A model generated the notes under the pieces. The model saw only the letters and a program-made list of their open reading frames with translations, was not told the origin of the DNA and searched no databases. Both the position numbers and the translations under genes were made by a program. From Friedmanniella luteola (GTDB taxonomy: Bacteria > Actinomycetota > Actinomycetes > Propionibacteriales > Propionibacteriaceae), in NCBI RefSeq assembly GCF_900105065.1, contig NZ_LT629749.1:2728001-2792000 (forward strand): a stretch of DNA of 64,000 bases. The letters run 5' to 3'. This document shows, piece after piece, positions 1-64,000 of the stretch (position 1 is the first letter of the stretch; the number at the start of each line of letters is the position of its first letter).

Positions 1-134
1 TTCCCGGACCCGCTCGGCCGCGGTCCCCCCGGACCGCTCCGGGGCAGGACCCCTGGGGAGCAGACGCACCGACCCATCGTAGGCCAGACCGCGCGGGGTG
101 ACCCGACGACGAGCGCGACGCCCGGTCGACGCCC

Positions 135-1358
135 TCACGCGGCCCGCGCCAGCGCCGGCCCCAGCAGCCCGGCCAGGTCACCGCCGGTCGGCGGCACCAC
201 GCCCGTCAGCCCGAGCCAGCCGGTCAGCGACACCAGCTCGGCGGCCAGCTCCTCGGCCACCTCCGGCGTGGCCTGGCCGGGCTCCGCCCACGCCCCGTGC
301 ACCCGGAGCACCCCGGCCGCGCGGTCCGCCTTGAGGTCGACGCGGGCGACGAACGCGTCGTCGAGGAGGAACGGGTAGACGTAGTAGCCGTGCACCCGGC
401 GCTCCTGCGGGACGTAGATCTCGATCCGGTAGTGGAACCCGAAGAGCTCCTGCAGCCGGGCCCGCTCGAACACCATCGAGTCGAACGGGCTGAGCAGGGC
501 GCGGGCCCGGACCCGGCGGGGCACGCGCGCCTCGTGCCACAGGTAGAGCGGGCGTCCGGCGCGGCCCGTCACCCGGACGGGCAGCAGCAGCCCGTCCTCG
601 ACCAGCTCCGCCACCGCCTGCTGCGTCATCCCGGGCCGCGTCCGGAAGTAGTCCCGCAGGCTGGGCTCGCTGGCCACCCCCAGCGCCCGTGCCGCCCGGG
701 CCACCAGGCCGCGCACCGAGTCCTCGGGCGAGGGGGTCGGCGCGGCCAGCACCGCGGCCGGGAGGACGCGCTCGGGCAGGTCGTAGACGCGCTCGAACTG
801 GCTGTTCCGCCAGGCCGAGGTCACCTCACCGCAGTAGAAGAGCCACTCCAGCACCGTCTTCACCGCCGACCAGTTCCAACCCCACTGGCTGCGGTCGCGC
901 TGCTCGACCACCTCGAGCTGCCGGGCGCTGACCGGTCCTCGCGCCGCCACCTGCGCCCGCACGTGCTCGACGAGCCCCGGCTGCTCGCGGGCCGCGCGCT
1001 CCACCCCGCTCCACACGTCCCGGTAGCCCTGCTGGGCGCGGAAGCGCAGCAGGGGCTGCAGGTTGACGTCGAGCAGGCTGGCCGCGTGCCCCCAGTACTC
1101 GTACAGCCGGCGGGGCGGGCGGTGGGCCGCCCGCTCCAGCAACCCGGTGTCGTAGGGCCCCAGCCGGGAGTAGAGCGGGACGAAGTGGGCCCGGGTGACG
1201 ACGTTGACCGAGTCGATCTGGAACTGGCCCAGCCGGCTGGTCACCGCCTGCACGTCCCGCAGGCCCACCACCCGCTCCGGTCGCGGCGCGGCGAGGCCCT
1301 GCGCGGCCACCGCGACCCGGCGGACCTCGGCAGCGCTCAGGGACTCACGTGCAGGCAT
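135..1358 (-). CDS. Winged-helix DNA glycosylase, AlkZ/YcaQ family
   Basis: This 407-residue protein belongs to the HTH_42 (AlkZ/YcaQ) family of DNA glycosylases, which remove bulky or crosslinked alkylated bases; it should act on chromosomal DNA. The N-terminal part carries the signature Q47-I-D49 followed by SVNVV and RAHF..PLYSRLG, where the QxD-type motif holds the catalytic residues in characterised members. The length matches the family (about 370-420). The ATG start is the first in frame. A hairpin and about 200 bases separate it from hpf upstream, so it is probably its own unit. Family assignment is firm; the lesion specificity (YcaQ-like interstrand crosslinks or AlkZ-like adducts) cannot be read from the sequence. 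Bases 1-134 beyond its stop hold nothing I can recognise. Confidence 0.85.
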   Translation of the reverse strand: MPARESLSAAEVRRVAVAAQGLAAPRPERVVGLRDVQAVTSRLGQFQIDSVNVVTRAHFVPLYSRLGPYDTGLLERAAHRPPRRLYEYWGHAASLLDVNLQPLLRFRAQQGYRDVWSGVERAAREQPGLVEHVRAQVAARGPVSARQLEVVEQRDRSQWGWNWSAVKTVLEWLFYCGEVTSAWRNSQFERVYDLPERVLPAAVLAAPTPSPEDSVRGLVARAARALGVASEPSLRDYFRTRPGMTQQAVAELVEDGLLLPVRVTGRAGRPLYLWHEARVPRRVRARALLSPFDSMVFERARLQELFGFHYRIEIYVPQERRVHGYYVYPFLLDDAFVARVDLKADRAAGVLRVHGAWAEPGQATPEVAEELAAELVSLTGWLGLTGVVPPTGGDLAGLLGPALARAA

Positions 1359-1517
1359 GCCCTGACGCTAGTGGGGACCACCGACAGTGTTGTCTGGCCT
1401 CGCTCCGCTCGACCGCGGGCCGCGCTCCTGGCCCCCGTCTTCGTCGTCGGCGCGCGGCCCGGCGCCGGAGACCGCCTGCCCCGGGACCTCTGCGCGCGGA
1501 GGGCTCGCGACGCAGCG

Positions 1518-1547
1518 GGGCCCGCCGAGCGGGTGCGCGGCGGGCCC
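1518..1547 (-). terminator. Hairpin terminator after hpf
   Basis: A perfect 10-bp inverted repeat (arms 1518-1527 and 1538-1547, core GGGCCCGCCG) with a 10-base loop lies just beyond the hpf stop codon on the minus strand. There is no T-run, as is usual for GC-rich actinobacteria. Confidence 0.6.
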
Positions 1548-1563
1548 GTGTCCGGGGTGCTGC

Positions 1564-2199
1564 TCAGCTCACAGCGTCGGCGAGCTCGTCGGCGGTGGTC
1601 AGGCGGATGACGCCGTAGTCGTACGCGCGGCGGCGGTAGACGACGCTCGGGGTGTGGTGCTCGGCGTCGATGTAGAGGTAGAAGTCGTGGCCGACGAGCT
1701 CCATGGCCATCAGCGCCTGGTCCAGGGTCATCGGGACGGCGGGGTGGCTCTTCTCGCGGACCACGAGCGGGCCGTCGCCCTGCACCTCGATGCCGGCGAC
1801 GGTGTGGCTCCCGTTGGTCTCGGCGTCGGCCGGGGTCAGGGGAGGCTCGGCGACGTCGAGACCGCTCTTGAGCGACTGCGGGGCGCGCTGCCCGTGGTGG
1901 ACGCGCTTGCGGTCCGCGGCGCGACGCAGCTGGGCCATCAGCCGGTCGAGCGCCATGTCGAACGCGGCGTTCTTGTCCTCGGCGGCCGCCTCGGCACGCA
2001 CGACGGGACCCTTGGTGCGCAGGGTGATCTCGACCCGGGCCGCCTGGTCGTGCTGTCGCTTGTTCCGTTCCGCCGACACCTCGACCTCGACGCGGATCAC
2101 CCGGTCGTCGAGCTTCTCGAGGCGGTTGATCTTCTCGTCGACGTACTGCCGGAACTGGTCCGACACCGAGCAGTGCCGGCCCTTGACGACAACATCCAT
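1564..2199 (-). CDS. hpf: Ribosome hibernation-promoting factor, long form
   Basis: Long-form HPF/RaiA (about 211 residues). The N-terminal HPF domain (MDVVVKGRHCSVSD onward, residues 1 to about 100) binds the 30S decoding region, and a linker leads to the C-terminal dimerisation domain (VVYRRRAYDYGVIRLT) that pairs ribosomes into 100S dimers in stationary phase or stress. The start is set here at the ATG at 2199: GGAGG at 2205-2209 lies five bases before it, whereas the in-frame ATG four codons upstream (2211) contains that Shine-Dalgarno sequence and has none of its own. It is the last gene of the conserved actinobacterial order mtrA-mtrB-lpqB-comF-hpf, separated from comF by about 250 bases, so it may have a separate promoter. 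Confidence 0.93.
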   Translation of the reverse strand: MDVVVKGRHCSVSDQFRQYVDEKINRLEKLDDRVIRVEVEVSAERNKRQHDQAARVEITLRTKGPVVRAEAAAEDKNAAFDMALDRLMAQLRRAADRKRVHHGQRAPQSLKSGLDVAEPPLTPADAETNGSHTVAGIEVQGDGPLVVREKSHPAVPMTLDQALMAMELVGHDFYLYIDAEHHTPSVVYRRRAYDYGVIRLTTADELADAVS

Positions 2200-2450
2200 C
2201 AGATCCTCCATCGGTGGTGGGTGGCCCGCTCCACGCGAAGCTGGTCCGGGGGCGCTGCACCGGGCCCGGACCTCCGTCCAGCCGCCGCCCCCGATCGGCT
2301 GCGGACGTGTGGAGCGGAGACGACGAAGGCGCCGGCCGCGCCCGGCCCGGGAGACCCGGGATCCGACGGTGCTCGCGGTGGCGCCATGACGTGACGTTAG
2401 TCCTGTGCCCGAGGCACCGGAAGGCGGGGGGTCCTCCCCTCAGGGACTCA

Positions 2451-3239
2451 TCAGGCTCCACCCAGGTCAGCGGCCGGAGCCTGGCTCGAGCGCCGCCCGG
2501 ACCGGGCGGGCCGGGCGGTCCGCGGGTCGGCGGCGGCCGCCACCGTGGCCGCCCCGAGCAGCACCGCACCGGCCGCCTCCACGGCCCGGGCCGCCTCCGC
2601 CAGGGTGCTCCCGGTGGTCACCACGTCGTCGACGAGGACGACGACCGCCCCCTCCGGCAGGGCCCGTTGCGGCCCCCGGCGGGCCCGCAGCGCCCCGGCG
2701 AGGTTGGCGCTGCGGGCGGCGGCCCCGAGGCCCGCCTGGTCACGGACGCCGAGGCGCTGCACGAGCAGCCGCCGGACCGTGACGGTGTGCACGGGCCGGA
2801 GCCGCCGGGCCGCCAGCCGGGCCAGCGTGGCCGTCGCGTCGTAGCCGCGGCGCCGCACGGCCGCCGCCGCCGAGGGCACCGGGACGAGCACGACCGGCCC
2901 CGTCCAACCGGAGCCGCGCAGCAGGGCCCGCACCGCCACCGCCAGCCGCCCGGCCAGCTCCGGCGCCAGGCCCAGCGCCCCGTGGTCCTTGTGCGCGGTC
3001 ACGAGGTGGCTGAGCAGCGGGTCGTAGGGACAGCAGGCGAGGGTCACCGGGCCCGTGCCCGTCGACGCCAGAGCCGGGCGGTGGCCGTGCAGCGCCGACC
3101 GGCAGCGCGGGCAGAGCCCCCAGCCCGGCTCGCGGCAGCCCGGGCAGACGGAGCCCAGCAGCAGGTCCGCCGCCGCCCCGCGGAGGGCGCGCCACCGTCC
3201 TGCGTCCACGGGACCAGTGTCGGGGGCCGCATCGACCAC
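2451..3239 (-). CDS. ComF family phosphoribosyltransferase-like protein
   Basis: A 262-residue ComF-type protein. Residues 32-46 hold a four-cysteine zinc site (CPGC and CPRC), and residues about 199-213 hold the PRPP-binding loop VVVLVDDVVTTGSTL typical of type I phosphoribosyltransferases. ComF of competent bacteria acts in DNA uptake; in actinobacteria the role is unproven. It lies 48 bases after lpqB on the same strand. The alanine/arginine-rich C-terminus after the PRTase fold is unremarkable. A recognisable family with unknown substrate. Confidence 0.85.
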   Translation of the reverse strand: MVDAAPDTGPVDAGRWRALRGAAADLLLGSVCPGCREPGWGLCPRCRSALHGHRPALASTGTGPVTLACCPYDPLLSHLVTAHKDHGALGLAPELAGRLAVAVRALLRGSGWTGPVVLVPVPSAAAAVRRRGYDATATLARLAARRLRPVHTVTVRRLLVQRLGVRDQAGLGAAARSANLAGALRARRGPQRALPEGAVVVLVDDVVTTGSTLAEAARAVEAAGAVLLGAATVAAAADPRTARPARSGRRSSQAPAADLGGA

Positions 3240-3287
3240 GGAGCGGGGCGGCCGTCGATCTGTGGACGGAGGACCCTCGCCGGAGGG

Positions 3288-5054
3288 TCAGCCCGGGTAG
3301 GCCAGGGCGCCGACGTCGGAGGTCAGTTGCTGCCACCGCGTGCCGTCGTCGCGGAACGCCCGCCCGTCGCGCGCGAGGACGACGGGGATCGAGGTCTGGG
3401 GCCGCAGCAGGGCGGTCAGCTGCACCGCGTCCCAGTCGTCGGTCAGGGTCTGCGACTCGACCGAGGACGCGTCGATGCTCACCGCGGTGGGGGCGTAGGG
3501 ACCACGGGCGGTGTCGGCGGCCAGGACCAGGAGCTCGGTCGCACTGCTCCAGGCGAGGTCCCGCGCGACCTGCAACGTCGAGTTCGTCAGCGGGGAGTCG
3601 GTGTCCAGCACCCGGTAGCCCTCCACGGAGATCTGGGCCGACCGGACGATGCGGGCCACCCCCAGCTGGGTGCTGCCGCCGGACTTCACGATCAAGGCCA
3701 TCCGCGACCCGTCCGGGGAGATCCGGAACGCGAGGACCCGTCCGGCCTCGAACACCTCCGGAGCAGCCACCTTCACGGTCTTGGTCTCCGTGGTCACCCA
3801 CATCCGCTGCTGCCCGCCCTGGTTGCCGACCGAGAACAGCTCGTCGGCCCGGCTGAACTGCGGGCGCAGCAGACCGGTGACCCCGTCCAGGACGGTGGTG
3901 AGGGTGGTGCTCGTGGTCGGGGTCCGGCGCAGGACCGTGCCCTCGTCGGTGACCACCGCGAGGTCGGTGCCGGGCACGGAGACCGCGAGGGAGGAGATGG
4001 CGTACCGACCCTGGCCGAGCGCCCCGGGGAACGGCTCCTCGGCCAGTGCGTCGGTGTTCGTGTTGATCCTCAGCAGGGCCTGGCCGTCACGTCGTGTCAC
4101 GTACAGCTGCTCGGCGGAGACGAGGGGCACCGGGTTGAGGTCGGGGCTGAGCGCGTCCAGCGGCACGGCCAGGTCGCCGCTCTCGCTCTGCGGCACCCGG
4201 AAGGCCTGGTTGTTGACCAGCAGCTGGACCTTCTTCACCCCGGTGACCTGCTGGAGCGTGTACCCGAGCTGGGCCGCCAACAGCCCTCGCTGGTTGTCGG
4301 TGGCCTGCAGGACGTCCTCGCTCAGGGGCACCTGGGCGACACCGTTCAAGATGGTGACCGAGTCGACGCTGAGCGTGGTCCTGGTCGGGGCTGCGGTCGA
4401 GACGGCCGCCGAGAGCCAGTCCGAGGGCCCGTCCAGCAGCGCCTTGACCAGGGCCGACGCCACGTTCCCGGGTGCTCGCAGGTCGGGCAGGTAGATGGGC
4501 TGCGGCGCGAGGGCGCCGGTGGCCCCGATGAAGTAGAGGTCGTAGCTGCGGTACAGGGTCTCGAACGCGCTGTCCCGGACGAACAGGCCCGAGAGCTGGT
4601 TCGCGATGCGCCACTCACCGTTCTCGCGCTCGAGCTGGAACACGAGGTCGAGGTCGACGGCCTGGGTCCGGAAGGTGTGCTCCTGGTCCAGCGCGCCCAG
4701 CACCTTGCCCTTGAGCCGGACCGCGTCGTCCCCCTCCTGCGTCGTCGATCCGCTGAAGATCGTCACGCCCTGGTCGGTGCTCCAGCTGGCGGCGGCGGCC
4801 TGGGTCATGAACTGCCGCGCGACGGAGTACCCGGGCTGGTAGTTGGCGTTCGCCCGCAGGAAGCCCTCGACGACCTGGCTGGCCGAGTCGCCCGCGGTCG
4901 GGGGCGCGACCTCGACGTTGACGCAGCTCTGGCACGCCGGTTGCTGTCCCTCGACCCGGTCCACGGGGCCGGAGGTGGGGATGTTCACGCAGCCGGCCAG
5001 CCCCGCCAGGGCGAGCCCGAGCAGGACGACCAGCAGGCGCTGGACCGGTCTCAT
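3288..5054 (-). CDS. lpqB: Lipoprotein LpqB, partner of MtrAB
   Basis: A 588-residue lipoprotein. The N-terminus has a hydrophobic stretch ending in the lipobox LAGC (Cys22 would be lipidated). A GerMN-type domain occupies roughly residues 190-300, and the C-terminal half is a beta-propeller-like LpqB domain with repeats such as SPDGSRMALIV. In mycobacteria LpqB interacts with the MtrB sensor and tunes the MtrAB response that links cell-wall turnover and division. Its start overlaps the mtrB stop by four bases (ATGA), which implies translational coupling. Length and context agree with the family. Confidence 0.95.
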   Translation of the reverse strand: MRPVQRLLVVLLGLALAGLAGCVNIPTSGPVDRVEGQQPACQSCVNVEVAPPTAGDSASQVVEGFLRANANYQPGYSVARQFMTQAAAASWSTDQGVTIFSGSTTQEGDDAVRLKGKVLGALDQEHTFRTQAVDLDLVFQLERENGEWRIANQLSGLFVRDSAFETLYRSYDLYFIGATGALAPQPIYLPDLRAPGNVASALVKALLDGPSDWLSAAVSTAAPTRTTLSVDSVTILNGVAQVPLSEDVLQATDNQRGLLAAQLGYTLQQVTGVKKVQLLVNNQAFRVPQSESGDLAVPLDALSPDLNPVPLVSAEQLYVTRRDGQALLRINTNTDALAEEPFPGALGQGRYAISSLAVSVPGTDLAVVTDEGTVLRRTPTTSTTLTTVLDGVTGLLRPQFSRADELFSVGNQGGQQRMWVTTETKTVKVAAPEVFEAGRVLAFRISPDGSRMALIVKSGGSTQLGVARIVRSAQISVEGYRVLDTDSPLTNSTLQVARDLAWSSATELLVLAADTARGPYAPTAVSIDASSVESQTLTDDWDAVQLTALLRPQTSIPVVLARDGRAFRDDGTRWQQLTSDVGALAYPG

Positions 5055-6769
5055 GATCCGCCCCGGCCCTGGTCGCTCCCGCTCGTGGCCAGCGGACCAC
5101 CGAGGACCAGGGTCTCCGGCGCTCCCACGGTCGGGCCCGGGAGCGCGGCGTCGGCCGCCGCCTCGGCGCGGACCGGGTCACTGGGCCCCAGGTAGTCCCG
5201 CGGCACCATCGGCAGCGGGGAGCTCTGCAGGATCGTCCCGGCGGTGCGCGGCAGGGTGAGCCGGAACTGGGCGCCCTGACCGGGTCTCCCCCACGCCGTC
5301 AGCCAGCCGCCGTGCAGGTTGGCGTCCTCCATCGAGATGGACAGCCCCAGCCCGGTCCCGCCGACCGTGCGCGCCCGCGCCGGGTCGGCGCGCCAGAAGC
5401 GGTGGAAGACCTGCTTGGCCTGGCTGGCCTGGAAGCCCACCCCGTGGTCGCGGACCGCCACGGCCACCGCCTCCTCGTCGCCGGCGATGAGGATCTCGAT
5501 CGGGTTGGTCTCGGCGTGCTCGATGGCGTTGACCAGCAGGTTGCGCAGGATCCGCTCGATCCGGCGGACGTCGACCTCGGCGATGGCCTCCCCGGTGGCG
5601 TGCACGACCACGGTCGTGCGGTTCGACGCGGCCAGCGCCGCGTTGGCCTCGACCACCCGGGCGACGACGCCGCGCAGGTCGACGGCGCTGAGCGCCAGCT
5701 CGGCCGCGCCCGCGTCGAAGCGGGAGATCTCCAGCAGGTCGCTGAGCAGCGACTCGAACCGGTCGAGCTCGTTCTGCAGCAGCTCGGTGGACCGCGCCGC
5801 GATGGGGTCGAAGTCCTCCCGGGCGTCGTGCAGCACCTCGGCAGCCATCCGCACGGTGGTCAACGGGGTCCGCAGCTCGTGGGAGACGTCGGAGACGAAG
5901 CGCTGCTGGACGGCGGACAGCTCCTCGAGGGTGTTGATCTGCTTCTGCAGCTCGCTGGCCATGTAGTTCATCGAGACGGCCAGCCGGGCCAGGTCGTCGG
6001 TGCCGCGGACCTGCATCCGGTCGTGCAGGTTCCCCGACGCCAGGCTCTCGGCCGCCTGGCGGGCGGCCCGCACCGGCGTCACCACCTGACGGCTGACCAG
6101 GGCGGCGATCAGGGTGAGCAGCACGATGAGGATGGCGCCGGTGGTGACGACGGCGTTCCGCAGCACCCGGAGGGTGGTGACCTCCTGGGTCAGCGGGAAG
6201 ATCAGGTACATCTGGTAGCGGCCCACCCCCGGCAGGGTGAGAGCGCTGCCGGCCGCCAGGCCGGGCTCAGCGGGTTGCCCGTTGCGCCAGTGGACCTCCG
6301 TGGGGGTGATCAGCAGGTCGTTGCTCTCGTTGACCTGCTTGACCAGCTCCGACGGGATGCTGTCGACCGCCACCTGACCCGCGGTCAGCGTCTGGCTGCG
6401 CGCCAGCACCACCACCTCGTACTGGCTGGTGCCACCCCCGCGGTTCGCGAACCCGTTCGCAAGGTCGTAGAGCAGGGTGTCGACGGTGCCGTCGTCCCCG
6501 GTCAGGTTGGCGTTGTTCAGCGTCTGCTGAGCCCGGTTCACCGCCTGCCGCGCCTCGTTCTCCGCGACCTCCTGCTTGCTCTTCATCACCCCCGACGTCG
6601 CCTGCTGCATCAGCAGGAACCCGCTCAGCACCAGCACGACGAGGGAGGCCACCAGCACGGACGCGATCACCCGGAACGGCAGCGAGCGCCACCACAGGGC
6701 GGCCGGCAGCCGCCACCAGACGACGGCGGTCCGTCGGCTGGGGGCGGCGGTCAGGCCGGGGACGCTCAC
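5051..6769 (-). CDS. mtrB: Sensor histidine kinase MtrB
   Basis: A 572-residue membrane histidine kinase. A first membrane segment lies at about residues 34-54, an extracytoplasmic domain at about 55-200 and a second membrane segment at about 204-226, followed by HAMP. The HisKA motif FVSDVSHELRTPL contains the phospho-accepting His297, and the ATPase domain shows NLLVNAIEH, DHGVGF and GGTGLGLSI boxes. It phosphorylates MtrA, encoded immediately upstream, and with LpqB controls genes for peptidoglycan hydrolases and division. It sits 31 bases after mtrA and overlaps lpqB by four bases. All kinase boxes are intact. Confidence 0.96.
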   Translation of the reverse strand: MSVPGLTAAPSRRTAVVWWRLPAALWWRSLPFRVIASVLVASLVVLVLSGFLLMQQATSGVMKSKQEVAENEARQAVNRAQQTLNNANLTGDDGTVDTLLYDLANGFANRGGGTSQYEVVVLARSQTLTAGQVAVDSIPSELVKQVNESNDLLITPTEVHWRNGQPAEPGLAAGSALTLPGVGRYQMYLIFPLTQEVTTLRVLRNAVVTTGAILIVLLTLIAALVSRQVVTPVRAARQAAESLASGNLHDRMQVRGTDDLARLAVSMNYMASELQKQINTLEELSAVQQRFVSDVSHELRTPLTTVRMAAEVLHDAREDFDPIAARSTELLQNELDRFESLLSDLLEISRFDAGAAELALSAVDLRGVVARVVEANAALAASNRTTVVVHATGEAIAEVDVRRIERILRNLLVNAIEHAETNPIEILIAGDEEAVAVAVRDHGVGFQASQAKQVFHRFWRADPARARTVGGTGLGLSISMEDANLHGGWLTAWGRPGQGAQFRLTLPRTAGTILQSSPLPMVPRDYLGPSDPVRAEAAADAALPGPTVGAPETLVLGGPLATSGSDQGRGGS

Positions 6770-6800
6770 GCCTCAGCCCGCCCTCGAGAGGGTGGTCATC

Positions 6801-7523
6801 TCAGGTCCGGACGGTCTCGCCGGCCTTGTAGCCGATGCCGCGGACGGTGACGACGATCTCGGGGTGCTCCGGGTCGCGCTCGATCTTGGACCGCAGCCGC
6901 TGCACGTGGACGTTGACCAGGCGCGTGTCGGCGGCGTGCCGGTAGCCCCAGACCTGCTCCAGCAGCACCTCACGGCTGAACACCTGCCAGGGCCGGCGCG
7001 CCAGCGCCAGCAGCAGGTCGAACTCCAGCGGCGTGAGCTGGATCGGCGTGCCGTCCCTCTTGACCGAGTGGCCGTCGACGCTGATGGAGAGGTCGCCGAT
7101 CTGCAGCGTCTCGGTCTCGGTCTCCTCCGGCGTCGGCACCCTCCGCAGCCGGGTCTTGATCCGGGCGATGAGCTCCTTGGCCTTGAACGGCTTGGACACG
7201 TAGTCGTCGGCGCCGGCCTCGAGGCCCTCGACGACGTCGATGGTGTCGGTCTTGGCCGTCAGCATGATGATCGGGACGCCCGAGTCCTGCCGGATGTCAC
7301 GGCAGACGTCCACGCCGTCGCGGCCGGGCAGCATCAGGTCCAGCAGCACGAGGTCCGGTCGTGCCTCGCGGAAGATCGCCAGCGCCTTGTCGCCGTACGC
7401 GCACCAGATGGGCTCGTAGCCCTCGTTGCGCAGCACGATGGACAGCATCTCGGCGAGCGCCGCGTCGTCGTCCACCACGAGCACCCGGCTCCGGGTGCCG
7501 TTATTCCTGGCCGATTCCGACAC
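6801..7523 (-). CDS. mtrA: Response regulator MtrA
   Basis: A 240-residue OmpR-family regulator. The receiver domain has the acidic cluster VVDDD (residues 17-20), phospho-acceptor Asp62 in LLDLMLPG, the switch threonine in MLTAK and the lysine in SKPF. A winged-helix DNA-binding domain follows, with the typical end VRGIGYKAGE. The start is GTG, with GGAGG ten bases before it. MtrA binds promoters of cell-wall hydrolase and replication genes in mycobacteria and streptomycetes. It heads the mtrA-mtrB-lpqB unit; the 141 bases upstream are AT-richer than average and probably hold the promoter, but I could not assign a confident -35/-10 pair. Confidence 0.97.
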   Translation of the reverse strand: MSESARNNGTRSRVLVVDDDAALAEMLSIVLRNEGYEPIWCAYGDKALAIFREARPDLVLLDLMLPGRDGVDVCRDIRQDSGVPIIMLTAKTDTIDVVEGLEAGADDYVSKPFKAKELIARIKTRLRRVPTPEETETETLQIGDLSISVDGHSVKRDGTPIQLTPLEFDLLLALARRPWQVFSREVLLEQVWGYRHAADTRLVNVHVQRLRSKIERDPEHPEIVVTVRGIGYKAGETVRT

Positions 7524-7664
7524 GATTTCTTGACCTCCGTCTACCGGTTCTCCCGGTGTATTCCCCGCCGCTCCTCGATCTTATGCACCAACCGTTACCT
7601 CGAGGTGCGCTCGGGCCGGGCGTGGCGGTCTTCTCCCCCTCCGGAGGACGACGTCCGGAGCCGC

Positions 7665-8234
7665 TCAGTTCAGCTCGGGGTCCTCGACCCAGGTGGCGAA
7701 GAAGGCCGTCTCACCGGGCTGGCGGCGCAGCACCACCCGCCACAGGTCCAGCGGCTTGCGGCCGAAGACGTCCTCGTAGGTGGCCTCCGCCAGGTGCCAG
7801 CGGCCCTGCGCGATCTCGTCCTGCAGCTGCCCCGCGGACCACCCCGCGTAGCCCGCGAAGATCCGCAGGTCGCGGTAGGCGCCGGCCACGATCTCGATCG
7901 GTGTGTCGAGGTGCAGCAGGCCCACCGTGTCGAACAGCGGCCGCCAGCCGGGCGGCTCCTCCCCCGGCGTCCGCACGCTCGCCAGGCAGATGGCGCCGTT
8001 CGGCGAGACCGGCCCGCCGTGGAACAGCAGCCGCGGCTCCGAGACCGAGCCCACCCAGTCGGGCAGGACGGCGTCCAACGAGGTCTGGGAGATCTCGTTG
8101 AGGATCACGCCGAGGGCACCGTCCTCGTCGCAGTCGAGCACGAGCACCACGGTCTGGTCGAAGACCCCGTCGGCGATGAGCACGCTGGAGACCAGCAGGC
8201 TGCCGGGACTGGGGCTGCCCGGCGGCCGGCTCAT
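7665..8234 (-). CDS. YqgE/AlgH family protein
   Basis: A 189-residue UPF0301 (YqgE/AlgH) protein, recognised by SLLVSSVLIADGVFDQTVVLV near the N-terminus, then GVILNEIS and LLFHGGPVSPNG. The biochemical function of the family is unknown; in Pseudomonas AlgH was linked to alginate regulation. The start ATG overlaps the stop of the upstream VanZ-like gene (ATGA at 8231-8234), so the two are co-transcribed and probably coupled. Length is normal for the family. Confidence 0.9.
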   Translation of the reverse strand: MSRPPGSPSPGSLLVSSVLIADGVFDQTVVLVLDCDEDGALGVILNEISQTSLDAVLPDWVGSVSEPRLLFHGGPVSPNGAICLASVRTPGEEPPGWRPLFDTVGLLHLDTPIEIVAGAYRDLRIFAGYAGWSAGQLQDEIAQGRWHLAEATYEDVFGRKPLDLWRVVLRRQPGETAFFATWVEDPELN

Positions 8235-8698
8235 GCGACCCCCGCGCGGCTGGGGGCCGGGTCCGCGGTCCCCGCCGCGGCCGTGGACCGGGGCGCGGCG
8301 CGGCGCAGCAGCCCGACGGCCACCAGCGCGCCCGCGGCGATGCCCACCCCGTCGGCGAGCGCGTCCAGGGGGTCACCCGTCCGGCCGGTGTAGAAGGTGT
8401 GCTGCACGACCTCGCTGACCACGGCGTGCGCGGCGAAGACCCCGACCACCACCAGCAGCGTCCGCCGGGACGGCCGCCGGCCCCGCGCCAGCCGCCGCAG
8501 CCCGAGCGCCAGCAGCAGCAGCCCGACGGGCAGCGCGAAACCCAGCCCGTGCTCCAGCTTGTCCGCGTGCGGGAACCAGCCGGGGCTGGGCGGCCCGCTC
8601 ACGCGGTAGAGGCCCCACAGCTGGGCCGCGACCGCCAGACCGGCCAGCACGGCGACCCCCGGCCAGCGCGACCGGTCCCCCGTTGCTCGGTCGGTCAT
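8231..8698 (-). CDS. VanZ family membrane protein
   Basis: A 155-residue integral membrane protein with about four hydrophobic segments. The pattern HADKLEHGLGFALPVGLLLLAL and the later VVSEVVQHTFYTGRTGDPLDALADGVGIAAGA match the VanZ-like fold (KxxH..F and E..Q......R..D..D...N/G). The molecular role is unknown; VanZ of enterococci gives low-level teicoplanin resistance. The gene lies four bases after the malic enzyme stop and overlaps YqgE, forming a three-gene run. Confidence 0.8.
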   Translation of the reverse strand: MTDRATGDRSRWPGVAVLAGLAVAAQLWGLYRVSGPPSPGWFPHADKLEHGLGFALPVGLLLLALGLRRLARGRRPSRRTLLVVVGVFAAHAVVSEVVQHTFYTGRTGDPLDALADGVGIAAGALVAVGLLRRAAPRSTAAAGTADPAPSRAGVA

Positions 8699-8702
8699 CG
8701 TC

Positions 8703-10133
8703 CTAGACGACGACGTCGGGGTCGGTGGGCAGCTCGGCGGGGCCGCCGGCAGCGCGGCGGACGGCGGTGGCGACGGCGGTGTGCACCTCGGCGTTGAACA
8801 CGCTCGGGGTGATGTAGGCGGCGTTCAGCTGGTCGTCGGTGACCACGCCGGCGAGCGCGCGGGCGGCGGCGAGCAGCATGGTGGTGGTGATCTCCTTCGA
8901 CCGGGCGTCGATGAGGCCGCGGAAGACGCCGGGGAAGGCCAGCACGTTGTTGATCTGGTTGGGGAAGTCGGAGCGGCCGGTGGCGACCACGGCCGCGTGC
9001 TGCATGGCCTCCAACGGGTCGACCTCGGGCTCGGGGTTGGCGAGGGCGAAGACGATCGCGTCGTCGGCCATCCCGGCGATGTCGTCCCCGGTCAGCAGGT
9101 TGGGCGCCGACACCCCGATGAACACGTCCGCCCCGACGACGGCGGCGGTCAGCGAGCCGGTGACGTCGAGGGCGTTGGTGTGCTCGGCCAGCCAGGCCAG
9201 CTCCCCGGTCAGCCCGGGACGGCCGCGGTGGACGACGCCCTCGATGTCGGAGACGACGATGTGCCGGACCCCCGCGGCGAGCAGCAGCTTGATGATCGCG
9301 GTGCCGGCCGCGCCGGCGCCCGACATGACGATCCGCACGTCGGCGATGCCCTTCTCGACGACGCGGAGGGCGTTGTACAGCGCGGCGAGCACGACGATCG
9401 CGGTGCCGTGCTGGTCGTCGTGGAAGACCGGGATGTCGAGCTGCTCGCGCAGCCGGGCCTCCACCTCGAAGCAGCGCGGGGCGGAGATGTCCTCCAGGTT
9501 GATGCCGGCGAAGCCGGGGGCGACGGCCTTGACGACCGCGACGATCTCGTCGACGTCCTGGGTGTCGAGGCAGAGCGGCCAGGCGTCGATGTCGCCGAAC
9601 CGCTTGAACAGCGCGGCCTTGCCCTCCATGACCGGCAGCGCCGCCTCGGGCCCGATGTTGCCCAGCCCCAGCACGGCCGAGCCGTCGGTGACCACGGCGA
9701 TGGAGTTCCGCTTGGAGGTGAGCCGGCGGGCGTCCTCCTTGTTCTTGGCGATGGCCAGGCAGACGCGGGCGACGCCGGGGGTGTAGACCATCGACAGGTC
9801 GTCGCGGTTGCGGATCGGGTGCTTGGAGCGCATCTCGATCTTGCCGCCGAGGTGCATCAGGAAGGTGCGGTCGCTGACCTTGCCGATCGTGACGCCGGGC
9901 ACGGCGCGCATGATCTCGACGAGCTCGTCGGCGTGGTCGGTGTCCCGCGCGGCGCAGGTCACGTCGATCTGCAGCCGCTCGTGGCCGGAGGCGGTGACGT
10001 CGAGGGCGGTGACGCTGCCGCCGGCGCCCTCCACGGCCGAGGTCAGGGCGGAGACCGAGCTGCCACCTGCGGGCACCTCCAGCCGCACCGTGATCGAGTA
10101 CGAGACGGAGGGGAGGGCGCTCACGCCCCGCAT
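8703..10133 (-). CDS. NAD-dependent malic enzyme with N-terminal ACT domain
   Basis: A 476-residue malic enzyme. An ACT-like regulatory domain occupies about residues 8-90 (SYSITVRLEV .. GVTIGKVSDRTF). The catalytic part follows, with the malic motif MVYTPGVARVC, the metal/substrate region EDISAPRCFEVE and FHDDQHGTAIV, and the Rossmann motif IVMSGAGAAGTAI. It decarboxylates malate to pyruvate with reduction of NAD(P), in the cytosol. The ACT domain suggests allosteric control by a small molecule, as in other actinobacterial malic enzymes. ATG at 10133 is preceded by GGAGG nine bases away; a GTG nine bases further in is an alternative start. Confidence 0.92.
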   Translation of the reverse strand: MRGVSALPSVSYSITVRLEVPAGGSSVSALTSAVEGAGGSVTALDVTASGHERLQIDVTCAARDTDHADELVEIMRAVPGVTIGKVSDRTFLMHLGGKIEMRSKHPIRNRDDLSMVYTPGVARVCLAIAKNKEDARRLTSKRNSIAVVTDGSAVLGLGNIGPEAALPVMEGKAALFKRFGDIDAWPLCLDTQDVDEIVAVVKAVAPGFAGINLEDISAPRCFEVEARLREQLDIPVFHDDQHGTAIVVLAALYNALRVVEKGIADVRIVMSGAGAAGTAIIKLLLAAGVRHIVVSDIEGVVHRGRPGLTGELAWLAEHTNALDVTGSLTAAVVGADVFIGVSAPNLLTGDDIAGMADDAIVFALANPEPEVDPLEAMQHAAVVATGRSDFPNQINNVLAFPGVFRGLIDARSKEITTTMLLAAARALAGVVTDDQLNAAYITPSVFNAEVHTAVATAVRRAAGGPAELPTDPDVVV

Positions 10134-10209
10134 CCTCTCACGCCTCCCGCCGGGCGGGCGGCGACGGCGGCACGGGCGCCGACGGCTCCCCGCGGGCGGC
10201 GTCCGAGGC

Positions 10210-11397
10210 TCAGCCCGGAGGTGCCGCCTGCTCCCGGGCGGTCGTCTCGGCCCACAGCCCGACGTCGCCCCGGCTGAGCGCGACGGCCAGCAGCTCGGGG
10301 AACTGGTCGGGGGTGCAGGCGAACGCGGGGACGCCGAGGGCGGCGAGGGCGGCGGCGTGCTCGTGGTCGTAGGCGGGGGCTCCGGAGTCCGCCAGGGCCA
10401 GCAGCACGACGACCAGCACGCCGTCGGCGACCAGCTGGTGCACGCGGCGCAGCATCTCCTCGGCGAGGCCGCCCTCGAACAGGTCGGAGATGAGGACGAG
10501 CACCGTCTCCTCCGGCCGGGTGACCAGCGACTGGCAGTAGGCCAGCGCCCGGTTGATGTCGGTGCCGCCGCCCAGCTGGCAGCCGAACAGCACCTCGACG
10601 GGGTCGGCCAGCTGCTCGGTGAGGTCGACCACCTCGGTGTCGAACACCACCAGCGAGGTGCGCACCGTCCGCAGCGAGGCGAGGGTCGCGGCGAAGACGG
10701 CGGCGTAGACGACCGACTCGGCCATCGAGCCGGACTGGTCGAGGGCGACGACGACGTCCCGCGACACCGTCCGGGACGCCCGCCGGTAGCCGACCAGCCG
10801 TTCCGGCACCACCGTCCGGTGCTCGGGCAGGTAGTTCCGCAGGTTGGCGCTGATCGTCGCCGGCCAGTCGATGTCGGCCGGGCGCGGCCGCCGGGTGCGG
10901 TCGGCCCGGCTGACCGCCCCGTTGACCGCCGCCGTCGTCCGGGTGGCGATCCGCCGCTCGATCTCGGCCACCACCTTGCCGACGACCAGCCGGGCGGTGC
11001 GCCGGGTGGTCTCCGGCATCACCCGGTTGAGCCCGATCAGCGTGCTCGCGAGGTGGACGTCGGGCTGCACCGAGTCCAGCAGCTCCGGCTCGAGGAGCAT
11101 CGAGGTGAGCTGCAGCCGGTCGATGGCGTCCCGCTGCATGACCTGCACGACGCTGGTCGGGAAGTAGGTGCGGATGTCGCCCAGCCACCGGGCGACGCCC
11201 GGCGCCGAGGACCCGAGCCCGCCGGCCCGCCGGGAGCGGGTGCCGCCCTCGCCCTCGCCGCCGTCGTAGAGCGCGGCGAGGGTCCGGTCCATGGCCACCT
11301 CGTCGGCGGTCAGCGTGGCGTCCAGCTCCTCCTCGGCCGCCCCGCCGAGCAGCAGCCGCCAGCGGCGCCGCCCCTCCTCCTCCGCCGGCCCGCTCAC
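10210..11397 (-). CDS. VWA domain protein of the MoxR/VWA operon
   Basis: A 395-residue CoxE-like protein with a C-terminal von Willebrand A domain. The MIDAS metal site is complete: D220-Q-S222-G-S224, Thr279 in GGGTD and Asp305 in LISDLFEGG. The N-terminal 200 residues are helical and hold TYFPTSVVQVMQRDAIDRL. The start is GTG at 11397, which overlaps the stop of the upstream gene as GTGA, the same junction type as two others in this operon. VWA partners of MoxR ATPases usually present substrates for remodelling or metal insertion. It is the last gene of the five-gene operon, with no terminator that I can see in the 76 bases before the malic enzyme gene. Confidence 0.88.
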   Translation of the reverse strand: MSGPAEEEGRRRWRLLLGGAAEEELDATLTADEVAMDRTLAALYDGGEGEGGTRSRRAGGLGSSAPGVARWLGDIRTYFPTSVVQVMQRDAIDRLQLTSMLLEPELLDSVQPDVHLASTLIGLNRVMPETTRRTARLVVGKVVAEIERRIATRTTAAVNGAVSRADRTRRPRPADIDWPATISANLRNYLPEHRTVVPERLVGYRRASRTVSRDVVVALDQSGSMAESVVYAAVFAATLASLRTVRTSLVVFDTEVVDLTEQLADPVEVLFGCQLGGGTDINRALAYCQSLVTRPEETVLVLISDLFEGGLAEEMLRRVHQLVADGVLVVVLLALADSGAPAYDHEHAAALAALGVPAFACTPDQFPELLAVALSRGDVGLWAETTAREQAAPPG

Positions 11398-13826
11398 CGG
11401 GCCCCGCCGAGGATGAGGTCGACGGTGTCCAGCGCGCCGTGTGCGAGCTCCTCGTCGAGCTCGACCGCGACCGGCGACGACGCAGCCGGCCCGCCCCGGG
11501 CCACCAGCCGCCCGGCCAGCGAGCGCCGCTCGGCCGGGGTGAAGGTGCCGAAGGTCCGCCGGACCAGCGGCAGCAGGTCGGTGAACTCCCGCTCGTCCAG
11601 CGAGGTCACCCAGCCGTCGAGCAGGTCCCGCAGCTGGGCGTCGTGGAGGAGCAGCAGGGCGCCGTCGGCGAAGAAGCCCTCCACCCAGGCCGCCTTGGCC
11701 GCGGCGTCGACGCCGTGCGAGAGCGCGCGCTCGACCCGGGCCGGGACGTCGTCGAGCCGGTCCGCGTCGACCAGCAGCCGGACCACCCGGCCCAGCAGGA
11801 GGCCGTGCACGTCCCGTCGGTCGACGACGGTGGCGAGGGCGCCGAGCCAGCGCTCGCGCAGGCCGGTGCCGGCCAGCAGCTCGACGTCCTCGGTGGAGGC
11901 GGCGGCCTCGGCGAGCAGGCCGACGGCCGCCCCGACCTGGTCGACGAGCCCCCGCAGCCGGGCGGCGCTGTCGTCGTCCAGGCTGCCGACGGCCTGCGGC
12001 AGGCCGGCGCAGATCCGCAGCACGAGCACCTCGCTGACCTGGCGGAGCGCGCCAGTGTCGGTGCGCCGGACGTCGCCGTAGCGCTGGGCGCGGGCCAGCG
12101 GCGGCAGCGCCTCCATCAGGTGGACGACGTCGGCGTCGAGCGCCGCCCGCTCCGCCAGGACGGTGAACAGCCGCTGCAGCGCGTCGGGGAGGCCGGCGAG
12201 CAGGCAGTGCTCGACGGTCCGGGTCAGCTCGACGAGGCTGCCGCCCTCCAGCCGGTCGTGCACGCGGGCGGTGGCGGCCGACTCGACGGTGGTGCCCCAG
12301 ACGGCGGCCCGGACCAGCGCCACCGCGAGGGCGGGCCGCCAGGTCGCCGACCAGGTCTCCCGGAAGGTGCCCTGGCTGTCCACGCCGCTGTCGGCGGGGG
12401 TCACCCAGTCGATGCCGAGCAGGCGCAGCCGGTGGAACAGCTGGGAGCGGGCCTGGTCGACCGGGCGGCGCAGGTCGAGGTCGAGCACCCGGGCCTTGGG
12501 CTCCCGGCGGACGCGCAGCCGCCGGCAGGTGGCGACGAGGTCGGCCTCCAGCGGGACCATCGGCACGGCGGGGTCGACCGCCCCGAGGGCCTCCCCCACC
12601 ACCAGGTCGGCGGTGACCAGCCGGGCGGCGCGGTCGTCGCCGTCGCAGAGCACCGCGCGGGTCGCCTCCTGCACCTCGGCGAGGCCGGCGAGCGGCCGCA
12701 GCCGGAGGGCGGCCAGCGTCTCGGCCAGCCGGACGGCCTCGATGACGTGCGCGCTGGAGACCACGAGGTCGTGCCGGCGCAACGCGTGCGCGACGTGGGT
12801 CAGCCAGCGCACCACCGGCGCGTCGGGGGCGGTCCAGAGGTGCTCGTACCAGCCGGGCGAGGTGATGCCGGCGCCGTACCCGCTGGCTGTGGCCAGGTGC
12901 CCGTGCGTCCACGGCACCCAGGTCAGCGTGACCTTCCGCTTCGGGGCGCCGCGCAGCACCCGGGCGTCGGCGACCGCGGGCGGCAGCGGCCAGGTGAGCG
13001 CGGGGGCGTGCCAGGCACCGCAGACGACGGCCACCCGGCGGCGGCCCCGCTTCACGGCGGCGCGGATCGTCTGGCGCATGTGGGCCTCCCGCCGTTCCTC
13101 GCGCAGGGCGTCCTTGCCGGCGGGCCGGCCGACCTCGCGGCGCAGCTCGGCCATCGCCTCGGTCAGCAGCGGGAACGGCGACGAGCCGTCCAGCCGGGCC
13201 TCGACCACGTCGTCCCACCAGCGCTCGGGGTCGTCGTAGCCGGCGGCCTCGGCCAGCGCCCGCAGCGGGTCGGCCCGCGCCCAGCGCCGGGGGTCCAGCG
13301 CGGCGTCGGGGTCGGCGACCGCGACGGCCGGTCCCGGGGCCCCGCCCCCGGGCGCCACCCCGGCCCCGTCCTCCGCGCCCGGCCCGTCCGTCGCCGGTTC
13401 CGGCGGCTCGGCGTCGAAGAGGTCGGCCCGCTGCGGTGCGAGCACCTGGGCGGCCGGCAGGTCGCACATCCCCACCTCCACGCCGGCGCCGAGGGCCCAG
13501 CGCAGCGCCTGCCACTCGGGGGAGAACACGGCGAAGGGCCAGAAGGCGGAGACGGCCGGGTCGTCGGCCGCGTAGGCCAGCAGCGCCACCGGGGGGGCGG
13601 TGCCGGCGGCCGCGGCGAAGTGCAGCAGCGGGTCGGCGTCGACCGGACCCTCGATCAGCACCACGTCGGGGGCGAAGGCCTCCAGCGCGGTCAGCAGCGA
13701 GCGCGCCGACCCCGGGCCGTGGTGGCGGATGCCGTACACCTCGACCTGCGGCTCGACCGGGCCGGCGGGAGCCTCCGCGCGCTCCGGTGCCGGAGCCGCG
13801 GCCGGCTCGACCGCGCTCGCCGTCAC
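11394..13826 (-). CDS. DUF5682 family protein, possible TraB/TIKI-like hydrolase
   Basis: An 810-residue protein of the DUF5682 family, of unknown function. What I see: YGIRHHGPGS (His35/His36), LIEGP with Glu59, EERREAHM at about 243-250 and VVCGAWHAP with His273. These four blocks resemble, in order and spacing, the GxxH / E / RDxxM / GAxH blocks of the TraB/TIKI/EreA superfamily of putative metalloproteases and esterases; this link is my inference. Residues about 300-800 are a long helical, leucine-rich region that may be a scaffold. The GTG start at 13826 overlaps the MoxR stop (GTGA) and its own stop overlaps the VWA start. A 45-residue Gly/Pro/Ala-rich stretch at about 135-180 is probably a flexible insert. 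Confidence 0.75.
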   Translation of the reverse strand: MTASAVEPAAAPAPERAEAPAGPVEPQVEVYGIRHHGPGSARSLLTALEAFAPDVVLIEGPVDADPLLHFAAAAGTAPPVALLAYAADDPAVSAFWPFAVFSPEWQALRWALGAGVEVGMCDLPAAQVLAPQRADLFDAEPPEPATDGPGAEDGAGVAPGGGAPGPAVAVADPDAALDPRRWARADPLRALAEAAGYDDPERWWDDVVEARLDGSSPFPLLTEAMAELRREVGRPAGKDALREERREAHMRQTIRAAVKRGRRRVAVVCGAWHAPALTWPLPPAVADARVLRGAPKRKVTLTWVPWTHGHLATASGYGAGITSPGWYEHLWTAPDAPVVRWLTHVAHALRRHDLVVSSAHVIEAVRLAETLAALRLRPLAGLAEVQEATRAVLCDGDDRAARLVTADLVVGEALGAVDPAVPMVPLEADLVATCRRLRVRREPKARVLDLDLRRPVDQARSQLFHRLRLLGIDWVTPADSGVDSQGTFRETWSATWRPALAVALVRAAVWGTTVESAATARVHDRLEGGSLVELTRTVEHCLLAGLPDALQRLFTVLAERAALDADVVHLMEALPPLARAQRYGDVRRTDTGALRQVSEVLVLRICAGLPQAVGSLDDDSAARLRGLVDQVGAAVGLLAEAAASTEDVELLAGTGLRERWLGALATVVDRRDVHGLLLGRVVRLLVDADRLDDVPARVERALSHGVDAAAKAAWVEGFFADGALLLLHDAQLRDLLDGWVTSLDEREFTDLLPLVRRTFGTFTPAERRSLAGRLVARGGPAASSPVAVELDEELAHGALDTVDLILGGAR

Positions 13827-14941
13827 CCCACCTCCCGGCAGGCGCGGTAGAACGCGGCCCAGTCCTCCCGGGGCCGGACGACGACCTCCAGGTACTCGTC
13901 CCAGGCGACCTGGTCGGAGACCGGGTCCTTCACCACGGCCCCCACCAGCCCGGCGGCGACGTCCGCGGCCCGCAGCTGGCCGTCGCCGAAGTGCGCCGAG
14001 AGCGCCAGCCCGCTGGTCACGACCGAGATGGCCTCCGCCGTCGAGAGGGTGGCCGACGGGCTCTTGATCCGGGTGCGGCCGTCGGCGCTCAGCCCCGACC
14101 GGAGCTCCCGGAAGACGGTGACGACGCGGCGGATCTCCTCCACTGCCGTCGGCACGGCGGGCAGCTCGAGGGAGGACGCCATCTCCGCGACCCGGCTGCT
14201 GACGATGGCCACCTCGTCCTCCTCCCGGGCGGGCAGCGGCAGCACGACGGTGTTGAACCGCCGGCGCAGCGCCGACGACAGGTCGTTGACGCCCTTGTCG
14301 CGGTCGTTGGCGGTGGCGATCACGTTGAAGCCCTTGAGGGCCTGGACCTCGTCGCCCAGCTCGGGCACCGGCAGCGTCTTCTCCGACAGCACGGTGATGA
14401 GGGCGTCCTGGACGTCGGCCGGGATGCGGGTGAGCTCCTCGATCCGGGCGATCGCCCCGGTCCGCATGGCCACCATCACCGGCGACGGCACCAGGGCGGC
14501 GTCGCTCGGCCCCTCGGCCAGCAGCCGCGCGTAGTTCCACCCGTAGCGGATGGCGTCCTCGGTGGTCCCCGAGGTGCCCTGGACCAGCAACGTCGAGCGG
14601 CCGGAGACGGCGGCGGCGAGGTGCTCGGAGACCCACGACTTCGCGGTGCCGGGGACGCCGAGCAGCAGCAGGGCGCGGTCGGTGGCCAGGGTGGCCACGG
14701 CGACCTCGACCAGACGTCGGGAGCCGACGTACTTGGGGCTGACCGGTGTGCCGTCGGGCAGCACGCCGCCCAGCAGGTAGGTGACCACGGCCCAGGGCGA
14801 CAGCCGCCAGTGCGGCGGCCGGGGCCGGTCGTCGGCCGCGGCCAGGGCGGTCAGCTCGGCGGCGTAGACCTGCTCGGCGTGCGGCCGGAGCGGCTCTCCC
14901 GCGGTCGCCGGCGTGGGGACGGCCTCGGTGGTCGTGGTCAT
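13823..14941 (-). CDS. MoxR-type AAA+ ATPase
   Basis: A 372-residue AAA+ ATPase of the MoxR group, the motor of this operon. Walker A is GVPGTAKS (95-102), the Walker B region reads IARIEEL (164-170), sensor 1 is Asn212 in IATAND, and the arginine-finger region is ALRRRF (225-229). MoxR proteins usually have a DE pair in Walker B; here it is EE, which may still coordinate magnesium. MoxR ATPases form hexamers that work with VWA proteins as chaperones. The ATG overlaps the DUF5691 stop (ATGA) and the stop overlaps DUF5682 (GTGA). Confidence 0.88.
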   Translation of the reverse strand: MTTTTEAVPTPATAGEPLRPHAEQVYAAELTALAAADDRPRPPHWRLSPWAVVTYLLGGVLPDGTPVSPKYVGSRRLVEVAVATLATDRALLLLGVPGTAKSWVSEHLAAAVSGRSTLLVQGTSGTTEDAIRYGWNYARLLAEGPSDAALVPSPVMVAMRTGAIARIEELTRIPADVQDALITVLSEKTLPVPELGDEVQALKGFNVIATANDRDKGVNDLSSALRRRFNTVVLPLPAREEDEVAIVSSRVAEMASSLELPAVPTAVEEIRRVVTVFRELRSGLSADGRTRIKSPSATLSTAEAISVVTSGLALSAHFGDGQLRAADVAAGLVGAVVKDPVSDQVAWDEYLEVVVRPREDWAAFYRACREVG

Positions 14942-15837
14942 GGCTGCTCCTGGTGCTCGGGGGCGTCGGTCGGGTCGCCCGGGAGGGCGTCGAGGTCGAA
15001 GGCCTGGTCGACGGCCGCCCGGTCGGCGGCGGCCGCCGCGGCGGCGGCCACCGCTTCCTGCACCAGGCGCAGGCCGGGCAGGCCGCGTTGCGGGCCGTCG
15101 GGCAGCGCGTCGGCCGCCTGCTGCAGGAGGTCGGCGTCGGCGGTGGCCAACCGGGCGCCGACGGCGGCGCCGTAGCGGCTGGCCCGCCAGCCCAGCTGGC
15201 CGGCGAGCAGCACCCGCAGGGCCGCGACCGCGAGCTCGCGCGGCCAGGGGGCGGGGACGTCGAGCGCCAGCTCCGGCCGGGCGCGCACGGCGGCCTCGTC
15301 GGGGACGCCGACCGGGGGGTCGGCGGGCCGGCCGGGCACCGGCCGCTCGAGGACCTCGGCGAGCCGGGACCAGGCCGGGTTCTGGCGGACGAACCAGACG
15401 CCCTGGGCGCCGAGGGCCTGCGCCAGCACCCCGCGGTCGAGGTCGGGGCGGGTGGCGGCGAAGGCGGCCAGCTCCGTCCAGTGCTCCGGGGCCGGGCGGA
15501 CCCCGCGGGCGGCGGCGGCCCCGAGCCAGGCGTTCAGCAGCTCCGGCACCGGCCGGGCGAGCAGTCGCGTCAGCAGCTCCTGCGCCGCCGCGGACGCCCA
15601 CGGTGCCGGGTCGTCGGGGGCCTGCGGCGGCGCCGGGCAGCGGCCGAGCGGGCGGGCGGCCCGGTGCCGTGCCCGCTGCCGGACGGCGTGGTCCAGCAGC
15701 ACGGCGCTGGCGGGGGCCTCACCGTCCGCCGCGCTGGCGGTCAGCACCTCCGGCGGCAGGGGCCGGCGGTCGGTGCCCAGCAGGGCGACCGTGACCACCT
15801 CGCTCCACGCCGGGTCGCGCGGAGGTGCGGTGCTCAT
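14938..15837 (-). CDS. DUF5691 family protein
   Basis: A 299-residue protein with the start typical of DUF5691 (VVTVALLGTDRRPLPPE), then helical repeats including LLDHAVRQRARHRAARP and GAQGVWFVRQNPAWSRL. No enzyme motif is visible; HEAT-like helical repeats are likely. The family is found almost only beside SWIM and MoxR/VWA genes, which suggests an adaptor role (inference). Its ATG shares one base with the stop of the SWIM gene (TGATG), and its stop overlaps the MoxR start. Confidence 0.8.
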   Translation of the reverse strand: MSTAPPRDPAWSEVVTVALLGTDRRPLPPEVLTASAADGEAPASAVLLDHAVRQRARHRAARPLGRCPAPPQAPDDPAPWASAAAQELLTRLLARPVPELLNAWLGAAAARGVRPAPEHWTELAAFAATRPDLDRGVLAQALGAQGVWFVRQNPAWSRLAEVLERPVPGRPADPPVGVPDEAAVRARPELALDVPAPWPRELAVAALRVLLAGQLGWRASRYGAAVGARLATADADLLQQAADALPDGPQRGLPGLRLVQEAVAAAAAAAADRAAVDQAFDLDALPGDPTDAPEHQEQP

Positions 15838-17171
15838 CAGGCCGCCCGCAGCACGGCGGCCCCGGTTCCGGCGGCCCCCAGCACGGCCAGCGGTCGGGCT
15901 CCCTCGGCGGTCCACTCGGCCATCACGGCGACGGTCCGGCCGCGGCCCTGGGCGACCAGCGGCCAGGGCTCGGCCCCGCCGACCAGCAGCGGGCAGCAGA
16001 TCCCGTCGGCGTCGCGCAGCCGCCAGCCGGCGTCGCCGTCGGGCGGCACGGGCGCGGCCCGGAGCAGCACGGGCAGCCGGGCGGCCCAGGGGTCGGCGGC
16101 CAGCAGGTCGGCGAACCGCCGGCGCGCGGTGCCGAGGCCGTCCTCCGGCGGCCAGGGCTCGCCCCGGTGCGCGAGCGCAGGGTCGGCCGCCGTCGGTTCC
16201 CCGACCACGGCGCGCAGCTGGCCGGCCCCGGGGTAGAAGTGCAGCCGACCGACGAACCGGTCGCCGAGGACGACGGTGGTGTCGGGCGCCCCGCCGGGCG
16301 GGACGAAGGTCAGCCAGAGGGCCCACCGCCGGCTGTGCCGCCCCCACAGCCAGACGCGGCGGCTCTCCAGCTTCGACTCGACGGTGTCGAGCTGGCCGAC
16401 GGCGAGCCACTCGTCCTCCACCGCGGGCCCGGCCAGCACGTCGGCCCGGCTGACGGGGTAGCCGACGTGCCCCCGGACCGTGGCCGCGAGGTCGGCCGGC
16501 AGGGTGTCGATCCGCCGGTGCGCCTGGACCAGCAGGTGCAGCGCGGCGAGCTGCTCCAGCACCCGCTCCGGCCAGCCCTCCCGGCCGAGCTCGCCCGGGA
16601 TCCGGCGCAGCAGGCCGGCCACGCCGGGCGCCTGCGCGTCGACCATCCGGGCGGCGACGGTGTCGACGGCGCTCCAGCCGCCGCGCTCCAGCCCCGCCAG
16701 GCCGGTGCGGACCTGGTCGCCGATCCAGGTGCTCAGCTCGTCCAGCCCGCCGGCGACCCGCTCGGTCCGGGCGGCGGCGCGGGCCGCGGCCGCCGCCGGG
16801 TCGGCCAGCTCGCCGGCCGGTCGTGCGGGCGTGGCGACGGCAGGCGCGCCCAGCCGGCGGGCGACGAACTCCGGCGGCTCGTGCGCGTCGACCAGCCCGT
16901 CGCTCCACCGGAGCAGCAGGGCGAGCGCGTGCTTGCAGGGCACCTTGCGGCTGGGGCAGCCGCACAGCCAGCGGGCGGCGTCGACGTCGAGGACGACGTC
17001 GTAGGGGGTCGCCCCGCTGCCCCGGCAGCGTCCCCAGACCTGGGCGCCGGAGCGCCCCGTGCCGATCCACGCGGTACCGGGCACGCGGAGCGCCGCCTGC
17101 CGGGCGGCGGTGTCGGCGGCGAGCCGGAGCACGCGGGGCCGGTCCCAGACCTCCGCCGCCTCGCTGACCAT
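15837..17171 (-). CDS. SWIM zinc-finger protein
   Basis: A 444-residue protein with a SWIM zinc finger near the N-terminus: Cys70-Gly-Cys72 followed by Cys79-Lys-His81 (CxC..CxH). SWIM fingers bind nucleic acid or proteins. The remainder contains tryptophan-rich beta segments (WLWGRHSRRWALWLTFVPPGG) and no recognised enzyme. It is the first gene of the five-gene SWIM-DUF5691-MoxR-DUF5682-VWA operon, so it may set target recognition. Start at ATG 17171; the 107 bases between it and the folP-like stop upstream must hold the operon promoter unless it is read through from folP. Confidence 0.82.
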   Translation of the reverse strand: MVSEAAEVWDRPRVLRLAADTAARQAALRVPGTAWIGTGRSGAQVWGRCRGSGATPYDVVLDVDAARWLCGCPSRKVPCKHALALLLRWSDGLVDAHEPPEFVARRLGAPAVATPARPAGELADPAAAAARAAARTERVAGGLDELSTWIGDQVRTGLAGLERGGWSAVDTVAARMVDAQAPGVAGLLRRIPGELGREGWPERVLEQLAALHLLVQAHRRIDTLPADLAATVRGHVGYPVSRADVLAGPAVEDEWLAVGQLDTVESKLESRRVWLWGRHSRRWALWLTFVPPGGAPDTTVVLGDRFVGRLHFYPGAGQLRAVVGEPTAADPALAHRGEPWPPEDGLGTARRRFADLLAADPWAARLPVLLRAAPVPPDGDAGWRLRDADGICCPLLVGGAEPWPLVAQGRGRTVAVMAEWTAEGARPLAVLGAAGTGAAVLRAA

Positions 17172-17278
17172 GGGCAGGAGCGTAGTTCGCCCCGCTGACA
17201 CCGCCCCGTCGCGGGACGACCGGGCGCGGACGGCGGTTCCGGGGCTCCGGACGTGCGCTCGGCGCACGGTCGCCCGGC

Positions 17279-18178
17279 TCAGTCGAGGTTGTGCCGCAGT
17301 CCGGTCGGCACCCGCAGCCCCAGCAGGGCCTCGGTCATCCGGGCGGCGGCGACGGCCGCCCCGACCTCGTGCATCCGCCACAGCCGCGCCCCACCGAGCG
17401 CGCAGGCGGTGGCGGCCGCGAGGGTCGGCGCCAGCCGCTGGGGCTTCGGGAGCCCCGTCGACTCCCCGACGAAGTCCTTGTTGGACACGGCCGCGAGCAG
17501 CGGCAGCCCCAGGTCGGCGATCTCGGGCAGCCGCCGGCTGAGCTCGAGGGTGTGCAGGGTGGTCTTGTTGAGGTCGTGCCCGGGGTCGATGACCAGCTGC
17601 TCCTCCCCCACCCCGTGGTCGAGGGCCCGCTGCACACGGGCCGCGAGGAACCGCTTCACCTCGTCGACGACGTCGTCGTAGCGCGGCCGGCGCAGGTGCT
17701 GGCGGGGCTCGGCCAGGCTGTGCGCCACCACGACGGTGGCAGCGGTGCCGGCGACCACGTCGGCCATCTCCGGGTGGTGCAGCCCGGTGGTGTCGTTGAC
17801 GACGGCCGCCCCGGCCGCGATGCACCGGGCCGCCACCTCCGGCCGGAAGGTGTCGACCGAGATCACCACGTCGGTGGCCGCGGCGACGGCCTCGACGACC
17901 GGCAGCACGCGGTCCAGTTCCTCGGCCTCGCTGACGTCGGGGGTGTCGGGTGAGAACGGCACGCCGCCGACGTCCACCCACCCGGCGCCGGCGGCGGCCG
18001 CGTCGAGGGCGGCCTGCACCGCCCGCTCGAGGGCGTAGGTGCGGCCCTGGTCGTAGAAGGAGTCCGGCGTCCGGTTGACGATGCCCATGACGACGATCTC
18101 GTGGGCGAAGTCGAAGGTCCGCCGGCCGATCGTGCGGACGGGGTGCCGGAGCGGCGGCAGGTAGGGCAGGACGGTCAC
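17279..18178 (-). CDS. folP: Dihydropteroate synthase-like protein, FolP2 type
   Basis: A 299-residue TIM-barrel protein of the pterin-binding family. It keeps MGIVNRTPDSFYDQG at the N-terminus, VNDTTG, IDPGHD, SNKDFVGE and MHEV. The substrate loop that in true DHPS reads GGxSTRPG is replaced here by GGVPFSP (71-77). The same departures occur in mycobacterial FolP2, which lacks DHPS activity in the reports I know, so a role in folate synthesis is doubtful. Start is GTG, with AGGAGG about 12 bases before it. It lies 28 bases after the exporter gene on the same strand and may be co-transcribed with it. Confidence 0.82.
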   Translation of the reverse strand: MTVLPYLPPLRHPVRTIGRRTFDFAHEIVVMGIVNRTPDSFYDQGRTYALERAVQAALDAAAAGAGWVDVGGVPFSPDTPDVSEAEELDRVLPVVEAVAAATDVVISVDTFRPEVAARCIAAGAAVVNDTTGLHHPEMADVVAGTAATVVVAHSLAEPRQHLRRPRYDDVVDEVKRFLAARVQRALDHGVGEEQLVIDPGHDLNKTTLHTLELSRRLPEIADLGLPLLAAVSNKDFVGESTGLPKPQRLAPTLAAATACALGGARLWRMHEVGAAVAAARMTEALLGLRVPTGLRHNLD

Positions 18179-18206
18179 CGGGTCAGTGTTCCTCCTGGCC
18201 CGGCGC

Positions 18207-19637
18207 TCAGCGTCCGGCGACCTCGTCGCCGGCGCTCCGGTGCAGCACGAGTGCCTCGACCAGCGGGTGCAGCATCAGCACGGCCAGCACCCCGAAGGTG
18301 ATCGCGTAGGGGGTGACCGGGTCGAGCCGGCCGGGTCCCGCCGTCAGGTCCACGACCCGCAGGACGACGGCACCGACGGCGACCCCGAGCCCGACCGCGA
18401 CCTGCTGGAGGGTGGAGGCGAGGGTGTTGGCGTCGGTCATGTCGGCGGTGTCGAGGTCGGCGAACTGCAGCGAGTTGTAGGCGCTGAAGCCGACGGAGCG
18501 GAAGACGCCGCTGAGGACCAGGACGGCACCGGTCACGACCAGCGGCGTCCCCGGCCGCAGCATCGCGATCGCCACGAACACCAGCAGGCCGCCGACGATG
18601 CTGGCGATGAGCACGCTGCGGAAGCCGAACGTGCGGATCAGCGGGCTGGTCGCGGGTTTGATGGCCACGTTGCCCAGGAAGAGCAGCAGCACGAGGAGCC
18701 CGGCCTGCACCGGCGACCAGCCGAAGCCGACCTGGAACATCAGCGGCAGCAGGAAGGGGACGGCGCTGATCACCATCCGGTAGACCCCGCCGCCCAGGTT
18801 GCTGACCCGGAACGACTGCAGCCGCAGCGCGCCGAAGCGGAGCAGCGGGTGCGGGGTGCGCCGCAGCCACAGCGCGGTCAAGAGCCCCAGCAGCGCGGCC
18901 ACGACGAGGGTGCCGGCCGGGGCGAGAGCCCCGCCGACGTGCTGGGGGCCCAGCAGCTCGAGCCCGACGAGCAGCGCGGCCAGGGTGCCGGCGCAGAGGC
19001 CGAAGCCGACCAGGTCCAGGGGCGGGACGGACGGCGTCCCGTCCAGCGACGGCACGATCCGGGCGGCGACCACCAGCGCGACCACCCCGAGCGGCAGGTT
19101 GATCAGGAAGATCCAGTGCCAGCTGGCGACGCTGACGATCCAGCCGCCCAGCGCCGGCGCGATGACCGGCGCCACCAGCGCCGGCCAGGTCAGGTAGGCG
19201 ACGGCGTCCAGCAGGTCCTGCTTGGTGGTGACGCGCAGCACGACCAGCCGGCCGACCGGGACCATCAGGGCCCCGCCGACGCCCTGCAGCACCCGCATGC
19301 CGACGAGCACGGGCAGCGTCGTGCTGAGGGCGCAGAGCAGCGACGCCACGGTGAACACCGCGATCGCGGTCACCAGCACCCGGCGGCCCCCGAAACGGTC
19401 GGTCAGCCAGCCGCTGATCGGGATGCCGACGGCGATGGTGACGAGGTAGGCCGTCATGGCCAGGTTGATGTCGACCGGCGCGACGCCCAGGTCGGACGCG
19501 ATGGCCGGGGCCGCCGTCGCGATGACCGTCCCGTCCAGGTTCTCCATGAAGAAGGTCCCGGCGACGAGCAGCGCCAGCGGCCGGTTCAGCGTCGCCGAGC
19601 GCCGGCGGAGGGGCCGGGAGGGAGCGGACGCCGTCAC
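18207..19637 (-). CDS. MFS drug exporter, DHA2 (14-TMS) type
   Basis: A 476-residue proton-driven efflux transporter of the cytoplasmic membrane. Signs of the DHA2 group are motif A in the first cytoplasmic loop (GWLTDRFGGRRVLV), LDGTVIATAAPAIASDL in segment 1 and LQGVGGALMVP in segment 4; about 13-14 hydrophobic segments can be counted. The substrate cannot be predicted. The GTG start follows a TAGGGT box by only eight bases, so the mRNA may be leaderless (see 19646-19663). It is followed by the FolP2-like gene. Confidence 0.9.
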   Translation of the reverse strand: MTASAPSRPLRRRSATLNRPLALLVAGTFFMENLDGTVIATAAPAIASDLGVAPVDINLAMTAYLVTIAVGIPISGWLTDRFGGRRVLVTAIAVFTVASLLCALSTTLPVLVGMRVLQGVGGALMVPVGRLVVLRVTTKQDLLDAVAYLTWPALVAPVIAPALGGWIVSVASWHWIFLINLPLGVVALVVAARIVPSLDGTPSVPPLDLVGFGLCAGTLAALLVGLELLGPQHVGGALAPAGTLVVAALLGLLTALWLRRTPHPLLRFGALRLQSFRVSNLGGGVYRMVISAVPFLLPLMFQVGFGWSPVQAGLLVLLLFLGNVAIKPATSPLIRTFGFRSVLIASIVGGLLVFVAIAMLRPGTPLVVTGAVLVLSGVFRSVGFSAYNSLQFADLDTADMTDANTLASTLQQVAVGLGVAVGAVVLRVVDLTAGPGRLDPVTPYAITFGVLAVLMLHPLVEALVLHRSAGDEVAGR

Positions 19638-19645
19638 GGGGGACG

Positions 19646-19663
19646 ACCCTACCGAACCGGTTC
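19646..19663 (-). promoter_or_regulatory. Putative leaderless promoter and palindromic operator of the exporter gene
   Basis: On the minus strand TAGGGT (19651-19646) could be a -10 box placed eight bases before the GTG start, which would give a leaderless transcript. Directly upstream is the perfect palindrome GAACCGGTTC (19654-19663), located where a repressor would block the polymerase. There is no clear -35 box. Confidence 0.35.
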
Positions 19664-19749
19664 AGCCGGTGCGGCCGCGGCACCGACGGGAGCGGACCGG
19701 TCCCGTCGCGGACCTGCGCCCTGTCGGTGGTCGGTGGTTCCATGACGGG

Positions 19750-20100
19750 GTGGGGACGAGCAGCGACGACTTCGTGGACCTGGCGGGGCAGCTCGAGGAC
19801 GTCGAGCACGTCGACCACGGCCGCTACCTCCAGTTCCTGGTGCACGGGCACGGGTTCGGCTACCTCTGGCTGCCCACCCAGACCGTCGGGCTCAAGCAGG
19901 AGCTCAGCGAGCAGATCGCGCTGGTGGCCGAGCGGCCCGAGGTGTTCGAGGTGCAGTTCACGACCGGGGCGTTCGGCTGGGTCGTCGTGCACCTGGCCGG
20001 GGTCGAGCGGCGCGAGCTGGCCGAGCTGACCTACGAGGCGTGGCGGCTGACGGCGCCGGCCGCCCTGCGCGAGCACCGCCGGGACCGGCTGCCGCGCTGA
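19750..20100 (+). CDS. MmcQ/YjbR-like protein
   Basis: About 116 residues. The pattern LVAERPEVFEVQFTTGAFGWVVVHL followed by EELAEL-type ..RRELAELTYEAWRLTAPAAL matches the C-terminal half of the YjbR/MmcQ fold, a small alpha-beta family with uncertain DNA binding. The start is uncertain: GTG at 19750 gives the usual length but has only a weak ribosome binding site. It is divergent from the exporter gene. Confidence 0.65.
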   Translation: MGTSSDDFVDLAGQLEDVEHVDHGRYLQFLVHGHGFGYLWLPTQTVGLKQELSEQIALVAERPEVFEVQFTTGAFGWVVVHLAGVERRELAELTYEAWRLTAPAALREHRRDRLPR

Positions 20101-20184
20101 CGGTCGGGGCGCGCCGGTCCCCGTCCCCGACCCCGGCGTCGCCGACGATGGCAGCCCCACCCTCCCCGCGTCAGGAGCTCCCTC

Positions 20185-20793
20185 GTGCCCGTCCCACCCC
20201 CCGGGTCCTGGCCCGTGCCGCAGCCGGCCGGCCCCGCGCCCCTCCACCTGCCGCAGTACGACGCCTCCATCGGCCAGGCGGCCTCCCGGTTCTGGCGCAA
20301 GTTCGCCGTCTTCTCGGGCCGGGCCAGCCGCAGCGAGTACTGGTGGTGGGCGCTGATCTCGTTCGTCGTCTCGGCGGTGCTGCAGCTCGCCGGCAGCCTC
20401 GCCACCGGCGGCGGCCTGCTGCTGGCCGGCACCACCCCGGCCTTCGACCTCCGGGCGGTGGTGCGGCCGCTCGCCCCGGCGCTGGTGTGGTCGCTGGTGG
20501 TGCTCGTCCCCAGCATCGCGCTGACCGTGCGCCGGCTGCACGACACCAACCGGTCCGGCTGGTGGTACCTGGTGGTGCTGCCCGGCCTCGCCGGCTCGGT
20601 CCTGCAGCTGGTTGCGTTCAGCGCGCTGGACGAGCAACGGCTGGCGTCGGGCGACCTCGGCGGCCTGGCGCTCGGTCCGCTGGTCGGCGGGCTGGTGCTC
20701 AGCCTGGTCGGGATCGTCGGCAGCATCGCCCTGCTGGTGTTCCTGGTCCTGGGGCCGGACCCGCGCGGCGCCCGCTTCGACCGGCGCGGCTGA
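20185..20793 (+). CDS. DUF805 membrane protein
   Basis: A 202-residue membrane protein of the DUF805 family. After a proline-rich cytoplasmic N-terminus, residues about 37-60 read FWRKFAVFSGRASRSEYWWWALISF, the family hallmark, and later RRLHDTNRSGWWYLVVL. About four membrane segments. Function unknown. Start GTG at 20185, with AGGAG seven bases before it (20173-20177). Confidence 0.88.
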   Translation: MPVPPPGSWPVPQPAGPAPLHLPQYDASIGQAASRFWRKFAVFSGRASRSEYWWWALISFVVSAVLQLAGSLATGGGLLLAGTTPAFDLRAVVRPLAPALVWSLVVLVPSIALTVRRLHDTNRSGWWYLVVLPGLAGSVLQLVAFSALDEQRLASGDLGGLALGPLVGGLVLSLVGIVGSIALLVFLVLGPDPRGARFDRRG

Positions 20794-20844
20794 GAGGTCA
20801 CGGGCCGGGAACGATCCGGGCGCCGGGGAGGGCAACCGGCCCCG

Positions 20845-21450
20845 GTGCCCGGACCTGCTGCCGAGGATCCGGCGACCGCCCTCCTCCCCCGTGGCGTCGG
20901 TCAGGACGGAGGCCCTCGTGACGGTCCTGCTGCAACGCGCGCCCTGCTGCTCGGAGTCGCGGTCGTGACCGCGGTCGCGGTCGTCGTCGGCCTGCTCGCC
21001 CTGGCGGCCGACCGCCGCGAGGGGCAGCGCGACACGGTCGTCCGGGTGGTCGACGGCGACACCGTCGTCGTCGACGACGACGACGCGCAGCACCGCGTGC
21101 GGCTGCTCGACGTCGACACCCCGGAGACCGTGGCGCCGGGCCAGCCGGTGCAGTGCCTCGGCCCCGAGGCCTCCGCCTTGCTGGAGCAGCGGCTGCCAGT
21201 CGGCGCCGAGGTCGTGCTGGAGTTCGACGAGGACCGTCTCGACCGCTACGACCGCGAGCTGGCCGGGGTGTTCGACGCCGACGACGTGCTGGTCAACGCC
21301 GAGATCGCCCGGGCCGGGCTGGGCGTCGCGGTGGTCCACACGCCCAACCGGCGGTTCTACGCCGACGTCCTCGAGGCGCAGGAGGAGGCGGAGCGGCGGG
21401 AGCGCGGGCGCTACTCCCCGTCGCTGGCCTGCACCCCGGGGCCCCGGTGA
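20845..21450 (+). CDS. Membrane-anchored or secreted thermonuclease-like protein (SNase family)
   Basis: A 201-residue protein with a single hydrophobic segment at about residues 33-52 (signal anchor or signal peptide) and a staphylococcal-nuclease fold. The active-site pattern is present: VVDGDTVVV, the arginine and acidic residues in VRLLDVDTPE and the second arginine in DRYDREL. It should cleave extracellular DNA or RNA with calcium. The start is uncertain: GTG at 20845 is used because a GGAGG-like site lies about 13 bases before it. Unlike many homologues there is no C-terminal excalibur domain. Confidence 0.82.
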   Translation: MPGPAAEDPATALLPRGVGQDGGPRDGPAATRALLLGVAVVTAVAVVVGLLALAADRREGQRDTVVRVVDGDTVVVDDDDAQHRVRLLDVDTPETVAPGQPVQCLGPEASALLEQRLPVGAEVVLEFDEDRLDRYDRELAGVFDADDVLVNAEIARAGLGVAVVHTPNRRFYADVLEAQEEAERRERGRYSPSLACTPGPR

Positions 21451-21485
21451 CGGTGGCGGTGGCGGGCAGCGCGCGGGGCGCGGCG

Positions 21486-22097
21486 TCAGGCCGTCGCCCG
21501 GCCCTCGTAGAAGTAGCGCGCCGAGCGGGGCCGCCCCGGCTCGTAGTAGCGGTCCAGCGACGCCCAGGTCAGCCCCACCCGTTCGACCAGCGAGGCCACG
21601 TCGCGGTCGAGGACGCAGCCGGCGACGCGCCGGTTCAGCCCGCTGCACCGCCGCTGCGCGCGGGCGACCGACGCGTCCGGGGCGAGGCCGTGCTCGACGA
21701 GGTGCAGGCTGCCGCCCGGCCGCAGCACCCGGCGGACCTCCCGCAGCGCCGCCACCGGGTCGGGCACGGCGCAGAGCGTCCAGGTGCACAGCACCGCGTC
21801 GACGTGGTCGTCGGGCAGCCCGAGCCGCTGCGCGTCGTCGCCCACGAGCGAGACCGGGACGGTCGAGGCCGCACGACGCCCGGCGGCCAGCTCCAGGGCC
21901 ACCGCGGACGGCTCCACGGCGACGATGCTGCTCACGGCCGGCGGCAGGTGCGGCTGGTTGAGCCCCGAGCCGTACCCGAGCTCCAGGACGTCGCCGGTCA
22001 GCCCGGCGCAGACCCGCCGCCGGATCTCACCGGTGGCCGCGTCGCCGAGCGCCGCCGCCAGGAGCCGGGGCTGCACGTGCCGTCGGTAGAAACCCAC
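21486..22097 (-). CDS. Class I SAM-dependent methyltransferase
   Basis: About 203 residues. The SAM site is visible as VLELGYGSGLNQPHLP (motif I), VAVEPS (motif II), VDAVLCTWTLCAVPDP and LRPGGSLHLVEHG. This fits small UbiE/Methyltransf_11 proteins, with the substrate unknown. Start GTG at 22097 gives GFYRRHVQPRLL, the usual beginning of this subfamily. It lies 46 bases after the histidine kinase gene on the same strand. Confidence 0.85.
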   Translation of the reverse strand: MGFYRRHVQPRLLAAALGDAATGEIRRRVCAGLTGDVLELGYGSGLNQPHLPPAVSSIVAVEPSAVALELAAGRRAASTVPVSLVGDDAQRLGLPDDHVDAVLCTWTLCAVPDPVAALREVRRVLRPGGSLHLVEHGLAPDASVARAQRRCSGLNRRVAGCVLDRDVASLVERVGLTWASLDRYYEPGRPRSARYFYEGRATA

Positions 22098-22143
22098 GGG
22101 CTCACCCTGGCCGCGCGGCGCGGGGCCCGGCAAGAGAGCGGGA

Positions 22144-23532
22144 TCAGGATGCGGGGCCGCGGACGGGGAGGCGGACCCGCAGCACGGTCCGGCCCGGCCG
22201 GGAGTCGATGGTGACGGTCCCGCCGTGCCGCTCCACCACGATCCGCTGCACGATGTCGAGGCCGAGGCCTGTCCCCCGGCCGACCTCCTTCGTCGTGTAG
22301 AACGGCTCGAAGGCGCGGGCGGCGACCTCGGGGGGCATCCCGGTCCCGGTGTCGCTGACCTCGACGACGACGTGGTCACCGTCCGCCGCGGTGCTCAGGC
22401 CCAGCATCCCGGTCCCGCCGAGCGCGTCGACGGCGTTGTCGAGGAGGTTCGTCCAGACCTGGTTGAGCTCGCCGGCGAAGGCGCGGACGCGGGGCACGTC
22501 GGCGCCGTAGCGACGTTCGACGGTGACCCCGGCGAGCTTGTGACCGAGCATCACGAGGGTGCTCTCCAGCCCGTCCCGGAGGTCGACGGTCTGGAGCGAG
22601 CCGCGGTCCATCTGGGAGTAGGAGCGCACCGCGGCCACCAGCTCGGAGACCCGCCGGGTGGACTCGCGGACCTCGCCCAGGAGCCTGTCCACCGCGAGCG
22701 TCGCCGCGACCCAGTCCAGGCCGGGTTCCAGCGCAGCCCCGTCCAGCACGGCGACCGCCCGTTCGCACCAGGCCTCGTCGGCACCGGCACCCGCCAGCGC
22801 CGGCCCGACCGACCAGGCCCGGGACAGCCCGCGCCGGCTCAGCCGGGTCGTCAACGCCTCCTCCGCGTCGGCGAGGGCCAGCAGGTCCACCGGAGGCGTC
22901 CGGCTCTCCAGGTCCAGCCGCAGCCGGTCGAGCTCGGTGAACTGCTCGGCGGTGATCTGGCTCCGGGCCAGCCGGCCGAGCGCGCTGAGCAGCTGCTGGG
23001 AGGCGCCGCCCAACGCGTCGACGGCCCGGGTGGCCGCCGACGCGGGGTTGTTGATCTCGTGGGCCAGGCCGGCGGCCAGGGTGCCGAGGGTGACCAGCGC
23101 CTCCCGCTGCCGAGCCGTCGACTCGATGGAGCGGGCGGTGCGGTAGAGCCCGGCGATCAGGTGCCCCCCGAACGGGAACCAGGCCCCCGTGAGGTCCCGC
23201 AGCACCTCGGCCGGCACCCGGAGGACCCGACCGTCGGCGACGCCGCGGCCCGTCGCCAGGTAGACCCCGTGCTCGTCCCAGGCCCGGAACCCCCCGGCCC
23301 AGCGGCCCGGCACGTCCATCCGGCCGACCACGGTGTCCTCCCGACCGACGTGCCGGACCAGCTCGACCGCCCCGTCCACCAGCACCCACCAGGCGTCGGC
23401 CGGCTGACCCTCGTGGAACAGCACGACGCCCGGCTCGACCCGCACCTCCGCCCCACCGCTGACGAGCGCCTGCAGCTGGGCGTCGGCCAGCCCGTCGAAC
23501 AGGCCGAGCGGGCGGACGTCGCGGAGGTCCAT
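22144..23532 (-). CDS. Histidine kinase with N-terminal cyclic-nucleotide-binding-like domain
   Basis: A 462-residue soluble kinase without membrane segments. Residues 1 to about 125 form a cNMP/Crp-type sensor (LFDGLADAQLQAL .. VVLFHEGQPADAWWVLVDGAVELV). The kinase part begins at about 140, with His158 in AAGLAHEINNPASAA, and ends with NLLDNAVDAL, DTGTGMPP and GRGTGLGLDIV. The start at ATG 23532 shares a base with the stop of the receiver/reductase gene (TGATG), so the two proteins are made together; the receiver encoded upstream is the obvious phosphorylation target. The ligand of the cNMP domain is unknown. Confidence 0.88.
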   Translation of the reverse strand: MDLRDVRPLGLFDGLADAQLQALVSGGAEVRVEPGVVLFHEGQPADAWWVLVDGAVELVRHVGREDTVVGRMDVPGRWAGGFRAWDEHGVYLATGRGVADGRVLRVPAEVLRDLTGAWFPFGGHLIAGLYRTARSIESTARQREALVTLGTLAAGLAHEINNPASAATRAVDALGGASQQLLSALGRLARSQITAEQFTELDRLRLDLESRTPPVDLLALADAEEALTTRLSRRGLSRAWSVGPALAGAGADEAWCERAVAVLDGAALEPGLDWVAATLAVDRLLGEVRESTRRVSELVAAVRSYSQMDRGSLQTVDLRDGLESTLVMLGHKLAGVTVERRYGADVPRVRAFAGELNQVWTNLLDNAVDALGGTGMLGLSTAADGDHVVVEVSDTGTGMPPEVAARAFEPFYTTKEVGRGTGLGLDIVQRIVVERHGGTVTIDSRPGRTVLRVRLPVRGPAS

Positions 23533-25187
23533 CAGGTGCTGGCCAGGTAGCGGTGGACGAGGTGGACCGACATGGCGCCCTCGCCGACGGCGGAGGCCAC
23601 CCGCTTCATGGAGTCCAGCCGGACGTCCCCCGCGGCGAAGACCCCGGGCAGGCTGGTCTCCAGTGCGTACGGGGGGCGCGGCAGCGTCCACGCCCCGGCG
23701 TGGGCCGGCAGCAGCAGGTCCTGCCCCGTCACGACGAACCCGTGGTCGTCCCGCACCACGTCGGCCCCCAGCCAGTCGGTGTGCGGGGTCGCGCCGATGA
23801 AGACGAACAGCCAGCCCGCGCTCACCTGCTCCCGGGTGCCGGACGCGTCCTCGAGGGTCAGCGACTCGAGGTGGCCGTCGCCCGCGCAGCCCACCACCCG
23901 CCGACCGCAGAGCACCTCGATGGTGGGTGCGGCCTCGATCCGGTCCACGAGGTAGCGCGACATCGACGCCTCCAGGGAGGCGCCGCGGACGACCATGACC
24001 ACCCGGGCCGCGAACCGCGCGAGGTTGAGCGCGGCCTGGCCGGCGGAGTTGGCCGAGCCCACCAGGTAGACCTCGTCGCCCGCGCACTGGCTGGCCTCGC
24101 TGGCGGTCGCGCCGTAGTAGATGCCGCGGCCGGTCAGCGCGTCGAGACCGTCGGCCGGCAGGCGCCGGTAGGACACCCCGGTGGCCACGGTGACCGCGCG
24201 CGCCTCGATCTCGACGCCCCCGCTCAGCCGCACCGCCCGGACCGGTCCCCGGGCGTCCAGTCCCTCGACGGTGTGCGCGAGGACGATCTCCGCGCCGAAC
24301 CGGGACGCCTGGGCCACCGCCCGGCGGGTCAGGTCCGCGCCACTGAGCCCGCGGGGGAAACCGAGGTAGTTCTCGATCGCCGCGCTCTGGCCCGCCTGTC
24401 CCCCGGGGGCCTCGCGCTCGACGATGACGGTGCTCAGCCCCTCCGACGCGCCGTAGACCGCCGCGGCCAGTCCCGCCGGACCGCCGCCGATGATGCAGAG
24501 GTCGTAGAGCGGCTGCTGCGCCCGGGTCGGCAGGCCGAGCGCGCCGGCGAGGTCGAGGGTCGACGGCGACCGCAGGGTGTCCCCGTCGGGCACCAGCACC
24601 AGGGGGAGGTCGGTGGGTCCGGCCCCGGCGAGGTCGCGGAGCCGCGACGCCTCCGCGTCGCGCTCGATGTCGTACCAGCGGTAGGGCACGTGGTTGCGGG
24701 CGAGGAAGGTCTTGACCTCATAGCTGCGCTCCGACCAGCGGTCGCCGACCACCCGGACGTCCGCGGTGTGGTCGGGGTGCTCCTCGCGCCAGTCGTCCAG
24801 GAGGTCCTGGACCACCGGGAAGAGCCGGTCCTCGGGCGGGTCCCAGGGCTTGAGCAGGTAGTAGTCGAGACCGATCTCGTTGATGGCGGAGATGGCGACG
24901 TCGGTGTCGGCGTACGCCGTCAGGAGCAGGCTCTTGGACCCGGGCGCGAGCTCCCGGGCCCGGTCCAGCACCTCGATGCCGGTCACCCCGGGCATCCGCT
25001 GGTCGGCCGCCACCAGCGCGACCGGTTGCCCCTGCAGCGCCAGTCGGTTCAACGCGTCCAGCGCCTGGGCTCCCGACGTCGCCCGGACGACCCGGTACTC
25101 CTCGCCGAAACGGTCCCGGAGGTCACGGGCGATCGCGGCCGACACCACCGGGTCGTCGTCCACGGTGAGGATCGCCGGTCGGGCCAT
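23532..25187 (-). CDS. Response-regulator receiver fused to thioredoxin-reductase-like flavoprotein
   Basis: A 551-residue fusion. Residues 1-135 are a receiver (VDDD, phospho-acceptor Asp62, LLLTAY, LLKPW). Residues about 144-225 look like a glutaredoxin/thioredoxin fold, but the CPxC active site is replaced by WSERS. Residues 229-551 are a thioredoxin-reductase fold with FAD motif IIGGGPAGLAAAVYG and NADPH motif VGSANSAGQAA. The redox CATC of thioredoxin reductase reads GATA (about 359-362), so the usual disulfide chemistry is impossible. ATG 25187 has GAGGAGG seven bases upstream. Likely phosphorylated by the kinase encoded next. Output unknown: NADPH oxidase activity or signalling are both possible. 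Confidence 0.88.
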   Translation of the reverse strand: MARPAILTVDDDPVVSAAIARDLRDRFGEEYRVVRATSGAQALDALNRLALQGQPVALVAADQRMPGVTGIEVLDRARELAPGSKSLLLTAYADTDVAISAINEIGLDYYLLKPWDPPEDRLFPVVQDLLDDWREEHPDHTADVRVVGDRWSERSYEVKTFLARNHVPYRWYDIERDAEASRLRDLAGAGPTDLPLVLVPDGDTLRSPSTLDLAGALGLPTRAQQPLYDLCIIGGGPAGLAAAVYGASEGLSTVIVEREAPGGQAGQSAAIENYLGFPRGLSGADLTRRAVAQASRFGAEIVLAHTVEGLDARGPVRAVRLSGGVEIEARAVTVATGVSYRRLPADGLDALTGRGIYYGATASEASQCAGDEVYLVGSANSAGQAALNLARFAARVVMVVRGASLEASMSRYLVDRIEAAPTIEVLCGRRVVGCAGDGHLESLTLEDASGTREQVSAGWLFVFIGATPHTDWLGADVVRDDHGFVVTGQDLLLPAHAGAWTLPRPPYALETSLPGVFAAGDVRLDSMKRVASAVGEGAMSVHLVHRYLAST

Positions 25188-25394
25188 CAGCGGCCTCCTC
25201 GCCTCTGCGGCGGTGGCCCCGGTCCTCGCGCGACCCCGCGATGGGCAGCAACGTAGCGCAGCACGACGCCGTCCGGCAGCCCTCCGCCCGGACGAGCCCG
25301 CCGCGGGCAACCCCCGTCCGGGACCGGTTCGGCGGCCGCCGACGCGCGGGCGCCGACGGACTGTCCCGCACCGGTCGCCGCGCAGGTCTTGACC

Positions 25395-25446
25395 GTTCAC
25401 CCGGTCCACGGACGGTCGCCGAGGCTCCCCGCGCCGTTCACCACGG
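25395..25446 (+). promoter_or_regulatory. PHO-box-like repeats upstream of phoD
   Basis: Within the 343-base gap between the reductase fusion and phoD (25188-25530), GTTCACCCGG (25395-25404) and GTTCACCACGG (25436-25446) match the direct-repeat unit bound by PhoP in streptomycetes. The two copies are 41 bases apart, not in tandem. GTTCACCCGG is preceded by CTTGACC. I see nothing else definite in this gap. Confidence 0.4.
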
Positions 25447-25530
25447 GGGCGCCGGACGGCGGTCTCCGGCTGGGAGGAAGGCCTTGCCCCTGCCCGCACC
25501 CGCGGGCCCGTTCCCCCCGACGGAGTTCTC

Positions 25531-27120
25531 ATGGCCCCTTCCCCCGCCCTCTCCCGCCGCCACCTGCTGGGCTACGGCAGCGCCGGCGCGCTGCTGCTCG
25601 GCAGCGGCCTCGTCGACGTCGGCGACGCCGGCGCCGTCACCCGGCTGCGGCGCAACCCCTTCACCCTCGGCGTCGCGTCCGGCGACCCGCGTCCCGACGG
25701 CATCGTCCTCTGGACACGGCTGGCCCCCGAACCCTTCGAGCCCGACGGCCACGGCGGCCTGGGCCGGGGACCGGTCCGGGTCCGCTGGGAGGTCGCCGCG
25801 GACGAGCGGTTCCGGCGCGTGGTGCGCCGCGGCAGCGCCGTGGCCAGCGCCTCCCTCGGCCACTCGGTGCACCCGGAGGTCGACGGCCTGGAGCCCGACC
25901 GCCGCTACTGGTACCGCTTCCGCGTCGGCGACCACCTGTCCCCCGTCGGCCGCACCCGGACCTTCCCCCGGCGGGACAGCCGGCCCCGTGACCTGAGGTT
26001 CGCCTTCGCCTCCTGCCAGGCCTGGCACGACGGCTACTACACCGCCTACGACCACCTGGCGGCCGAGGACCTCGACCTGGTCGTGCACCTCGGCGACTAC
26101 CTCTACGAGAAGGGGCTCAAGACGAACAAGCGCGGCGTCGACCTGCCGTCGCAGTTCGACCCCGAGGCGTTCAGCCTGGCCCGCTACCGGCTGCAGTACG
26201 CGTTGTACAAGTCCGAGCGCCCGCTGCAGCGCGCGCACGCCGCCTTCCCCTGGATCCAGACGATCGACGACCACGAGGTCGAGAACAACTTCGCCGACGA
26301 CCGCTCCCAGGCCGACACCGGGTCCGACCAGGACCCGGCCGTCTTCCGCCGGCGCCGGGCGCGGGCCTTCCAGGCGATGTACGAGAACATGCCGCTGCGC
26401 CGCAGCCAGCTGCCGAAGGGACCGGACGTGCGGCTGCACCGCCGGCTCCCGTACGGGACCCTCGCCGACTTCACCATGCTCGACACCCGGCAGTACCGCA
26501 GCGACCAGCCGTGCGGCGACGGCGAGTCCGCGAGCTGCGACGAGCGCTACGACCCCGACCAGACGATGCTGGGCGGCAAGCAGCAGCGGTGGCTGCTCGA
26601 CGGGTTCTCCCGCTCCCCGGCCCGCTGGCAGGTGCTGGGCAACCAGGCGCCGATGGGCCAGACCGACCTCACCCCCGGGAGTGCGGAGACGCTCGTCTAC
26701 CTGGACCCCTGGGACGGCTACGTCGCCGAGCGGAACCAGGTGCTCGGCGAGGCCCAGGACCGCGGCGTCCGGAACCTCGTGGTCATCACGGGCGACCGGC
26801 ACCAGAACTACGCCCTGGACCTGAAGCGGGACTACGACGACGCCCGCTCGCCGGTGGTCGGGACCGAGTTCGTCGGCACCTCGATCACCAGCGGCGGTGA
26901 CGGCGGCGACCGGACACCGGAGATCGAGAACCTGCTGGCGGCCAACCCGCACCTCCGGTTCGCCAACTCCCAGCGCGGCTACGTCCGGGTGACCGTGGAC
27001 CGGCACCGGTGGCGCAGCGACTTCCGCGTGGTGCCCTACGTGCTCACGGAGGGCGCGCCGGTGAGCACCCGCGCCAGCCTCGTCGTCGAGGACGGCCGGC
27101 CCGGGGTGCGGACCAGCTGA
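25531..27120 (+). CDS. phoD: Alkaline phosphatase D, Tat-exported
   Basis: A 529-residue PhoD-type phosphodiesterase/phosphatase. The N-terminus has a twin-arginine signal (SRRHLLGYGSAGALLLGSG). A fibronectin-like N-terminal domain follows (LGVASGDPRPDGIVLWTRL), and then the catalytic domain with HLGDYLYEKG, DDHEVENNF, ITGDRHQN and GTEFVGTSITSGG, which supply ligands for the Fe/Ca site. It releases phosphate from organic esters outside the cell. PHO-box-like sites upstream suggest induction by phosphate starvation through PhoPR. Family length is normal. Confidence 0.95.
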   Translation: MAPSPALSRRHLLGYGSAGALLLGSGLVDVGDAGAVTRLRRNPFTLGVASGDPRPDGIVLWTRLAPEPFEPDGHGGLGRGPVRVRWEVAADERFRRVVRRGSAVASASLGHSVHPEVDGLEPDRRYWYRFRVGDHLSPVGRTRTFPRRDSRPRDLRFAFASCQAWHDGYYTAYDHLAAEDLDLVVHLGDYLYEKGLKTNKRGVDLPSQFDPEAFSLARYRLQYALYKSERPLQRAHAAFPWIQTIDDHEVENNFADDRSQADTGSDQDPAVFRRRRARAFQAMYENMPLRRSQLPKGPDVRLHRRLPYGTLADFTMLDTRQYRSDQPCGDGESASCDERYDPDQTMLGGKQQRWLLDGFSRSPARWQVLGNQAPMGQTDLTPGSAETLVYLDPWDGYVAERNQVLGEAQDRGVRNLVVITGDRHQNYALDLKRDYDDARSPVVGTEFVGTSITSGGDGGDRTPEIENLLAANPHLRFANSQRGYVRVTVDRHRWRSDFRVVPYVLTEGAPVSTRASLVVEDGRPGVRTS

Positions 27121-27125
27121 GCGGG

Positions 27126-27161
27126 CCGCCTGACCCTCCACCCGGACGGGGGGTCAGGCGG
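27126..27161. terminator. Bidirectional hairpin between phoD and the permease gene
   Basis: An 11-bp perfect inverted repeat (27126-27136 and 27151-27161, CCGCCTGACCC) with a 14-base loop begins six bases after the phoD stop. The right arm includes the stop codon of the convergent permease gene, so it can serve both transcripts. Confidence 0.65.
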
Positions 27162-28422
27162 TGCCGCGGGCCCGGGCGACGGCGGACATCACGTGGTAGA
27201 CGACGACGGCGGCGACCGTGCCCAGGGCGATGCCGTTGAACGACACGGCGCCCAGCGTGAAGGTGAACGGCGCGATGGCCACGATCAGCGCGGTGGCCGC
27301 CGTCAGCTGGTTGGTGGGCTTGGCGAAGTCGACGCGGTTGTCCATCCAGATCTTCACGCCGATGATCCCGATCAGTCCGTAGAGGGCGGTGGTCACCCCG
27401 CCCAGCACGCCGGCCGGGATGGTGTTGATCACGGCTCCGACCTTGGGGGACAGCCCGAGCAGCACGGCGAACGCCCCGGCCACCCAGTAGGCGGCGGTCG
27501 AGTAGACCCGGGTCGCGGCCATCACGCCGATGTTCTCGCCGTAGGTCGTGGTGCCCGACCCGCCGCCGAGACCCGCCACCGTGGTGGCCAGGCCGTCGGC
27601 CAGCAGGGCCCGGCCGGTGAGCCGGTTCACGGCCGGGTCGGTCATCTGGGCGACGCCGCGGATGTGGCCGACGTTCTCGGCCACGAGCACCAGGACGACG
27701 GGCAGGAAGGCGGGCAGCAGCGACCAGAAGCCGGGCGTCAGCTGCGGCGCGGTGAACTCGGGCAGGCCGACCCAGCCGGCGGCGGCGACGGGGGCGAAGT
27801 CGACCTCCCCCCGCAGCAGCGCGACGACGTAGCCGACGACGACGCCCAGCACGATCGAGAGCCGGCCGAGGATGCCCCGGAACACCACCGTCGCCAAGAT
27901 CACGGCGGCCAGCGTGACGACCGCCGTGAGCGGCGCCTTGACGAAGTTGTCGCGGGCCGCCGAGGCCAGGTTGAAGCCGATGAGCGCGACGATCGCCCCG
28001 GCGACGACCGGCGGCAGCAGCGCGTCGATCCAACCGGTGCCCGTCACCTGCACCACCAGCCCGACGAGGGTCAGCAGCAGGCCGACGGCGACGATGCCGG
28101 CCAGCGCCCCGCCCCGGCCGTCGGAGGCGGTGGCGGCCGTGATCGGGGCGATGAAGGCGAAGGACGACCCCAGGTAGCTGGGCAGCCGGTTCCGGGTCAG
28201 CAGCAGGAACAGGATCGTCCCGACGCCGGAGAAGAACAGGGTGGTGGTGGGCGGGAAGCCGGTCAGCACGGGCACCAGGAACGTCGCCCCGAACATGGCG
28301 ACGACGTGCTGCAGGCCCAGGCCGACGGTCCGGCCCCAGCTCAGCCGCTCACCGGGGCCGACGACGGCGCTGGCCGCGACGTTCCTCCCGTCGCCGTGGA
28401 GGGTCCAGATCTGTCGGGCCAT
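27154..28422 (-). CDS. NCS2-family nucleobase permease (uracil/xanthine type)
   Basis: A 422-residue membrane transporter with about 12-14 segments. The NCS2 signatures are GLQHVVAMFGATFLVPVLTG near the N-terminus, LVAENVGHIRGV in the substrate-binding segment and GGGSGTTTYGENIGVMAATRVYS. The TTYGEN form is typical of uracil permeases (UraA-like) rather than xanthine or urate permeases. It imports the base with a proton. ATG 28422 starts MARQIWTLHGDG. The 258 bases upstream (28423-28680) show no riboswitch or clear promoter that I recognise. Confidence 0.9.
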   Translation of the reverse strand: MARQIWTLHGDGRNVAASAVVGPGERLSWGRTVGLGLQHVVAMFGATFLVPVLTGFPPTTTLFFSGVGTILFLLLTRNRLPSYLGSSFAFIAPITAATASDGRGGALAGIVAVGLLLTLVGLVVQVTGTGWIDALLPPVVAGAIVALIGFNLASAARDNFVKAPLTAVVTLAAVILATVVFRGILGRLSIVLGVVVGYVVALLRGEVDFAPVAAAGWVGLPEFTAPQLTPGFWSLLPAFLPVVLVLVAENVGHIRGVAQMTDPAVNRLTGRALLADGLATTVAGLGGGSGTTTYGENIGVMAATRVYSTAAYWVAGAFAVLLGLSPKVGAVINTIPAGVLGGVTTALYGLIGIIGVKIWMDNRVDFAKPTNQLTAATALIVAIAPFTFTLGAVSFNGIALGTVAAVVVYHVMSAVARARGTA

Positions 28423-28680
28423 GTCCGCCTGCTTCCGCGAGTCCGGCCCGGCGCGCCCGGGCCGGGAGGAGCGTAGCGGGGCCGCCGCACGCCGCCGGGA
28501 CGACGCGGCGGGCGCGGGACGGCGGCACCACCACGATCTTGAGGAGGTCCTGAGCCGGTGCTGGTGCCGTCCGGATCGGCGCCGGAGCCGCGGGCGGCAA
28601 GGTCTCCGACGTCGCCAGCCGAGCGGCCCACGCGCACGACCCAGCCCGCCGCCCGAGCGGCCCGTCCTCAGGAGTCCCCC

Positions 28681-28824
28681 ATGACCGGTAGCGCCACCAC
28701 CCCCACCGTCGTCTCCTCCCCCGCGGTCAGCGCCTCGGCCGCCGCCCGGGCCCGGCTGCGCGAGCGCGTCGCCGAGCTCCACGCCCAGCGCACCGCCCCG
28801 CCGACGTCCGGCGCGGCGGGCTGA
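28681..28824 (+). CDS. Hypothetical small protein (47 residues)
   Basis: ATG at 28681 has a strong AGGAG (28670-28674) six bases before it and opens a 47-codon frame: an Ala/Ser/Thr-rich first half, then a short charged helix (AAARARLRERVAELHAQR). I do not recognise it. It stands alone between two minus-strand genes. The ribosome binding site and the helix are the only support. Confidence 0.45.
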   Translation: MTGSATTPTVVSSPAVSASAAARARLRERVAELHAQRTAPPTSGAAG

Positions 28825-28836
28825 CAGCAGCGGCCG

Positions 28837-29691
28837 TCAGCGGGCGGTCACGGTGACCGCCGGCGTCGTCCCGACCTGGCCGTAGAACCGGCCCTCCTGC
28901 GCCTTCACCGCGGCCACGAGCACGAAGCTCAGGCTCACCAGCAGCGCCCAGGAGCCCCACTTGCCGACGTGCACCAGCTGCCAGGCCGCGGCCTGGTCGG
29001 GGTACTGCCAGGCGCCCAGCAGGGTCGCCGCGTTCTCGGCCACCCAGAGGAAGAAGCCGATCAGGACGAACGACAGGCTCAGCGGCATCGCGTACCGGCG
29101 AGCGCCGACGGTGTAGGAGACGCGGCTGCGCCACAGCACCGCCACGAAGCCGACGGCGAGGAGCCACCGCAGGTCCGGCAGGCGGTGGTGGGTGAAGAAG
29201 TTGGCGTAGGCCGCCACCGCCAGGACCACGGCGGGCGTCCACGGGAAGCGGTCGACGCGCAGGTCGAGCCGGCGGAAGGCCTGGCAGAGGTAGGAGCCGA
29301 CGGCGGCGTACATGAAGCCGGCGTACAACGGCACCCCGGCGACCTTGCTCCACCCCGGTTCGGGGTAGGACCACGAGCCCACGCGCACCTTGAACAGCTC
29401 GAGCGCCAGACCGACGAGGTGGAAGCCGGCGATCACGGCCACCTCGCGCCCGGTCTCCAGGCGGAGCAGGTGGAAGACGGCGGTGAGCACGACCGCCCAG
29501 GCCAGCAGGGCGTCGTACCGGGCGACCGGCAGCGGCAGCACCGTGCTGAGCGCCAGTCCGGCGAAGACCGCGGCGGCGAACACGCAGCACTGCACCTGCA
29601 GCCAGCCGAAGCGCAGCAGCTGCGCTGCCCCGGCCCGCACCCCTCCCGGACCACGACCGGGCCGCGCTCTCTCGGCCACCACCGCTGCCAT
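28837..29691 (-). CDS. DUF817 family membrane protein
   Basis: A 284-residue protein with about eight membrane segments, matching the DUF817 (YoaT-like) family by FKVRVGSWSYPEPGW, GVPLYAGFMYAAVGSY and FFTHHRLPDLRWLL, with a C-terminal WQLVHVGKWGSW. Function unknown; the family pattern is reminiscent of carotenoid-type membrane enzymes but that is not established. It ends 36 bases before the helD stop and is on the same strand downstream of it. Confidence 0.82.
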   Translation of the reverse strand: MAAVVAERARPGRGPGGVRAGAAQLLRFGWLQVQCCVFAAAVFAGLALSTVLPLPVARYDALLAWAVVLTAVFHLLRLETGREVAVIAGFHLVGLALELFKVRVGSWSYPEPGWSKVAGVPLYAGFMYAAVGSYLCQAFRRLDLRVDRFPWTPAVVLAVAAYANFFTHHRLPDLRWLLAVGFVAVLWRSRVSYTVGARRYAMPLSLSFVLIGFFLWVAENAATLLGAWQYPDQAAAWQLVHVGKWGSWALLVSLSFVLVAAVKAQEGRFYGQVGTTPAVTVTAR

Positions 29692-29726
29692 GCATCGACC
29701 GTGGCTCGATATCTATCGAAAGTCAA

Positions 29727-31772
29727 TCAGACCACGGTGCCGTCTCCGGGAAGCAGACCGTGCAGGACCTCCGGCAGGGGCCCGTCGGCCACCACGCCCA
29801 GCCGCTGGGTCGGGCGGGTCAGCGCGACGTAGAGGTCGGACCCGCCCCGGGCGGAGTCGCGGAGGATGGCGCCGGGGTCGGCGATGACGACGGCGTCGAA
29901 CTCGAGACCCTTCGACTGCTCGACGTCGAGCACGGCCAGGGAGGCGTCGAGCAGCTGGGCCGGGTCGGTGCCGGAGGCGGCACCGGGCAGCGCGGCGGTG
30001 AGCAACGCGGTCAGCTCCGCGCGGCGGGACCGCGGGACGACGACCGCCAGCCGCCCGTCGCCCGTCCGCTCCCGCTCCTCGGCGACGGCCGCCACGAGGG
30101 CCGCGCCGAACTGCTCGGACGGCACCGACCGGCCCCAGGGCACCGATCCCGTCCAGCGGGCCGAGACGGGTGGCACCGCGGCGGGGTCGACGACGGCCAG
30201 CACGTCCGCGGCCACCGCCATGATCTCGGCCGGGGTCCGGTAGCTCACGGTCAGCTCGGCGACCCGCCAGCGTCCCGGGGCGTGCTGCTCGAGCAGCTCC
30301 GCCCACGACTGCACGCCGCTGTCCGTGCCGGACTGGGCGAGGTCGCCGACCAGCGTCATCGACCGCCGACGGCAGCGGCGCACCAGCATCCGCCACTCCA
30401 TCGGCGACAGCTCCTGGGCCTCGTCGACGATGACGTGGCCGAACTGCCAGGTCCGGTCGGCCGCCGCACGTTCCGCGATCGTCCCGGCCGCCTCCCGGTG
30501 CTCGGTCCGCTCGGCCATCAGCTCGATGAAGGGGGCGACGTCGAGCGGGTCGATGGTCAGCTGGTCCGCCGCGAGCTGGCTGTGCACCACCTCCCGGGTG
30601 TAGGCCAGGTGCTCGGCGTGGGCCGCGGCCCGGGCGGCGTCGGCCTGCCGGCGCTGCCGCCGAGCACCCTCGGTCTCGCCGATCAGCTCGGCGGCCTCGT
30701 CGAGCAGGGCCACGTCGGCCCGGCTCCAGGGCTCCCCCGCCGGGCGGCGCAGGGCCTCCCGCTCGGCGGTCGAGAGCTCCGGCGCGGCCGCGGCCAACCG
30801 CTCCGGCGACGACCAGAGCAGGGTGAGCAGGTGTTCGGGCGTCAGGTCGCGCCGGGCCCGACCGCGCGGCAGCGACGCGACGGCCCGCGCGACCACGGCG
30901 ACCATCCGGAGGTCGCCCTTGACCCGGCTGGCCTCCGCCGGCTCCGGGGCGCCCCCGACGACGCCGGGGAGCAGCTGGCCGACCGTCGACAGCACCACCT
31001 CCGTCTCACCGAGGGAGGGCAGCACCTGCTCGATGTAGCGCAGGAAGGTCGGGTTCGGCCCGACCACGAGGACGCCGCGCCGTGCGAGCTGCTCGCGGTG
31101 GGTGTAGAGCAGGTAGGCGGCCCGGTGCAGCGCGACGACGGTCTTGCCGGTCCCGGGACCGCCCTGGACGACGAGCACGCCCGGCAGGTCGGCGCGGATG
31201 ACCGCGTCCTGCTCGGCCTGGATGGTGGCGACGATCTCCGACATCCGTCCGGTCCGGCTCGCCGCGAGGGAGGCTAACAGCGACGCCTCCCCGACGAGCG
31301 CGTGCCGCTCCGCCTCGTCGAGCGCGGTCAGCTCGAGGACGTCGTCGTCGAGGCCGACGACGCTCCGCCCGGCCAGCCGGAGGTGGCGGCGGCGCACCAG
31401 CCCCAGCGGGTGGGCCGCGGTCGCCCGGTAGAACGGCTGCGCGACCGGTGCGCGCCAGTCGACCAGCAGCGGGTCGTGGTCGTCGTCGAACAGGCCGAGC
31501 CGGCCGACGTAGAACCGGTCCCCGTCGACCTGGTCGAGGCGGCCGAAGGCCAGGCCCCGCTCGACGCTCATCAGCTGCTGGGTCCGGGCGCCGTAGGTCC
31601 GGGCGAAGGAGTCGCGCTCGGTCGCGGCCTGGTCGGTGCCGGTCGTCGGTCCGCCGTGCACCTGACGGAGCTCGGCCGCCGCGCGGTCCCGGGCCCTGTC
31701 CAGCGCCTCGTACAGCCTCGTCACGTAGCCCTGCTCCTGGGTCATCTCCTGCTGCAGCACGCTCTCGGTCAT
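29727..31772 (-). CDS. helD: HelD-type RNA polymerase-recycling helicase
   Basis: A 681-residue superfamily 1 ATPase of the actinobacterial HelD group. It has an N-terminal coiled coil, Walker A GGPGTGKT (204-211), IVDEAQELSPMEW (Walker B), a glutamine/arginine-rich motif III region and the C-terminal motifs QSKGLEFDAVVI and YVALTRPTQR. HelD-type proteins pull stalled RNA polymerase off DNA; some (HelR) give rifampicin tolerance. I start it at ATG 31772 because AGGAGAG lies six bases before it; the in-frame GTG 13 codons upstream (31811) lacks a site and lies inside the structured leader. No rifamycin-associated element was seen. Confidence 0.88.
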   Translation of the reverse strand: MTESVLQQEMTQEQGYVTRLYEALDRARDRAAAELRQVHGGPTTGTDQAATERDSFARTYGARTQQLMSVERGLAFGRLDQVDGDRFYVGRLGLFDDDHDPLLVDWRAPVAQPFYRATAAHPLGLVRRRHLRLAGRSVVGLDDDVLELTALDEAERHALVGEASLLASLAASRTGRMSEIVATIQAEQDAVIRADLPGVLVVQGGPGTGKTVVALHRAAYLLYTHREQLARRGVLVVGPNPTFLRYIEQVLPSLGETEVVLSTVGQLLPGVVGGAPEPAEASRVKGDLRMVAVVARAVASLPRGRARRDLTPEHLLTLLWSSPERLAAAAPELSTAEREALRRPAGEPWSRADVALLDEAAELIGETEGARRQRRQADAARAAAHAEHLAYTREVVHSQLAADQLTIDPLDVAPFIELMAERTEHREAAGTIAERAAADRTWQFGHVIVDEAQELSPMEWRMLVRRCRRRSMTLVGDLAQSGTDSGVQSWAELLEQHAPGRWRVAELTVSYRTPAEIMAVAADVLAVVDPAAVPPVSARWTGSVPWGRSVPSEQFGAALVAAVAEERERTGDGRLAVVVPRSRRAELTALLTAALPGAASGTDPAQLLDASLAVLDVEQSKGLEFDAVVIADPGAILRDSARGGSDLYVALTRPTQRLGVVADGPLPEVLHGLLPGDGTVV

Positions 31773-31805
31773 GGCCTCTCCTGCCGGCGTCGACGGGTAC
31801 TTGAC

Positions 31806-31912
31806 GGACACGACAACGCGGCGTTACCTTGAGAATGAGCACCGAGAAATCGGTGCTTTTGTCGTGTCCAGACAAATACGACAGGTTACCGGGAATGCCA
31901 TTCATCGGGCAA
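31806..31912 (-). promoter_or_regulatory. Putative helD promoter and structured leader
   Basis: Reading the minus strand, TTGCCC (31912-31907), an 18-base spacer and TAACCT (31888-31883) form a possible promoter. Downstream, an 11-bp perfect inverted repeat (GGACACGACAA, 31869-31859, with its partner at 31816-31806) encloses a second hairpin, GCACCGA / TCGGTGC (arms 31839-31845 and 31850-31856, four-base loop). The enclosing stem ends 33 bases before the helD start. The stretch is AT-richer than its surroundings. Apart from the ssrA hairpins at 32011-32072, nothing else is visible in the gap 31773-32078. Confidence 0.45.
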
Positions 31913-32010
31913 CACCCCGACCGGCGGGAAACGCCGGGATGCGCCCCTGCTCCCGGCGAGGGTGCCCATGGCCCGGGAGCGGGTCGTCCGGCCTCGTGCC
32001 GGAACGCACG

Positions 32011-32072
32011 ACAGGCCCACCCCGACGGGGCAGGCCTGTGGCACGCAAGGCGGCCCCCGCTCTGAGGCGGGG
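32011..32072 (-). terminator. Hairpins downstream of ssrA
   Basis: Just beyond the tmRNA 3' end on the minus strand there are two stem-loops: CCCCGC/GCGGGG (32055-32060 and 32067-32072), and ACAGGCC/GGCCTGT with an inner CCCCG/CGGGG (32011-32039). They probably terminate ssrA. Confidence 0.55.
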
Positions 32073-32078
32073 ACCCAG

Positions 32079-32446
32079 GGGTGGAGGTGGCGGGAATCGA
32101 ACCCGCGTCCTCGGACGACGAACCAGGACTTCTCCGGGCGCAGCTGGCTAGGCGTTTTCTCGGCTCCTGCACTCGCGCCAGCACGTTGCAGACAAGCCCA
32201 GTCTCAGTTGATGTTCCCGCTAAGTCCTCAGACGACTCTTAGCAGGTGAGCCTCCTTGATGAGGCCAGGATCCGGGACGGAGGCACGCCCGGTCTGACCG
32301 TTCGATCACTGCTCAGGCAGCGAGAGCGAACTGAGTGCGCTTAGAATTGGCACTTATTGGTTTCCAGGGAACATTAACGAGTTGACCCTGGATTCTCGGC
32401 CCGCTTCTCCTGGTACTACCGACCCAAGTCGAAACCGATCACCCCC
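32079..32446 (-). ncRNA. ssrA: tmRNA
   Basis: Transfer-messenger RNA, about 368 bases. The 5' acceptor strand GGGGGTG (from 32446) pairs with CACCTCC (32089-32083), the 5' region reads GATCGGTTTCGAC, and the 3' T-arm reads GGGTTCGATTCCCGCC. CCA is not fully encoded. The tag frame 32351-32313 (GCC resume codon to TGA) encodes ANSKRTQFALAA. With SmpB, encoded 3.2 kb upstream on the same strand, it frees stalled ribosomes and marks the unfinished protein for Clp proteolysis through the LAA end. The 190 bases upstream (32447-32636) have a TAGACT-like box (about 32516-32521) but no matching -35. Confidence 0.97.
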
Positions 32447-32591
32447 TGTGAAGTTGTCCCGCTGAGAGGTCCACGTGCTCGACCTGTCTGCGGAGCAGCC
32501 GGGGCTGCTAGCCCAGTCTACGCCAGGCACAACGCCTGAGCACCCGCTTTGTTCCCGCCGGTGCGTCGACCACCGGGACCGGGGCAGGACA

Positions 32592-32622
32592 CCGCCCCGG
32601 CGCCTGCCAGGCGCCGGGGCGG
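32592..32622 (-). terminator. Strong GC hairpin after the DUF1707/DUF4870 gene
   Basis: A 15-bp perfect inverted repeat (32592-32606 and 32608-32622; CCGCCCCGGCGCCTG) starts 15 bases beyond the stop codon on the minus strand. There is no T-run. Confidence 0.65.
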
Positions 32623-32636
32623 GAGACGAGGAGCTG

Positions 32637-33242
32637 CTACTTCTCGGACAGGACCTGGAGCTTGAGGACCTGCCGCACCGGGTTCTTCCAGACCTCGCCC
32701 TGGGCGGCCTTGGCACCCCCGACGATGGTCAGCACCACCCAGGCGACCGCGAACAGCATCGCGACGAGACCGAAGATGCCGGCGTCGGTGATCCCGGCGA
32801 GGATGCCGAAGGCCACGAAGCCGAGGAACATCGTCAGCGAGAAGTTGAACGCCTTGGCCGCCTCGCGGCGGGCGAAGCTCCCGGGGCTGGAGACCGCGTA
32901 GACGAGCCCCGGGCCGAGCACCCCGGTGGGCAGCGAGGAGAAGTGGGCGACGGCTGCGACCCCGCGCCCGGCCTTGTCCCGGGTCTCGGCCCGCACGAAA
33001 GGCTGGTAGGCCGGGTGCACCCCGAGGGCCTGCGACGGGCTGGGGACGTGCACCAGTCCGTAGAAGGCCTCGTTGAGCTCCTTGCGGTTCCCCGCGGAGA
33101 GGACCTGCCCCATCCGGGTGTCGAACTCCAGCTCGGTGACGCGTCCGTCGGCGTAGGCGTCCTTCAACCAGGACTCGGCACGGTCGCGCTGGTCCGGCGT
33201 CACGTTCATCTTCAGGCTGGGGTGCTCGTACATGGCGGTCAT
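32637..33242 (-). CDS. DUF1707 plus DUF4870 membrane protein
   Basis: A 201-residue protein. The N-terminal SHOCT-like DUF1707 domain (about 15-65: RDRAESWLKDAYADGRVTELEFDTRMGQVLSA) is followed by a DUF4870 region with about three membrane segments (AVAHFSSLPTGVLGPGLVY .. ILAGITDAGIFGLVAMLFAVAWVVLTIVGG). Both families are of unknown function and common in actinobacterial membranes. The first ATG is used; GGAGGAG lies 12 bases upstream. Confidence 0.82.
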   Translation of the reverse strand: MTAMYEHPSLKMNVTPDQRDRAESWLKDAYADGRVTELEFDTRMGQVLSAGNRKELNEAFYGLVHVPSPSQALGVHPAYQPFVRAETRDKAGRGVAAVAHFSSLPTGVLGPGLVYAVSSPGSFARREAAKAFNFSLTMFLGFVAFGILAGITDAGIFGLVAMLFAVAWVVLTIVGGAKAAQGEVWKNPVRQVLKLQVLSEK

Positions 33243-33384
33243 GGGTCAAGAGTGCTCCTCCGGGCGAGCCGCGACCATCCGGCACTCCCCCGGGTCGACC
33301 CCGAGCCGTCCGGGTCGACGGCCCCCCGAGAGCGGGCCGGGGTGCCGCCTCGACCCGGCCGCACCGGCCTCTAGGTTGGACACC

Positions 33385-33759
33385 ATGACTGCACAGAAGC
33401 CCGAGATCGACTTGCCCGACGGCCCGCCCCCCGCGGAGCTGGTCGCCACCGACATCACCGTGGGCAGCGGCGCCGAGGCCAAGGCCGGCGACCAGGTGCT
33501 GGTGCACTACGTCGGCGTGGCGCACAGCACCGGTGAGGAGTTCGACGCCTCCTACAACCGCGGCGCCCCGCTCGACTTCCCCCTGGGCGCCGGCCGCGTC
33601 ATCGCCGGCTGGGACCAGGGCGTCCAGGGGATGAAGGTGGGCGGCCGCCGCCAGCTGGTGATCCCGCCCCACCTCGGCTACGGCGACCGGGGCGCCGGCG
33701 GCGTCATCAAGCCCGGCGAGACCCTGATCTTCGTCGTCGACCTCGTCGAGGTCCGCTAG
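33385..33759 (+). CDS. FKBP-type peptidyl-prolyl isomerase
   Basis: A 124-residue single-domain FKBP. The fold is complete: VLVHYVGV, GEEFDASYNRGAPLDFPLGAGRVIAGWDQGVQGMKVGGRRQLVIPPHLGYG and GETLIFVVDLVEV, with the active-site Asp (FDASY), Ile/Trp (VIAGWD) and Tyr (LGYG) positions present. It catalyses cis-trans isomerisation at proline in folding proteins. There is no signal peptide, so it is cytoplasmic. The ATG at 33385 gives the normal actinobacterial form. It is divergent from the DUF1707 gene and convergent with the DUF2207 gene. Confidence 0.94.
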   Translation: MTAQKPEIDLPDGPPPAELVATDITVGSGAEAKAGDQVLVHYVGVAHSTGEEFDASYNRGAPLDFPLGAGRVIAGWDQGVQGMKVGGRRQLVIPPHLGYGDRGAGGVIKPGETLIFVVDLVEVR

Positions 33760-33789
33760 ACCCGAGCACGCCGGCCGGGGCGGCGGCGG

Positions 33790-35658
33790 TCACCAGCTGC
33801 TGCTGCCCCCGCCGCCGCCACCGCCACCGGAGAAGCCGCCGCCGCCGAACGAGCTGCCGCCCCCGAAACCGGTGCCGCTGCTGCCCGAGGTGGACGGCGC
33901 CGGGGTGGCCGCCGCCGTCAGGTTCGAGGTGAGGAAGGCGGTGTTGAAGTAGCCGCCGTAGAAGTTGCCGGTGTACCAGGACGGTGTCGTGTCGGGCAGC
34001 CGGCCGGCGGCGGCGAGCTGGCCGCAGAGGTCGGCCCACCGGTCGGCCAGCTCGAAGACGATCGCCCAGGGCAGGTACTTCGAGAAGATGTCCTCCCCCT
34101 CCTCGAACCGCAGCTGGTCGGCCTCGGCGGTGGCCAGGTAGGTCCGGAAGCCCTCGACCTGGTCGCACACGGCGCGCCCGTCGGCGGTCCGCTGGCCGCG
34201 GCGCAGCTTGCTCCGGATGACCAGGTAGGTGACCAGCACCGGCAGCAGCGGCAGCACCACCCAGAGCACCCAGGCGCCCAGGCCGAACGCCGCGAAGGCC
34301 ACCACGGCGATCAGCCCGAACCCGGCGCTGCCCGTCGCCGTGCCCGAGGGCACCTTGCGGAACCAGCCGCGCGCCGTCACCTGGTTGATCACCGAGGTCG
34401 TCATGGCCCGGTGCGCGCTGAGCATGCTGCCGCGCGTGGAGAGGTCGGTCGTGGCGCCCGGCGGCCGGCCGCCGAACACGTCGGTCAGCAGGACCATCTC
34501 GTGGGGGGCGGTGGCCCGGTCCGGGTCCACCAGGGTGACGCGGAAGTCGTCCTCGCTGGTGCTGTGCACCTGCAGGGCGCCGCGGACCGCGAGGTCGACG
34601 ATCGTGGCCGCGGTCTCGCGGGCGTCCACCTGGCCGTCGAGGAGCAGCCCCGCCTCGGCGACCGGGATGCGCGGCGGCGCGAAGGCCACCGGGATGGGGA
34701 GGTCGGGGTCGTTCGGCACGACCCGCGCCGTCTGCCCCGCGTAGGGCGTGGTCCCCGGGGCCAGACCCTCGTAGCGCTGGTCGCGGCCGTGCCGACGCCA
34801 CCACAGCACCCCGACCAGAGGTGACCCGACCAGCAGGCCGAGTCCCGCGACGCCGGCGCCGACCAGCCCCGCCCGCTCCCCCGCACTCAGCTCGGAGCCG
34901 TCCGGCTCGAGGTGCGGGCGGTTGTCGGCGACGAGGCCGGGGGCGATCTTGACGCCGAACGAGAGCCCGCTGCCCTGGGCCACGTCGGTGGCGGCGAACG
35001 CGGCGCCGTCCGCGGTCTTCCGCGCCGTCGGGCACGGCGTGGTGCTCTGCCGCCCGGGCGGACCGACGAAGCAGCTCACCTCCTGCGCCCCGCCGGGCAC
35101 CGCCGCGGTGATCTGCAGGTCCTCGATCCGCGGGTTGCCGAAGCCCGGCGCGTCCCAGAACAGCTCGTCGTAGCCCGGGGAGCCGCGCACCGCCCCCGTC
35201 ACCCGGTAGCTGAGGACATAGGTGGCCGTGGGCCCGCTGATGGTGCGGTCGGGGTCACCGATCCGGACGTTGAGCAGCTCGGTCCGGCCGCCGTCGTCCT
35301 CGGTGGTGCGGGAGGAGTACTGCGTCGACACCGGGTCGGGGCTGCTGACCCGGATGTCCGTCACGTCGTAGACCGCGTCCTGGGTGTCGTCGAAGGGCTC
35401 GCGCTCGACGAGGTCGCGCTGGATGCCGTGGCGACCCGAGTCGGCGCCGAACCGCCAGACGATGGTCTCCTCCACCTGCAGCACCCCGCTGGGCTGGAGG
35501 TCGTAGGCGATGCGGAAGGAGTCGATCTGGTCCTCGGTGGCCGCCAGCGCCGGCGGGGCGGCGACGACGGTGCCGCCCAGCGCGAGCCCGAGGGCGGCCG
35601 AGGCCAGCAGCAGGCGGCGCAGGGCGACGGGGACGAGGGGGCCGGCCCTCCCGCTCAA
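33790..35658 (-). CDS. DUF2207 membrane protein with signal peptide
   Basis: A 622-residue protein of the DUF2207 family. The N-terminus is a signal peptide ([27 protein letters not shown]), followed by an extracytoplasmic beta domain (residues about 40-260), membrane segments at about 265-290 and 430-475, a cytoplasmic domain and an extreme Gly/Ser/Phe-rich tail ending in a tryptophan. Function unknown. The start is TTG at 35658: it overlaps the smpB stop as TTGA and has GGGGGGAG five bases before it, and no ATG or GTG fits between smpB and the signal peptide. So it should be translated in coupling with smpB. Confidence 0.85.
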
Positions 35659-36134
35659 CCCCGCTCCCCCCGGTTGCGGGCGGCCAGCGCGCGCTCGGCC
35701 TCGCGCTTGCCCTCCCGCTCGGACAGGGTCTGGCGCTTGTCGTACTCGCGCTTGCCGGTGGCCAGCGCGATCTCGACCTTGGCGTAGCCGTCGGAGAAGT
35801 AGATGGAGAGCGGGATCAGGGTGGTCCCGGCGCCGGCCAGGTCGCGCTCCAGACGGCTGATCTCGCGACGGTTGAGCAGCAGCTTCCGGGTGCGGCGGGC
35901 GGTGTGGTTGGTCCAGGTGCCGTGGCTGTACTCCGGGATGTGGGCGTTGCGCAGCCACACCTCCCCCTCGTCGACGGTCGCGAAGGCGTCGGCGAGGCTG
36001 GCCCGGCCCTCGCGCAACGACTTGACCTCGGTGCCCCCGAGGACCACGCCCGCCTCGTAGGTGTCCAGGATGTTGTAGTCGTGCCGCGCCTTGCGGTTCT
36101 GCGCGACGGGCTTGACGCCCTTCTCCTTCGGCAT
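35655..36134 (-). CDS. smpB: SsrA-binding protein SmpB
   Basis: A 159-residue Smp[37 protein letters not shown], the beta-barrel core and the basic C-terminal tail [23 protein letters not shown] that enters the empty mRNA channel. It binds tmRNA (ssrA at 32079-32446) and is required for trans-translation. ATG at 36134 is chosen because AGAGGA lies about eight bases before it, and because homologues begin MPKExG; an ATG 16 codons upstream would add a non-conserved tail. It is in the same neighbourhood as ftsE/ftsX, as in mycobacteria. Confidence 0.96.
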
Positions 36135-36259
36135 GTCCTCATCCTCTCCGCCGCCGGTCCAGCCCGTGGTGGAGGCCATCACCGCCTGCTCCCCGCGGCA
36201 CCGGCACTCTACCTGCGCGCCGCCCCGGGCCGCTCCGGGCTTTCCGCCCTCCTCGCACC

Positions 36260-37318
36260 TCAGGCGGGGTCGAGCAGGACCTCCCGGCCGGCGGCCGCCG
36301 AGGCGTAGACGGCCTCGACCATCCGGGTCACCGCCACGCCGTCCGCGACCGGCGCCAGCGAGGGCTCCTGCCCCAGGCAGGCGCGGACGAAGTTCCCGAT
36401 CTCGCCGCCGAAGCCCTCGTCGGCGTCGAAGCTGAGGTGGTCGATCTGCGGCGTCAGGTTGACCATCGTGCCGTGCCGCTCCGTGGCGATCCGCAACTCG
36501 GGCTCCACGTCGGCCCCGCCCCGGTCGCCGTGCACCGACACGCTGAGCCGGTCCTCCGGTGCGTGCAGGGAGTAGCTCGCCTCGAGCAGCATCGAGGCCC
36601 CGTTGGCGAAGCGGAGGACGGCGTTGGCCAGGTCCTCGACGGAGCCGGCCCGACCGGTGTCGGTCGCCCGGTAGCGGCGGGGCCCGAGGCCCGGCCGCTC
36701 ACCCAGGCGCGCGTAGGTGTTCCCGCTGACGCTGACCGGCCGGGGCCGGCCCATCAGGTACCAGCCGAGGTCCAGGACGTGGCTGCCGATGTCGATGAGC
36801 GGCCCGCCGCCGGAACGCTCGCGGTCGCCGTACCAGCCGCCGGGGTGACCGGCCCGGCGCAGGTTGGTCGCCCGGGCGTAGTAGATCTCGCCGAGCTCCC
36901 CAGCGTCCACGAACCGCTTGAGCGCCACGACGTTGCCGGAGTACCGGCGGACGAACCCGACCTGGGCCACCCGTCCGCTGGCCACCGCCGCCTCCTCGAC
37001 GGCCACGGCGTCAGCCAGGGTCGTGGCGAGCGGCTTCTCCACCAGCACGTGCCGGCCCGCCTGCAGGACGGCCACCGCCAGCGCGGCGTGCGAGGCGTTC
37101 GCCGTGCAGAGGCTGACGGCCTGCACCCGGTCGTCGGCGAGCAGCTCCTCGACGCTGCCGTGCGCCCGCTCGACGCCGTGCCGCGCCGCCAGGGCGGTGG
37201 CGCGCTCCCGGTGCCGGTCCGCGACCGCGACCACCTCGACCTCCGGCTGCCGCCGGTAGGCGTCGAGGTGCGCGGAGGCGATGCTGCCCGCCCCCAGGAC
37301 CGCCACCCCGAGCGTCAC
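36260..37318 (-). CDS. Gfo/Idh/MocA family oxidoreductase
   Basis: A 352-residue NAD(P)-dependent dehydrogenase of sugar or cyclitol type. The Rossmann motif is [15 protein letters not shown] (residues 6-20), the catalytic lysine lies in VEKPLA and the second catalytic motif is [21 protein letters not shown]. The substrate cannot be inferred (inositol, sugar or glycosylation precursors are common). Start GTG at 37318. It lies between the M23 peptidase and smpB genes on the same strand, with 31 bases to the upstream gene, so it may share their transcript. Confidence 0.9.
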
Positions 37319-37349
37319 GATCTCACCGTCTGGTCGACGTGCAGGGTTC

Positions 37350-38867
37350 TCAGAACCACGTCATCGGGTTGGTCAGGCCGCCGTTCACCCAGACCATCAG
37401 GTGCAGGTGGCACCCGGTGGAGTACCCGGTGGTGCCGACGTAGCCGATCACCTGGCCCTTGCTGACGTGCTGGCCGACCGAGACGGTGTAGCGGATCGCG
37501 TGGTTGTAGCCGGTGGTGACGAAGCGACCGTCCACCATCCCGTGGTCGATCATCAGCCGGTTGCCGTAGCCGCCGTTGTAGTAGCGCTCGGCCACCCGGC
37601 CGGCGTAGGGCGCGTGGATCGCGGTGCCGCACCCGGCGCCGAAGTCGGTGCCGTCGTGCAGCTTCCAGACGTGCAGCACCGGGTGGAACCGGTTGCCGAA
37701 GGGCGAGGTGATCGGGGCGGACACCGGGTAGCTGAAGCCGTGCGAGGCCGAGCCCCCCGACGAGCTGCCGGCCGAGCTGGACCCGCCCGAGGAGCTGCCA
37801 CCGGAGCTGGACCCACGCGACGAGCTGCTGCCGGCGGCGGACGACCCCCCCGAGGAGGAGCCTCCGGACGACGGGCTGCGCCGCTCGGGCTTGCGGGCCT
37901 GTTCCTCGGCCCGCCGGGCCTCGGCCGCGGCCCGGGCGGCGGCCTTGCGGGCGGCGGCCTGCCGGGCCCGCTGCTCGGCGGCCTGACGGGCGGCCGCCTC
38001 GGCCTTGGCCCTGGCGATGCGGGCGGCGATCCGCTTCTCGACCGAGGCCCGTTCCTGCGCGAGCCTGGCGTACTGGGCGCGGTCCGCGGCGACCTCGTGG
38101 GCGGCGGAGGCCTCGACGGCCGCCTGCTGCTGGACGAGGGCGGCCACGTTGGCCTCCTGGGCGGCGGCCTGCGCCTGCAACGTCTTCTTGACCTGGAGGT
38201 TCGCCGCGGCCTCCTTGCGGGCGGCGGCCACCTGGGCCTCCAGCTCGGCCTGGCGGGCCTTCTCGGCCTCCAGCTCGACCTGGAGCGCCTTGAGCTCCTC
38301 GATGGCCTTGCCGGTCGTGTCGAACATCGTCGTGGACCACTGCAGCCGGGTCTGCAGGTCCGACGTCGAGGTGTTCTCCAGCAGCAGCGCGATCGGCATG
38401 AGGTTGGTCTGCTGCTGGTACTGGTCCCGCACCATGGTGCCGGCCAGCCGCTTCTTCGCGTCGAGCGCCTTCTGGCCTGCGACGACGGCGGCCTTGGCCC
38501 TGGCGAGCTCAGCCTGCGCCTTCTCGAGCTTCGCCGCCATGGCCACGTCCCGGGCCCGGGCGGCCGCGAGCTCGTCCTGGGTGCGGGCCAGCTCCGCGCG
38601 GGCGCCGTCCAGGCGACCCTGGGCCGCGGAGAGAGCGGCGCCGGCGGCAGCCAGCGCCTGGCTCGACTCGGTGAGGTCGCTCTTGCTGCGGGCCATCGCC
38701 TGCGCCACCTGGTCGCGTCGGTCCGACAGGCTGTCGGCGGCGGCGACGGGCACGAAGAGCGCCACCGTCAGGGCCGACGCGACCGACACCGCGAGCACCG
38801 TCACCGAGAGGTGGACGCGCAGCCGTCGGGCCGCCGAGGCCGCCGACGATCCGGCGGGCGTGCTCAT
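37350..38867 (-). CDS. Secreted M23 peptidase with long coiled coil, possible FtsEX partner
   Basis: About 505 residues. A signal peptide (about 18-45) leads into a coiled coil of roughly 260 residues, then a Ser/Gly-rich linker, and an M23 lysostaphin-type domain (377-505) with zinc ligands His404/Asp408 in HDGTD and His487/His489 in GCHLHLM. Such EnvC-like architecture next to ftsEX suggests a peptidoglycan hydrolase or activator controlled by FtsEX during division (inference). ATG 38867 gives a normal signal peptide but has no ribosome binding site; a GTG at 38972 with GGGAG six bases before it would add 35 residues, so the start is open. Confidence 0.85.
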   Translation of the reverse strand: MSTPAGSSAASAARRLRVHLSVTVLAVSVASALTVALFVPVAAADSLSDRRDQVAQAMARSKSDLTESSQALAAAGAALSAAQGRLDGARAELARTQDELAAARARDVAMAAKLEKAQAELARAKAAVVAGQKALDAKKRLAGTMVRDQYQQQTNLMPIALLLENTSTSDLQTRLQWSTTMFDTTGKAIEELKALQVELEAEKARQAELEAQVAAARKEAAANLQVKKTLQAQAAAQEANVAALVQQQAAVEASAAHEVAADRAQYARLAQERASVEKRIAARIARAKAEAAARQAAEQRARQAAARKAAARAAAEARRAEEQARKPERRSPSSGGSSSGGSSAAGSSSSRGSSSGGSSSGGSSSAGSSSGGSASHGFSYPVSAPITSPFGNRFHPVLHVWKLHDGTDFGAGCGTAIHAPYAGRVAERYYNGGYGNRLMIDHGMVDGRFVTTGYNHAIRYTVSVGQHVSKGQVIGYVGTTGYSTGCHLHLMVWVNGGLTNPMTWF

Positions 38868-39075
38868 GCGGAGGCGTCCGAAGACTGACCTCAGCCGTGC
38901 GAAGCGACCACCGTGAGGTGCACCGCTGTCGCCCGGAACGTCACAGGTGACGTGGGGAAGATCCGGAACCACAGCCATCTCCCAATCCCAGTTGATGTCT
39001 CCACCAACCAGGACCCGAGGACGTTCTCGCCCTCGACCCCGACCCTCGAGTTGAGACTGAGGGTTACCTCGGAAC

Positions 39076-39990
39076 TCAGACTCTCAAGTACTTCCTGGTG
39101 GTGACTAGCGTGGGGACTATAGACAGGACGAGCCCGACGGCGGCAACCCCCGCCATCGCCCATCCCGCCTGGGACCAGCCAATCCAAGGTAAAGCCTGCA
39201 GTGAGACTTCAGCTTTACGCATGATGACGAAGTAAACGCCTGATGCCAGTGTTGCGCAGGCCAACCCGGCTCCGATGACCGCGGAGATCAGCGCTTCCAG
39301 AAGGAAGGGCAACGTGATATAGAGGTTGCTCGCCCCGACCAGCCGCATGATCCCGATCTCCCGGCGGCGCGCGAAGGTGGCCAGCCGGATCGTGTTCCCG
39401 ATCTGCAGGGCGGCCGCGAAGAGCAGCAGCGCCGAGGCGCCGAGGGTGCCCCACTGCAGCAGGTTCAGCCAGCTGAAGAAGGGGTCCAGGTACTGCCGCA
39501 GGTCCTGCACCTTCTGCACGCCCTTGAGCCCGATCACCGAGCTGACGACACCCTGGTACTGCTCGGGGTCCTTGAGCTTGACCCGGAACGACTCCTGCAT
39601 CTGGTCGACGGTCAGCGAGTCGCGGATCGGGGAGCCGGCGTAGGCCTTGGTGAACTCCTCGTAGGCGTCCTCCTTGCTCTCGAAGAACACCCCCTCCGGC
39701 GCCACCTCGGGGTTCGCGACGAGGGTCTGGCGGATCAGGTCCTTCTGCGCGTCCGTCGCCCCCTGGCCCGGGTCGCAGTTGTCGCCCTGGACGTCAGGGG
39801 TGCAGAGGAAGATCGAGATCTCGATCTTGTCGTACCAGTCGCCCTTCATCAGGTCGACCTGCTGGTTGGCCAGCAGCCCCGCACCGAAGAGGGAGAGGGA
39901 CACCCACATCGTCATGATGACCGCGAGGGTCATCGTGAGGTTCTGACGGAGACCGGCGGCGGTCTCGGAGAAGATATGGCGGAAACGCAT
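39076..39990 (-). CDS. ftsX: Cell division protein FtsX
   Basis: A 304-residue membrane subunit of the FtsEX complex. There is a first membrane segment at about 20-42, a large extracytoplasmic loop with two cysteines (CTPDVQGDNC) that contacts peptidoglycan hydrolases, and three C-terminal segments with the FtsX motif IRLATFARRREIGIMRLVGAS. FtsEX couples ATP use to cell-wall hydrolysis at the septum. It follows ftsE by 65 bases. The 3' quarter (39076 to about 39330) uses codons rare elsewhere in the window (ATA, CTA, AGA, AAA, TCA) and is clearly lower in GC. Confidence 0.95.
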   Translation of the reverse strand: MRFRHIFSETAAGLRQNLTMTLAVIMTMWVSLSLFGAGLLANQQVDLMKGDWYDKIEISIFLCTPDVQGDNCDPGQGATDAQKDLIRQTLVANPEVAPEGVFFESKEDAYEEFTKAYAGSPIRDSLTVDQMQESFRVKLKDPEQYQGVVSSVIGLKGVQKVQDLRQYLDPFFSWLNLLQWGTLGASALLLFAAALQIGNTIRLATFARRREIGIMRLVGASNLYITLPFLLEALISAVIGAGLACATLASGVYFVIMRKAEVSLQALPWIGWSQAGWAMAGVAAVGLVLSIVPTLVTTRKYLRV

Positions 39991-40055
39991 CTGCAGTCCT
40001 CAGTCGTGCGGGTGGGTGCGGGCGGCGCGGGGGCCGGCCACCGGGACGGGCCGGC

Positions 40056-40742
40056 TCACTGGTAGCCGTAGACGCCCTTGCTCTGGTCGCGGACGACCTG
40101 TCCGTCGTCGAGCTCGATGACGCGCTTGCGCATCTGGTCGACGATCGTCGAGTCGTGGGTGGCCATCAGCACGGTGGTGTCGGCCCGGTTGATGCGGTCG
40201 AGCAGCTTCATGATGCCCACGCTCGTGGCCGGGTCGAGGTTCCCGGTGGGCTCGTCGGCGATCAGGATCATCGGCCGGTTGACGAAGGCGCGGGCGATGG
40301 CGACGCGCTGCTGCTCACCGCCGGAGAGCTCCTCGGGCAGCCGGCCGCCCTTGCCGTCCAGTCCGACCAGCTCCAGCACCTCGGGCACGACCCGCTTGAT
40401 CGTGGAGGCGGGCTTGCCGATCACCTGGAGGGCGAAGGCCACGTTCTCGGTGACGGTCTTGTTCGGCAGCAACCGGAAGTCCTGGAACACGGTGCCGATC
40501 TGACGCCGCATCGCGGGGATCTTCCAGCTGTGCAGCTTGTTCAGCTCCCGGCCGGCCACGAACACCTTGCCGCGGGTCGACCGCTGCTCCCGCAGGATGA
40601 GCCGCAGGAAGGTGGACTTGCCCGAACCCGAGGCCCCGACGAGGAAGACGAACTCCCCCTTGTCGATGTCGACGCTGACGTCGTCGAGCGCGGACCTCCG
40701 CTGCCCGTCGTAGGTCTTGGTCACACCCTCGAAACGAATCAC
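40056..40742 (-). CDS. ftsE: Cell division ATP-binding protein FtsE
   Basis: A 228-residue ABC ATPase: Walker [11 protein letters not shown]-loop VFQDFRLLP, signature [15 protein letters not shown], Walker [13 protein letters not shown] and the switch histidine MATHD. With FtsX it forms a mechanotransmitting complex at the division site. The GTG start begins [10 protein letters not shown], as in other actinobacteria. It is the first gene of the ftsE-ftsX pair and lies 135 bases downstream of prfB on the same strand. Confidence 0.97.
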
Positions 40743-40877
40743 TGCCCTGCCTCTGCACCCGTTGACGTCTCCGACGGCATCGCGTGCGGCGCCGGACGGC
40801 CAGGGACGAGTCTAGGTGAACGACCCGTGCCCACCCGGTTCCGCGCGGGCGCGCGCGTCGGGCGGGGTGCGGCAGCC

Positions 40878-41993
40878 TCAGCTGGCGGCGAGCTCGCTCG
40901 TGCGGCGCCAGCGGATCCCGGAGTCGATGAAGCCGTCGATGTCGCCGTCGAAGACCGCGTCCGGGCTGGAGACCTCGAAGTCGGTCCGCAGGTCCTTCAC
41001 CATCTGGTAGGGGTGCAGCACGTAGGAGCGCATCTGGGAGCCCCAGCTGTTGCTGCCGTCACCCTTGAGGGCGTTCATCTCGGTCTCGCGGTCGTGCCGG
41101 ACCTTCTCCAGCAGCCGGGACTGCAGCACCCGGAGGGCGGCGGCCTTGTTCTGCAGCTGGGACTTCTCGTTCTGGCAGGAGACGACGATGCCCGTCGGCA
41201 GGTGGGTGATGCGGACGGCCGAGTCGGTGGTGTTGACGCTCTGCCCGCCGGGCCCGGAGGAGCGGAAGACGTCGATCCGCAGCTCGCCCTCCGGGATGTC
41301 GATGTGGTCGGTGGCCTCGGTCACCGGGAGCACCTCGACGCCGGCGAAGGAGGTCTGGCGGCGGCCCTGGTTGTCGAAGGGCGAGATCCGCACCAGCCGG
41401 TGGGTGCCCTGCTCGACCGACAGCGTGCCGTAGGCGAACGGGGCCTTGACCGCGAAGGTGGCGGACTTGATGCCCGCCTCCTCGGCGTAGGAGGTGTCGT
41501 AGACCTCCGTCGGGTAGCGGTGCCGCTCGGCCCAGCGCAGGTACATCCGCAGCAGCATGGCGGCGAAGTCGGCCGCGTCGATCCCGCCCGCCTCGGAGCG
41601 GATGGTGACCAGCGCCTCGCGCTCGTCGTACTCACCCGCCAGCAGCGTGCGGACCTCGAGGGCCTCGATCGAGCGCTGCAGGGCGGTGAGCTCGGTCTCG
41701 GCCTCCGCCATGCTGGCGGCGTCGCCCTCCTCCTGGCCGAGCTCGACCAGCACGGCCAGGTCGTCGAGCCGGGACCGCAGCGCCTCGACCCGGTCGACGT
41801 CGGACTGCAGCGCGGACAGCCGCGAGGTGACGCGCTGGGCGTTGTCGGTGTCGTCCCACAGGTCGGGCGCGGAGACCGCCTCCTGGAGCTCGGCGATCTC
41901 CACCTTGAGCCCCGCGGGGTCGATGACGGCCTCGATCGAGCTCAACGACATGTCGAGCGTTGCGAGGTCTGCGGAGAAGTCTGGGCCAGCCAC
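40878..41993 (-). CDS. prfB: Peptide chain release factor 2
   Basis: A 371-residue RF2 that ends translation at UGA and UAA. Codon recognition uses SPF (204-206) and peptide release uses GGQ (249-251). The start GTG at 41993 has GGAGG four bases before it. There is no internal UGA frameshift site near codon 26 as in E. coli prfB: the frame is open from the start, so the autoregulatory frameshift is absent. The divergent ROK kinase gene begins 140 bases away. The prfB-ftsE-ftsX-smpB order matches mycobacteria. Confidence 0.96.
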
Positions 41994-42132
41994 GGTCCTC
42001 CACTCTACTGAGTCGGTGGCCTCGTCGCCGCCGGGGAGGCCCGCCGCCGGCCGTCCCCCTCGGCGCGGGCGCCGGACACTAGGCTGCCGGGGCGCCCGCC
42101 ACCCGGGGCGGGCGAGGCTGGGAGGACGTGGC

Positions 42133-43059
42133 ATGAGCGAGCAGGTGCTGGCCGTCGACATCGGCGGGACCAAGATCGCGGTGGCGCTGGTCGACGACCA
42201 GGGCGCGCTGGGTGCGAGCACGGTCCGGCCGACGCCGCGCTCGGACGACGCCGACGAGGTGTTCAGCCCGGCCGCCGAGGCCATCCGGGCCGTCCTCGCC
42301 GACCGGCCGGCCGGGGCGCCGCTGCGGGTGGGCATCGGCAGCGCCGGTCCGGTGGACACGCCCGCGGGCACGATCTCCCCGGTCAACATCGGCGCCTGGC
42401 GCGGCTTCCCGGTGGTCGCGCGGGTGGCGGCCGTCGTCGAGGAGGTCACCGGCGAGAGCCCGGTCGTCGGGCTGGCGGGCGACGGGCACTGCTTCGCGCT
42501 GGGCGAGCACTGGCTGGGGGCCGCCCGCGACGTCGACACGATGGTGGGTCTCGTGCTCTCCACCGGCGTCGGCGGCGGCGCGGTGATCGACAACCGGCTG
42601 TTCGCCGGCAGCACGGGCAACGCCGTGCACCTCGGCCACATCAGCGTCAACGCCTGGGGGCCCCGCTGCGTCTGCGGCTGCCACGGCTGCACCGAGATGT
42701 ACGCCCGCGGGCCCGCGATGGTGGCCGCGGCGCAGGAGCGGGGCTGGGTCGGCGAGGACGCGAAGGCGCTGACGGCCGATGCCCGCGCCGGCGACCCGGT
42801 CGCCCAGGAGGTGATCGAGATCGGCATGCGGGCCCTGGCGGCCGGGATCGCGACGACCGCGACGGAGCTGGACGTCCGCACCTTCGTGGTGGGGGGTGGT
42901 GTGTCGAAGGCCGGCGAGGTGGTCTTCGAGCCGCTGCGCCGCCACCTGCGCGCGTTCGCGGTGCTCGACTACGTCCGCGACCTCGAGGTCCGGCCGGCCG
43001 TGCTGGAGAACGCCGGCCTGCTCGGTGCCGCAGCCCTGGCCTTCACCCTCGACCGCTGA
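42133..43059 (+). CDS. ROK-family sugar kinase
   Basis: A 308-residue ROK protein without an N-terminal HTH, hence a kinase rather than a repressor. The ATP motif is DIGGTK (9-14), and the ROK zinc site is HxxxH-type His166/His169 with the cysteine cluster [10 protein letters not shown] (179-187). Glucose or N-acylsugar phosphorylation is likely; GHISV and VNIGAW are glucokinase-like, but the substrate is uncertain. ATG 42133 has GGAGG seven bases before it. A TAGGCT box at about 42080 may be its -10. Confidence 0.88.
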
Positions 43060-43203
43060 GCGCGCCGCACCCCAGGAGAGTGCCGGTCGTGGCGTGCGGG
43101 TGACCACGCGGCCACCGGTCGCAGTACCGAGGCAGTCACCGACCACGAGACGTGAGGGCAACACCGACCGGGCGACGACGTCGACCGGGGGCACAGGCCG
43201 ACC

Positions 43204-43220
43204 CGCCCCCGAGCGGGGCG
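43204..43220. terminator. Short GC hairpin between convergent genes
   Basis: CGCCCC / GGGGCG (arms 43204-43209 and 43215-43220) with a five-base loop lies in the 189-base gap between the ROK kinase and the convergent membrane-protein gene. Nothing else is recognisable in that gap. Confidence 0.45.
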
Positions 43221-43248
43221 AGGAGAGAGGGCACAGCCCGCCTCTCCC

Positions 43249-43698
43249 CTACTCCTCCTCGTCGCGCTGCAGCTCCTCGATCCTCACGAACCGGTCGTCG
43301 CCGCGCGGGCGGCGTTGGGGCCAGTCGCTGACCCACACCACGGCGAAGGCCCCGAGCGAGCAGAGCAGGGCGAGCACGGGACCGAAGACGGCCAGCCACA
43401 CCGCGGCGAAGCCGACCACGACCAGCCCGAGCACGACGACCAGCGCGCGGGTGGTCATCCGGCCGTGCCGGGCCCGGTGGGCGACGTAGGCCACCCACGG
43501 CAGCATGGCCAGCAGCACGACGACGAGTGCGAAGCGCGAGAGCTGTCCGGAGAAGGCGCCGGCGGTGAGGCGCAGCATGCCGGTCAGGCTGAGCAGGCCC
43601 GTCAGGCCACCGGCGAGCAGGGCGGTCGACCGCGAGACGGCCGGCCGCAGCGACCCGGTGGGCCCCCCGGCCAGGGGGGCAGCGGACGGCGTGGCCAC
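43249..43698 (-). CDS. Hypothetical membrane protein
   Basis: About 149 residues with three to four hydrophobic segments and a charged C-terminal tail (DDRFVRIEELQRDEEE). I do not recognise a family. GTG at 43698 (VATPSAAPLAGG) is chosen because AGGGGA lies six bases before it; an ATG 13 codons upstream (43737) is an alternative. It is divergent from the tRNA-Val gene. Confidence 0.65.
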   Translation of the reverse strand: MATPSAAPLAGGPTGSLRPAVSRSTALLAGGLTGLLSLTGMLRLTAGAFSGQLSRFALVVVLLAMLPWVAYVAHRARHGRMTTRALVVVLGLVVVGFAAVWLAVFGPVLALLCSLGAFAVVWVSDWPQRRPRGDDRFVRIEELQRDEEE

Positions 43699-43813
43699 GG
43701 CGGTCCCCTCTCGGCTCGGTCGGCAGCGGCGGTGCACGACACCGGCACCCCTGAGGTCAACCTAGTGCAGGAGCGCCGTCGGCCCGAGGGCGACGGGCCG
43801 CGTCGACCGACGC

Positions 43814-43842
43814 TTGGCGGGGCGGGTGCCGGGCACTAGTCT
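43814..43842 (+). promoter_or_regulatory. Promoter of tRNA-Val
   Basis: TTGGCG (43814-43819), a 17-base spacer and TAGTCT (43837-43842) place transcription start at about 43849, some 40 bases before the mature tRNA. This is a good housekeeping-sigma promoter match. Confidence 0.65.
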
Positions 43843-43889
43843 GAGCGGCCGACCCGGGGCCGGAGTCCGACCCGCGGGCTCGACGACCC

Positions 43890-43963
43890 GGGAACATAGC
43901 TCAGCTGGTTAGAGCACCTGTCTTACAAACAGGGGGTCGGGGGTTCGAGTCCCTCTGTTCCCA
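43890..43963 (+). tRNA. tRNA-Val (TAC)
   Basis: A 74-base tRNA cloverleaf: acceptor GGGAACA paired with TGTTCCC, D-arm GCTCAGCTGGTTAGAGC, anticodon stem CCTGT/ACAGG with loop CTTACAA (anticodon TAC, 43924-43926), and T-arm GGGGGTTCGAGTCCCTC. Discriminator A at 43963; CCA is not encoded. It reads GUA and GUG valine codons. Confidence 0.97.
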
Positions 43964-44022
43964 CCGCTGCGCGTGCGTGCCCACCCGGGAGCGACCGGCA
44001 TCCGCCGCGACGGACCCGCCGA

Positions 44023-45204
44023 TCAGGGGTAGCGGGCCCCGTCGCGGCTGTTGCCCGCGATCACGACGCCCGTGCTCGACCCGAACGCGTGCACGATCCT
44101 GCTGCCCATCGCGGAGAACCGGTTGTCGGTGAAGCGGAGGCCGACGACGCGCCCGTTGGCCACCCGGATCGCGTCGGAGTCGGTCGTCCTCACGTGCGAG
44201 ATGTCGTTGTCGTCGATCACCAGGTTCGACCCGGTGGGATCAGCGCCGTTGGGGTAGGCGTCGAAGGAGAGCCGGAAGACGTCCCCGGCGCCGTCGACCG
44301 TGTTCCCGGCGAAGGTGATGTTGGTGCCCCAGGGGAAGCCCACGGGTTGCGCGGTGTTGGTGTAGCCGTTGACGACGAACCCCCGGATCCCGGTGAAGGT
44401 GTTGCCGCGGACCTCGACCTCGTCGACGGAGCACAGCTCCACCGCGGCGTTGGTGGTGGTCGGCGTCCAGGTGTTGTCCAGGATCTTGCCGTGGTGCGCG
44501 CCCGGGGTGCGGGAGGCGAACTTGACGGCTCCTCTCATGCGGTTCAGCGTGTTCCGCTGGAAGGTCCAGTACCTCGACCCACCGTGCTTCGTGCCACCCT
44601 CCTGGGTGGTGGTGACCTGCCAGCAGTTGTTGAAGGTGCAGTCCTCGATGACGTGGTCGTAGGAGTGCACCCCGGGCGCGTCGTCCAGCGAGGTGTTGTG
44701 GCGGATGGCCGCGTTGCCGATGTCGGTGAAGGTGCAGTGGTCGACGCGGGTGTCGTGGCAGGAGGCGAACCAGAGGCCCTGGTCGGCCCAGTGGACGACG
44801 GAGTCCGCGGGCGTGTAGACGTGGTTGCCGACGAAGCTCAGGTCGGAGACCCGGATGTTCGCCCCGAAGTAGAAGCGGGCGATGTACTCCCCGCCCCAGG
44901 TGGCGCCCTTGGTCAGGACGGCGGGGTGCGCGGGGTCCTGCGACGTGAGGTGGACGTTCTGCAGGCCCGTCACCGTCCACTGGTTGCGCAGGTGGTAGGT
45001 GCCCGGCGCGAACTGCAGGGTGTAGCGGGTGCCCGTGTCGGCCCGCCTCGCCAAGGTGTTGAGGTGGGCCTGGACCGTCGCGAAGTAGTCGCCGGTCGGG
45101 GTGACGGTCAGCGTCGTCGCCGGGCTCGTGGTGGCCGCCTGCGCGCTCCCGCGCCCGAGACCGAGCGCGGCGAGGAGCAGCAGGGCGGAGCGTCGGGTCA
45201 CCAC
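44023..45204 (-). CDS. Secreted right-handed beta-helix protein
   Basis: About 393 residues. The N-terminus has a twin-arginine-like signal peptide (TRRSALLLLAALGLGRGSAQA). The body is a parallel beta-helix with repeated turns (RVDHCTFTDIGNAAIRHN, VIEDCTFNNCW, VEVRGNTFTGIRGF, LVIDDNDISHV), as in pectate-lyase-like and polysaccharide-active proteins. No catalytic residues can be assigned. Start: GTG 45204 has AGGAG six bases before it; GTG 45201 overlaps the stop of a small upstream frame as GTGA. The gene lies beside tRNA-Val. Its role may be surface carbohydrate binding or cleavage. Confidence 0.78.
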   Translation of the reverse strand: MVTRRSALLLLAALGLGRGSAQAATTSPATTLTVTPTGDYFATVQAHLNTLARRADTGTRYTLQFAPGTYHLRNQWTVTGLQNVHLTSQDPAHPAVLTKGATWGGEYIARFYFGANIRVSDLSFVGNHVYTPADSVVHWADQGLWFASCHDTRVDHCTFTDIGNAAIRHNTSLDDAPGVHSYDHVIEDCTFNNCWQVTTTQEGGTKHGGSRYWTFQRNTLNRMRGAVKFASRTPGAHHGKILDNTWTPTTTNAAVELCSVDEVEVRGNTFTGIRGFVVNGYTNTAQPVGFPWGTNITFAGNTVDGAGDVFRLSFDAYPNGADPTGSNLVIDDNDISHVRTTDSDAIRVANGRVVGLRFTDNRFSAMGSRIVHAFGSSTGVVIAGNSRDGARYP

Positions 45205-45326
45205 GCCGAGCTCCTGGGCGTCCGTGCGCCGCGAGCGACCGACCGGGCGCCGACGACCACGCCGGAGGTGCCGGCTCGCGCGGCGGTGCGGGACAGGACG
45301 GTGGGGCTGGCTTCCACGGTGGTCAT
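45198..45326 (-). CDS. Possible small leader protein (42 residues) before the beta-helix gene
   Basis: ATG at 45326 with AGGAG five bases before it opens a 42-codon frame (MTTVEASPTVLSRTAARAG ..) whose TGA overlaps the beta-helix GTG at 45201. The Ala/Arg/Ser-rich sequence matches no family I know. It may serve translational coupling. Upstream, 45327-45592 contains no gene that I can support. Confidence 0.35.
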   Translation of the reverse strand: MTTVEASPTVLSRTAARAGTSGVVVGARSVARGARTPRSSAW

Positions 45327-45592
45327 CGGGGCTCCTGAGGACGAGGGGGGGCGGCGGCGGGACCGGAGAAGCACGGCACCGTTCCACCGGCAGGTTCCGG
45401 CCCCGGGGGTCCCGAGGTCAAGTACCCACCGGAGCGCCGGATGAGCACCCCGGTCGCCTGCGCCTCGTCGGTGAGCCGGCGTGGCGCGGGGCACGGGACG
45501 CCGTCCTCGTCCTCACCCCGCCAGGAGGGGGCCCAGCGCTCCGCGTTCGCGGCACCCTGGTCCCCCCTGGCCCGCTCGGGCCGCCGACCCGC

Positions 45593-46450
45593 TCAGACGA
45601 ACAGCGGTTCCAGGCCGAAGGCGGCCTCCAAGCGCTCCATGGCCTGCTCGTCCGGACGCCCGTCGGCCCGCTCGGCCGCGTCCAGCACCATCGGCAGCAC
45701 GTGGATGTCACCGACGGTGTTGAGGAAGACGCCCTCGCGGCCGAGCACCCAGGCCACGGCGGTGTCGATGGCGCCCTGGTCCCGCAGCGGCTCGTACCAG
45801 GTGGCGGCGGTCTGCTCCCGGTCACCCCACGGTGCGCGGGTGATGGACTTGATCGTCTGCACGGCCACGCCGCGCTCGTCGCAGGTCGCGGTCAGGGCCT
45901 CGAAGTCGTCCAGGTACGCGCGGTTGCGGGTCATCGGGAAGTTGTAGGGCAGCAGGACCGAGTCGAACTCGAACTCTCCCAGCGAGCGCAGGTGCTGCGC
46001 AGCCACCGTGACCCCGTGGCCGGTGACGCCGATGTGCCGGACCAGACCCTCGTCGCGGGCGCGGACGGCCGCCTCGAGGGCGCCGCCGGTGGCGAAGGCG
46101 GTCCGCCACTCCTCCTCGTCCACCAGGTTGTGCAGCTGCAGGAGGTCGACGTGGTCGGTCTGCAGCCGCTCCAGCGACCGGTTGATCTCGGCCCAGGCCG
46201 CGTCCTTGGTGCGCTCGCCGGTCTTCGTGGCCAGGAAGTACTCGGACCGGTGCTCGGCCATCCACGGGCCGAGCCGCAGCTCGGCCTCGCCGTAGCTCGC
46301 CGCCGTGTCCAGGTGGTTGATCCCGTGCCGGCGGATCAGCTCCATCGTCTCGTCGGCCTCGTCCTGGGTGACCTCACCGAAGGCCGCCGCGCCGAAGATG
46401 ACCCGCGTGCTGTCGTGGCCGGTCCGGCCGAACGGGGTGGTGTCGATCAT
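45593..46450 (-). CDS. Aldo/keto reductase
   Basis: A 285-residue NADPH-dependent carbonyl reductase. The catalytic tetrad is visible: Asp48 and Tyr53 (LDTAASYG), Lys76 (LATKTG) and His107 (LLQLHN). It is shorter than typical AKRs and close to the YdjG/Rv2298-like group acting on unknown aldehydes. ATG 46450 overlaps the stop of the upstream deazaflavin-reductase gene (ATGA), suggesting that both act on related substrates. Confidence 0.9.
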
Positions 46451-46923
46451 GAGTGCTCCTCTGCGTCGTTGCCGGCATCGACCCGGCGCTCCGCGAGGAG
46501 CACCGGGATGCGGCGGTCGGTCTTGCGCTGGTAGTCGGCGTAGCTCGGGTAGGCCTGGACGGCTCGCCCCCACCACAGCTCCCGCTCGTCGCCGTCGAGC
46601 TCGCGGGCGGTCGCGTCGAAGCGGTCGGCGCCGTCCTGCACCTCCAGCGCGGTGGGGTCGGCCTTGAGGTTGTGGTACCAGACGGGGTGGCTCGGCGCCC
46701 CGCCCTGGCTGGCCACCAGGAGGTAGGCGCCGCCGTGCTCGACGCGCATCAGCGGGGTCTTGCGCAGCTTCCCGGTCTTGTTGCCGCGCGTCGTGAAGAT
46801 GACGACGGGCAGGCCCGTGCCCGCCAGGGTCCCGGCCTCCCGGCCGTCGGTCGCCTCGTAGCGCTCGACCTGGTCGCGCACGAAGGCGCTGGGGCTGGGC
46901 TCGTACTCTCCTGCGAGCGGCAT
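46447..46923 (-). CDS. Nitroreductase/deazaflavin (F420)-dependent oxidoreductase
   Basis: A 158-residue split-barrel protein of the Ddn (DUF385) family, recognised by [48 protein letters not shown]. Such proteins use coenzyme F420 to reduce quinones or nitro compounds; the F420-binding residues of the split barrel (K-TGKLR-TPL and SQGG) are present. Cytoplasmic, without membrane segment. It heads a two-gene operon with the aldo/keto reductase. Confidence 0.92.
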
Positions 46924-47008
46924 GCTGTGATCTTAGGACCTGTGACCACGCGGTGCGGCGGTGCCCGCGCCCGGGGCCACGGCGGACGAGACTGAGGGGG
47001 TGACTCTG

Positions 47009-47932
47009 GTGACCCCGGTGCTCCCACCCACGACCCGGGACGTGGCGGAGGCGGCCGACCGGCTGCGGGCCTACGTCCGCCGCACCCCGCTGCTCCGGCT
47101 CAGCCTCGACGGCCGGCCGCTCGTGCTCAAGCTCGAGCAGCTGCAGCTGAGCGGCTCGTTCAAGCTGCGCGGCGCTCTGAACGCGGTGCTCGCGGGGCAC
47201 GCCCACGACCACGTGGTGACGGCGTCCGGTGGCAACCACGGGCTCGGCGTGGCGACGGCCGCGGCCCTGCTCGGCATCACCGCCACGGTGTTCGTCCCCG
47301 CGTCGGTGCCGGAGGTCAAGGCCCGCCGGATCGCCGCGAAGGGGGTCACCCTCGTCCGCACCGGGGCGACCTACGCCGAGGCCGCGGCGGCCGCCGCCGA
47401 GCTCGCGGCCCGCCCCGGGCACCGCTACATCCCCGCCTACGACGACCCGCTGGTGGTGGCCGGGAACGGCACCGTGGCCGCCGAGGTGGTCGCGGACGCG
47501 CCGGACGTCGACACGGTGGTGGTGGCCGCCGGCGGCGGCGGGCTGTCGGCCGGCAGCGCCCTCGCGGTGGGCGAGCGCCTGCTGGTGCTCGCCGAACCCG
47601 AGCGGTGCAGCGCCGTCCACGACGCCCTGGTCGCCGGGCACCCGGTGGACGCGCCCGTGGAGTCGCTGGCGTCCTCGGCGCTGGGGGCGACGCGGATCGG
47701 CCGGGTGCCCTTCGACGTGCTGGCCCCGCGGGCCCGCAGCGGGGCCGTCCGGTCGGTGCTGGTGTCGGAGGCGGCGATCGTCGCGGCGCGGGACCGGCTG
47801 TGGGAGGAGTGCCGGATCGCGACCGAGCCGGCGGCCGCGGTGCCCCTGGCGGCCTGGCTGGCCGGCGACGTGCCGGGCGCGCTGCCCTGCCTGGTGGTCT
47901 GCGGGGCGAACGCGGACTGGACGCCGCTGTGA
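47009..47932 (+). CDS. PLP-dependent threonine/serine dehydratase-like enzyme
   Basis: About 307 residues of the fold type II PLP family. The Schiff-base lysine is Lys52 in SGSFKLRGA, the asparagine loop is SGGNHG and the phosphate-binding loop is GGGGLSAG. No C-terminal ACT domain, so it is a catabolic-type or serine dehydratase/racemase relative. I start at GTG 47009 because GAGGGG lies eight bases before it; GTGs at 46961 and 47000 are alternatives. It is divergent from the deazaflavin reductase gene. Confidence 0.85.
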
Positions 47933-47954
47933 GCGGTCGTCGGTCGACCGCGGT

Positions 47955-48419
47955 TCAGGCGGCGCTCAGCGCCTGCAGGTGCTCCGCGATGCTCCGGGGC
48001 TCGCCCAGGCCGGTGAGGACCGACCAGGTGATGGTGCCCGCGGCGTCCAGCACGAAGGAGCCGCGCCGGGCGGTGCCCCACTCCTCGTCGAAGACGCCGT
48101 AGTCGCGCGCCACCTGGCCGTGCGGCCAGTGGTCGGACAGCAGGTCGAACGCCAGCCCCTCGGCGTCGGCGAACGCCCGGAGGGCGAACACCGGGTCGCA
48201 GCTGATCGCCAGCACCCGCGCGGCGACGGCGCTGAACTCGGCCAGGCCGTCCCGGAACGCGCCCAGCTCGCTGGTGCAGATGCCCGAGAACGCGAAGGGG
48301 TAGAAGACGAGCACCGCCGGTGCGCCGAGGAGGTCGGCACGGGTGACCGTCTGACCGTGCTGGTTGCGGGCGGTGAACTCCGGGGCGGTCTGCCCGACCT
48401 CGGGCACCGCCGCGCTCAC
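47955..48419 (-). CDS. ahpE: Peroxiredoxin, AhpE type
   Basis: A 154-residue thiol peroxidase. Peroxidatic Cys48 sits in [11 protein letters not shown], which is the AhpE form, with Cys74 further on. It reduces peroxides and peroxynitrite using a low-molecular-weight thiol or mycoredoxin in actinobacteria. The GTG start overlaps the DUF3052 stop (GTGA). The pair ahpE-DUF3052 lies divergent to aceE, as in Mycobacterium tuberculosis. Confidence 0.93.
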
Positions 48420-48832
48420 CGGCGCGAACCCTTGGGCCGGACCAGCTTGGTGGCCGCCCAGTCCGCCGAGACCGTGGCCGTCGTCGTCTGCGCCAGCCCG
48501 GCGGTCACCGCCGCCTCGGCCAGGTCGACGGCGTCGACGTAGCCGTCGCGGCCCACCTTCGGCGTCATCAGCCAGATGTAGCCGCTGTCGGTGAGGTCGG
48601 GCAGGGCCTCGACCAGGCCGTCGACCAGGTCACCGTCGCCGTCACGCCACCACAGCAGCACCAGGTCGACCGGCTCCACGGCCTCCTCGACCAGCTCGCC
48701 GTCGACGGCGTCCTCGATCATCACGCGGATCTCGTCGTCGACGTCGTCGTCCCAGCCGATCTCCTGGACCGCCAGGCCCGGCGTCAGGCCGAGCTTGCTG
48801 ACGACCACCTGGTCGTGCTCGGGCGCGCTCAC
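48416..48832 (-). CDS. DUF3052 family protein
   Basis: A 138-residue protein of DUF3052, recognised by KLGLTPGLAVQEIGWDDDVDDEIR, VDLVLLWWRDGDGDLVDGLVEAL and SGYIWLMTPKVGRDGYV. It is conserved across actinobacteria next to ahpE and aceE, with no known activity. The GTG at 48832 is used; a GTG six codons upstream is possible. Its start overlaps a short upstream frame (48829-48930). Confidence 0.88.
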   Translation of the reverse strand: MSAPEHDQVVVSKLGLTPGLAVQEIGWDDDVDDEIRVMIEDAVDGELVEEAVEPVDLVLLWWRDGDGDLVDGLVEALPDLTDSGYIWLMTPKVGRDGYVDAVDLAEAAVTAGLAQTTTATVSADWAATKLVRPKGSRR

Positions 48833-48930
48833 CGTGACCCCCGGGTCCACGTCGCGTGCGTGCAGCGCGTGAGCATCGGATCCGGAACGCGAGGGCTCAG
48901 CTCGCTCATCTCGGTGCGCAGCTCCTTCAT
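48829..48930 (-). CDS. Possible small protein upstream of DUF3052 (33 residues)
   Basis: ATG 48930 to TGA 48829, coding MKELRTEMSELSPRVPDPML and 13 more residues; a GTG at 48963 would add 11. Its TGA overlaps the DUF3052 GTG (GTGA), the junction type used by true genes here, and third positions are mostly G or C. There is no good ribosome binding site, so it is speculative. The remainder of the gap to aceE (48964-49192) must hold divergent promoters but shows no clear boxes. Confidence 0.25.
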   Translation of the reverse strand: MKELRTEMSELSPRVPDPMLTRCTHATWTRGSR

Positions 48931-49192
48931 GTGGTGCGGTGCCGCCGAGCAGATCTCCTGCACGCAGCGGCCGCGGTGACGGACAACTCTGGGGCCAGCC
49001 TGCCAGAGGCGGCCACCCGGTGGAACCCCCGGCGTGTCCCGGCTCCCGGCGAGGCGCCCGCGCGTGCCCCGCGGGGCAGCCCGGCCATGGGTGCCCCCGT
49101 TGCCGCCAGGTGACAGGATGGGGTGTCGTCGTCGACCCGACGACCCTGGAGAACACCAGCGTCACCGTCGCTGGAGATCGTGAGGAGCTCGC

Positions 49193-51955
49193 ATGGCCAA
49201 GCCCGGAACTCGTCCGGCCATCACCGCCGAAGGTCTGCTCAGCCAGATCCCCGACATCGACCCGGACGAGACGGCCGACTGGTTGGAGTCGCTGGACGGC
49301 CTGCTGGACGAGAAGGGCAAGAACCGGGCCCGCTACATCATGCTCAAGCTCCTCGAGCGCGCCCGCGCCGCCCAGGTGGGCCTGCCGGCCCTGCGCAGCA
49401 GCGACTACGTCAACACCATCCCGGCCGAGGCGGAGCCCTGGTTCCCCGGCGACGAGCACATCGAGCGCCGGCTGCGGGCCTACATCCGCTGGAACGCCGC
49501 GATCATGGTCAGCAAGGCCAACCGCAAGGGCCTCGAGGTCGGCGGCCACATCGCCACCTACCAGAGCGCCGCCAGCCTCTACGAGGTCGGCTTCAACCAC
49601 TTCTTCCGCGGCAAGGACGCGCCGGGCGGTGGCGACCAGGTCTTCATCCAGGGCCACGCCTCGCCCGGCGTCTACGCCCGGGCCTTCCTCGAGGGCCGGC
49701 TGAGCAGCGAGGACCTCGACGGCTTCCGCCAGGAGGTCTCCCGCGGTGCCGGCCAGGGCCTGTCCTCCTACCCGCACCCGCGGCTGATGCCGAAGTTCTG
49801 GGAGTTCCCGACGGTCTCGATGGGCCTGACGGGCATCAACTCGATCTACCAGGCCCGCTTCAACCGCTACCTGCACAACCGCAGCATCAAGGACACCGCC
49901 GAGCAGCGCGTCTGGGCCTTCCTCGGCGACGGCGAGATGGGCGAGCCGGAGTCGCTCGGCGCCATCCGCGTGGCCTCGCGCGAGGGCCTGGACAACCTCA
50001 CCTGGGTGGTCAACTGCAACCTGCAGCAGCTCGACGGCCCCGTCGTCGGCAACGGCAAGATCGTGCAGGAGCTGGAGTCCTACTTCCTGGGGGCCGGCTG
50101 GAACGTCATCAAGGTCCTCTGGGGCCGCGACTGGGACCCGCTGCTCGCGGCTGACCGCGACGGCGTCCTGGTGAACAAGATGAACACCACGCCGGACGGG
50201 CAGTTCCAGACCTACCTGGTCGAGGACGGCGCCTACATCCGCGGCAACTTCTTCGACGACCCGCGCCTGCAGAAGATGGTCTCGGGGATGAGCGACGAGC
50301 AGATCAAGCTGCTCTCCCGCGGCGGCCACGACTACCGCAAGGTCTACGCCGCGTTCAAGGCCGCGCAGGACCACGTGGGCCAGCCGACGGTGATCCTCGC
50401 CCAGACGGTCAAGGGCTGGACGATCGACGCCCTGGAGGGCAAGAACGCCACCCACCAGATGAAGAAGCTGACGACGAAGGACCTCAAGGCCTTCCGGGAC
50501 CGGCTGTACCTCGACATCCCCGACAGCCAGCTCGAGGACCCGTACAACCCGCCGTACTTCCACCCGGGGGCGGACTCCGACGAGATCACCTACCTGCAGG
50601 ACCGCCGTCGGGCGCTGGGCGGCTACGTGCCCGAGCGCCGCGCCAAGCCGCTGAGCCTGAAGCTGCCGGGCAACGAGGTCTACGCACCCCTGATGGAGTC
50701 GGCCGGGGAGAAGGCCAAGGTCGCGACGACGCAGGCCTTCGTCCGGCTGCTGCGGGACCTGATGCGGGACAAGGAGATCGGCCACCGGATCGTCCCCATC
50801 GCCCCGGACGAGTTCCGGACGTTCGGCATGGACTCCATGTTCCCGACGGCCAAGATCTACAACCCGCACGGCCAGACGTATGAGTCGGTGGACCGCAAGC
50901 TGCTGCTCTCGTGGAAGGAGAGCACCTCCGGTCAGCTGCTGCACGAGGGCATCTCCGAGGCCGGGGCGATGGGTTCCACCATCGCCGCCGGGTCCGCGCA
51001 CACCACGCACGGCGAGCCGATGATCCCCTTCTACATCTTCTACTCGATGTTCGGCTTCCAGCGGACCGGTGACTCGATCTGGGCGATGGCCGACCAGATG
51101 GCCCGCGGCTTCCTGCTGGGCGCGACCGCCGGGCGGACCACGCTGACCGGTGAGGGCCTGCAGCACGCGGACGGGCACTCGCCGCTGCTGGCCAGCACCA
51201 ACCCCGCGGTCGTGCACTACGACCCGGCGTTCGCCTACGAGGTGGGGCACATCGTCCAGGACGGCCTGCGCCGGATGTACGGGCACGAGGACGACGCCCA
51301 CCCCGAGGGCGAGAACCTCATCTACTACATCACCGTCTACAACGAGCCGGTCCCCCAGCCCGGGGCACCGGCGGACCTCGACGTCGAAGGCCTGCTCAAG
51401 GGCATCTACAAGCACGCCGACGCGACGCTCGAGGGTGACCACCCGCGGGCCCAGCTGCTGGCGTCGGGCGTGGCCATGCCGGCCGCGGTGAAGGCCCAGC
51501 AGATGCTGGCCGACGAGTGGGGCGTCGCCGCCGACATCTGGTCGGTGACGTCGTGGAACGAGCTGCGGCGTGACGGTCTCGAGTCGGAGGAGTGGAACCT
51601 CAACCACCCCGACGAGGAGCGCCGCTACCCGTACGTGACCCGGACGCTGCACGGCGCGGCCGGGCCGGTCGTCGCGGTCAGCGACTACATGCGGGCGGTC
51701 CAGGACCAGATCCGGCCCTGGGTGCACCAGCCGTGGTGCTCGCTGGGCACCGACGGGTTCGGCTTCGCCGACACCCGGGCCGCCGCCCGCCGCTTCTTCC
51801 AGGTCGACGCCGAGTCGATCGTCGTCGCCACGCTGGAGACGCTGGCCCGCGAGGGCCAGTACGACCCCGCCGCGGCGAAGAAGGCCTACGACGCCTACTC
51901 GCTGGGCGACCCCACCGCCGTCGCGCACGTCGCCCAGGAGGGGGCCGGCGCCTGA
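49193..51955 (+). CDS. aceE: Pyruvate dehydrogenase E1, homodimeric type
   Basis: A 920-residue E1 subunit that decarboxylates pyruvate with thiamine diphosphate and passes the acetyl group to the E2 lipoyl arm, giving acetyl-CoA. The ThDP motif is [14 protein letters not shown] .. NLQQLDGPV, and the glutamate region reads [10 protein letters not shown]. The length matches AceE of other actinobacteria (about 900-930). ATG 49193 has AGGAG five bases before it. It is the supply point for the fatty-acid genes further right; in mycobacteria it is adjacent to mabR-fabD. Confidence 0.97.
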
Positions 51956-52013
51956 CGGCTCCGAGCACTGGGCGCGAAGGTGTGGACGAAGTCGGACCAG
52001 ACGCCGACGTCGT

Positions 52014-52787
52014 TCACGGCTCGTGACGGGGAGCGCCGGCGCCGCGCAGGGCGGCGCTGGCGTCGGCGACGGCCTGCCGGTTGCCCGCCACCTGCCAGGT
52101 GATGCCCGGCAAGGCGACCTCGTCGGTGACGCCGCCGGCGCCGAGCACCAGGGCGGCACCGGGGTACCAGTCCCACGGGCTGAGGTTCCCCTGCAGGAAC
52201 AGCCCGAGCCGGCCGCTGGCCACCCCGGAGAGGTCGACGGAGGCGGAGCCGAGCATCCGGACCGCGGCCGAGGCGTTCGTGGCCGCCTGCCAGGACGCGG
52301 CGCGGGCGGGGTCCTGCGTGTGCCGGGGGTGGAAGTAGGTGGCGACCGAGATCGCCTCGAGCGGCCGGTCGGTCAGCCGCTCGACGGGGACCCCGTTGAG
52401 CGTCGTCGGGTGGTCGCGGCCGCCGAGCCACAGCTCGTCGCGCGCCGGGTAGTACACGGCCCCGGCCACGGGGCCCTCGTCGTCGACCAGGCCGACCGCG
52501 GAGCACCAGTAGGGGATGCCGGACAGGAAGTTGTAGGTGCCGTCGACCGGGTCGACGTACCAGGTCCGGGCGCCCGGACGGGCATGGCCCTCCTCGCCGA
52601 TCAGGCCGTCGTCGGGACGCGCCTCGGCCAGCCGGCGGACCACCAGGTCCTCGGCGGCGTGGTCGGCTGCGGAGACGACGTCGGAGACCGACGTCTTGTA
52701 CCGGGTCTCGAGGCCCTCCCCGAGCATCCGGGCGGCGAGCGTCCCGGCCTCGCGGACGAGGTCGGCGGCCAGGGAGAAGTCGTCCAC
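52014..52787 (-). CDS. Inositol monophosphatase family protein
   Basis: A 257-residue Li-sensitive phosphatase fold. The metal sites are intact: GEEG (Glu), WYVDPVDGTYNF and the C-terminal WDWYPGAALVLGAGG. Substrates of the family include inositol phosphate, histidinol phosphate and PAP; the specificity is not decided by these motifs. Located after aceE in the opposite direction, 58 bases away. Confidence 0.9.
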   Translation of the reverse strand: MDDFSLAADLVREAGTLAARMLGEGLETRYKTSVSDVVSAADHAAEDLVVRRLAEARPDDGLIGEEGHARPGARTWYVDPVDGTYNFLSGIPYWCSAVGLVDDEGPVAGAVYYPARDELWLGGRDHPTTLNGVPVERLTDRPLEAISVATYFHPRHTQDPARAASWQAATNASAAVRMLGSASVDLSGVASGRLGLFLQGNLSPWDWYPGAALVLGAGGVTDEVALPGITWQVAGNRQAVADASAALRGAGAPRHEP

Positions 52788-52821
52788 GCCTCGACCCTAA
52801 CCAGCGGCCCGGGCCGGGGAC

Positions 52822-53847
52822 TCAGCGGGCGCAGAACTCCAGCAGCCGGTCGACCGGCCAGGTGTTGATCACCCGGTCGGGGTCGATGCCCATCTCCTCC
52901 GCCCGCGCGCACCCGTAGATCTGGAAGTCCAGCTGCCCGGGCGCGTGCGCGTCGGTGTCGATGGAGAAGACGCAGCCCATGTCGACCGCCAGCTGCAGCA
53001 GCGCGGTCGGCGGGTCACGGCGTTCGGGCCGGGAGTTGATCTCCACCGCCACCCCGAAGGTGCGGCAGGCCTCGAACACCACCTCGGCGTCGAAGGTCGA
53101 CGGCGGCCGGGTGCCGCGCTCCCCCTCGACCAGCCGCCCGGTGCAGTGGCCGAGCACGTTCGTCCGCGGGTTGGCGATGGCGCCCACCATCCGGTGGGTC
53201 ATCGTCTCGGAGTCGGAGCGCAGCTTGGAGTGCACGCTGGCGACGACGACGTCGAGCTCGGCCAGCAGCGCGTCGGACTGGTCGAGCCCGCCGTCCTCGA
53301 GGATGTCCACCTCGATGCCCTGCAGCACCCGGAAGGGCGCCAGCCGCTCCCCCAGCGCCCGGGTGACGTCGATCTGCTCGCGCAGCCGCTCGGCGCTGAG
53401 CCCACGCGCCACCTTCAGCCGCGGCGAGTGGTCGGTGATGGCGCAGTACTCGTGGCCGAGGTCGCGCGCGGTGGTCATCATCTCCTCCAGCGGGCTCCCG
53501 CCGTCGGACCAGGTGGAGTGCACGTGCAGGTCGCCCCGCATGGCTGCGCGCATCCGGGTCCCGCCGTCGACGAGCGGGGCCTTCGCGTCCCGCAGCTGCT
53601 GCAGGTAGGCCGGCACCTCACCGGCGAGCGCCTGGCTGATCACCGTCGCCGTCTTCGGGCCGACGCCGGTCACGGTGCCCCAGGTCCGTCCCGTCTGGTG
53701 CTCCGCCACCTGCGCGGGCGACATCGCCTCCAGGGCGTCGGCGGCGCCCCGGTAGGCCTTGACGCGGAAGGTGTCCGAGCGCGAGCGCTCGAGCAGGAAG
53801 CCGATCTCGCGGAGGGCGCCGACCGCCGCCCCGGCCCCGGCGGTCAC
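52822..53847 (-). CDS. PHP-domain phosphoesterase with helix-hairpin-helix N-terminus
   Basis: A 341-residue protein. Residues 1-80 resemble the helical DNA-binding part of family X polymerases (EIGFLLERSRSDTFRVKAYRGAADAL, with HhH GTVTGVGPKTA at 57-67). Residues 105-341 are a PHP domain with metal ligands HVHS, DGG, ITDH, the EVDIL glutamate and the final DTDAH. The polymerase nucleotidyl-transferase domain of PolX is absent, so this is a PHP phosphatase or nuclease. GTG 53847 overlaps the pirin stop (GTGA). Confidence 0.87.
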   Translation of the reverse strand: MTAGAGAAVGALREIGFLLERSRSDTFRVKAYRGAADALEAMSPAQVAEHQTGRTWGTVTGVGPKTATVISQALAGEVPAYLQQLRDAKAPLVDGGTRMRAAMRGDLHVHSTWSDGGSPLEEMMTTARDLGHEYCAITDHSPRLKVARGLSAERLREQIDVTRALGERLAPFRVLQGIEVDILEDGGLDQSDALLAELDVVVASVHSKLRSDSETMTHRMVGAIANPRTNVLGHCTGRLVEGERGTRPPSTFDAEVVFEACRTFGVAVEINSRPERRDPPTALLQLAVDMGCVFSIDTDAHAPGQLDFQIYGCARAEEMGIDPDRVINTWPVDRLLEFCAR

Positions 53848-54815
53848 CGCGCCACCCGACGGCTCGGCCGGGCCTTGAGGGGCACCGTGGGCAGCGGCGG
53901 GGCCTCCATGACGCGCTCGCCCCGCTCCACGACCGGCGGGAAGCGCGCCTCGCGCCGCTCCCAGGCGTCGCGGAAGCCGGCGACCTCCGCGTGGCTGCGG
54001 CCGATGAAGTTCCACCACAGGACGATCTCCTCCGGGAACGGCTCCCCGCCCAGCAGCATGACGCGGGCCCCGGTGGCGCTGCGCAGCCGGAGCCGTGACC
54101 GGCCGGTGCCCAGGTAGACCAGCTGGTCGACGCCACCGCTCGTCCCCGCGGCGGTCGCCTCGCCCGCCACGACCACGACGCCGTGCTCGAAGGCCGGGTC
54201 GAGGGTGATCTCGACGTCCGCACCGGCCACGAGCTCCAGGTCGGCCGCGCAGAGCGGGGAGTAGGCGGGAGCGGGCGAGCGGACGCCGTCGACCTCGCCC
54301 AGCAGCACCTGGCCGCGCAGGCCCTCCCGGGTCAGCCGCGGCAGGTCGGTGACCGTGTCGAAGTGCGGTCGGCCGTGCCGGGCGGCCTCGGGCAGGGCGA
54401 CCCAGAGCTGCAGCCCGTGCATCGTCGGTGGCCGGTCGGGCGGGGAGAGCTCGCTGTGCACGATGCCGGCGCCCGCCGTCATGACGTGCAGCTCGCCCGG
54501 CCGGACCCGGGCCAGCGAGCCGAGGCTGTCGCGGTGCTCGATCTCGCCCTCGAGCAGCCAGCTGACGGTCTGCAGCCCGGTGTGCGGGTGCGCCCAGACG
54601 CGCATGCCCGGGGCGTCGCCGAGGTCCTCGGGACCGTAGTGGTCGAGGAAGCACCAGGCGCCGATCATCCGCACCTGCCGGTCCGGGAGCAGCCGCGCGA
54701 CCTCGGTCGTCTTGCCCAGGTAGACCCGGCGTGCCGTCAGCAGCAGCTCCTCGGGTCCACCGGCCGGCGGGCCGGCCAGCCGCTGCTCGGACGGCCTCGT
54801 CTCCAGGTCGCTCAC
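53844..54815 (-). CDS. Pirin family protein
   Basis: A bicupin of about 323 residues. The N-terminal pirin motif is GAWCFLDHYGPEDLGDAPGMRVWAHPHTGLQTVSWLLEGEIEHRDSLG, with the His/His/His/Glu metal ligands of active quercetinase-like pirins. The C-terminal cupin has MLLGGEPFPEEIVLWWNFIGRSHAEV. It may be a quercetinase or a redox-linked regulator. The start is uncertain among GTG 54821 and GTG 54815 (GGGGAG nine bases upstream of the latter). It overlaps the PHP gene. Confidence 0.88.
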   Translation of the reverse strand: MSDLETRPSEQRLAGPPAGGPEELLLTARRVYLGKTTEVARLLPDRQVRMIGAWCFLDHYGPEDLGDAPGMRVWAHPHTGLQTVSWLLEGEIEHRDSLGSLARVRPGELHVMTAGAGIVHSELSPPDRPPTMHGLQLWVALPEAARHGRPHFDTVTDLPRLTREGLRGQVLLGEVDGVRSPAPAYSPLCAADLELVAGADVEITLDPAFEHGVVVVAGEATAAGTSGGVDQLVYLGTGRSRLRLRSATGARVMLLGGEPFPEEIVLWWNFIGRSHAEVAGFRDAWERREARFPPVVERGERVMEAPPLPTVPLKARPSRRVAR

Positions 54816-54876
54816 GCCCACCCGCTCCCCTCCGTCGGCGGCCGGGACGACGGGCGCCCAGCACTAGAGTCAGCCT

Positions 54877-56112
54877 ATGGCTGCGACGACCCGGGGGATC
54901 AACAAGTCGCTGCTCCCCTCGGCCAAGACCCGCTCGACCATCGCCAAGCGGCTCTCGGGCGTCACCGGTGAGATGACGACCGCCACCGTCGCGGAGATGG
55001 AGCAGCGGCACGCCTGGTTCCGCCGGCTGAGCGCCGAGCACCGGTCCTGGGTCACCCTCGTCGCCCAGGCCGGCATCGACGGCTTCGTCCGCTGGTTCGC
55101 CGAGCCCGAGCCGTCCGGACCGGTCACCTCGGAGGTGTTCGGCTCGGCCCCGCGCGAGCTGGCCCGGCGCATCTCGCTCTACCAGACGGTCGAGCTGGTG
55201 CGGACCACGATCGAGGTGGTCGAGGACCAGATCGACGAGGTGATGCCGAAGGCCGACCGGCCGATCCTGCACGCCGCGATCGTCCAGTACAGCCGCGAGG
55301 TGGCCTTCTCGGCCGCCGAGATCTACGCCCGCGCCGCGGAGCTCCGCGGAGCCTGGGACGCCCGGCTGGAGGCGCTCACCGTCGACGCGGTGCTGCGGGG
55401 CGAGACCGACGAGACGGTTCTGTCCCGCGCCTCGACGCTGGGCTGGCGCTCCACCGCGGCCGCCGTGGTGGTCGTCGGGCCGGCCCCGGACCGGGAGAGC
55501 GCCCAGGCGCTGGAGGCGATCCGGCACGCCGCCGCCATCGCCCACACCGACATGCTGGGCGCGGTGCAGGGCGACCGGATGGTCGTCGTGCTGGGCGGCG
55601 CCGACCTGACCACCCCCGGCCGCGCCGCCGAGGTCACGGCGGGTTTCGCGTCGGTCTTCGGGGCCGGCCCGGTCGTGGTGGGTCCCGCCGTGGACCACCT
55701 GATGGAGGCGGCCGCCAGCGCCCGGGAGGCCCTGTCCGCCTTCCGGGCGGCCCCCGGCTGGCCCGAGGCCCCGCGCCCTGTCGCGTCCTCGGACCTGCTG
55801 CCCGAGCGGGCGCTCTCCGGCGACGGCCACGCCCGCCGGGCGCTGGCCCGCGACCTCTACGACCCGCTGCGGGCCGCGGGTGGTGGCCTGCTGGAGACCC
55901 TCGTCACCTTCCTCGACCAGGGCCTCTCGGTGGAAGCGGCCGCGCGGCTGCTGTACGTGCACGCGAACACCGTCCGCTACCGGCTCCGCCGCATCCACGA
56001 GGTGACGGGGTACAGCCCCACGGACCCGCGCGACGCCTACGCCCTGCGGCTGGCGCTCACCCTCGGGCGGCTGCTGCCCGGCTCACGCCGCGAGGAGCCG
56101 GCGGAGGCCTGA
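54877..56112 (+). CDS. fasR: FasR/MabR-like PucR-type regulator of fatty-acid synthesis
   Basis: A 411-residue regulator. Its N-terminal 180 residues (SLLPSAKTRSTIAKRLSGVTGEMTTATVAEMEQRHAWFRRL) match the actinobacterial proteins encoded beside fabD (FasR in Streptomyces, MabR in Mycobacterium), a middle GGDEF-like domain follows, and the C-terminal PucR HTH reads TLVTFLDQGLSVEAAARLLYVHANTVRYRLRRIHEVTG. These activate or tune the fabD operon in response to acyl-CoA. Here it lies 4 kb from fabD, with a surface-protein module between. The symbol rests on similarity from memory and context. Confidence 0.82.
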   Translation: MAATTRGINKSLLPSAKTRSTIAKRLSGVTGEMTTATVAEMEQRHAWFRRLSAEHRSWVTLVAQAGIDGFVRWFAEPEPSGPVTSEVFGSAPRELARRISLYQTVELVRTTIEVVEDQIDEVMPKADRPILHAAIVQYSREVAFSAAEIYARAAELRGAWDARLEALTVDAVLRGETDETVLSRASTLGWRSTAAAVVVVGPAPDRESAQALEAIRHAAAIAHTDMLGAVQGDRMVVVLGGADLTTPGRAAEVTAGFASVFGAGPVVVGPAVDHLMEAAASAREALSAFRAAPGWPEAPRPVASSDLLPERALSGDGHARRALARDLYDPLRAAGGGLLETLVTFLDQGLSVEAAARLLYVHANTVRYRLRRIHEVTGYSPTDPRDAYALRLALTLGRLLPGSRREEPAEA

Positions 56113-56134
56113 ACGCCGCTCGCGGGTGGCCCCC

Positions 56135-56881
56135 TCAGCCGAGGGTGCCGCGCAGGAGGCTGTTGCGGCTGTGCGCGGCGTTGCCGTCGAACGGCTCCAG
56201 CGAGATGTCGACGACGGTGTACCCGTCCAGGCCCGGCTCGGTGAGCGGCACGGGGTAGCTGCCCCGGCCGTCCGGCGGGACGACGCCCAGGGAGATCATC
56301 CGGCGGCCGTCGGTGTTGATGAGCCACAGCTCCTCGAAGGCGTCGCCCGCGGGGGGCCTGGTCACGTCGACGGTGAGCCGCAGGTCGCCGTCGTGCTCGG
56401 TCAGCTGCGCCGTGCCGCTGCCGGAGTGGTCGGGCAGGGAGGCGAGCGTGGTGCTGGCGAGGAGGACGTCGGCCGTGGCGGCGCGGTACCAGAACGCTCC
56501 CCCGGCGGCGACCAGCACGACGGCCGCCGCGGCCAGCAGCCGCCGCGGCGTCGACGAGCCGGACCGGTCCCTGCGGTGCCGGTCCAGGACGGCGACGGAC
56601 GCCGAGCTCACGGCCGGGACGGGCTCGGACGCCGGGGCGGCGGGCGCGGCGGACGTCCGGTCGGCGGCCAGCTCGGCCTGGATCGCGGCGAGCACCCCGG
56701 CCCCGGGTGGTCGCACCGGTCCGGGCTTCTCGGCCCGTCCCGTGGCGACCAGCGCCTGCAGCTCGTGCAGCGTCTCCGCGCACGTCGGGCAGACCAGGAG
56801 GTGGGCGCGGTCGCGGGCCGACGGCTGGTCCGGCTCGCCCAGCGCGATCCCGGCGAGGGTCTCCTCGTCCAGGTGCCTCAT
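56135..56881 (-). CDS. rskA: Anti-sigma factor, RskA-like
   Basis: A 248-residue membrane anti-sigma factor. The N-terminal zinc anti-sigma motif is His27-LLV-Cys31-PT-Cys34, a membrane segment lies at about 113-131 (LLAAAAVVLVAAGGAFWY), and the C-terminal RskA domain (about 165-248) ends in FEELWLINTDGRRMISLG and VDISLEPFDG. Regulated proteolysis should free the sigma factor encoded directly upstream, whose stop it overlaps (ATGA). Gene pair as in mycobacterial sigK-rskA. Confidence 0.88.
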   Translation of the reverse strand: MRHLDEETLAGIALGEPDQPSARDRAHLLVCPTCAETLHELQALVATGRAEKPGPVRPPGAGVLAAIQAELAADRTSAAPAAPASEPVPAVSSASVAVLDRHRRDRSGSSTPRRLLAAAAVVLVAAGGAFWYRAATADVLLASTTLASLPDHSGSGTAQLTEHDGDLRLTVDVTRPPAGDAFEELWLINTDGRRMISLGVVPPDGRGSYPVPLTEPGLDGYTVVDISLEPFDGNAAHSRNSLLRGTLG

Positions 56882-57462
56882 GAGGTGGTCAGCCGGTCGC
56901 GCAGGTGCAGGAGGGCCCGGCGGGCGTGGCTCTTCACCGTGCCCAGGGGCAGCCCGAGACGCTCCGAGATCTCCGCGTGGGTGTAGCCGTCGTAGAAGGC
57001 CAGCTGCAGGATCGAGCGCCGCGGGTCGGGCAGCCGGGCGATCTCGTCGGCGAGGAGCAGGCGGTCGGTCACCACCTCGGGGGCCTCCGGGCTGCTCTGC
57101 TGCACGGCGTCCTCCGCCGCGGCCCGGATGAGCCGGATCTCGCGTCCGCGCGCCCGCTGCCGGTCGACGACCCGGTGCCGGGTGCTGCCGAGCAGCCAGG
57201 CCGCGAGGCTGCCCCGGTCGGGTGCGAAGGTGTGGCGACCACGCCACGCTGCGACGTACACCTGCTGGGTCACCTCCTCGGCCTCTCCTGCGTCGCCGAG
57301 CAGTCGCCAGGCCACGGTGTTCACCAGTGTCCCCCAGCGCCGGAACGACTCCTCGAGGCTCCCGTCGAGCCCGTCGGCGAAGGCCAGCCCGAGGTCGGCG
57401 TCGCTCATCCCCGCCCAGTCGACGGCGTCCACGGCGGTCCGCGGCGGTGGGTCGACCGTCAC
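56878..57462 (-). CDS. sigK: ECF sigma factor, SigK-like
   Basis: About 194 residues with sigma region 2 (NTVAWRLLGDAGEAEEVTQQVYVAAWRGRHTFAPDRGSLAAWLL, about 47-90) and region 4 (ARLPDPRRSILQLAFYDGYTHAEISERLGLPLGTVKSHARRALLHLR), and no other domains. GTG at 57462 with GGAGGG seven bases before it gives the normal ECF length; the longer in-frame start (57561) would translate through a perfect 10-bp hairpin. The pairing with an RskA-type anti-sigma and a fasciclin gene points to the SigK group. The mirrored promoters at 58327-58418 are the likely targets. I found no such box upstream of sigK itself. Confidence 0.85.
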   Translation of the reverse strand: MTVDPPPRTAVDAVDWAGMSDADLGLAFADGLDGSLEESFRRWGTLVNTVAWRLLGDAGEAEEVTQQVYVAAWRGRHTFAPDRGSLAAWLLGSTRHRVVDRQRARGREIRLIRAAAEDAVQQSSPEAPEVVTDRLLLADEIARLPDPRRSILQLAFYDGYTHAEISERLGLPLGTVKSHARRALLHLRDRLTTS

Positions 57463-57533
57463 CAGCAGACCCTCCCCCGTGTCGTCGAGCGCAGAGCGGC
57501 TGAGAGCCACCCCCGCGTGGTCGGCGACGGCCG

Positions 57534-57559
57534 GGCCCCCTCGCACGTCCGAGGGGGCC
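57534..57559 (-). terminator. Hairpin between the fasciclin and sigK genes
   Basis: A perfect 10-bp inverted repeat GGCCCCCTCG (57534-57543) / CGAGGGGGCC (57550-57559) with a six-base loop, 70 bases past the fasciclin stop and upstream of the chosen sigK start. It probably ends the fasciclin transcript. Confidence 0.5.
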
Positions 57560-57628
57560 ACCGGCCCTCGCGTCCAGCAGCCTACTGCCGCCGCGACGGG
57601 ATCAGTCCAGGCGATGACCGGGCCGTCC

Positions 57629-58276
57629 TCAGAGGTCCACGGGGCGCAGCACCCGGTCGATGCCGTGCGCGATCTGGACGTTGCCGGCGTTCAGGTCGCG
57701 GGCCACGACGACCGGGTTGCGCGCGTCGCGGTCGGCGTCGACGAGCTTGACGACGGCGCAGCGGACGACGTCGACCCGCACCGTCGACCCGGTGAGCGCC
57801 GTGGTGAGGACCGCACCGTCCGCGCGCAGCGCCTGCCGGTAGCTGAGGATCGCGCCGGGCACGACGTGGTACAGCAGGACGTCCTCGATCGTCTCGACGC
57901 CGAGCTCGGTCGCGAGCACGGTGAAGACCTTGGACTCACTGCGGTAGCGGTGCCCGGTCAGGTCGACGGCAAGCTGCCGGAAGGCCCGGTCGGTGGGCAG
58001 GAAGGCCGTGAGGGCGGTGTCCCCGTCGGCGAGGACCGCGACCGGGCTGGTGGGCTTCGCCTTCAGCACGGCGCTGACGGCGTTGTCGAGGATGTCGTAG
58101 TCGCGCGGGTTGCGGTCGAAGCCGGCGCCGTCGGCCGCGAGCACGGTGGCGAGGCTGGTGGTGCCGGTCGGTGCCGCGGGGCGCCGGTGGGCGTCGGCGG
58201 GGGCCAGGGTGGCGAGCGTGGCCGCGGTCGCGAGCGCGACCACCGCACCCGTCCGGGCGAGTCGTCCGAGGGTCAT
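57629..58276 (-). CDS. Secreted fasciclin-domain protein
   Basis: A 215-residue secreted protein. A signal peptide (about 1-29, ends PADA) precedes one FAS1 domain with the two hallmark boxes TALTAFLPTDRAFRQLA and ILSYRQALRADGAVLTTALTG plus the core VLLYHVVPG, and the final NVQIAHGIDRVLRPVDL. FAS1 domains mediate adhesion; MPT70/MPT83 of Mycobacterium are of this kind and are controlled by SigK. ATG 58276 has AGGAAGG six bases before it. Unlike MPT83 there is no lipobox. It is divergent from the DUF4397-sortase pair. Confidence 0.92.
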   Translation of the reverse strand: MTLGRLARTGAVVALATAATLATLAPADAHRRPAAPTGTTSLATVLAADGAGFDRNPRDYDILDNAVSAVLKAKPTSPVAVLADGDTALTAFLPTDRAFRQLAVDLTGHRYRSESKVFTVLATELGVETIEDVLLYHVVPGAILSYRQALRADGAVLTTALTGSTVRVDVVRCAVVKLVDADRDARNPVVVARDLNAGNVQIAHGIDRVLRPVDL

Positions 58277-58326
58277 GGTGAGCCTTCCTCTGCGTCGAGT
58301 GGCGCCCCCGGTGGGGCGATGACCCC

Positions 58327-58355
58327 TTCTGCGCTGGCCGGGACCGGCCGGATGC
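58327..58355 (-). promoter_or_regulatory. Putative SigK-type promoter of the fasciclin gene
   Basis: On the minus strand GCATCC (58355-58350), 17 bases, then GCAGAA (58332-58327). The -35 and spacing equal those of the promoter facing the other way (58390-58418). The -35 resembles the CCATCC box recalled for mycobacterial SigK. Confidence 0.55.
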
Positions 58356-58389
58356 ACCGCGGGCGGTCTGATCGCGACGGGAGTCGTCT

Positions 58390-58418
58390 GCATCCAGACC
58401 GGCTCGGCCACCGCATAG
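58390..58418 (+). promoter_or_regulatory. Putative SigK-type promoter of DUF4397-sortase operon
   Basis: GCATCC (58390-58395), 17 bases, then GCATAG (58413-58418), placing transcription start near 58425 and the DUF4397 ATG at 58452 about 27 bases later. It mirrors the promoter of the divergent fasciclin gene. Confidence 0.55.
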
Positions 58419-58451
58419 CAGGGCAAGGTCCCATCCGACGAAGGAGAAACC

Positions 58452-59276
58452 ATGAGCACTCGAACCCGCGCCCTGGCCCTCGCAGCCGCTGGCACGCTCA
58501 CCCTGGGCACGGCGGCTCTGGCTGTCACGCCTGCCCACGCCGCGGACGGCGTCAAGCTGTCCGTCCTGCACGCCGTCCCGGACACCGACGTCGACGTCTA
58601 CGTGGACGGCAAGCTCACCCTGGACGACTTCACCCCCGGCACGCTCGCCGGCCCGCTCGACCTCGACGCCGGCACCTACGAGGTGGCGATCACCGCCGCT
58701 GACGCCGACGACGACTCCGACCCGGTGATCGGGCCGATCGACCTCGAGCTGGCCGCCGGCGGCAACTACACGGCCGTCGCCCACCTGGAGGAGGGCGGGG
58801 ACCCGACGGCCACCCTCTTCGAGAACGACACCTCGAAGACCGCCGCCGGTGAGGGCCGGCTGACCGTCCGGCACACCGCGGCCGCCCCGGCCGTCGACGT
58901 GCTGGCCGGCGGGGACGCCGTCATCAGCGACCTCAGCAACCCCGACGAGGAGGTGCTGGACCTGGCGGCCGGCACCGTCAAGGCGTCCGTGGCCGCGGCC
59001 GGCACGACCGACCCGGTGATCGGCCCGGCCGACGTGGCCGTCAAGGAGGGCGTCAACACGATCGTCTACGCCTGGGGCAGCCTGGAGGACGACAACCTCG
59101 ACCTCGCCGTGCAGACCATCTCGGGCCTGCACTCGGGGCCGGGCGGGGTGAACGCCGGCGAGGCCGGTCTCGCCGCGGACAGCAACCCGCTGCCGCTGGT
59201 CGCGGGCGGCATGCTCGTCGTCGTGGCCGCCGGCGTCGCCAGCCGGCGGTTCGGCGTGGTCCGCGCCGGTCGCTGA
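58452..59276 (+). CDS. Secreted DUF4397 protein with C-terminal membrane tail
   Basis: A 274-residue cell-surface protein. A signal peptide ends at HAADG (about 31). Two DUF4397 beta-domains follow (KLSVLHAVPDTDVDVYVDG .. and RLTVRHTAAAPAVDVLAGG ..). The C-terminus has PLPLVAGGMLVVVAAGVASRR and a basic tail, which looks like a cell-wall sorting signal without a canonical LPxTG. The ATG has AAGGAG five bases before it. The class F sortase gene follows after 38 bases, so it is the likely substrate. Confidence 0.88.
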   Translation: MSTRTRALALAAAGTLTLGTAALAVTPAHAADGVKLSVLHAVPDTDVDVYVDGKLTLDDFTPGTLAGPLDLDAGTYEVAITAADADDDSDPVIGPIDLELAAGGNYTAVAHLEEGGDPTATLFENDTSKTAAGEGRLTVRHTAAAPAVDVLAGGDAVISDLSNPDEEVLDLAAGTVKASVAAAGTTDPVIGPADVAVKEGVNTIVYAWGSLEDDNLDLAVQTISGLHSGPGGVNAGEAGLAADSNPLPLVAGGMLVVVAAGVASRRFGVVRAGR

Positions 59277-59314
59277 CCCACGCACCGGTCCACCGCACGA
59301 ACGGCAGGAGGGTC

Positions 59315-60004
59315 ATGACGCCGCACGCCAGCCCACGGCACCGCACCGCGGTGCTGGGGTCGCTGGGGCTGCTGCTCCTCCTGCCGCTCGGCGGCTGCGC
59401 CGGCGGGACCGCCGCTCCGGCGACGGCCCCGCCGGCCCGCACCACCGCAGCACCCACCCCGACCCCGACCCCGGCGGCCCCGAGCCGGGAACCGTCGGAG
59501 GCCGCCGCACCGGCGGTGCCGACCGTCCGCGCCACGCTCCGGCCCGCGGCCCGGGAGGCACCGGCCCCCGTCCGCCTCGTCGCGGACGACGTCCGCATCG
59601 ACCTGCCCGTCCAGCCCTACGGTGTCGACGCGGACGGCTTCATGCTGCTGCCCGCAACCGTCGACGAGGTCGCCTGGTACGCCTACAGCGCCCGGCCGGG
59701 CGCCCGCGCCGGCACGACGGTGCTGGCCGCCCACGTGGACACCGTCGCCGACGGACTCGGTCCCTTCGCCAACCTGCGCGACCTCGACGAGGGCGACGAG
59801 CTGCGGGTGACCGCCGCCGACGAGCAGGTCCACCGCTACGCCGTCAGCTCGGTGGAGAAGGTCGCGAAGGCCGAGGTGCCGCTCGACCGGGTGTTCCGCC
59901 GGGACGGTGACCCCGCCCTGGTGGTGATCACCTGCGGGGGCAGCTTCGACCGCGGCCGGGGCTACTCCGACAACGTGGTCGTGACCGCCCGACCGCTGGG
60001 CTGA
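59315..60004 (+). CDS. Class F sortase, lipoprotein-like
   Basis: A 229-residue transpeptidase. The catalytic His140 (LAAHVDT), Cys207 (VVITCGG) and Arg213/Arg215 (FDRGRGYSDN) are all present. The N-terminus ends in GGC (Cys28), a plausible lipobox, followed by about 60 residues of Pro/Ala/Thr linker. Class F sortases are typical of actinobacteria and attach surface proteins. It is co-transcribed with the DUF4397 gene 38 bases upstream, and so probably under SigK-type control. Confidence 0.92.
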   Translation: MTPHASPRHRTAVLGSLGLLLLLPLGGCAGGTAAPATAPPARTTAAPTPTPTPAAPSREPSEAAAPAVPTVRATLRPAAREAPAPVRLVADDVRIDLPVQPYGVDADGFMLLPATVDEVAWYAYSARPGARAGTTVLAAHVDTVADGLGPFANLRDLDEGDELRVTAADEQVHRYAVSSVEKVAKAEVPLDRVFRRDGDPALVVITCGGSFDRGRGYSDNVVVTARPLG

Positions 60005-60065
60005 GGGCCCTCCCGGGCCCCGCGCGGAGCCCGGACGTGATCAGGCTCACGGTTGAGCCAGCCTC

Positions 60066-60082
60066 TTGTGAGAACCCCACAA
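60066..60082 (+). promoter_or_regulatory. Inverted repeat upstream of fabD
   Basis: TTGTG (60066-60070), seven bases, CACAA (60078-60082), in the 145-base gap before fabD. It sits where a FasR/MabR-like regulator would bind. I could not place a clear -35/-10 pair here. Confidence 0.35.
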
Positions 60083-60149
60083 ACGAGCACCGCATCTTTG
60101 GTCGTGTCCCTGCACGCCCTGGGGCCGAAGGTCACGGAAGAGTAAAGAC

Positions 60150-61367
60150 GTGCTCGCGATCGTCGCGCCCGGACAGGGCGCCCAACAACCCGGCTTCCTG
60201 CGACCCTGGGTCTCGGAACCGTCCTTCTCCGACCGGCTGGGCTGGTTGTCGGCGGTCTCCGGCCTCGACCTGGCCCACTACGGGACCGAGGCCGACGCCG
60301 AGACGATCCGGGACACCGCCGTGGCCCAGCCGCTGCTGGTCGCGACCGGCCTGCTCGCCGCGCTGGAGCTGTTCCCGCACCCGGCGGACGCCTTCCCCTT
60401 CATCGGGGTGGCGGCCGGCCACTCGGTCGGCGAGATCACCGCCGCTGCCGGGGTCGGGGTCCTGTCCGCCGAGCAGGCGATGGTGTTCGTCCGCGAGCGC
60501 GGCCGGGCGATGGCGGAGGCCAGTGCCGTCACCCCGACCTCGATGACCGCGGTCATCGGCGGCGACGCGGACGAGGTGCTCGCGGCGCTCGAGGCGCAGG
60601 GGCTGACCCCGGCCAACTTCAACGGCAGCGGCCAGGTCGTCGCGGCCGGCACGGTCGACCAGCTCGCGGCGCTGGCTGCCGCGCCGCCGAAGCGGGCCCG
60701 GCTGATCCCGCTCAGCGTCGCCGGGGCCTTCCACACGGTGCACATGCAGCCGGCCGTCGGCCGGCTGGGCTCCCTGGCCCGCGCCATCTCCACCCACGAC
60801 CCGCGGGCGCGGCTGCTCTCCAACGCCGACGGCCAGGTGGTCCACGACGGCCAGCAGGTGCTGCGCCGCCTCGTCGGCCAGGTCGCCACGCCCGTCCGCT
60901 GGGACCTCTGCATGGCGGCGATGGCCGACCTCGGCGTCACCGGGCTGCTCGAGATGCCGCCCGCGGGCACGCTGACCGGCATCGCCAAGCGCAACCTCAA
61001 GGGCGTCGAGCTGTTCGCCCTCAACACCCCCGACCAGCTGGAGGAGGCGATGGAGTTCGTCCGCCGGCACGGCGGCACGGCGTCGTCCTCCCCGATCGCG
61101 GGCAACCCCACCTGGCGCCTCGTCGTCTCCCCCGGCAAGGGCCAGTTCACCCGGACCGAGGACATCGAGGCCGACACGGTGCTGCCGCTGGACAGCACCG
61201 TCGGCGTCGTCAAGAACCGGCGCGACGACATCGCCGTCAACGCACCCCACGGCGGCATCGTCGTCGAGTGGCTGGTGGAGGACGGCGACCCCGTCTCCCC
61301 CGGCCAGCCCCTGCTCCGGCTCCACCCGATGGTGGAGTCGGCCGACGCGACGGAGGTCACGCGATGA
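60150..61367 (+). CDS. fabD: Malonyl-CoA:ACP transacylase fused to a biotinyl-like domain
   Basis: A 405-residue FabD that loads malonyl groups onto ACP. The acyltransferase part (1 to about 310) has GQGAQ (Gln10), GHSVGE with Ser92, Arg115 (VRERG) and catalytic His195 (AFHTVHM). Residues about 321-392 form an extra barrel-sandwich domain like biotinyl/lipoyl carriers (WRLVVSPGKG .. VNAPHGGIVVEWLVEDGDPVSPGQPLLRL). The carrier motif EAMKM is replaced by KNRRD (355-359), with Arg at the modified lysine position, so it cannot be biotinylated there. Usual FabD length is about 300-320. GTG start; its stop overlaps fabH (ATGA). Confidence 0.92.
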   Translation: MLAIVAPGQGAQQPGFLRPWVSEPSFSDRLGWLSAVSGLDLAHYGTEADAETIRDTAVAQPLLVATGLLAALELFPHPADAFPFIGVAAGHSVGEITAAAGVGVLSAEQAMVFVRERGRAMAEASAVTPTSMTAVIGGDADEVLAALEAQGLTPANFNGSGQVVAAGTVDQLAALAAAPPKRARLIPLSVAGAFHTVHMQPAVGRLGSLARAISTHDPRARLLSNADGQVVHDGQQVLRRLVGQVATPVRWDLCMAAMADLGVTGLLEMPPAGTLTGIAKRNLKGVELFALNTPDQLEEAMEFVRRHGGTASSSPIAGNPTWRLVVSPGKGQFTRTEDIEADTVLPLDSTVGVVKNRRDDIAVNAPHGGIVVEWLVEDGDPVSPGQPLLRLHPMVESADATEVTR

Positions 61368-62398
61368 GCGCCCTGGACAGCTCCACCCCCCTGAACGTCT
61401 CGCAGGGGGCGAAGTTCTCGAAGATCCTGGGCATCGGCGGCTACCGCCCGCGCCGCGTGGTGGACAACGCCGAGATCGTCACCTACATCGACTCCACCGA
61501 CGAGTGGATCCGCACCCGCTCCGGCATCAGCGAGCGCCGCTGGGCGTCGGAGGACGAGACCGTCTCGATGATGAGCCAGGCCGCCGCCCGCAAGGCGATG
61601 GAGCGGGCGGGCGTCGAGCCGGGGCAGATCGACACGGTCATCGTGTCGACGGTCACCCACCTGCACCAGACGCCCGCGATCGCGACCACGATCGCCAGCG
61701 AGCTGGGCGCGAAGAACGCCGCGGCGTTCGACATCTCCGCCGCCTGCGCGGGCTTCTGCTACGCCCTGGCGATGGCCGACTCCTTCGTCCGGACCGGGGC
61801 CTCGAAGCACGTGCTGATCATCGGCGTGGAGCGGCTCAGCGACATGACGGACAAGCACGACCGCTCGACGGCGTTCATCTTCGCCGACGGCGCCGGCGCC
61901 GCGGTCGTCGGTCCGAGCGACACCCCGGCCATCGGGCCGGTGGTCTGGGGCTCCGACGGCGACCAGGCCGACCTGATCGCGCAGAGCGAGTCCTGGACCA
62001 CGGCCATGGACGCGGACGCGCACGACGACGGCCGGCCGCACTGGCCGATGCTGCGGATGAACGGCAACCCCGTCTTCAAGTGGGCGTCCTACACGATGGC
62101 CAAGACCGCCGCCGAGGCGATGGACGCGGCCGGCGTCAAGCCCGAGGACCTCGAGGTCTTCGTGCCCCACCAGGCCAACAACCGGATCACCGACGCCATG
62201 TTCAAGGCGCTCAAGCTGCCCTCGGACGTGGTCATCGGCCGCGACATCATCCACTCCGGCAACACCTCGGCGGCCTCCATCCCCCTGGCGATCGAGACCC
62301 TGCTCGAGTCGGGTCAGGCCCGCAGCGGCCAGACCTGCCTGATCATCGGCTTCGGCGCCGGCCTGGTCTACGCGGGACAGGTCATCCTGCTCCCCTGA
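61364..62398 (+). CDS. fabH: 3-oxoacyl-ACP synthase III
   Basis: A 344-residue KAS III that condenses acyl-CoA with malonyl-ACP to start fatty-acid chains. The catalytic triad is Cys128 (SAACAGFCYAL), His269 (VPHQANNRI) and Asn300 (IHSGNTSAAS). The N-terminal approx. 15 residues are an extension compared with E. coli FabH. The ATG overlaps the fabD stop by four bases. The presence of fabH in the operon is as in Streptomyces, unlike mycobacteria where it lies elsewhere. Confidence 0.95.
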   Translation: MSALDSSTPLNVSQGAKFSKILGIGGYRPRRVVDNAEIVTYIDSTDEWIRTRSGISERRWASEDETVSMMSQAAARKAMERAGVEPGQIDTVIVSTVTHLHQTPAIATTIASELGAKNAAAFDISAACAGFCYALAMADSFVRTGASKHVLIIGVERLSDMTDKHDRSTAFIFADGAGAAVVGPSDTPAIGPVVWGSDGDQADLIAQSESWTTAMDADAHDDGRPHWPMLRMNGNPVFKWASYTMAKTAAEAMDAAGVKPEDLEVFVPHQANNRITDAMFKALKLPSDVVIGRDIIHSGNTSAASIPLAIETLLESGQARSGQTCLIIGFGAGLVYAGQVILLP

Positions 62399-62474
62399 CC
62401 GGCCGGCCCGGGCCGACGCACGACCGCACCACCACCGATCCCACCAGCACCACCACGACGAAGGAGAAGCTCCT

Positions 62475-62720
62475 ATGCCCACCACCGAAGAAGTCCGCAC
62501 CGACCTCGCCGAGATCGTCAACGAGGTCGCCGGTGTCCCCACCGACGACGTCCAGCTCGACAAGTCGTTCACGGACGACCTCGACGTGGACTCGCTCTCG
62601 ATGGTCGAGATCATCTACGCCGCCGAGGAGAAGTTCGGCGTGAGCATCCCCGACGAGGAGGCCAAGAACCTCAAGACCGTCGGGGACGCGGTCGCCTACA
62701 TCGAGCGCGCCGCTTCCTGA
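62475..62720 (+). CDS. acpP: Acyl carrier protein
   Basis: An 81-residue ACP with the phosphopantetheine serine Ser40 in DLDVDSLSMVEI and the acidic helix II (EEKFGVSIPDEEAKNLKTVGDAV). It carries growing fatty acyl chains between FabD, FabH and FabF. AAGGAG lies about eight bases before the ATG. The gap of 93 bases to fabF contains a perfect 18-bp inverted repeat. Confidence 0.97.
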   Translation: MPTTEEVRTDLAEIVNEVAGVPTDDVQLDKSFTDDLDVDSLSMVEIIYAAEEKFGVSIPDEEAKNLKTVGDAVAYIERAAS

Positions 62721-62728
62721 CCGCCGTT

Positions 62729-62767
62729 CGTGATCATGGTCCGCAGCTGCTGCGGACCATGATCACG
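62729..62767. repeat. Perfect 18-bp inverted repeat between acpP and fabF
   Basis: Arms 62729-62746 and 62750-62767 (CGTGATCATGGTCCGCAG and its complement) with a three-base loop, nine bases after the acpP stop and 46 before the fabF start. No T-run follows. It may be an mRNA-stabilising stem that sets a high acpP level, an attenuator, or a member of a dispersed repeat family. Confidence 0.7.
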
Positions 62768-62813
62768 AGCTGACCCACCCCGCACCGATCGCACCACCTG
62801 GCAGGAGAACGAC

Positions 62814-64000
<1,187 letters not shown>

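Follow-up and report, generated by a model that had tools for sequence, protein, structure and literature searches.

The FabD protein encoded near the end of the 64,000-nucleotide stretch of DNA analyzed here (the window) carries a C-terminal tail that is probably a biotin-carrier domain turned docking module, which would hold FabD on the carboxyltransferase AccD6 beside the source of malonyl-CoA. Docking of FabD to AccD6 is suggested because the tail is usually inherited together with AccD6 and tends to disappear along with it. The Arg at the tip of the tail depends on the presence of AccD6, and the segment 182-193 of AccD6 depends in turn on the presence of the tail.

The fabD operon

The features of this region are summarized in Table 1. 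The operon has the order fabD-fabH-acpP-fabF-accD6 and extends beyond the window, accD6 being its last gene; the start codon of fabH overlaps the stop codon of fabD (ATGA). Pfam Acyl_transf_1 spans residues 7-284 of FabD and scores above its cut-off. The sequence GHSVGE at residues 90-95, invariant across 43 aligned proteins, is taken by us to be the GHSxGE nucleophile motif of the acyltransferase domain, and an acyltransferase domain with this motif, by which membership in FabD was judged, is thus present. The match to TIGR00128, the NCBIfam equivalog for FabD, has an E-value of 4e-47 and reaches 161 bits of the 260.9 required by its cut-off. The best solved relative is the FabD of S. coelicolor (1nm2, 317 amino acids), with 331.8 bits and a match up to residue 307. 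Since the TIGR00128 cut-off is missed, the predicted FabD function rests on the match to 1nm2 and on the position inside a fab operon. FabF scores above the cut-off for PRK07314 and, with 491.7 bits, just below the 493.75 of TIGR03150. The gene after fabF matches M. tuberculosis AccD6 with 666.7 bits, the next carboxyltransferase scoring 383.5 bits; as judged from these matches, it is the orthologue of M. tuberculosis AccD6, the carboxyltransferase subunit of acetyl-CoA carboxylase. On a tree, the AccD6 rows cluster as a single group, separate from three paralogues (the M. tuberculosis protein was left out of this tree). Upstream of fabD, between 56135 and 60004 of the window, translations inspected by eye suggest a sigma factor accompanied by an anti-sigma-like gene, along with one protein each of fasciclin-like, repeat/anchor and sortase-like type.

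Table 1. Features of the fabD region, in window coordinates.
Feature	Position	Strand	Basis or remark
fabD ORF	60150-61364 plus stop	+	405 aa
FabD core (malonyl-CoA:ACP transacylase), residues 1-309	60150..61076	+	Pfam Acyl_transf_1, TIGR00128, 1nm2
Core loop 75-82 (FPHPADAF), part of patch P78/A81/A107/R219/D260	60372..60395	+	Conservation with vs without tail
Linker, residues 310-319	61077..61106	+	Poorly conserved, length variable in alignments
Biotinyl/lipoyl-type tail, residues 320-393	61107..61328	+	PF13533, profile matches, hhalign
Arg358 codon, biotinyl-lysine position	61221..61223	+	Profile alignments
fabH	61364..62398	+	NCBIfam FabH above cut-off
acpP (acyl carrier protein)	62475..62720	+	NCBIfam 127.5 bits, cut-off 84
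fabF	62814..64000, runs out of window, stop at 64073	+	PRK07314, TIGR03150
accD6	64076-65536, just past window end		Next gene after fabF

The tail as a carrier homologue and its distribution

An earlier note on this DNA had described FabD as fused to a biotinyl/lipoyl-like domain, and this description is confirmed: residues 320-393 taken alone score 31.4 bits against Biotin_lipoyl_2 (PF13533), above the cut-off of 29.8, and the full protein scores 27.9, below it. Against Biotin_lipoyl the tail alone reaches 19.8 bits, under the cut-off of 22.1. In the PDB the tail profile matches transcarboxylase 1.3S, E. coli BCCP and lipoyl domains; it also matches two stand-alone AccB-type carriers of other actinobacteria. 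Compared with the carrier domain of AccA3 from the host itself, the tail gives an hhalign probability of 95.9%, with one gap in ~70 columns. The replacement of the biotinylated lysine by Arg358, claimed in the same note, is borne out by the profile alignments to 1.3S, AccA3 and the two AccB-type carriers, in which Arg358 falls on the biotinyl lysine. The further claim that the alignment runs without gaps holds for the core around this lysine but not for all carriers, the AccB-type carriers having six extra residues that are absent from the tail. These six residues are presumably the "thumb" of the carrier.

At the biotinyl position, 149 of the 161 distinct tail-bearing FabDs have Arg and none has Lys, so that the modifiable lysine in the tip hairpin expected of a functional biotin or lipoate carrier is absent from all of them. 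Lys355 of the window's tail lies three residues from the biotinyl position and is not aligned to it. Among 57 tails less than 70% alike, Arg is present in 46, E373 in 57 and W374 in 54. No MKM-type motif was found. The tail is in this respect like BADC, a carrier homologue without a biotinylation motif. A true carrier exists in the host besides the tail, because AccA3 retains the normal EAMKM motif. One other genomic region (G000:C1:4207800-4211800, L295) contains a large open frame that matches biotin carboxylase and includes a carrier domain with EAMKM, additional to AccA3 and to a pyruvate-carboxylase-sized ORF.

The earlier note took a FabD ending near residue 310 as the norm; in this class, tail-bearing FabDs are common. 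The survey of actinobacterial FabDs that it had proposed finds the tail widespread in the class, with strong matches (E up to 1.1e-13) in 123 of 394 genomes, about a third. At E up to 1e-5 the tail profile matches 192 of the 394, and two weaker rows that were checked are ordinary lysine-bearing carriers. The FabD core is present in 358 of the same genomes. A search of 236 genomes of the phylum with the profile gave 2 matches at 1e-12, one in the window's own genome and one in a genome of the same class. A search of the phylum with the single tail sequence gave 3 of 396 genomes; since the class profile search found far more, this low count reflects the sensitivity of the single-sequence search and which lineages were included. 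The tail is thus an accessory domain that is conserved, and not a peculiarity of one genome. It is not a product of chance, because it is conserved over the class and its dN/dS, calculated against seven relatives, is in the range of the core (~0.04-0.24 for the tail, 0.08-0.19 for the core).

FabDs were aligned from 246 of 248 loci and exact duplicates were removed, leaving 200 distinct genes, 161 with the tail and 39 without; two of these 39 are cut by contig ends and were excluded from later counts. A tree of 124 FabD cores (91 with tail, 33 without), built by a quick method with near-copies and truncated rows left out, has at least 10 changes of tail state, 6 of which are forced by well-supported branches. 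In the 17 tail-less loci inspected, the ORF stops soon after the core, and no remnant of a tail was evident by eye in the 420 bases that follow it; a tail search of 9 tail-less operon regions likewise found none. A type I fatty acid synthase was considered as a reason for tail loss and does not explain it, being found in 3 of 62 genomes, none of which has a FabD match. The genomes G214, G415 and G455, of the same order and without a FabD match, carry such a synthase; G441 has neither a FabD match nor a type I synthase match. Within the window's genus, one genome (G406, locus L389) has lost the FabD tail and lacks fabH in the operon, where fabD is directly followed by acpP; the single FabH-like match at a threshold of 1e-20 is 41% identical and lies elsewhere in that genome.

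Inheritance and coupled residues of the tail, AccD6 and the FabD core

A carboxyltransferase search of six genomes found the gene after fabF in the four with a tail and not in the two without. AccD6 was searched for in 80 genomes chosen because their FabD state was known. Of these, 40 carry the tail, 37 do not (27 come from the order's 38 genomes whose FabD match ends before the tail, and 10 from the class), and 3 have no FabD match. An orthologue was found in 36 of the 40 tail-bearing genomes, in 0 of the 37 tail-less and in 0 of the 3 FabD-less ones, counts that apply to genomes picked by known coordinates and not at random. The best matches fall into two clear groups. Orthologues have E-values of 1.3e-160 or lower and 59-100% identity; in genomes without an orthologue the best E-values lie between 1.1e-86 and 9.8e-118, and the others among the matches listed have at most 48% identity. 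Gene order was examined in 20 regions, and in one genome (G204) AccD6 is present and does not adjoin fabD. For 40 further genomes, likewise picked by known coordinates, only the operon neighbours were considered: AccD6 is linked in 25 of 28 tail-bearing genomes (2 of 30 tail-bearing loci, cut by contig ends, are not counted) and in 5 of 10 tail-less ones. Of 80 loci in named records, some of which probably come from genomes also sampled above so that the sets are not independent, 9 are too short for a judgement; AccD6 is linked in 68 of the other 71, all of which bear the tail.

Across independent pairs on the FabD tree, tail and AccD6 are concordant in a mean of 5.7 of 6 (median p 0.031 by sign test, range 0.031-0.219). 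Counts by clade indicate a very strong association close to the window and a weaker one at greater distance. Among tree rows for which both states are known, the 60-row clade surrounding the window has 39 with tail and AccD6, 1 with the tail only, 13 with neither and 0 with AccD6 only; the corresponding numbers outside this clade are 33, 3, 15 and 5. The tail occurs without AccD6 in 4 of the 40 searched genomes, and has no linked AccD6 in 3 of the 28 further genomes and 3 of the 71 named loci. Conversely, AccD6 occurs without the tail in 5 of the 10 further tail-less genomes and in mycobacteria. The tail is therefore not obligatory for AccD6, since mycobacteria combine AccD6 with a tail-less FabD; in M. 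tuberculosis the FAS-II locus Rv2243 to Rv2247 includes fabD and accD6, with a fabD (Rv2243) of 909 bp, according to the available excerpt of PMC8733736. Three genomes of one genus (G523, G521 and G537, loci L375, L376 and L377) keep the tail and lack accD6; their congener G444 has both and G468 neither. In this genus accD6 was possibly lost first and the tail later.

The dependence of the tip Arg on AccD6 is seen in the distinct tails whose AccD6 state is known: all 118 with AccD6 have Arg at 357 or 358, as do 4 of the 7 without it (Fisher 1e-4, calculated with the window's gene counted twice). R358 falls from 95% with AccD6 to 43% without, the largest drop among tail positions at least 90% conserved with AccD6, and the next-largest are those of R323 and H392/Y, each at 57% without AccD6. 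One tail that lacks the Arg (L211) comes from a locus where the AccD6 state is not known. On the side of AccD6, 60 rows from tail-bearing genomes, counted with duplicates, share 190 positions with at least 97% conservation. All five AccD6 sequences from tail-less genomes fully keep 165 of these; the only ones changed in every one of the five are V189 and R193. Both are in the segment 182-193, which we take to lie near the active site of the carboxyltransferase. Among 54 distinct AccD6 sequences from tail-bearing genomes, 53 have Arg at position 193 and one has Lys. M. tuberculosis AccD6 keeps V189 and has Ser at 193, and the coevolving AccD6 positions rest on this one mycobacterial sequence together with the five, which come from two families. 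On the tree the five form two clades nested among the AccD6 sequences of tail-bearing genomes, and because of this placement their changes look secondary.

The tail is also connected with the core of FabD. After three recent tail losses, picked for a clear tail-bearing sister, the FabD core has 99 changes versus 45 in the sister, and FabH 52 versus 47 (Fisher p 0.015). After deeper losses FabH accelerates too, and one pair (L232/L008) has no FabD speed-up (29:25). The corresponding changes in AccA3-type proteins are 17:16, 23:23 and 43:28 with one outgroup, or 49:45 with another. AccA3-type proteins and FabH, with little or no speed-up after the three recent losses, give little indication of being the partner; the putative partner is the carboxyltransferase AccD6 and not AccA3, the rate of which changes little. 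Biotin carboxylase and carrier domains are present in all 58 genomes tested, with or without the tail, and do not separate the two groups.

In one clade, the 47 tail-bearing rows share 122 core positions with at least 97% conservation, and 86 of these positions are fully kept in its 13 tail-less rows. In the same 13 rows D260 is kept in 8%, and P78, A81, A107 and R219 in 23%. From the order of secondary structures in the fold, we take these patch residues to lie at strand ends remote from the nucleophile. Several of the most basal tail-bearing FabDs lack the patch. Of eight patch residues, the 7 tail-bearing rows that lack AccD6 keep 5.86 on average, and the 5 tail-less rows that have AccD6 keep 3.4; these few rows fit an arrangement in which the patch would serve the tail and the tip of the tail would serve AccD6. 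Links between tail residues and the core loop within the tail-bearing rows were not upheld under tree-based pairing, and the core-patch pairings taken singly have a median p of at least 0.06 with six pairs, among the pairings listed.

A proposed docking module, its alternatives and known systems

We propose that the tail is a former carrier domain which, having lost the biotinyl lysine, turned into a docking module. The tail would pack against the FabD core, and its hairpin, with Arg358 at what is the biotin site of a true carrier, would contact AccD6. FabD would then be placed where malonyl-CoA is made and malonyl passed to the ACP of the same operon, the benefit being perhaps the supply or the control of malonyl-CoA. 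A more specific version can be put forward only tentatively: FabD and acetyl-CoA carboxylase might form a physical complex, in which the Arg fingertip of the pseudo-carrier sits where carboxybiotin would enter AccD6 and couples malonyl-CoA synthesis to ACP loading, through channelling or feedback. The earlier note had suggested a non-modifiable mimic that docks FabD to acetyl-CoA carboxylase. Co-inheritance, the dependence of the Arg and the AccD6 residue all argue for this suggestion; as a fixed association it does not stand, since AccD6 also occurs without the tail and docking is thus not obligatory. A widespread tail with a function already described would have spoken against it. The tail is indeed widespread, and we found no described function for it in the open literature; a search of open-access literature also found no report of a FabD with such a tail or of a FabD-carboxylase complex.

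The same co-inheritance and the same dependence of the Arg on AccD6 would be expected if the tail bound AccD6 as a brake, its pseudo-carrier competing with the biotinylated domain of AccA3 so that idle FabD restrains malonyl-CoA synthesis. BADC proteins, plant BCCP homologues without a biotinylation motif, were indeed first described as ACCase inhibitors, but the later view, in the accessible text of PMC11926652, is that they are assembly glue. The present data do not tell supply from inhibition, and we regard a brake as unlikely. An action of the tail in cis only, stabilizing or tuning FabD while the link to AccD6 arises from rewiring of the whole pathway of fatty-acid synthesis, is hardly a better candidate. 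It accounts for the core patch that follows the tail and for the FabD-specific speed-up after the three recent losses, but predicts neither the dependence of the hairpin Arg358 on AccD6 nor a tail-dependent segment in AccD6.

Docking to AccA3, the biotin carboxylase and carrier, or help in carboxylase assembly as by BADC, is improbable, although the tail is homologous to the carrier domain and BADC binds both BC and BCCP in the part of PMC11926652 that was available. Biotin carboxylase domains are found in every genome tested whether or not there is a tail, AccA3-type proteins are hardly faster after tail loss, and the tail lacks the six residues taken as the thumb, which is where the NMR paper, as excerpted, puts the BADC contact (PMC11926652). 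The repeated change of state on the tree, 10 times, might suggest that the tail is left over from an old gene fusion and is decaying by drift, but purifying selection in the tail is like that in the core and E373 and W374 are preserved (57/57 and 54/57 non-redundant tails), which makes such a relict very improbable indeed. The linkage of the genes could also be kept for expression balance alone.

The docking of FabD on AccD6 by a converted carrier domain, if correct, would bear on a simple need: malonyl-CoA has to pass from the carboxylase to FabD, and no report of a physical link between these enzymes was found in the open literature. In bacteria the tail would correspond to the carrier mimics of plants, here fused to the enzyme that acts next in the pathway, and would make a direct coupling of commitment and elongation testable, with named residues to mutate on both partners (FabD Arg358 and AccD6 Arg193).

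Among known systems, the biotin carriers (AccB, the C-terminus of AccA3, and 1.3S) have profile homology to the tail over the domain, but in the tail the biotinyl lysine is replaced. The FabDs of S. coelicolor and M. tuberculosis have the same core as the FabD studied here and no tail; their chains of 317 and 303 residues match it up to residues 307 and 300, respectively. M. tuberculosis AccD6 is an orthologue, but its FabD is tail-less and the tail-linked Arg193 is Ser; it is reported to give malonyl-CoA with AccA3 (PMC8733736, in excerpt). The closest known analogue of the tail is plant BADC. Both are carrier-type domains without the biotinylated lysine and both are linked to acetyl-CoA carboxylase, the tail by its co-inheritance with AccD6; BADC, as far as the text of PMC11926652 was available, is a plant protein in its own right, with BC and BCCP as binding partners. 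The tail, in contrast, is bacterial, is fused to FabD, is without the six putative thumb residues, and tracks the carboxyltransferase AccD6.
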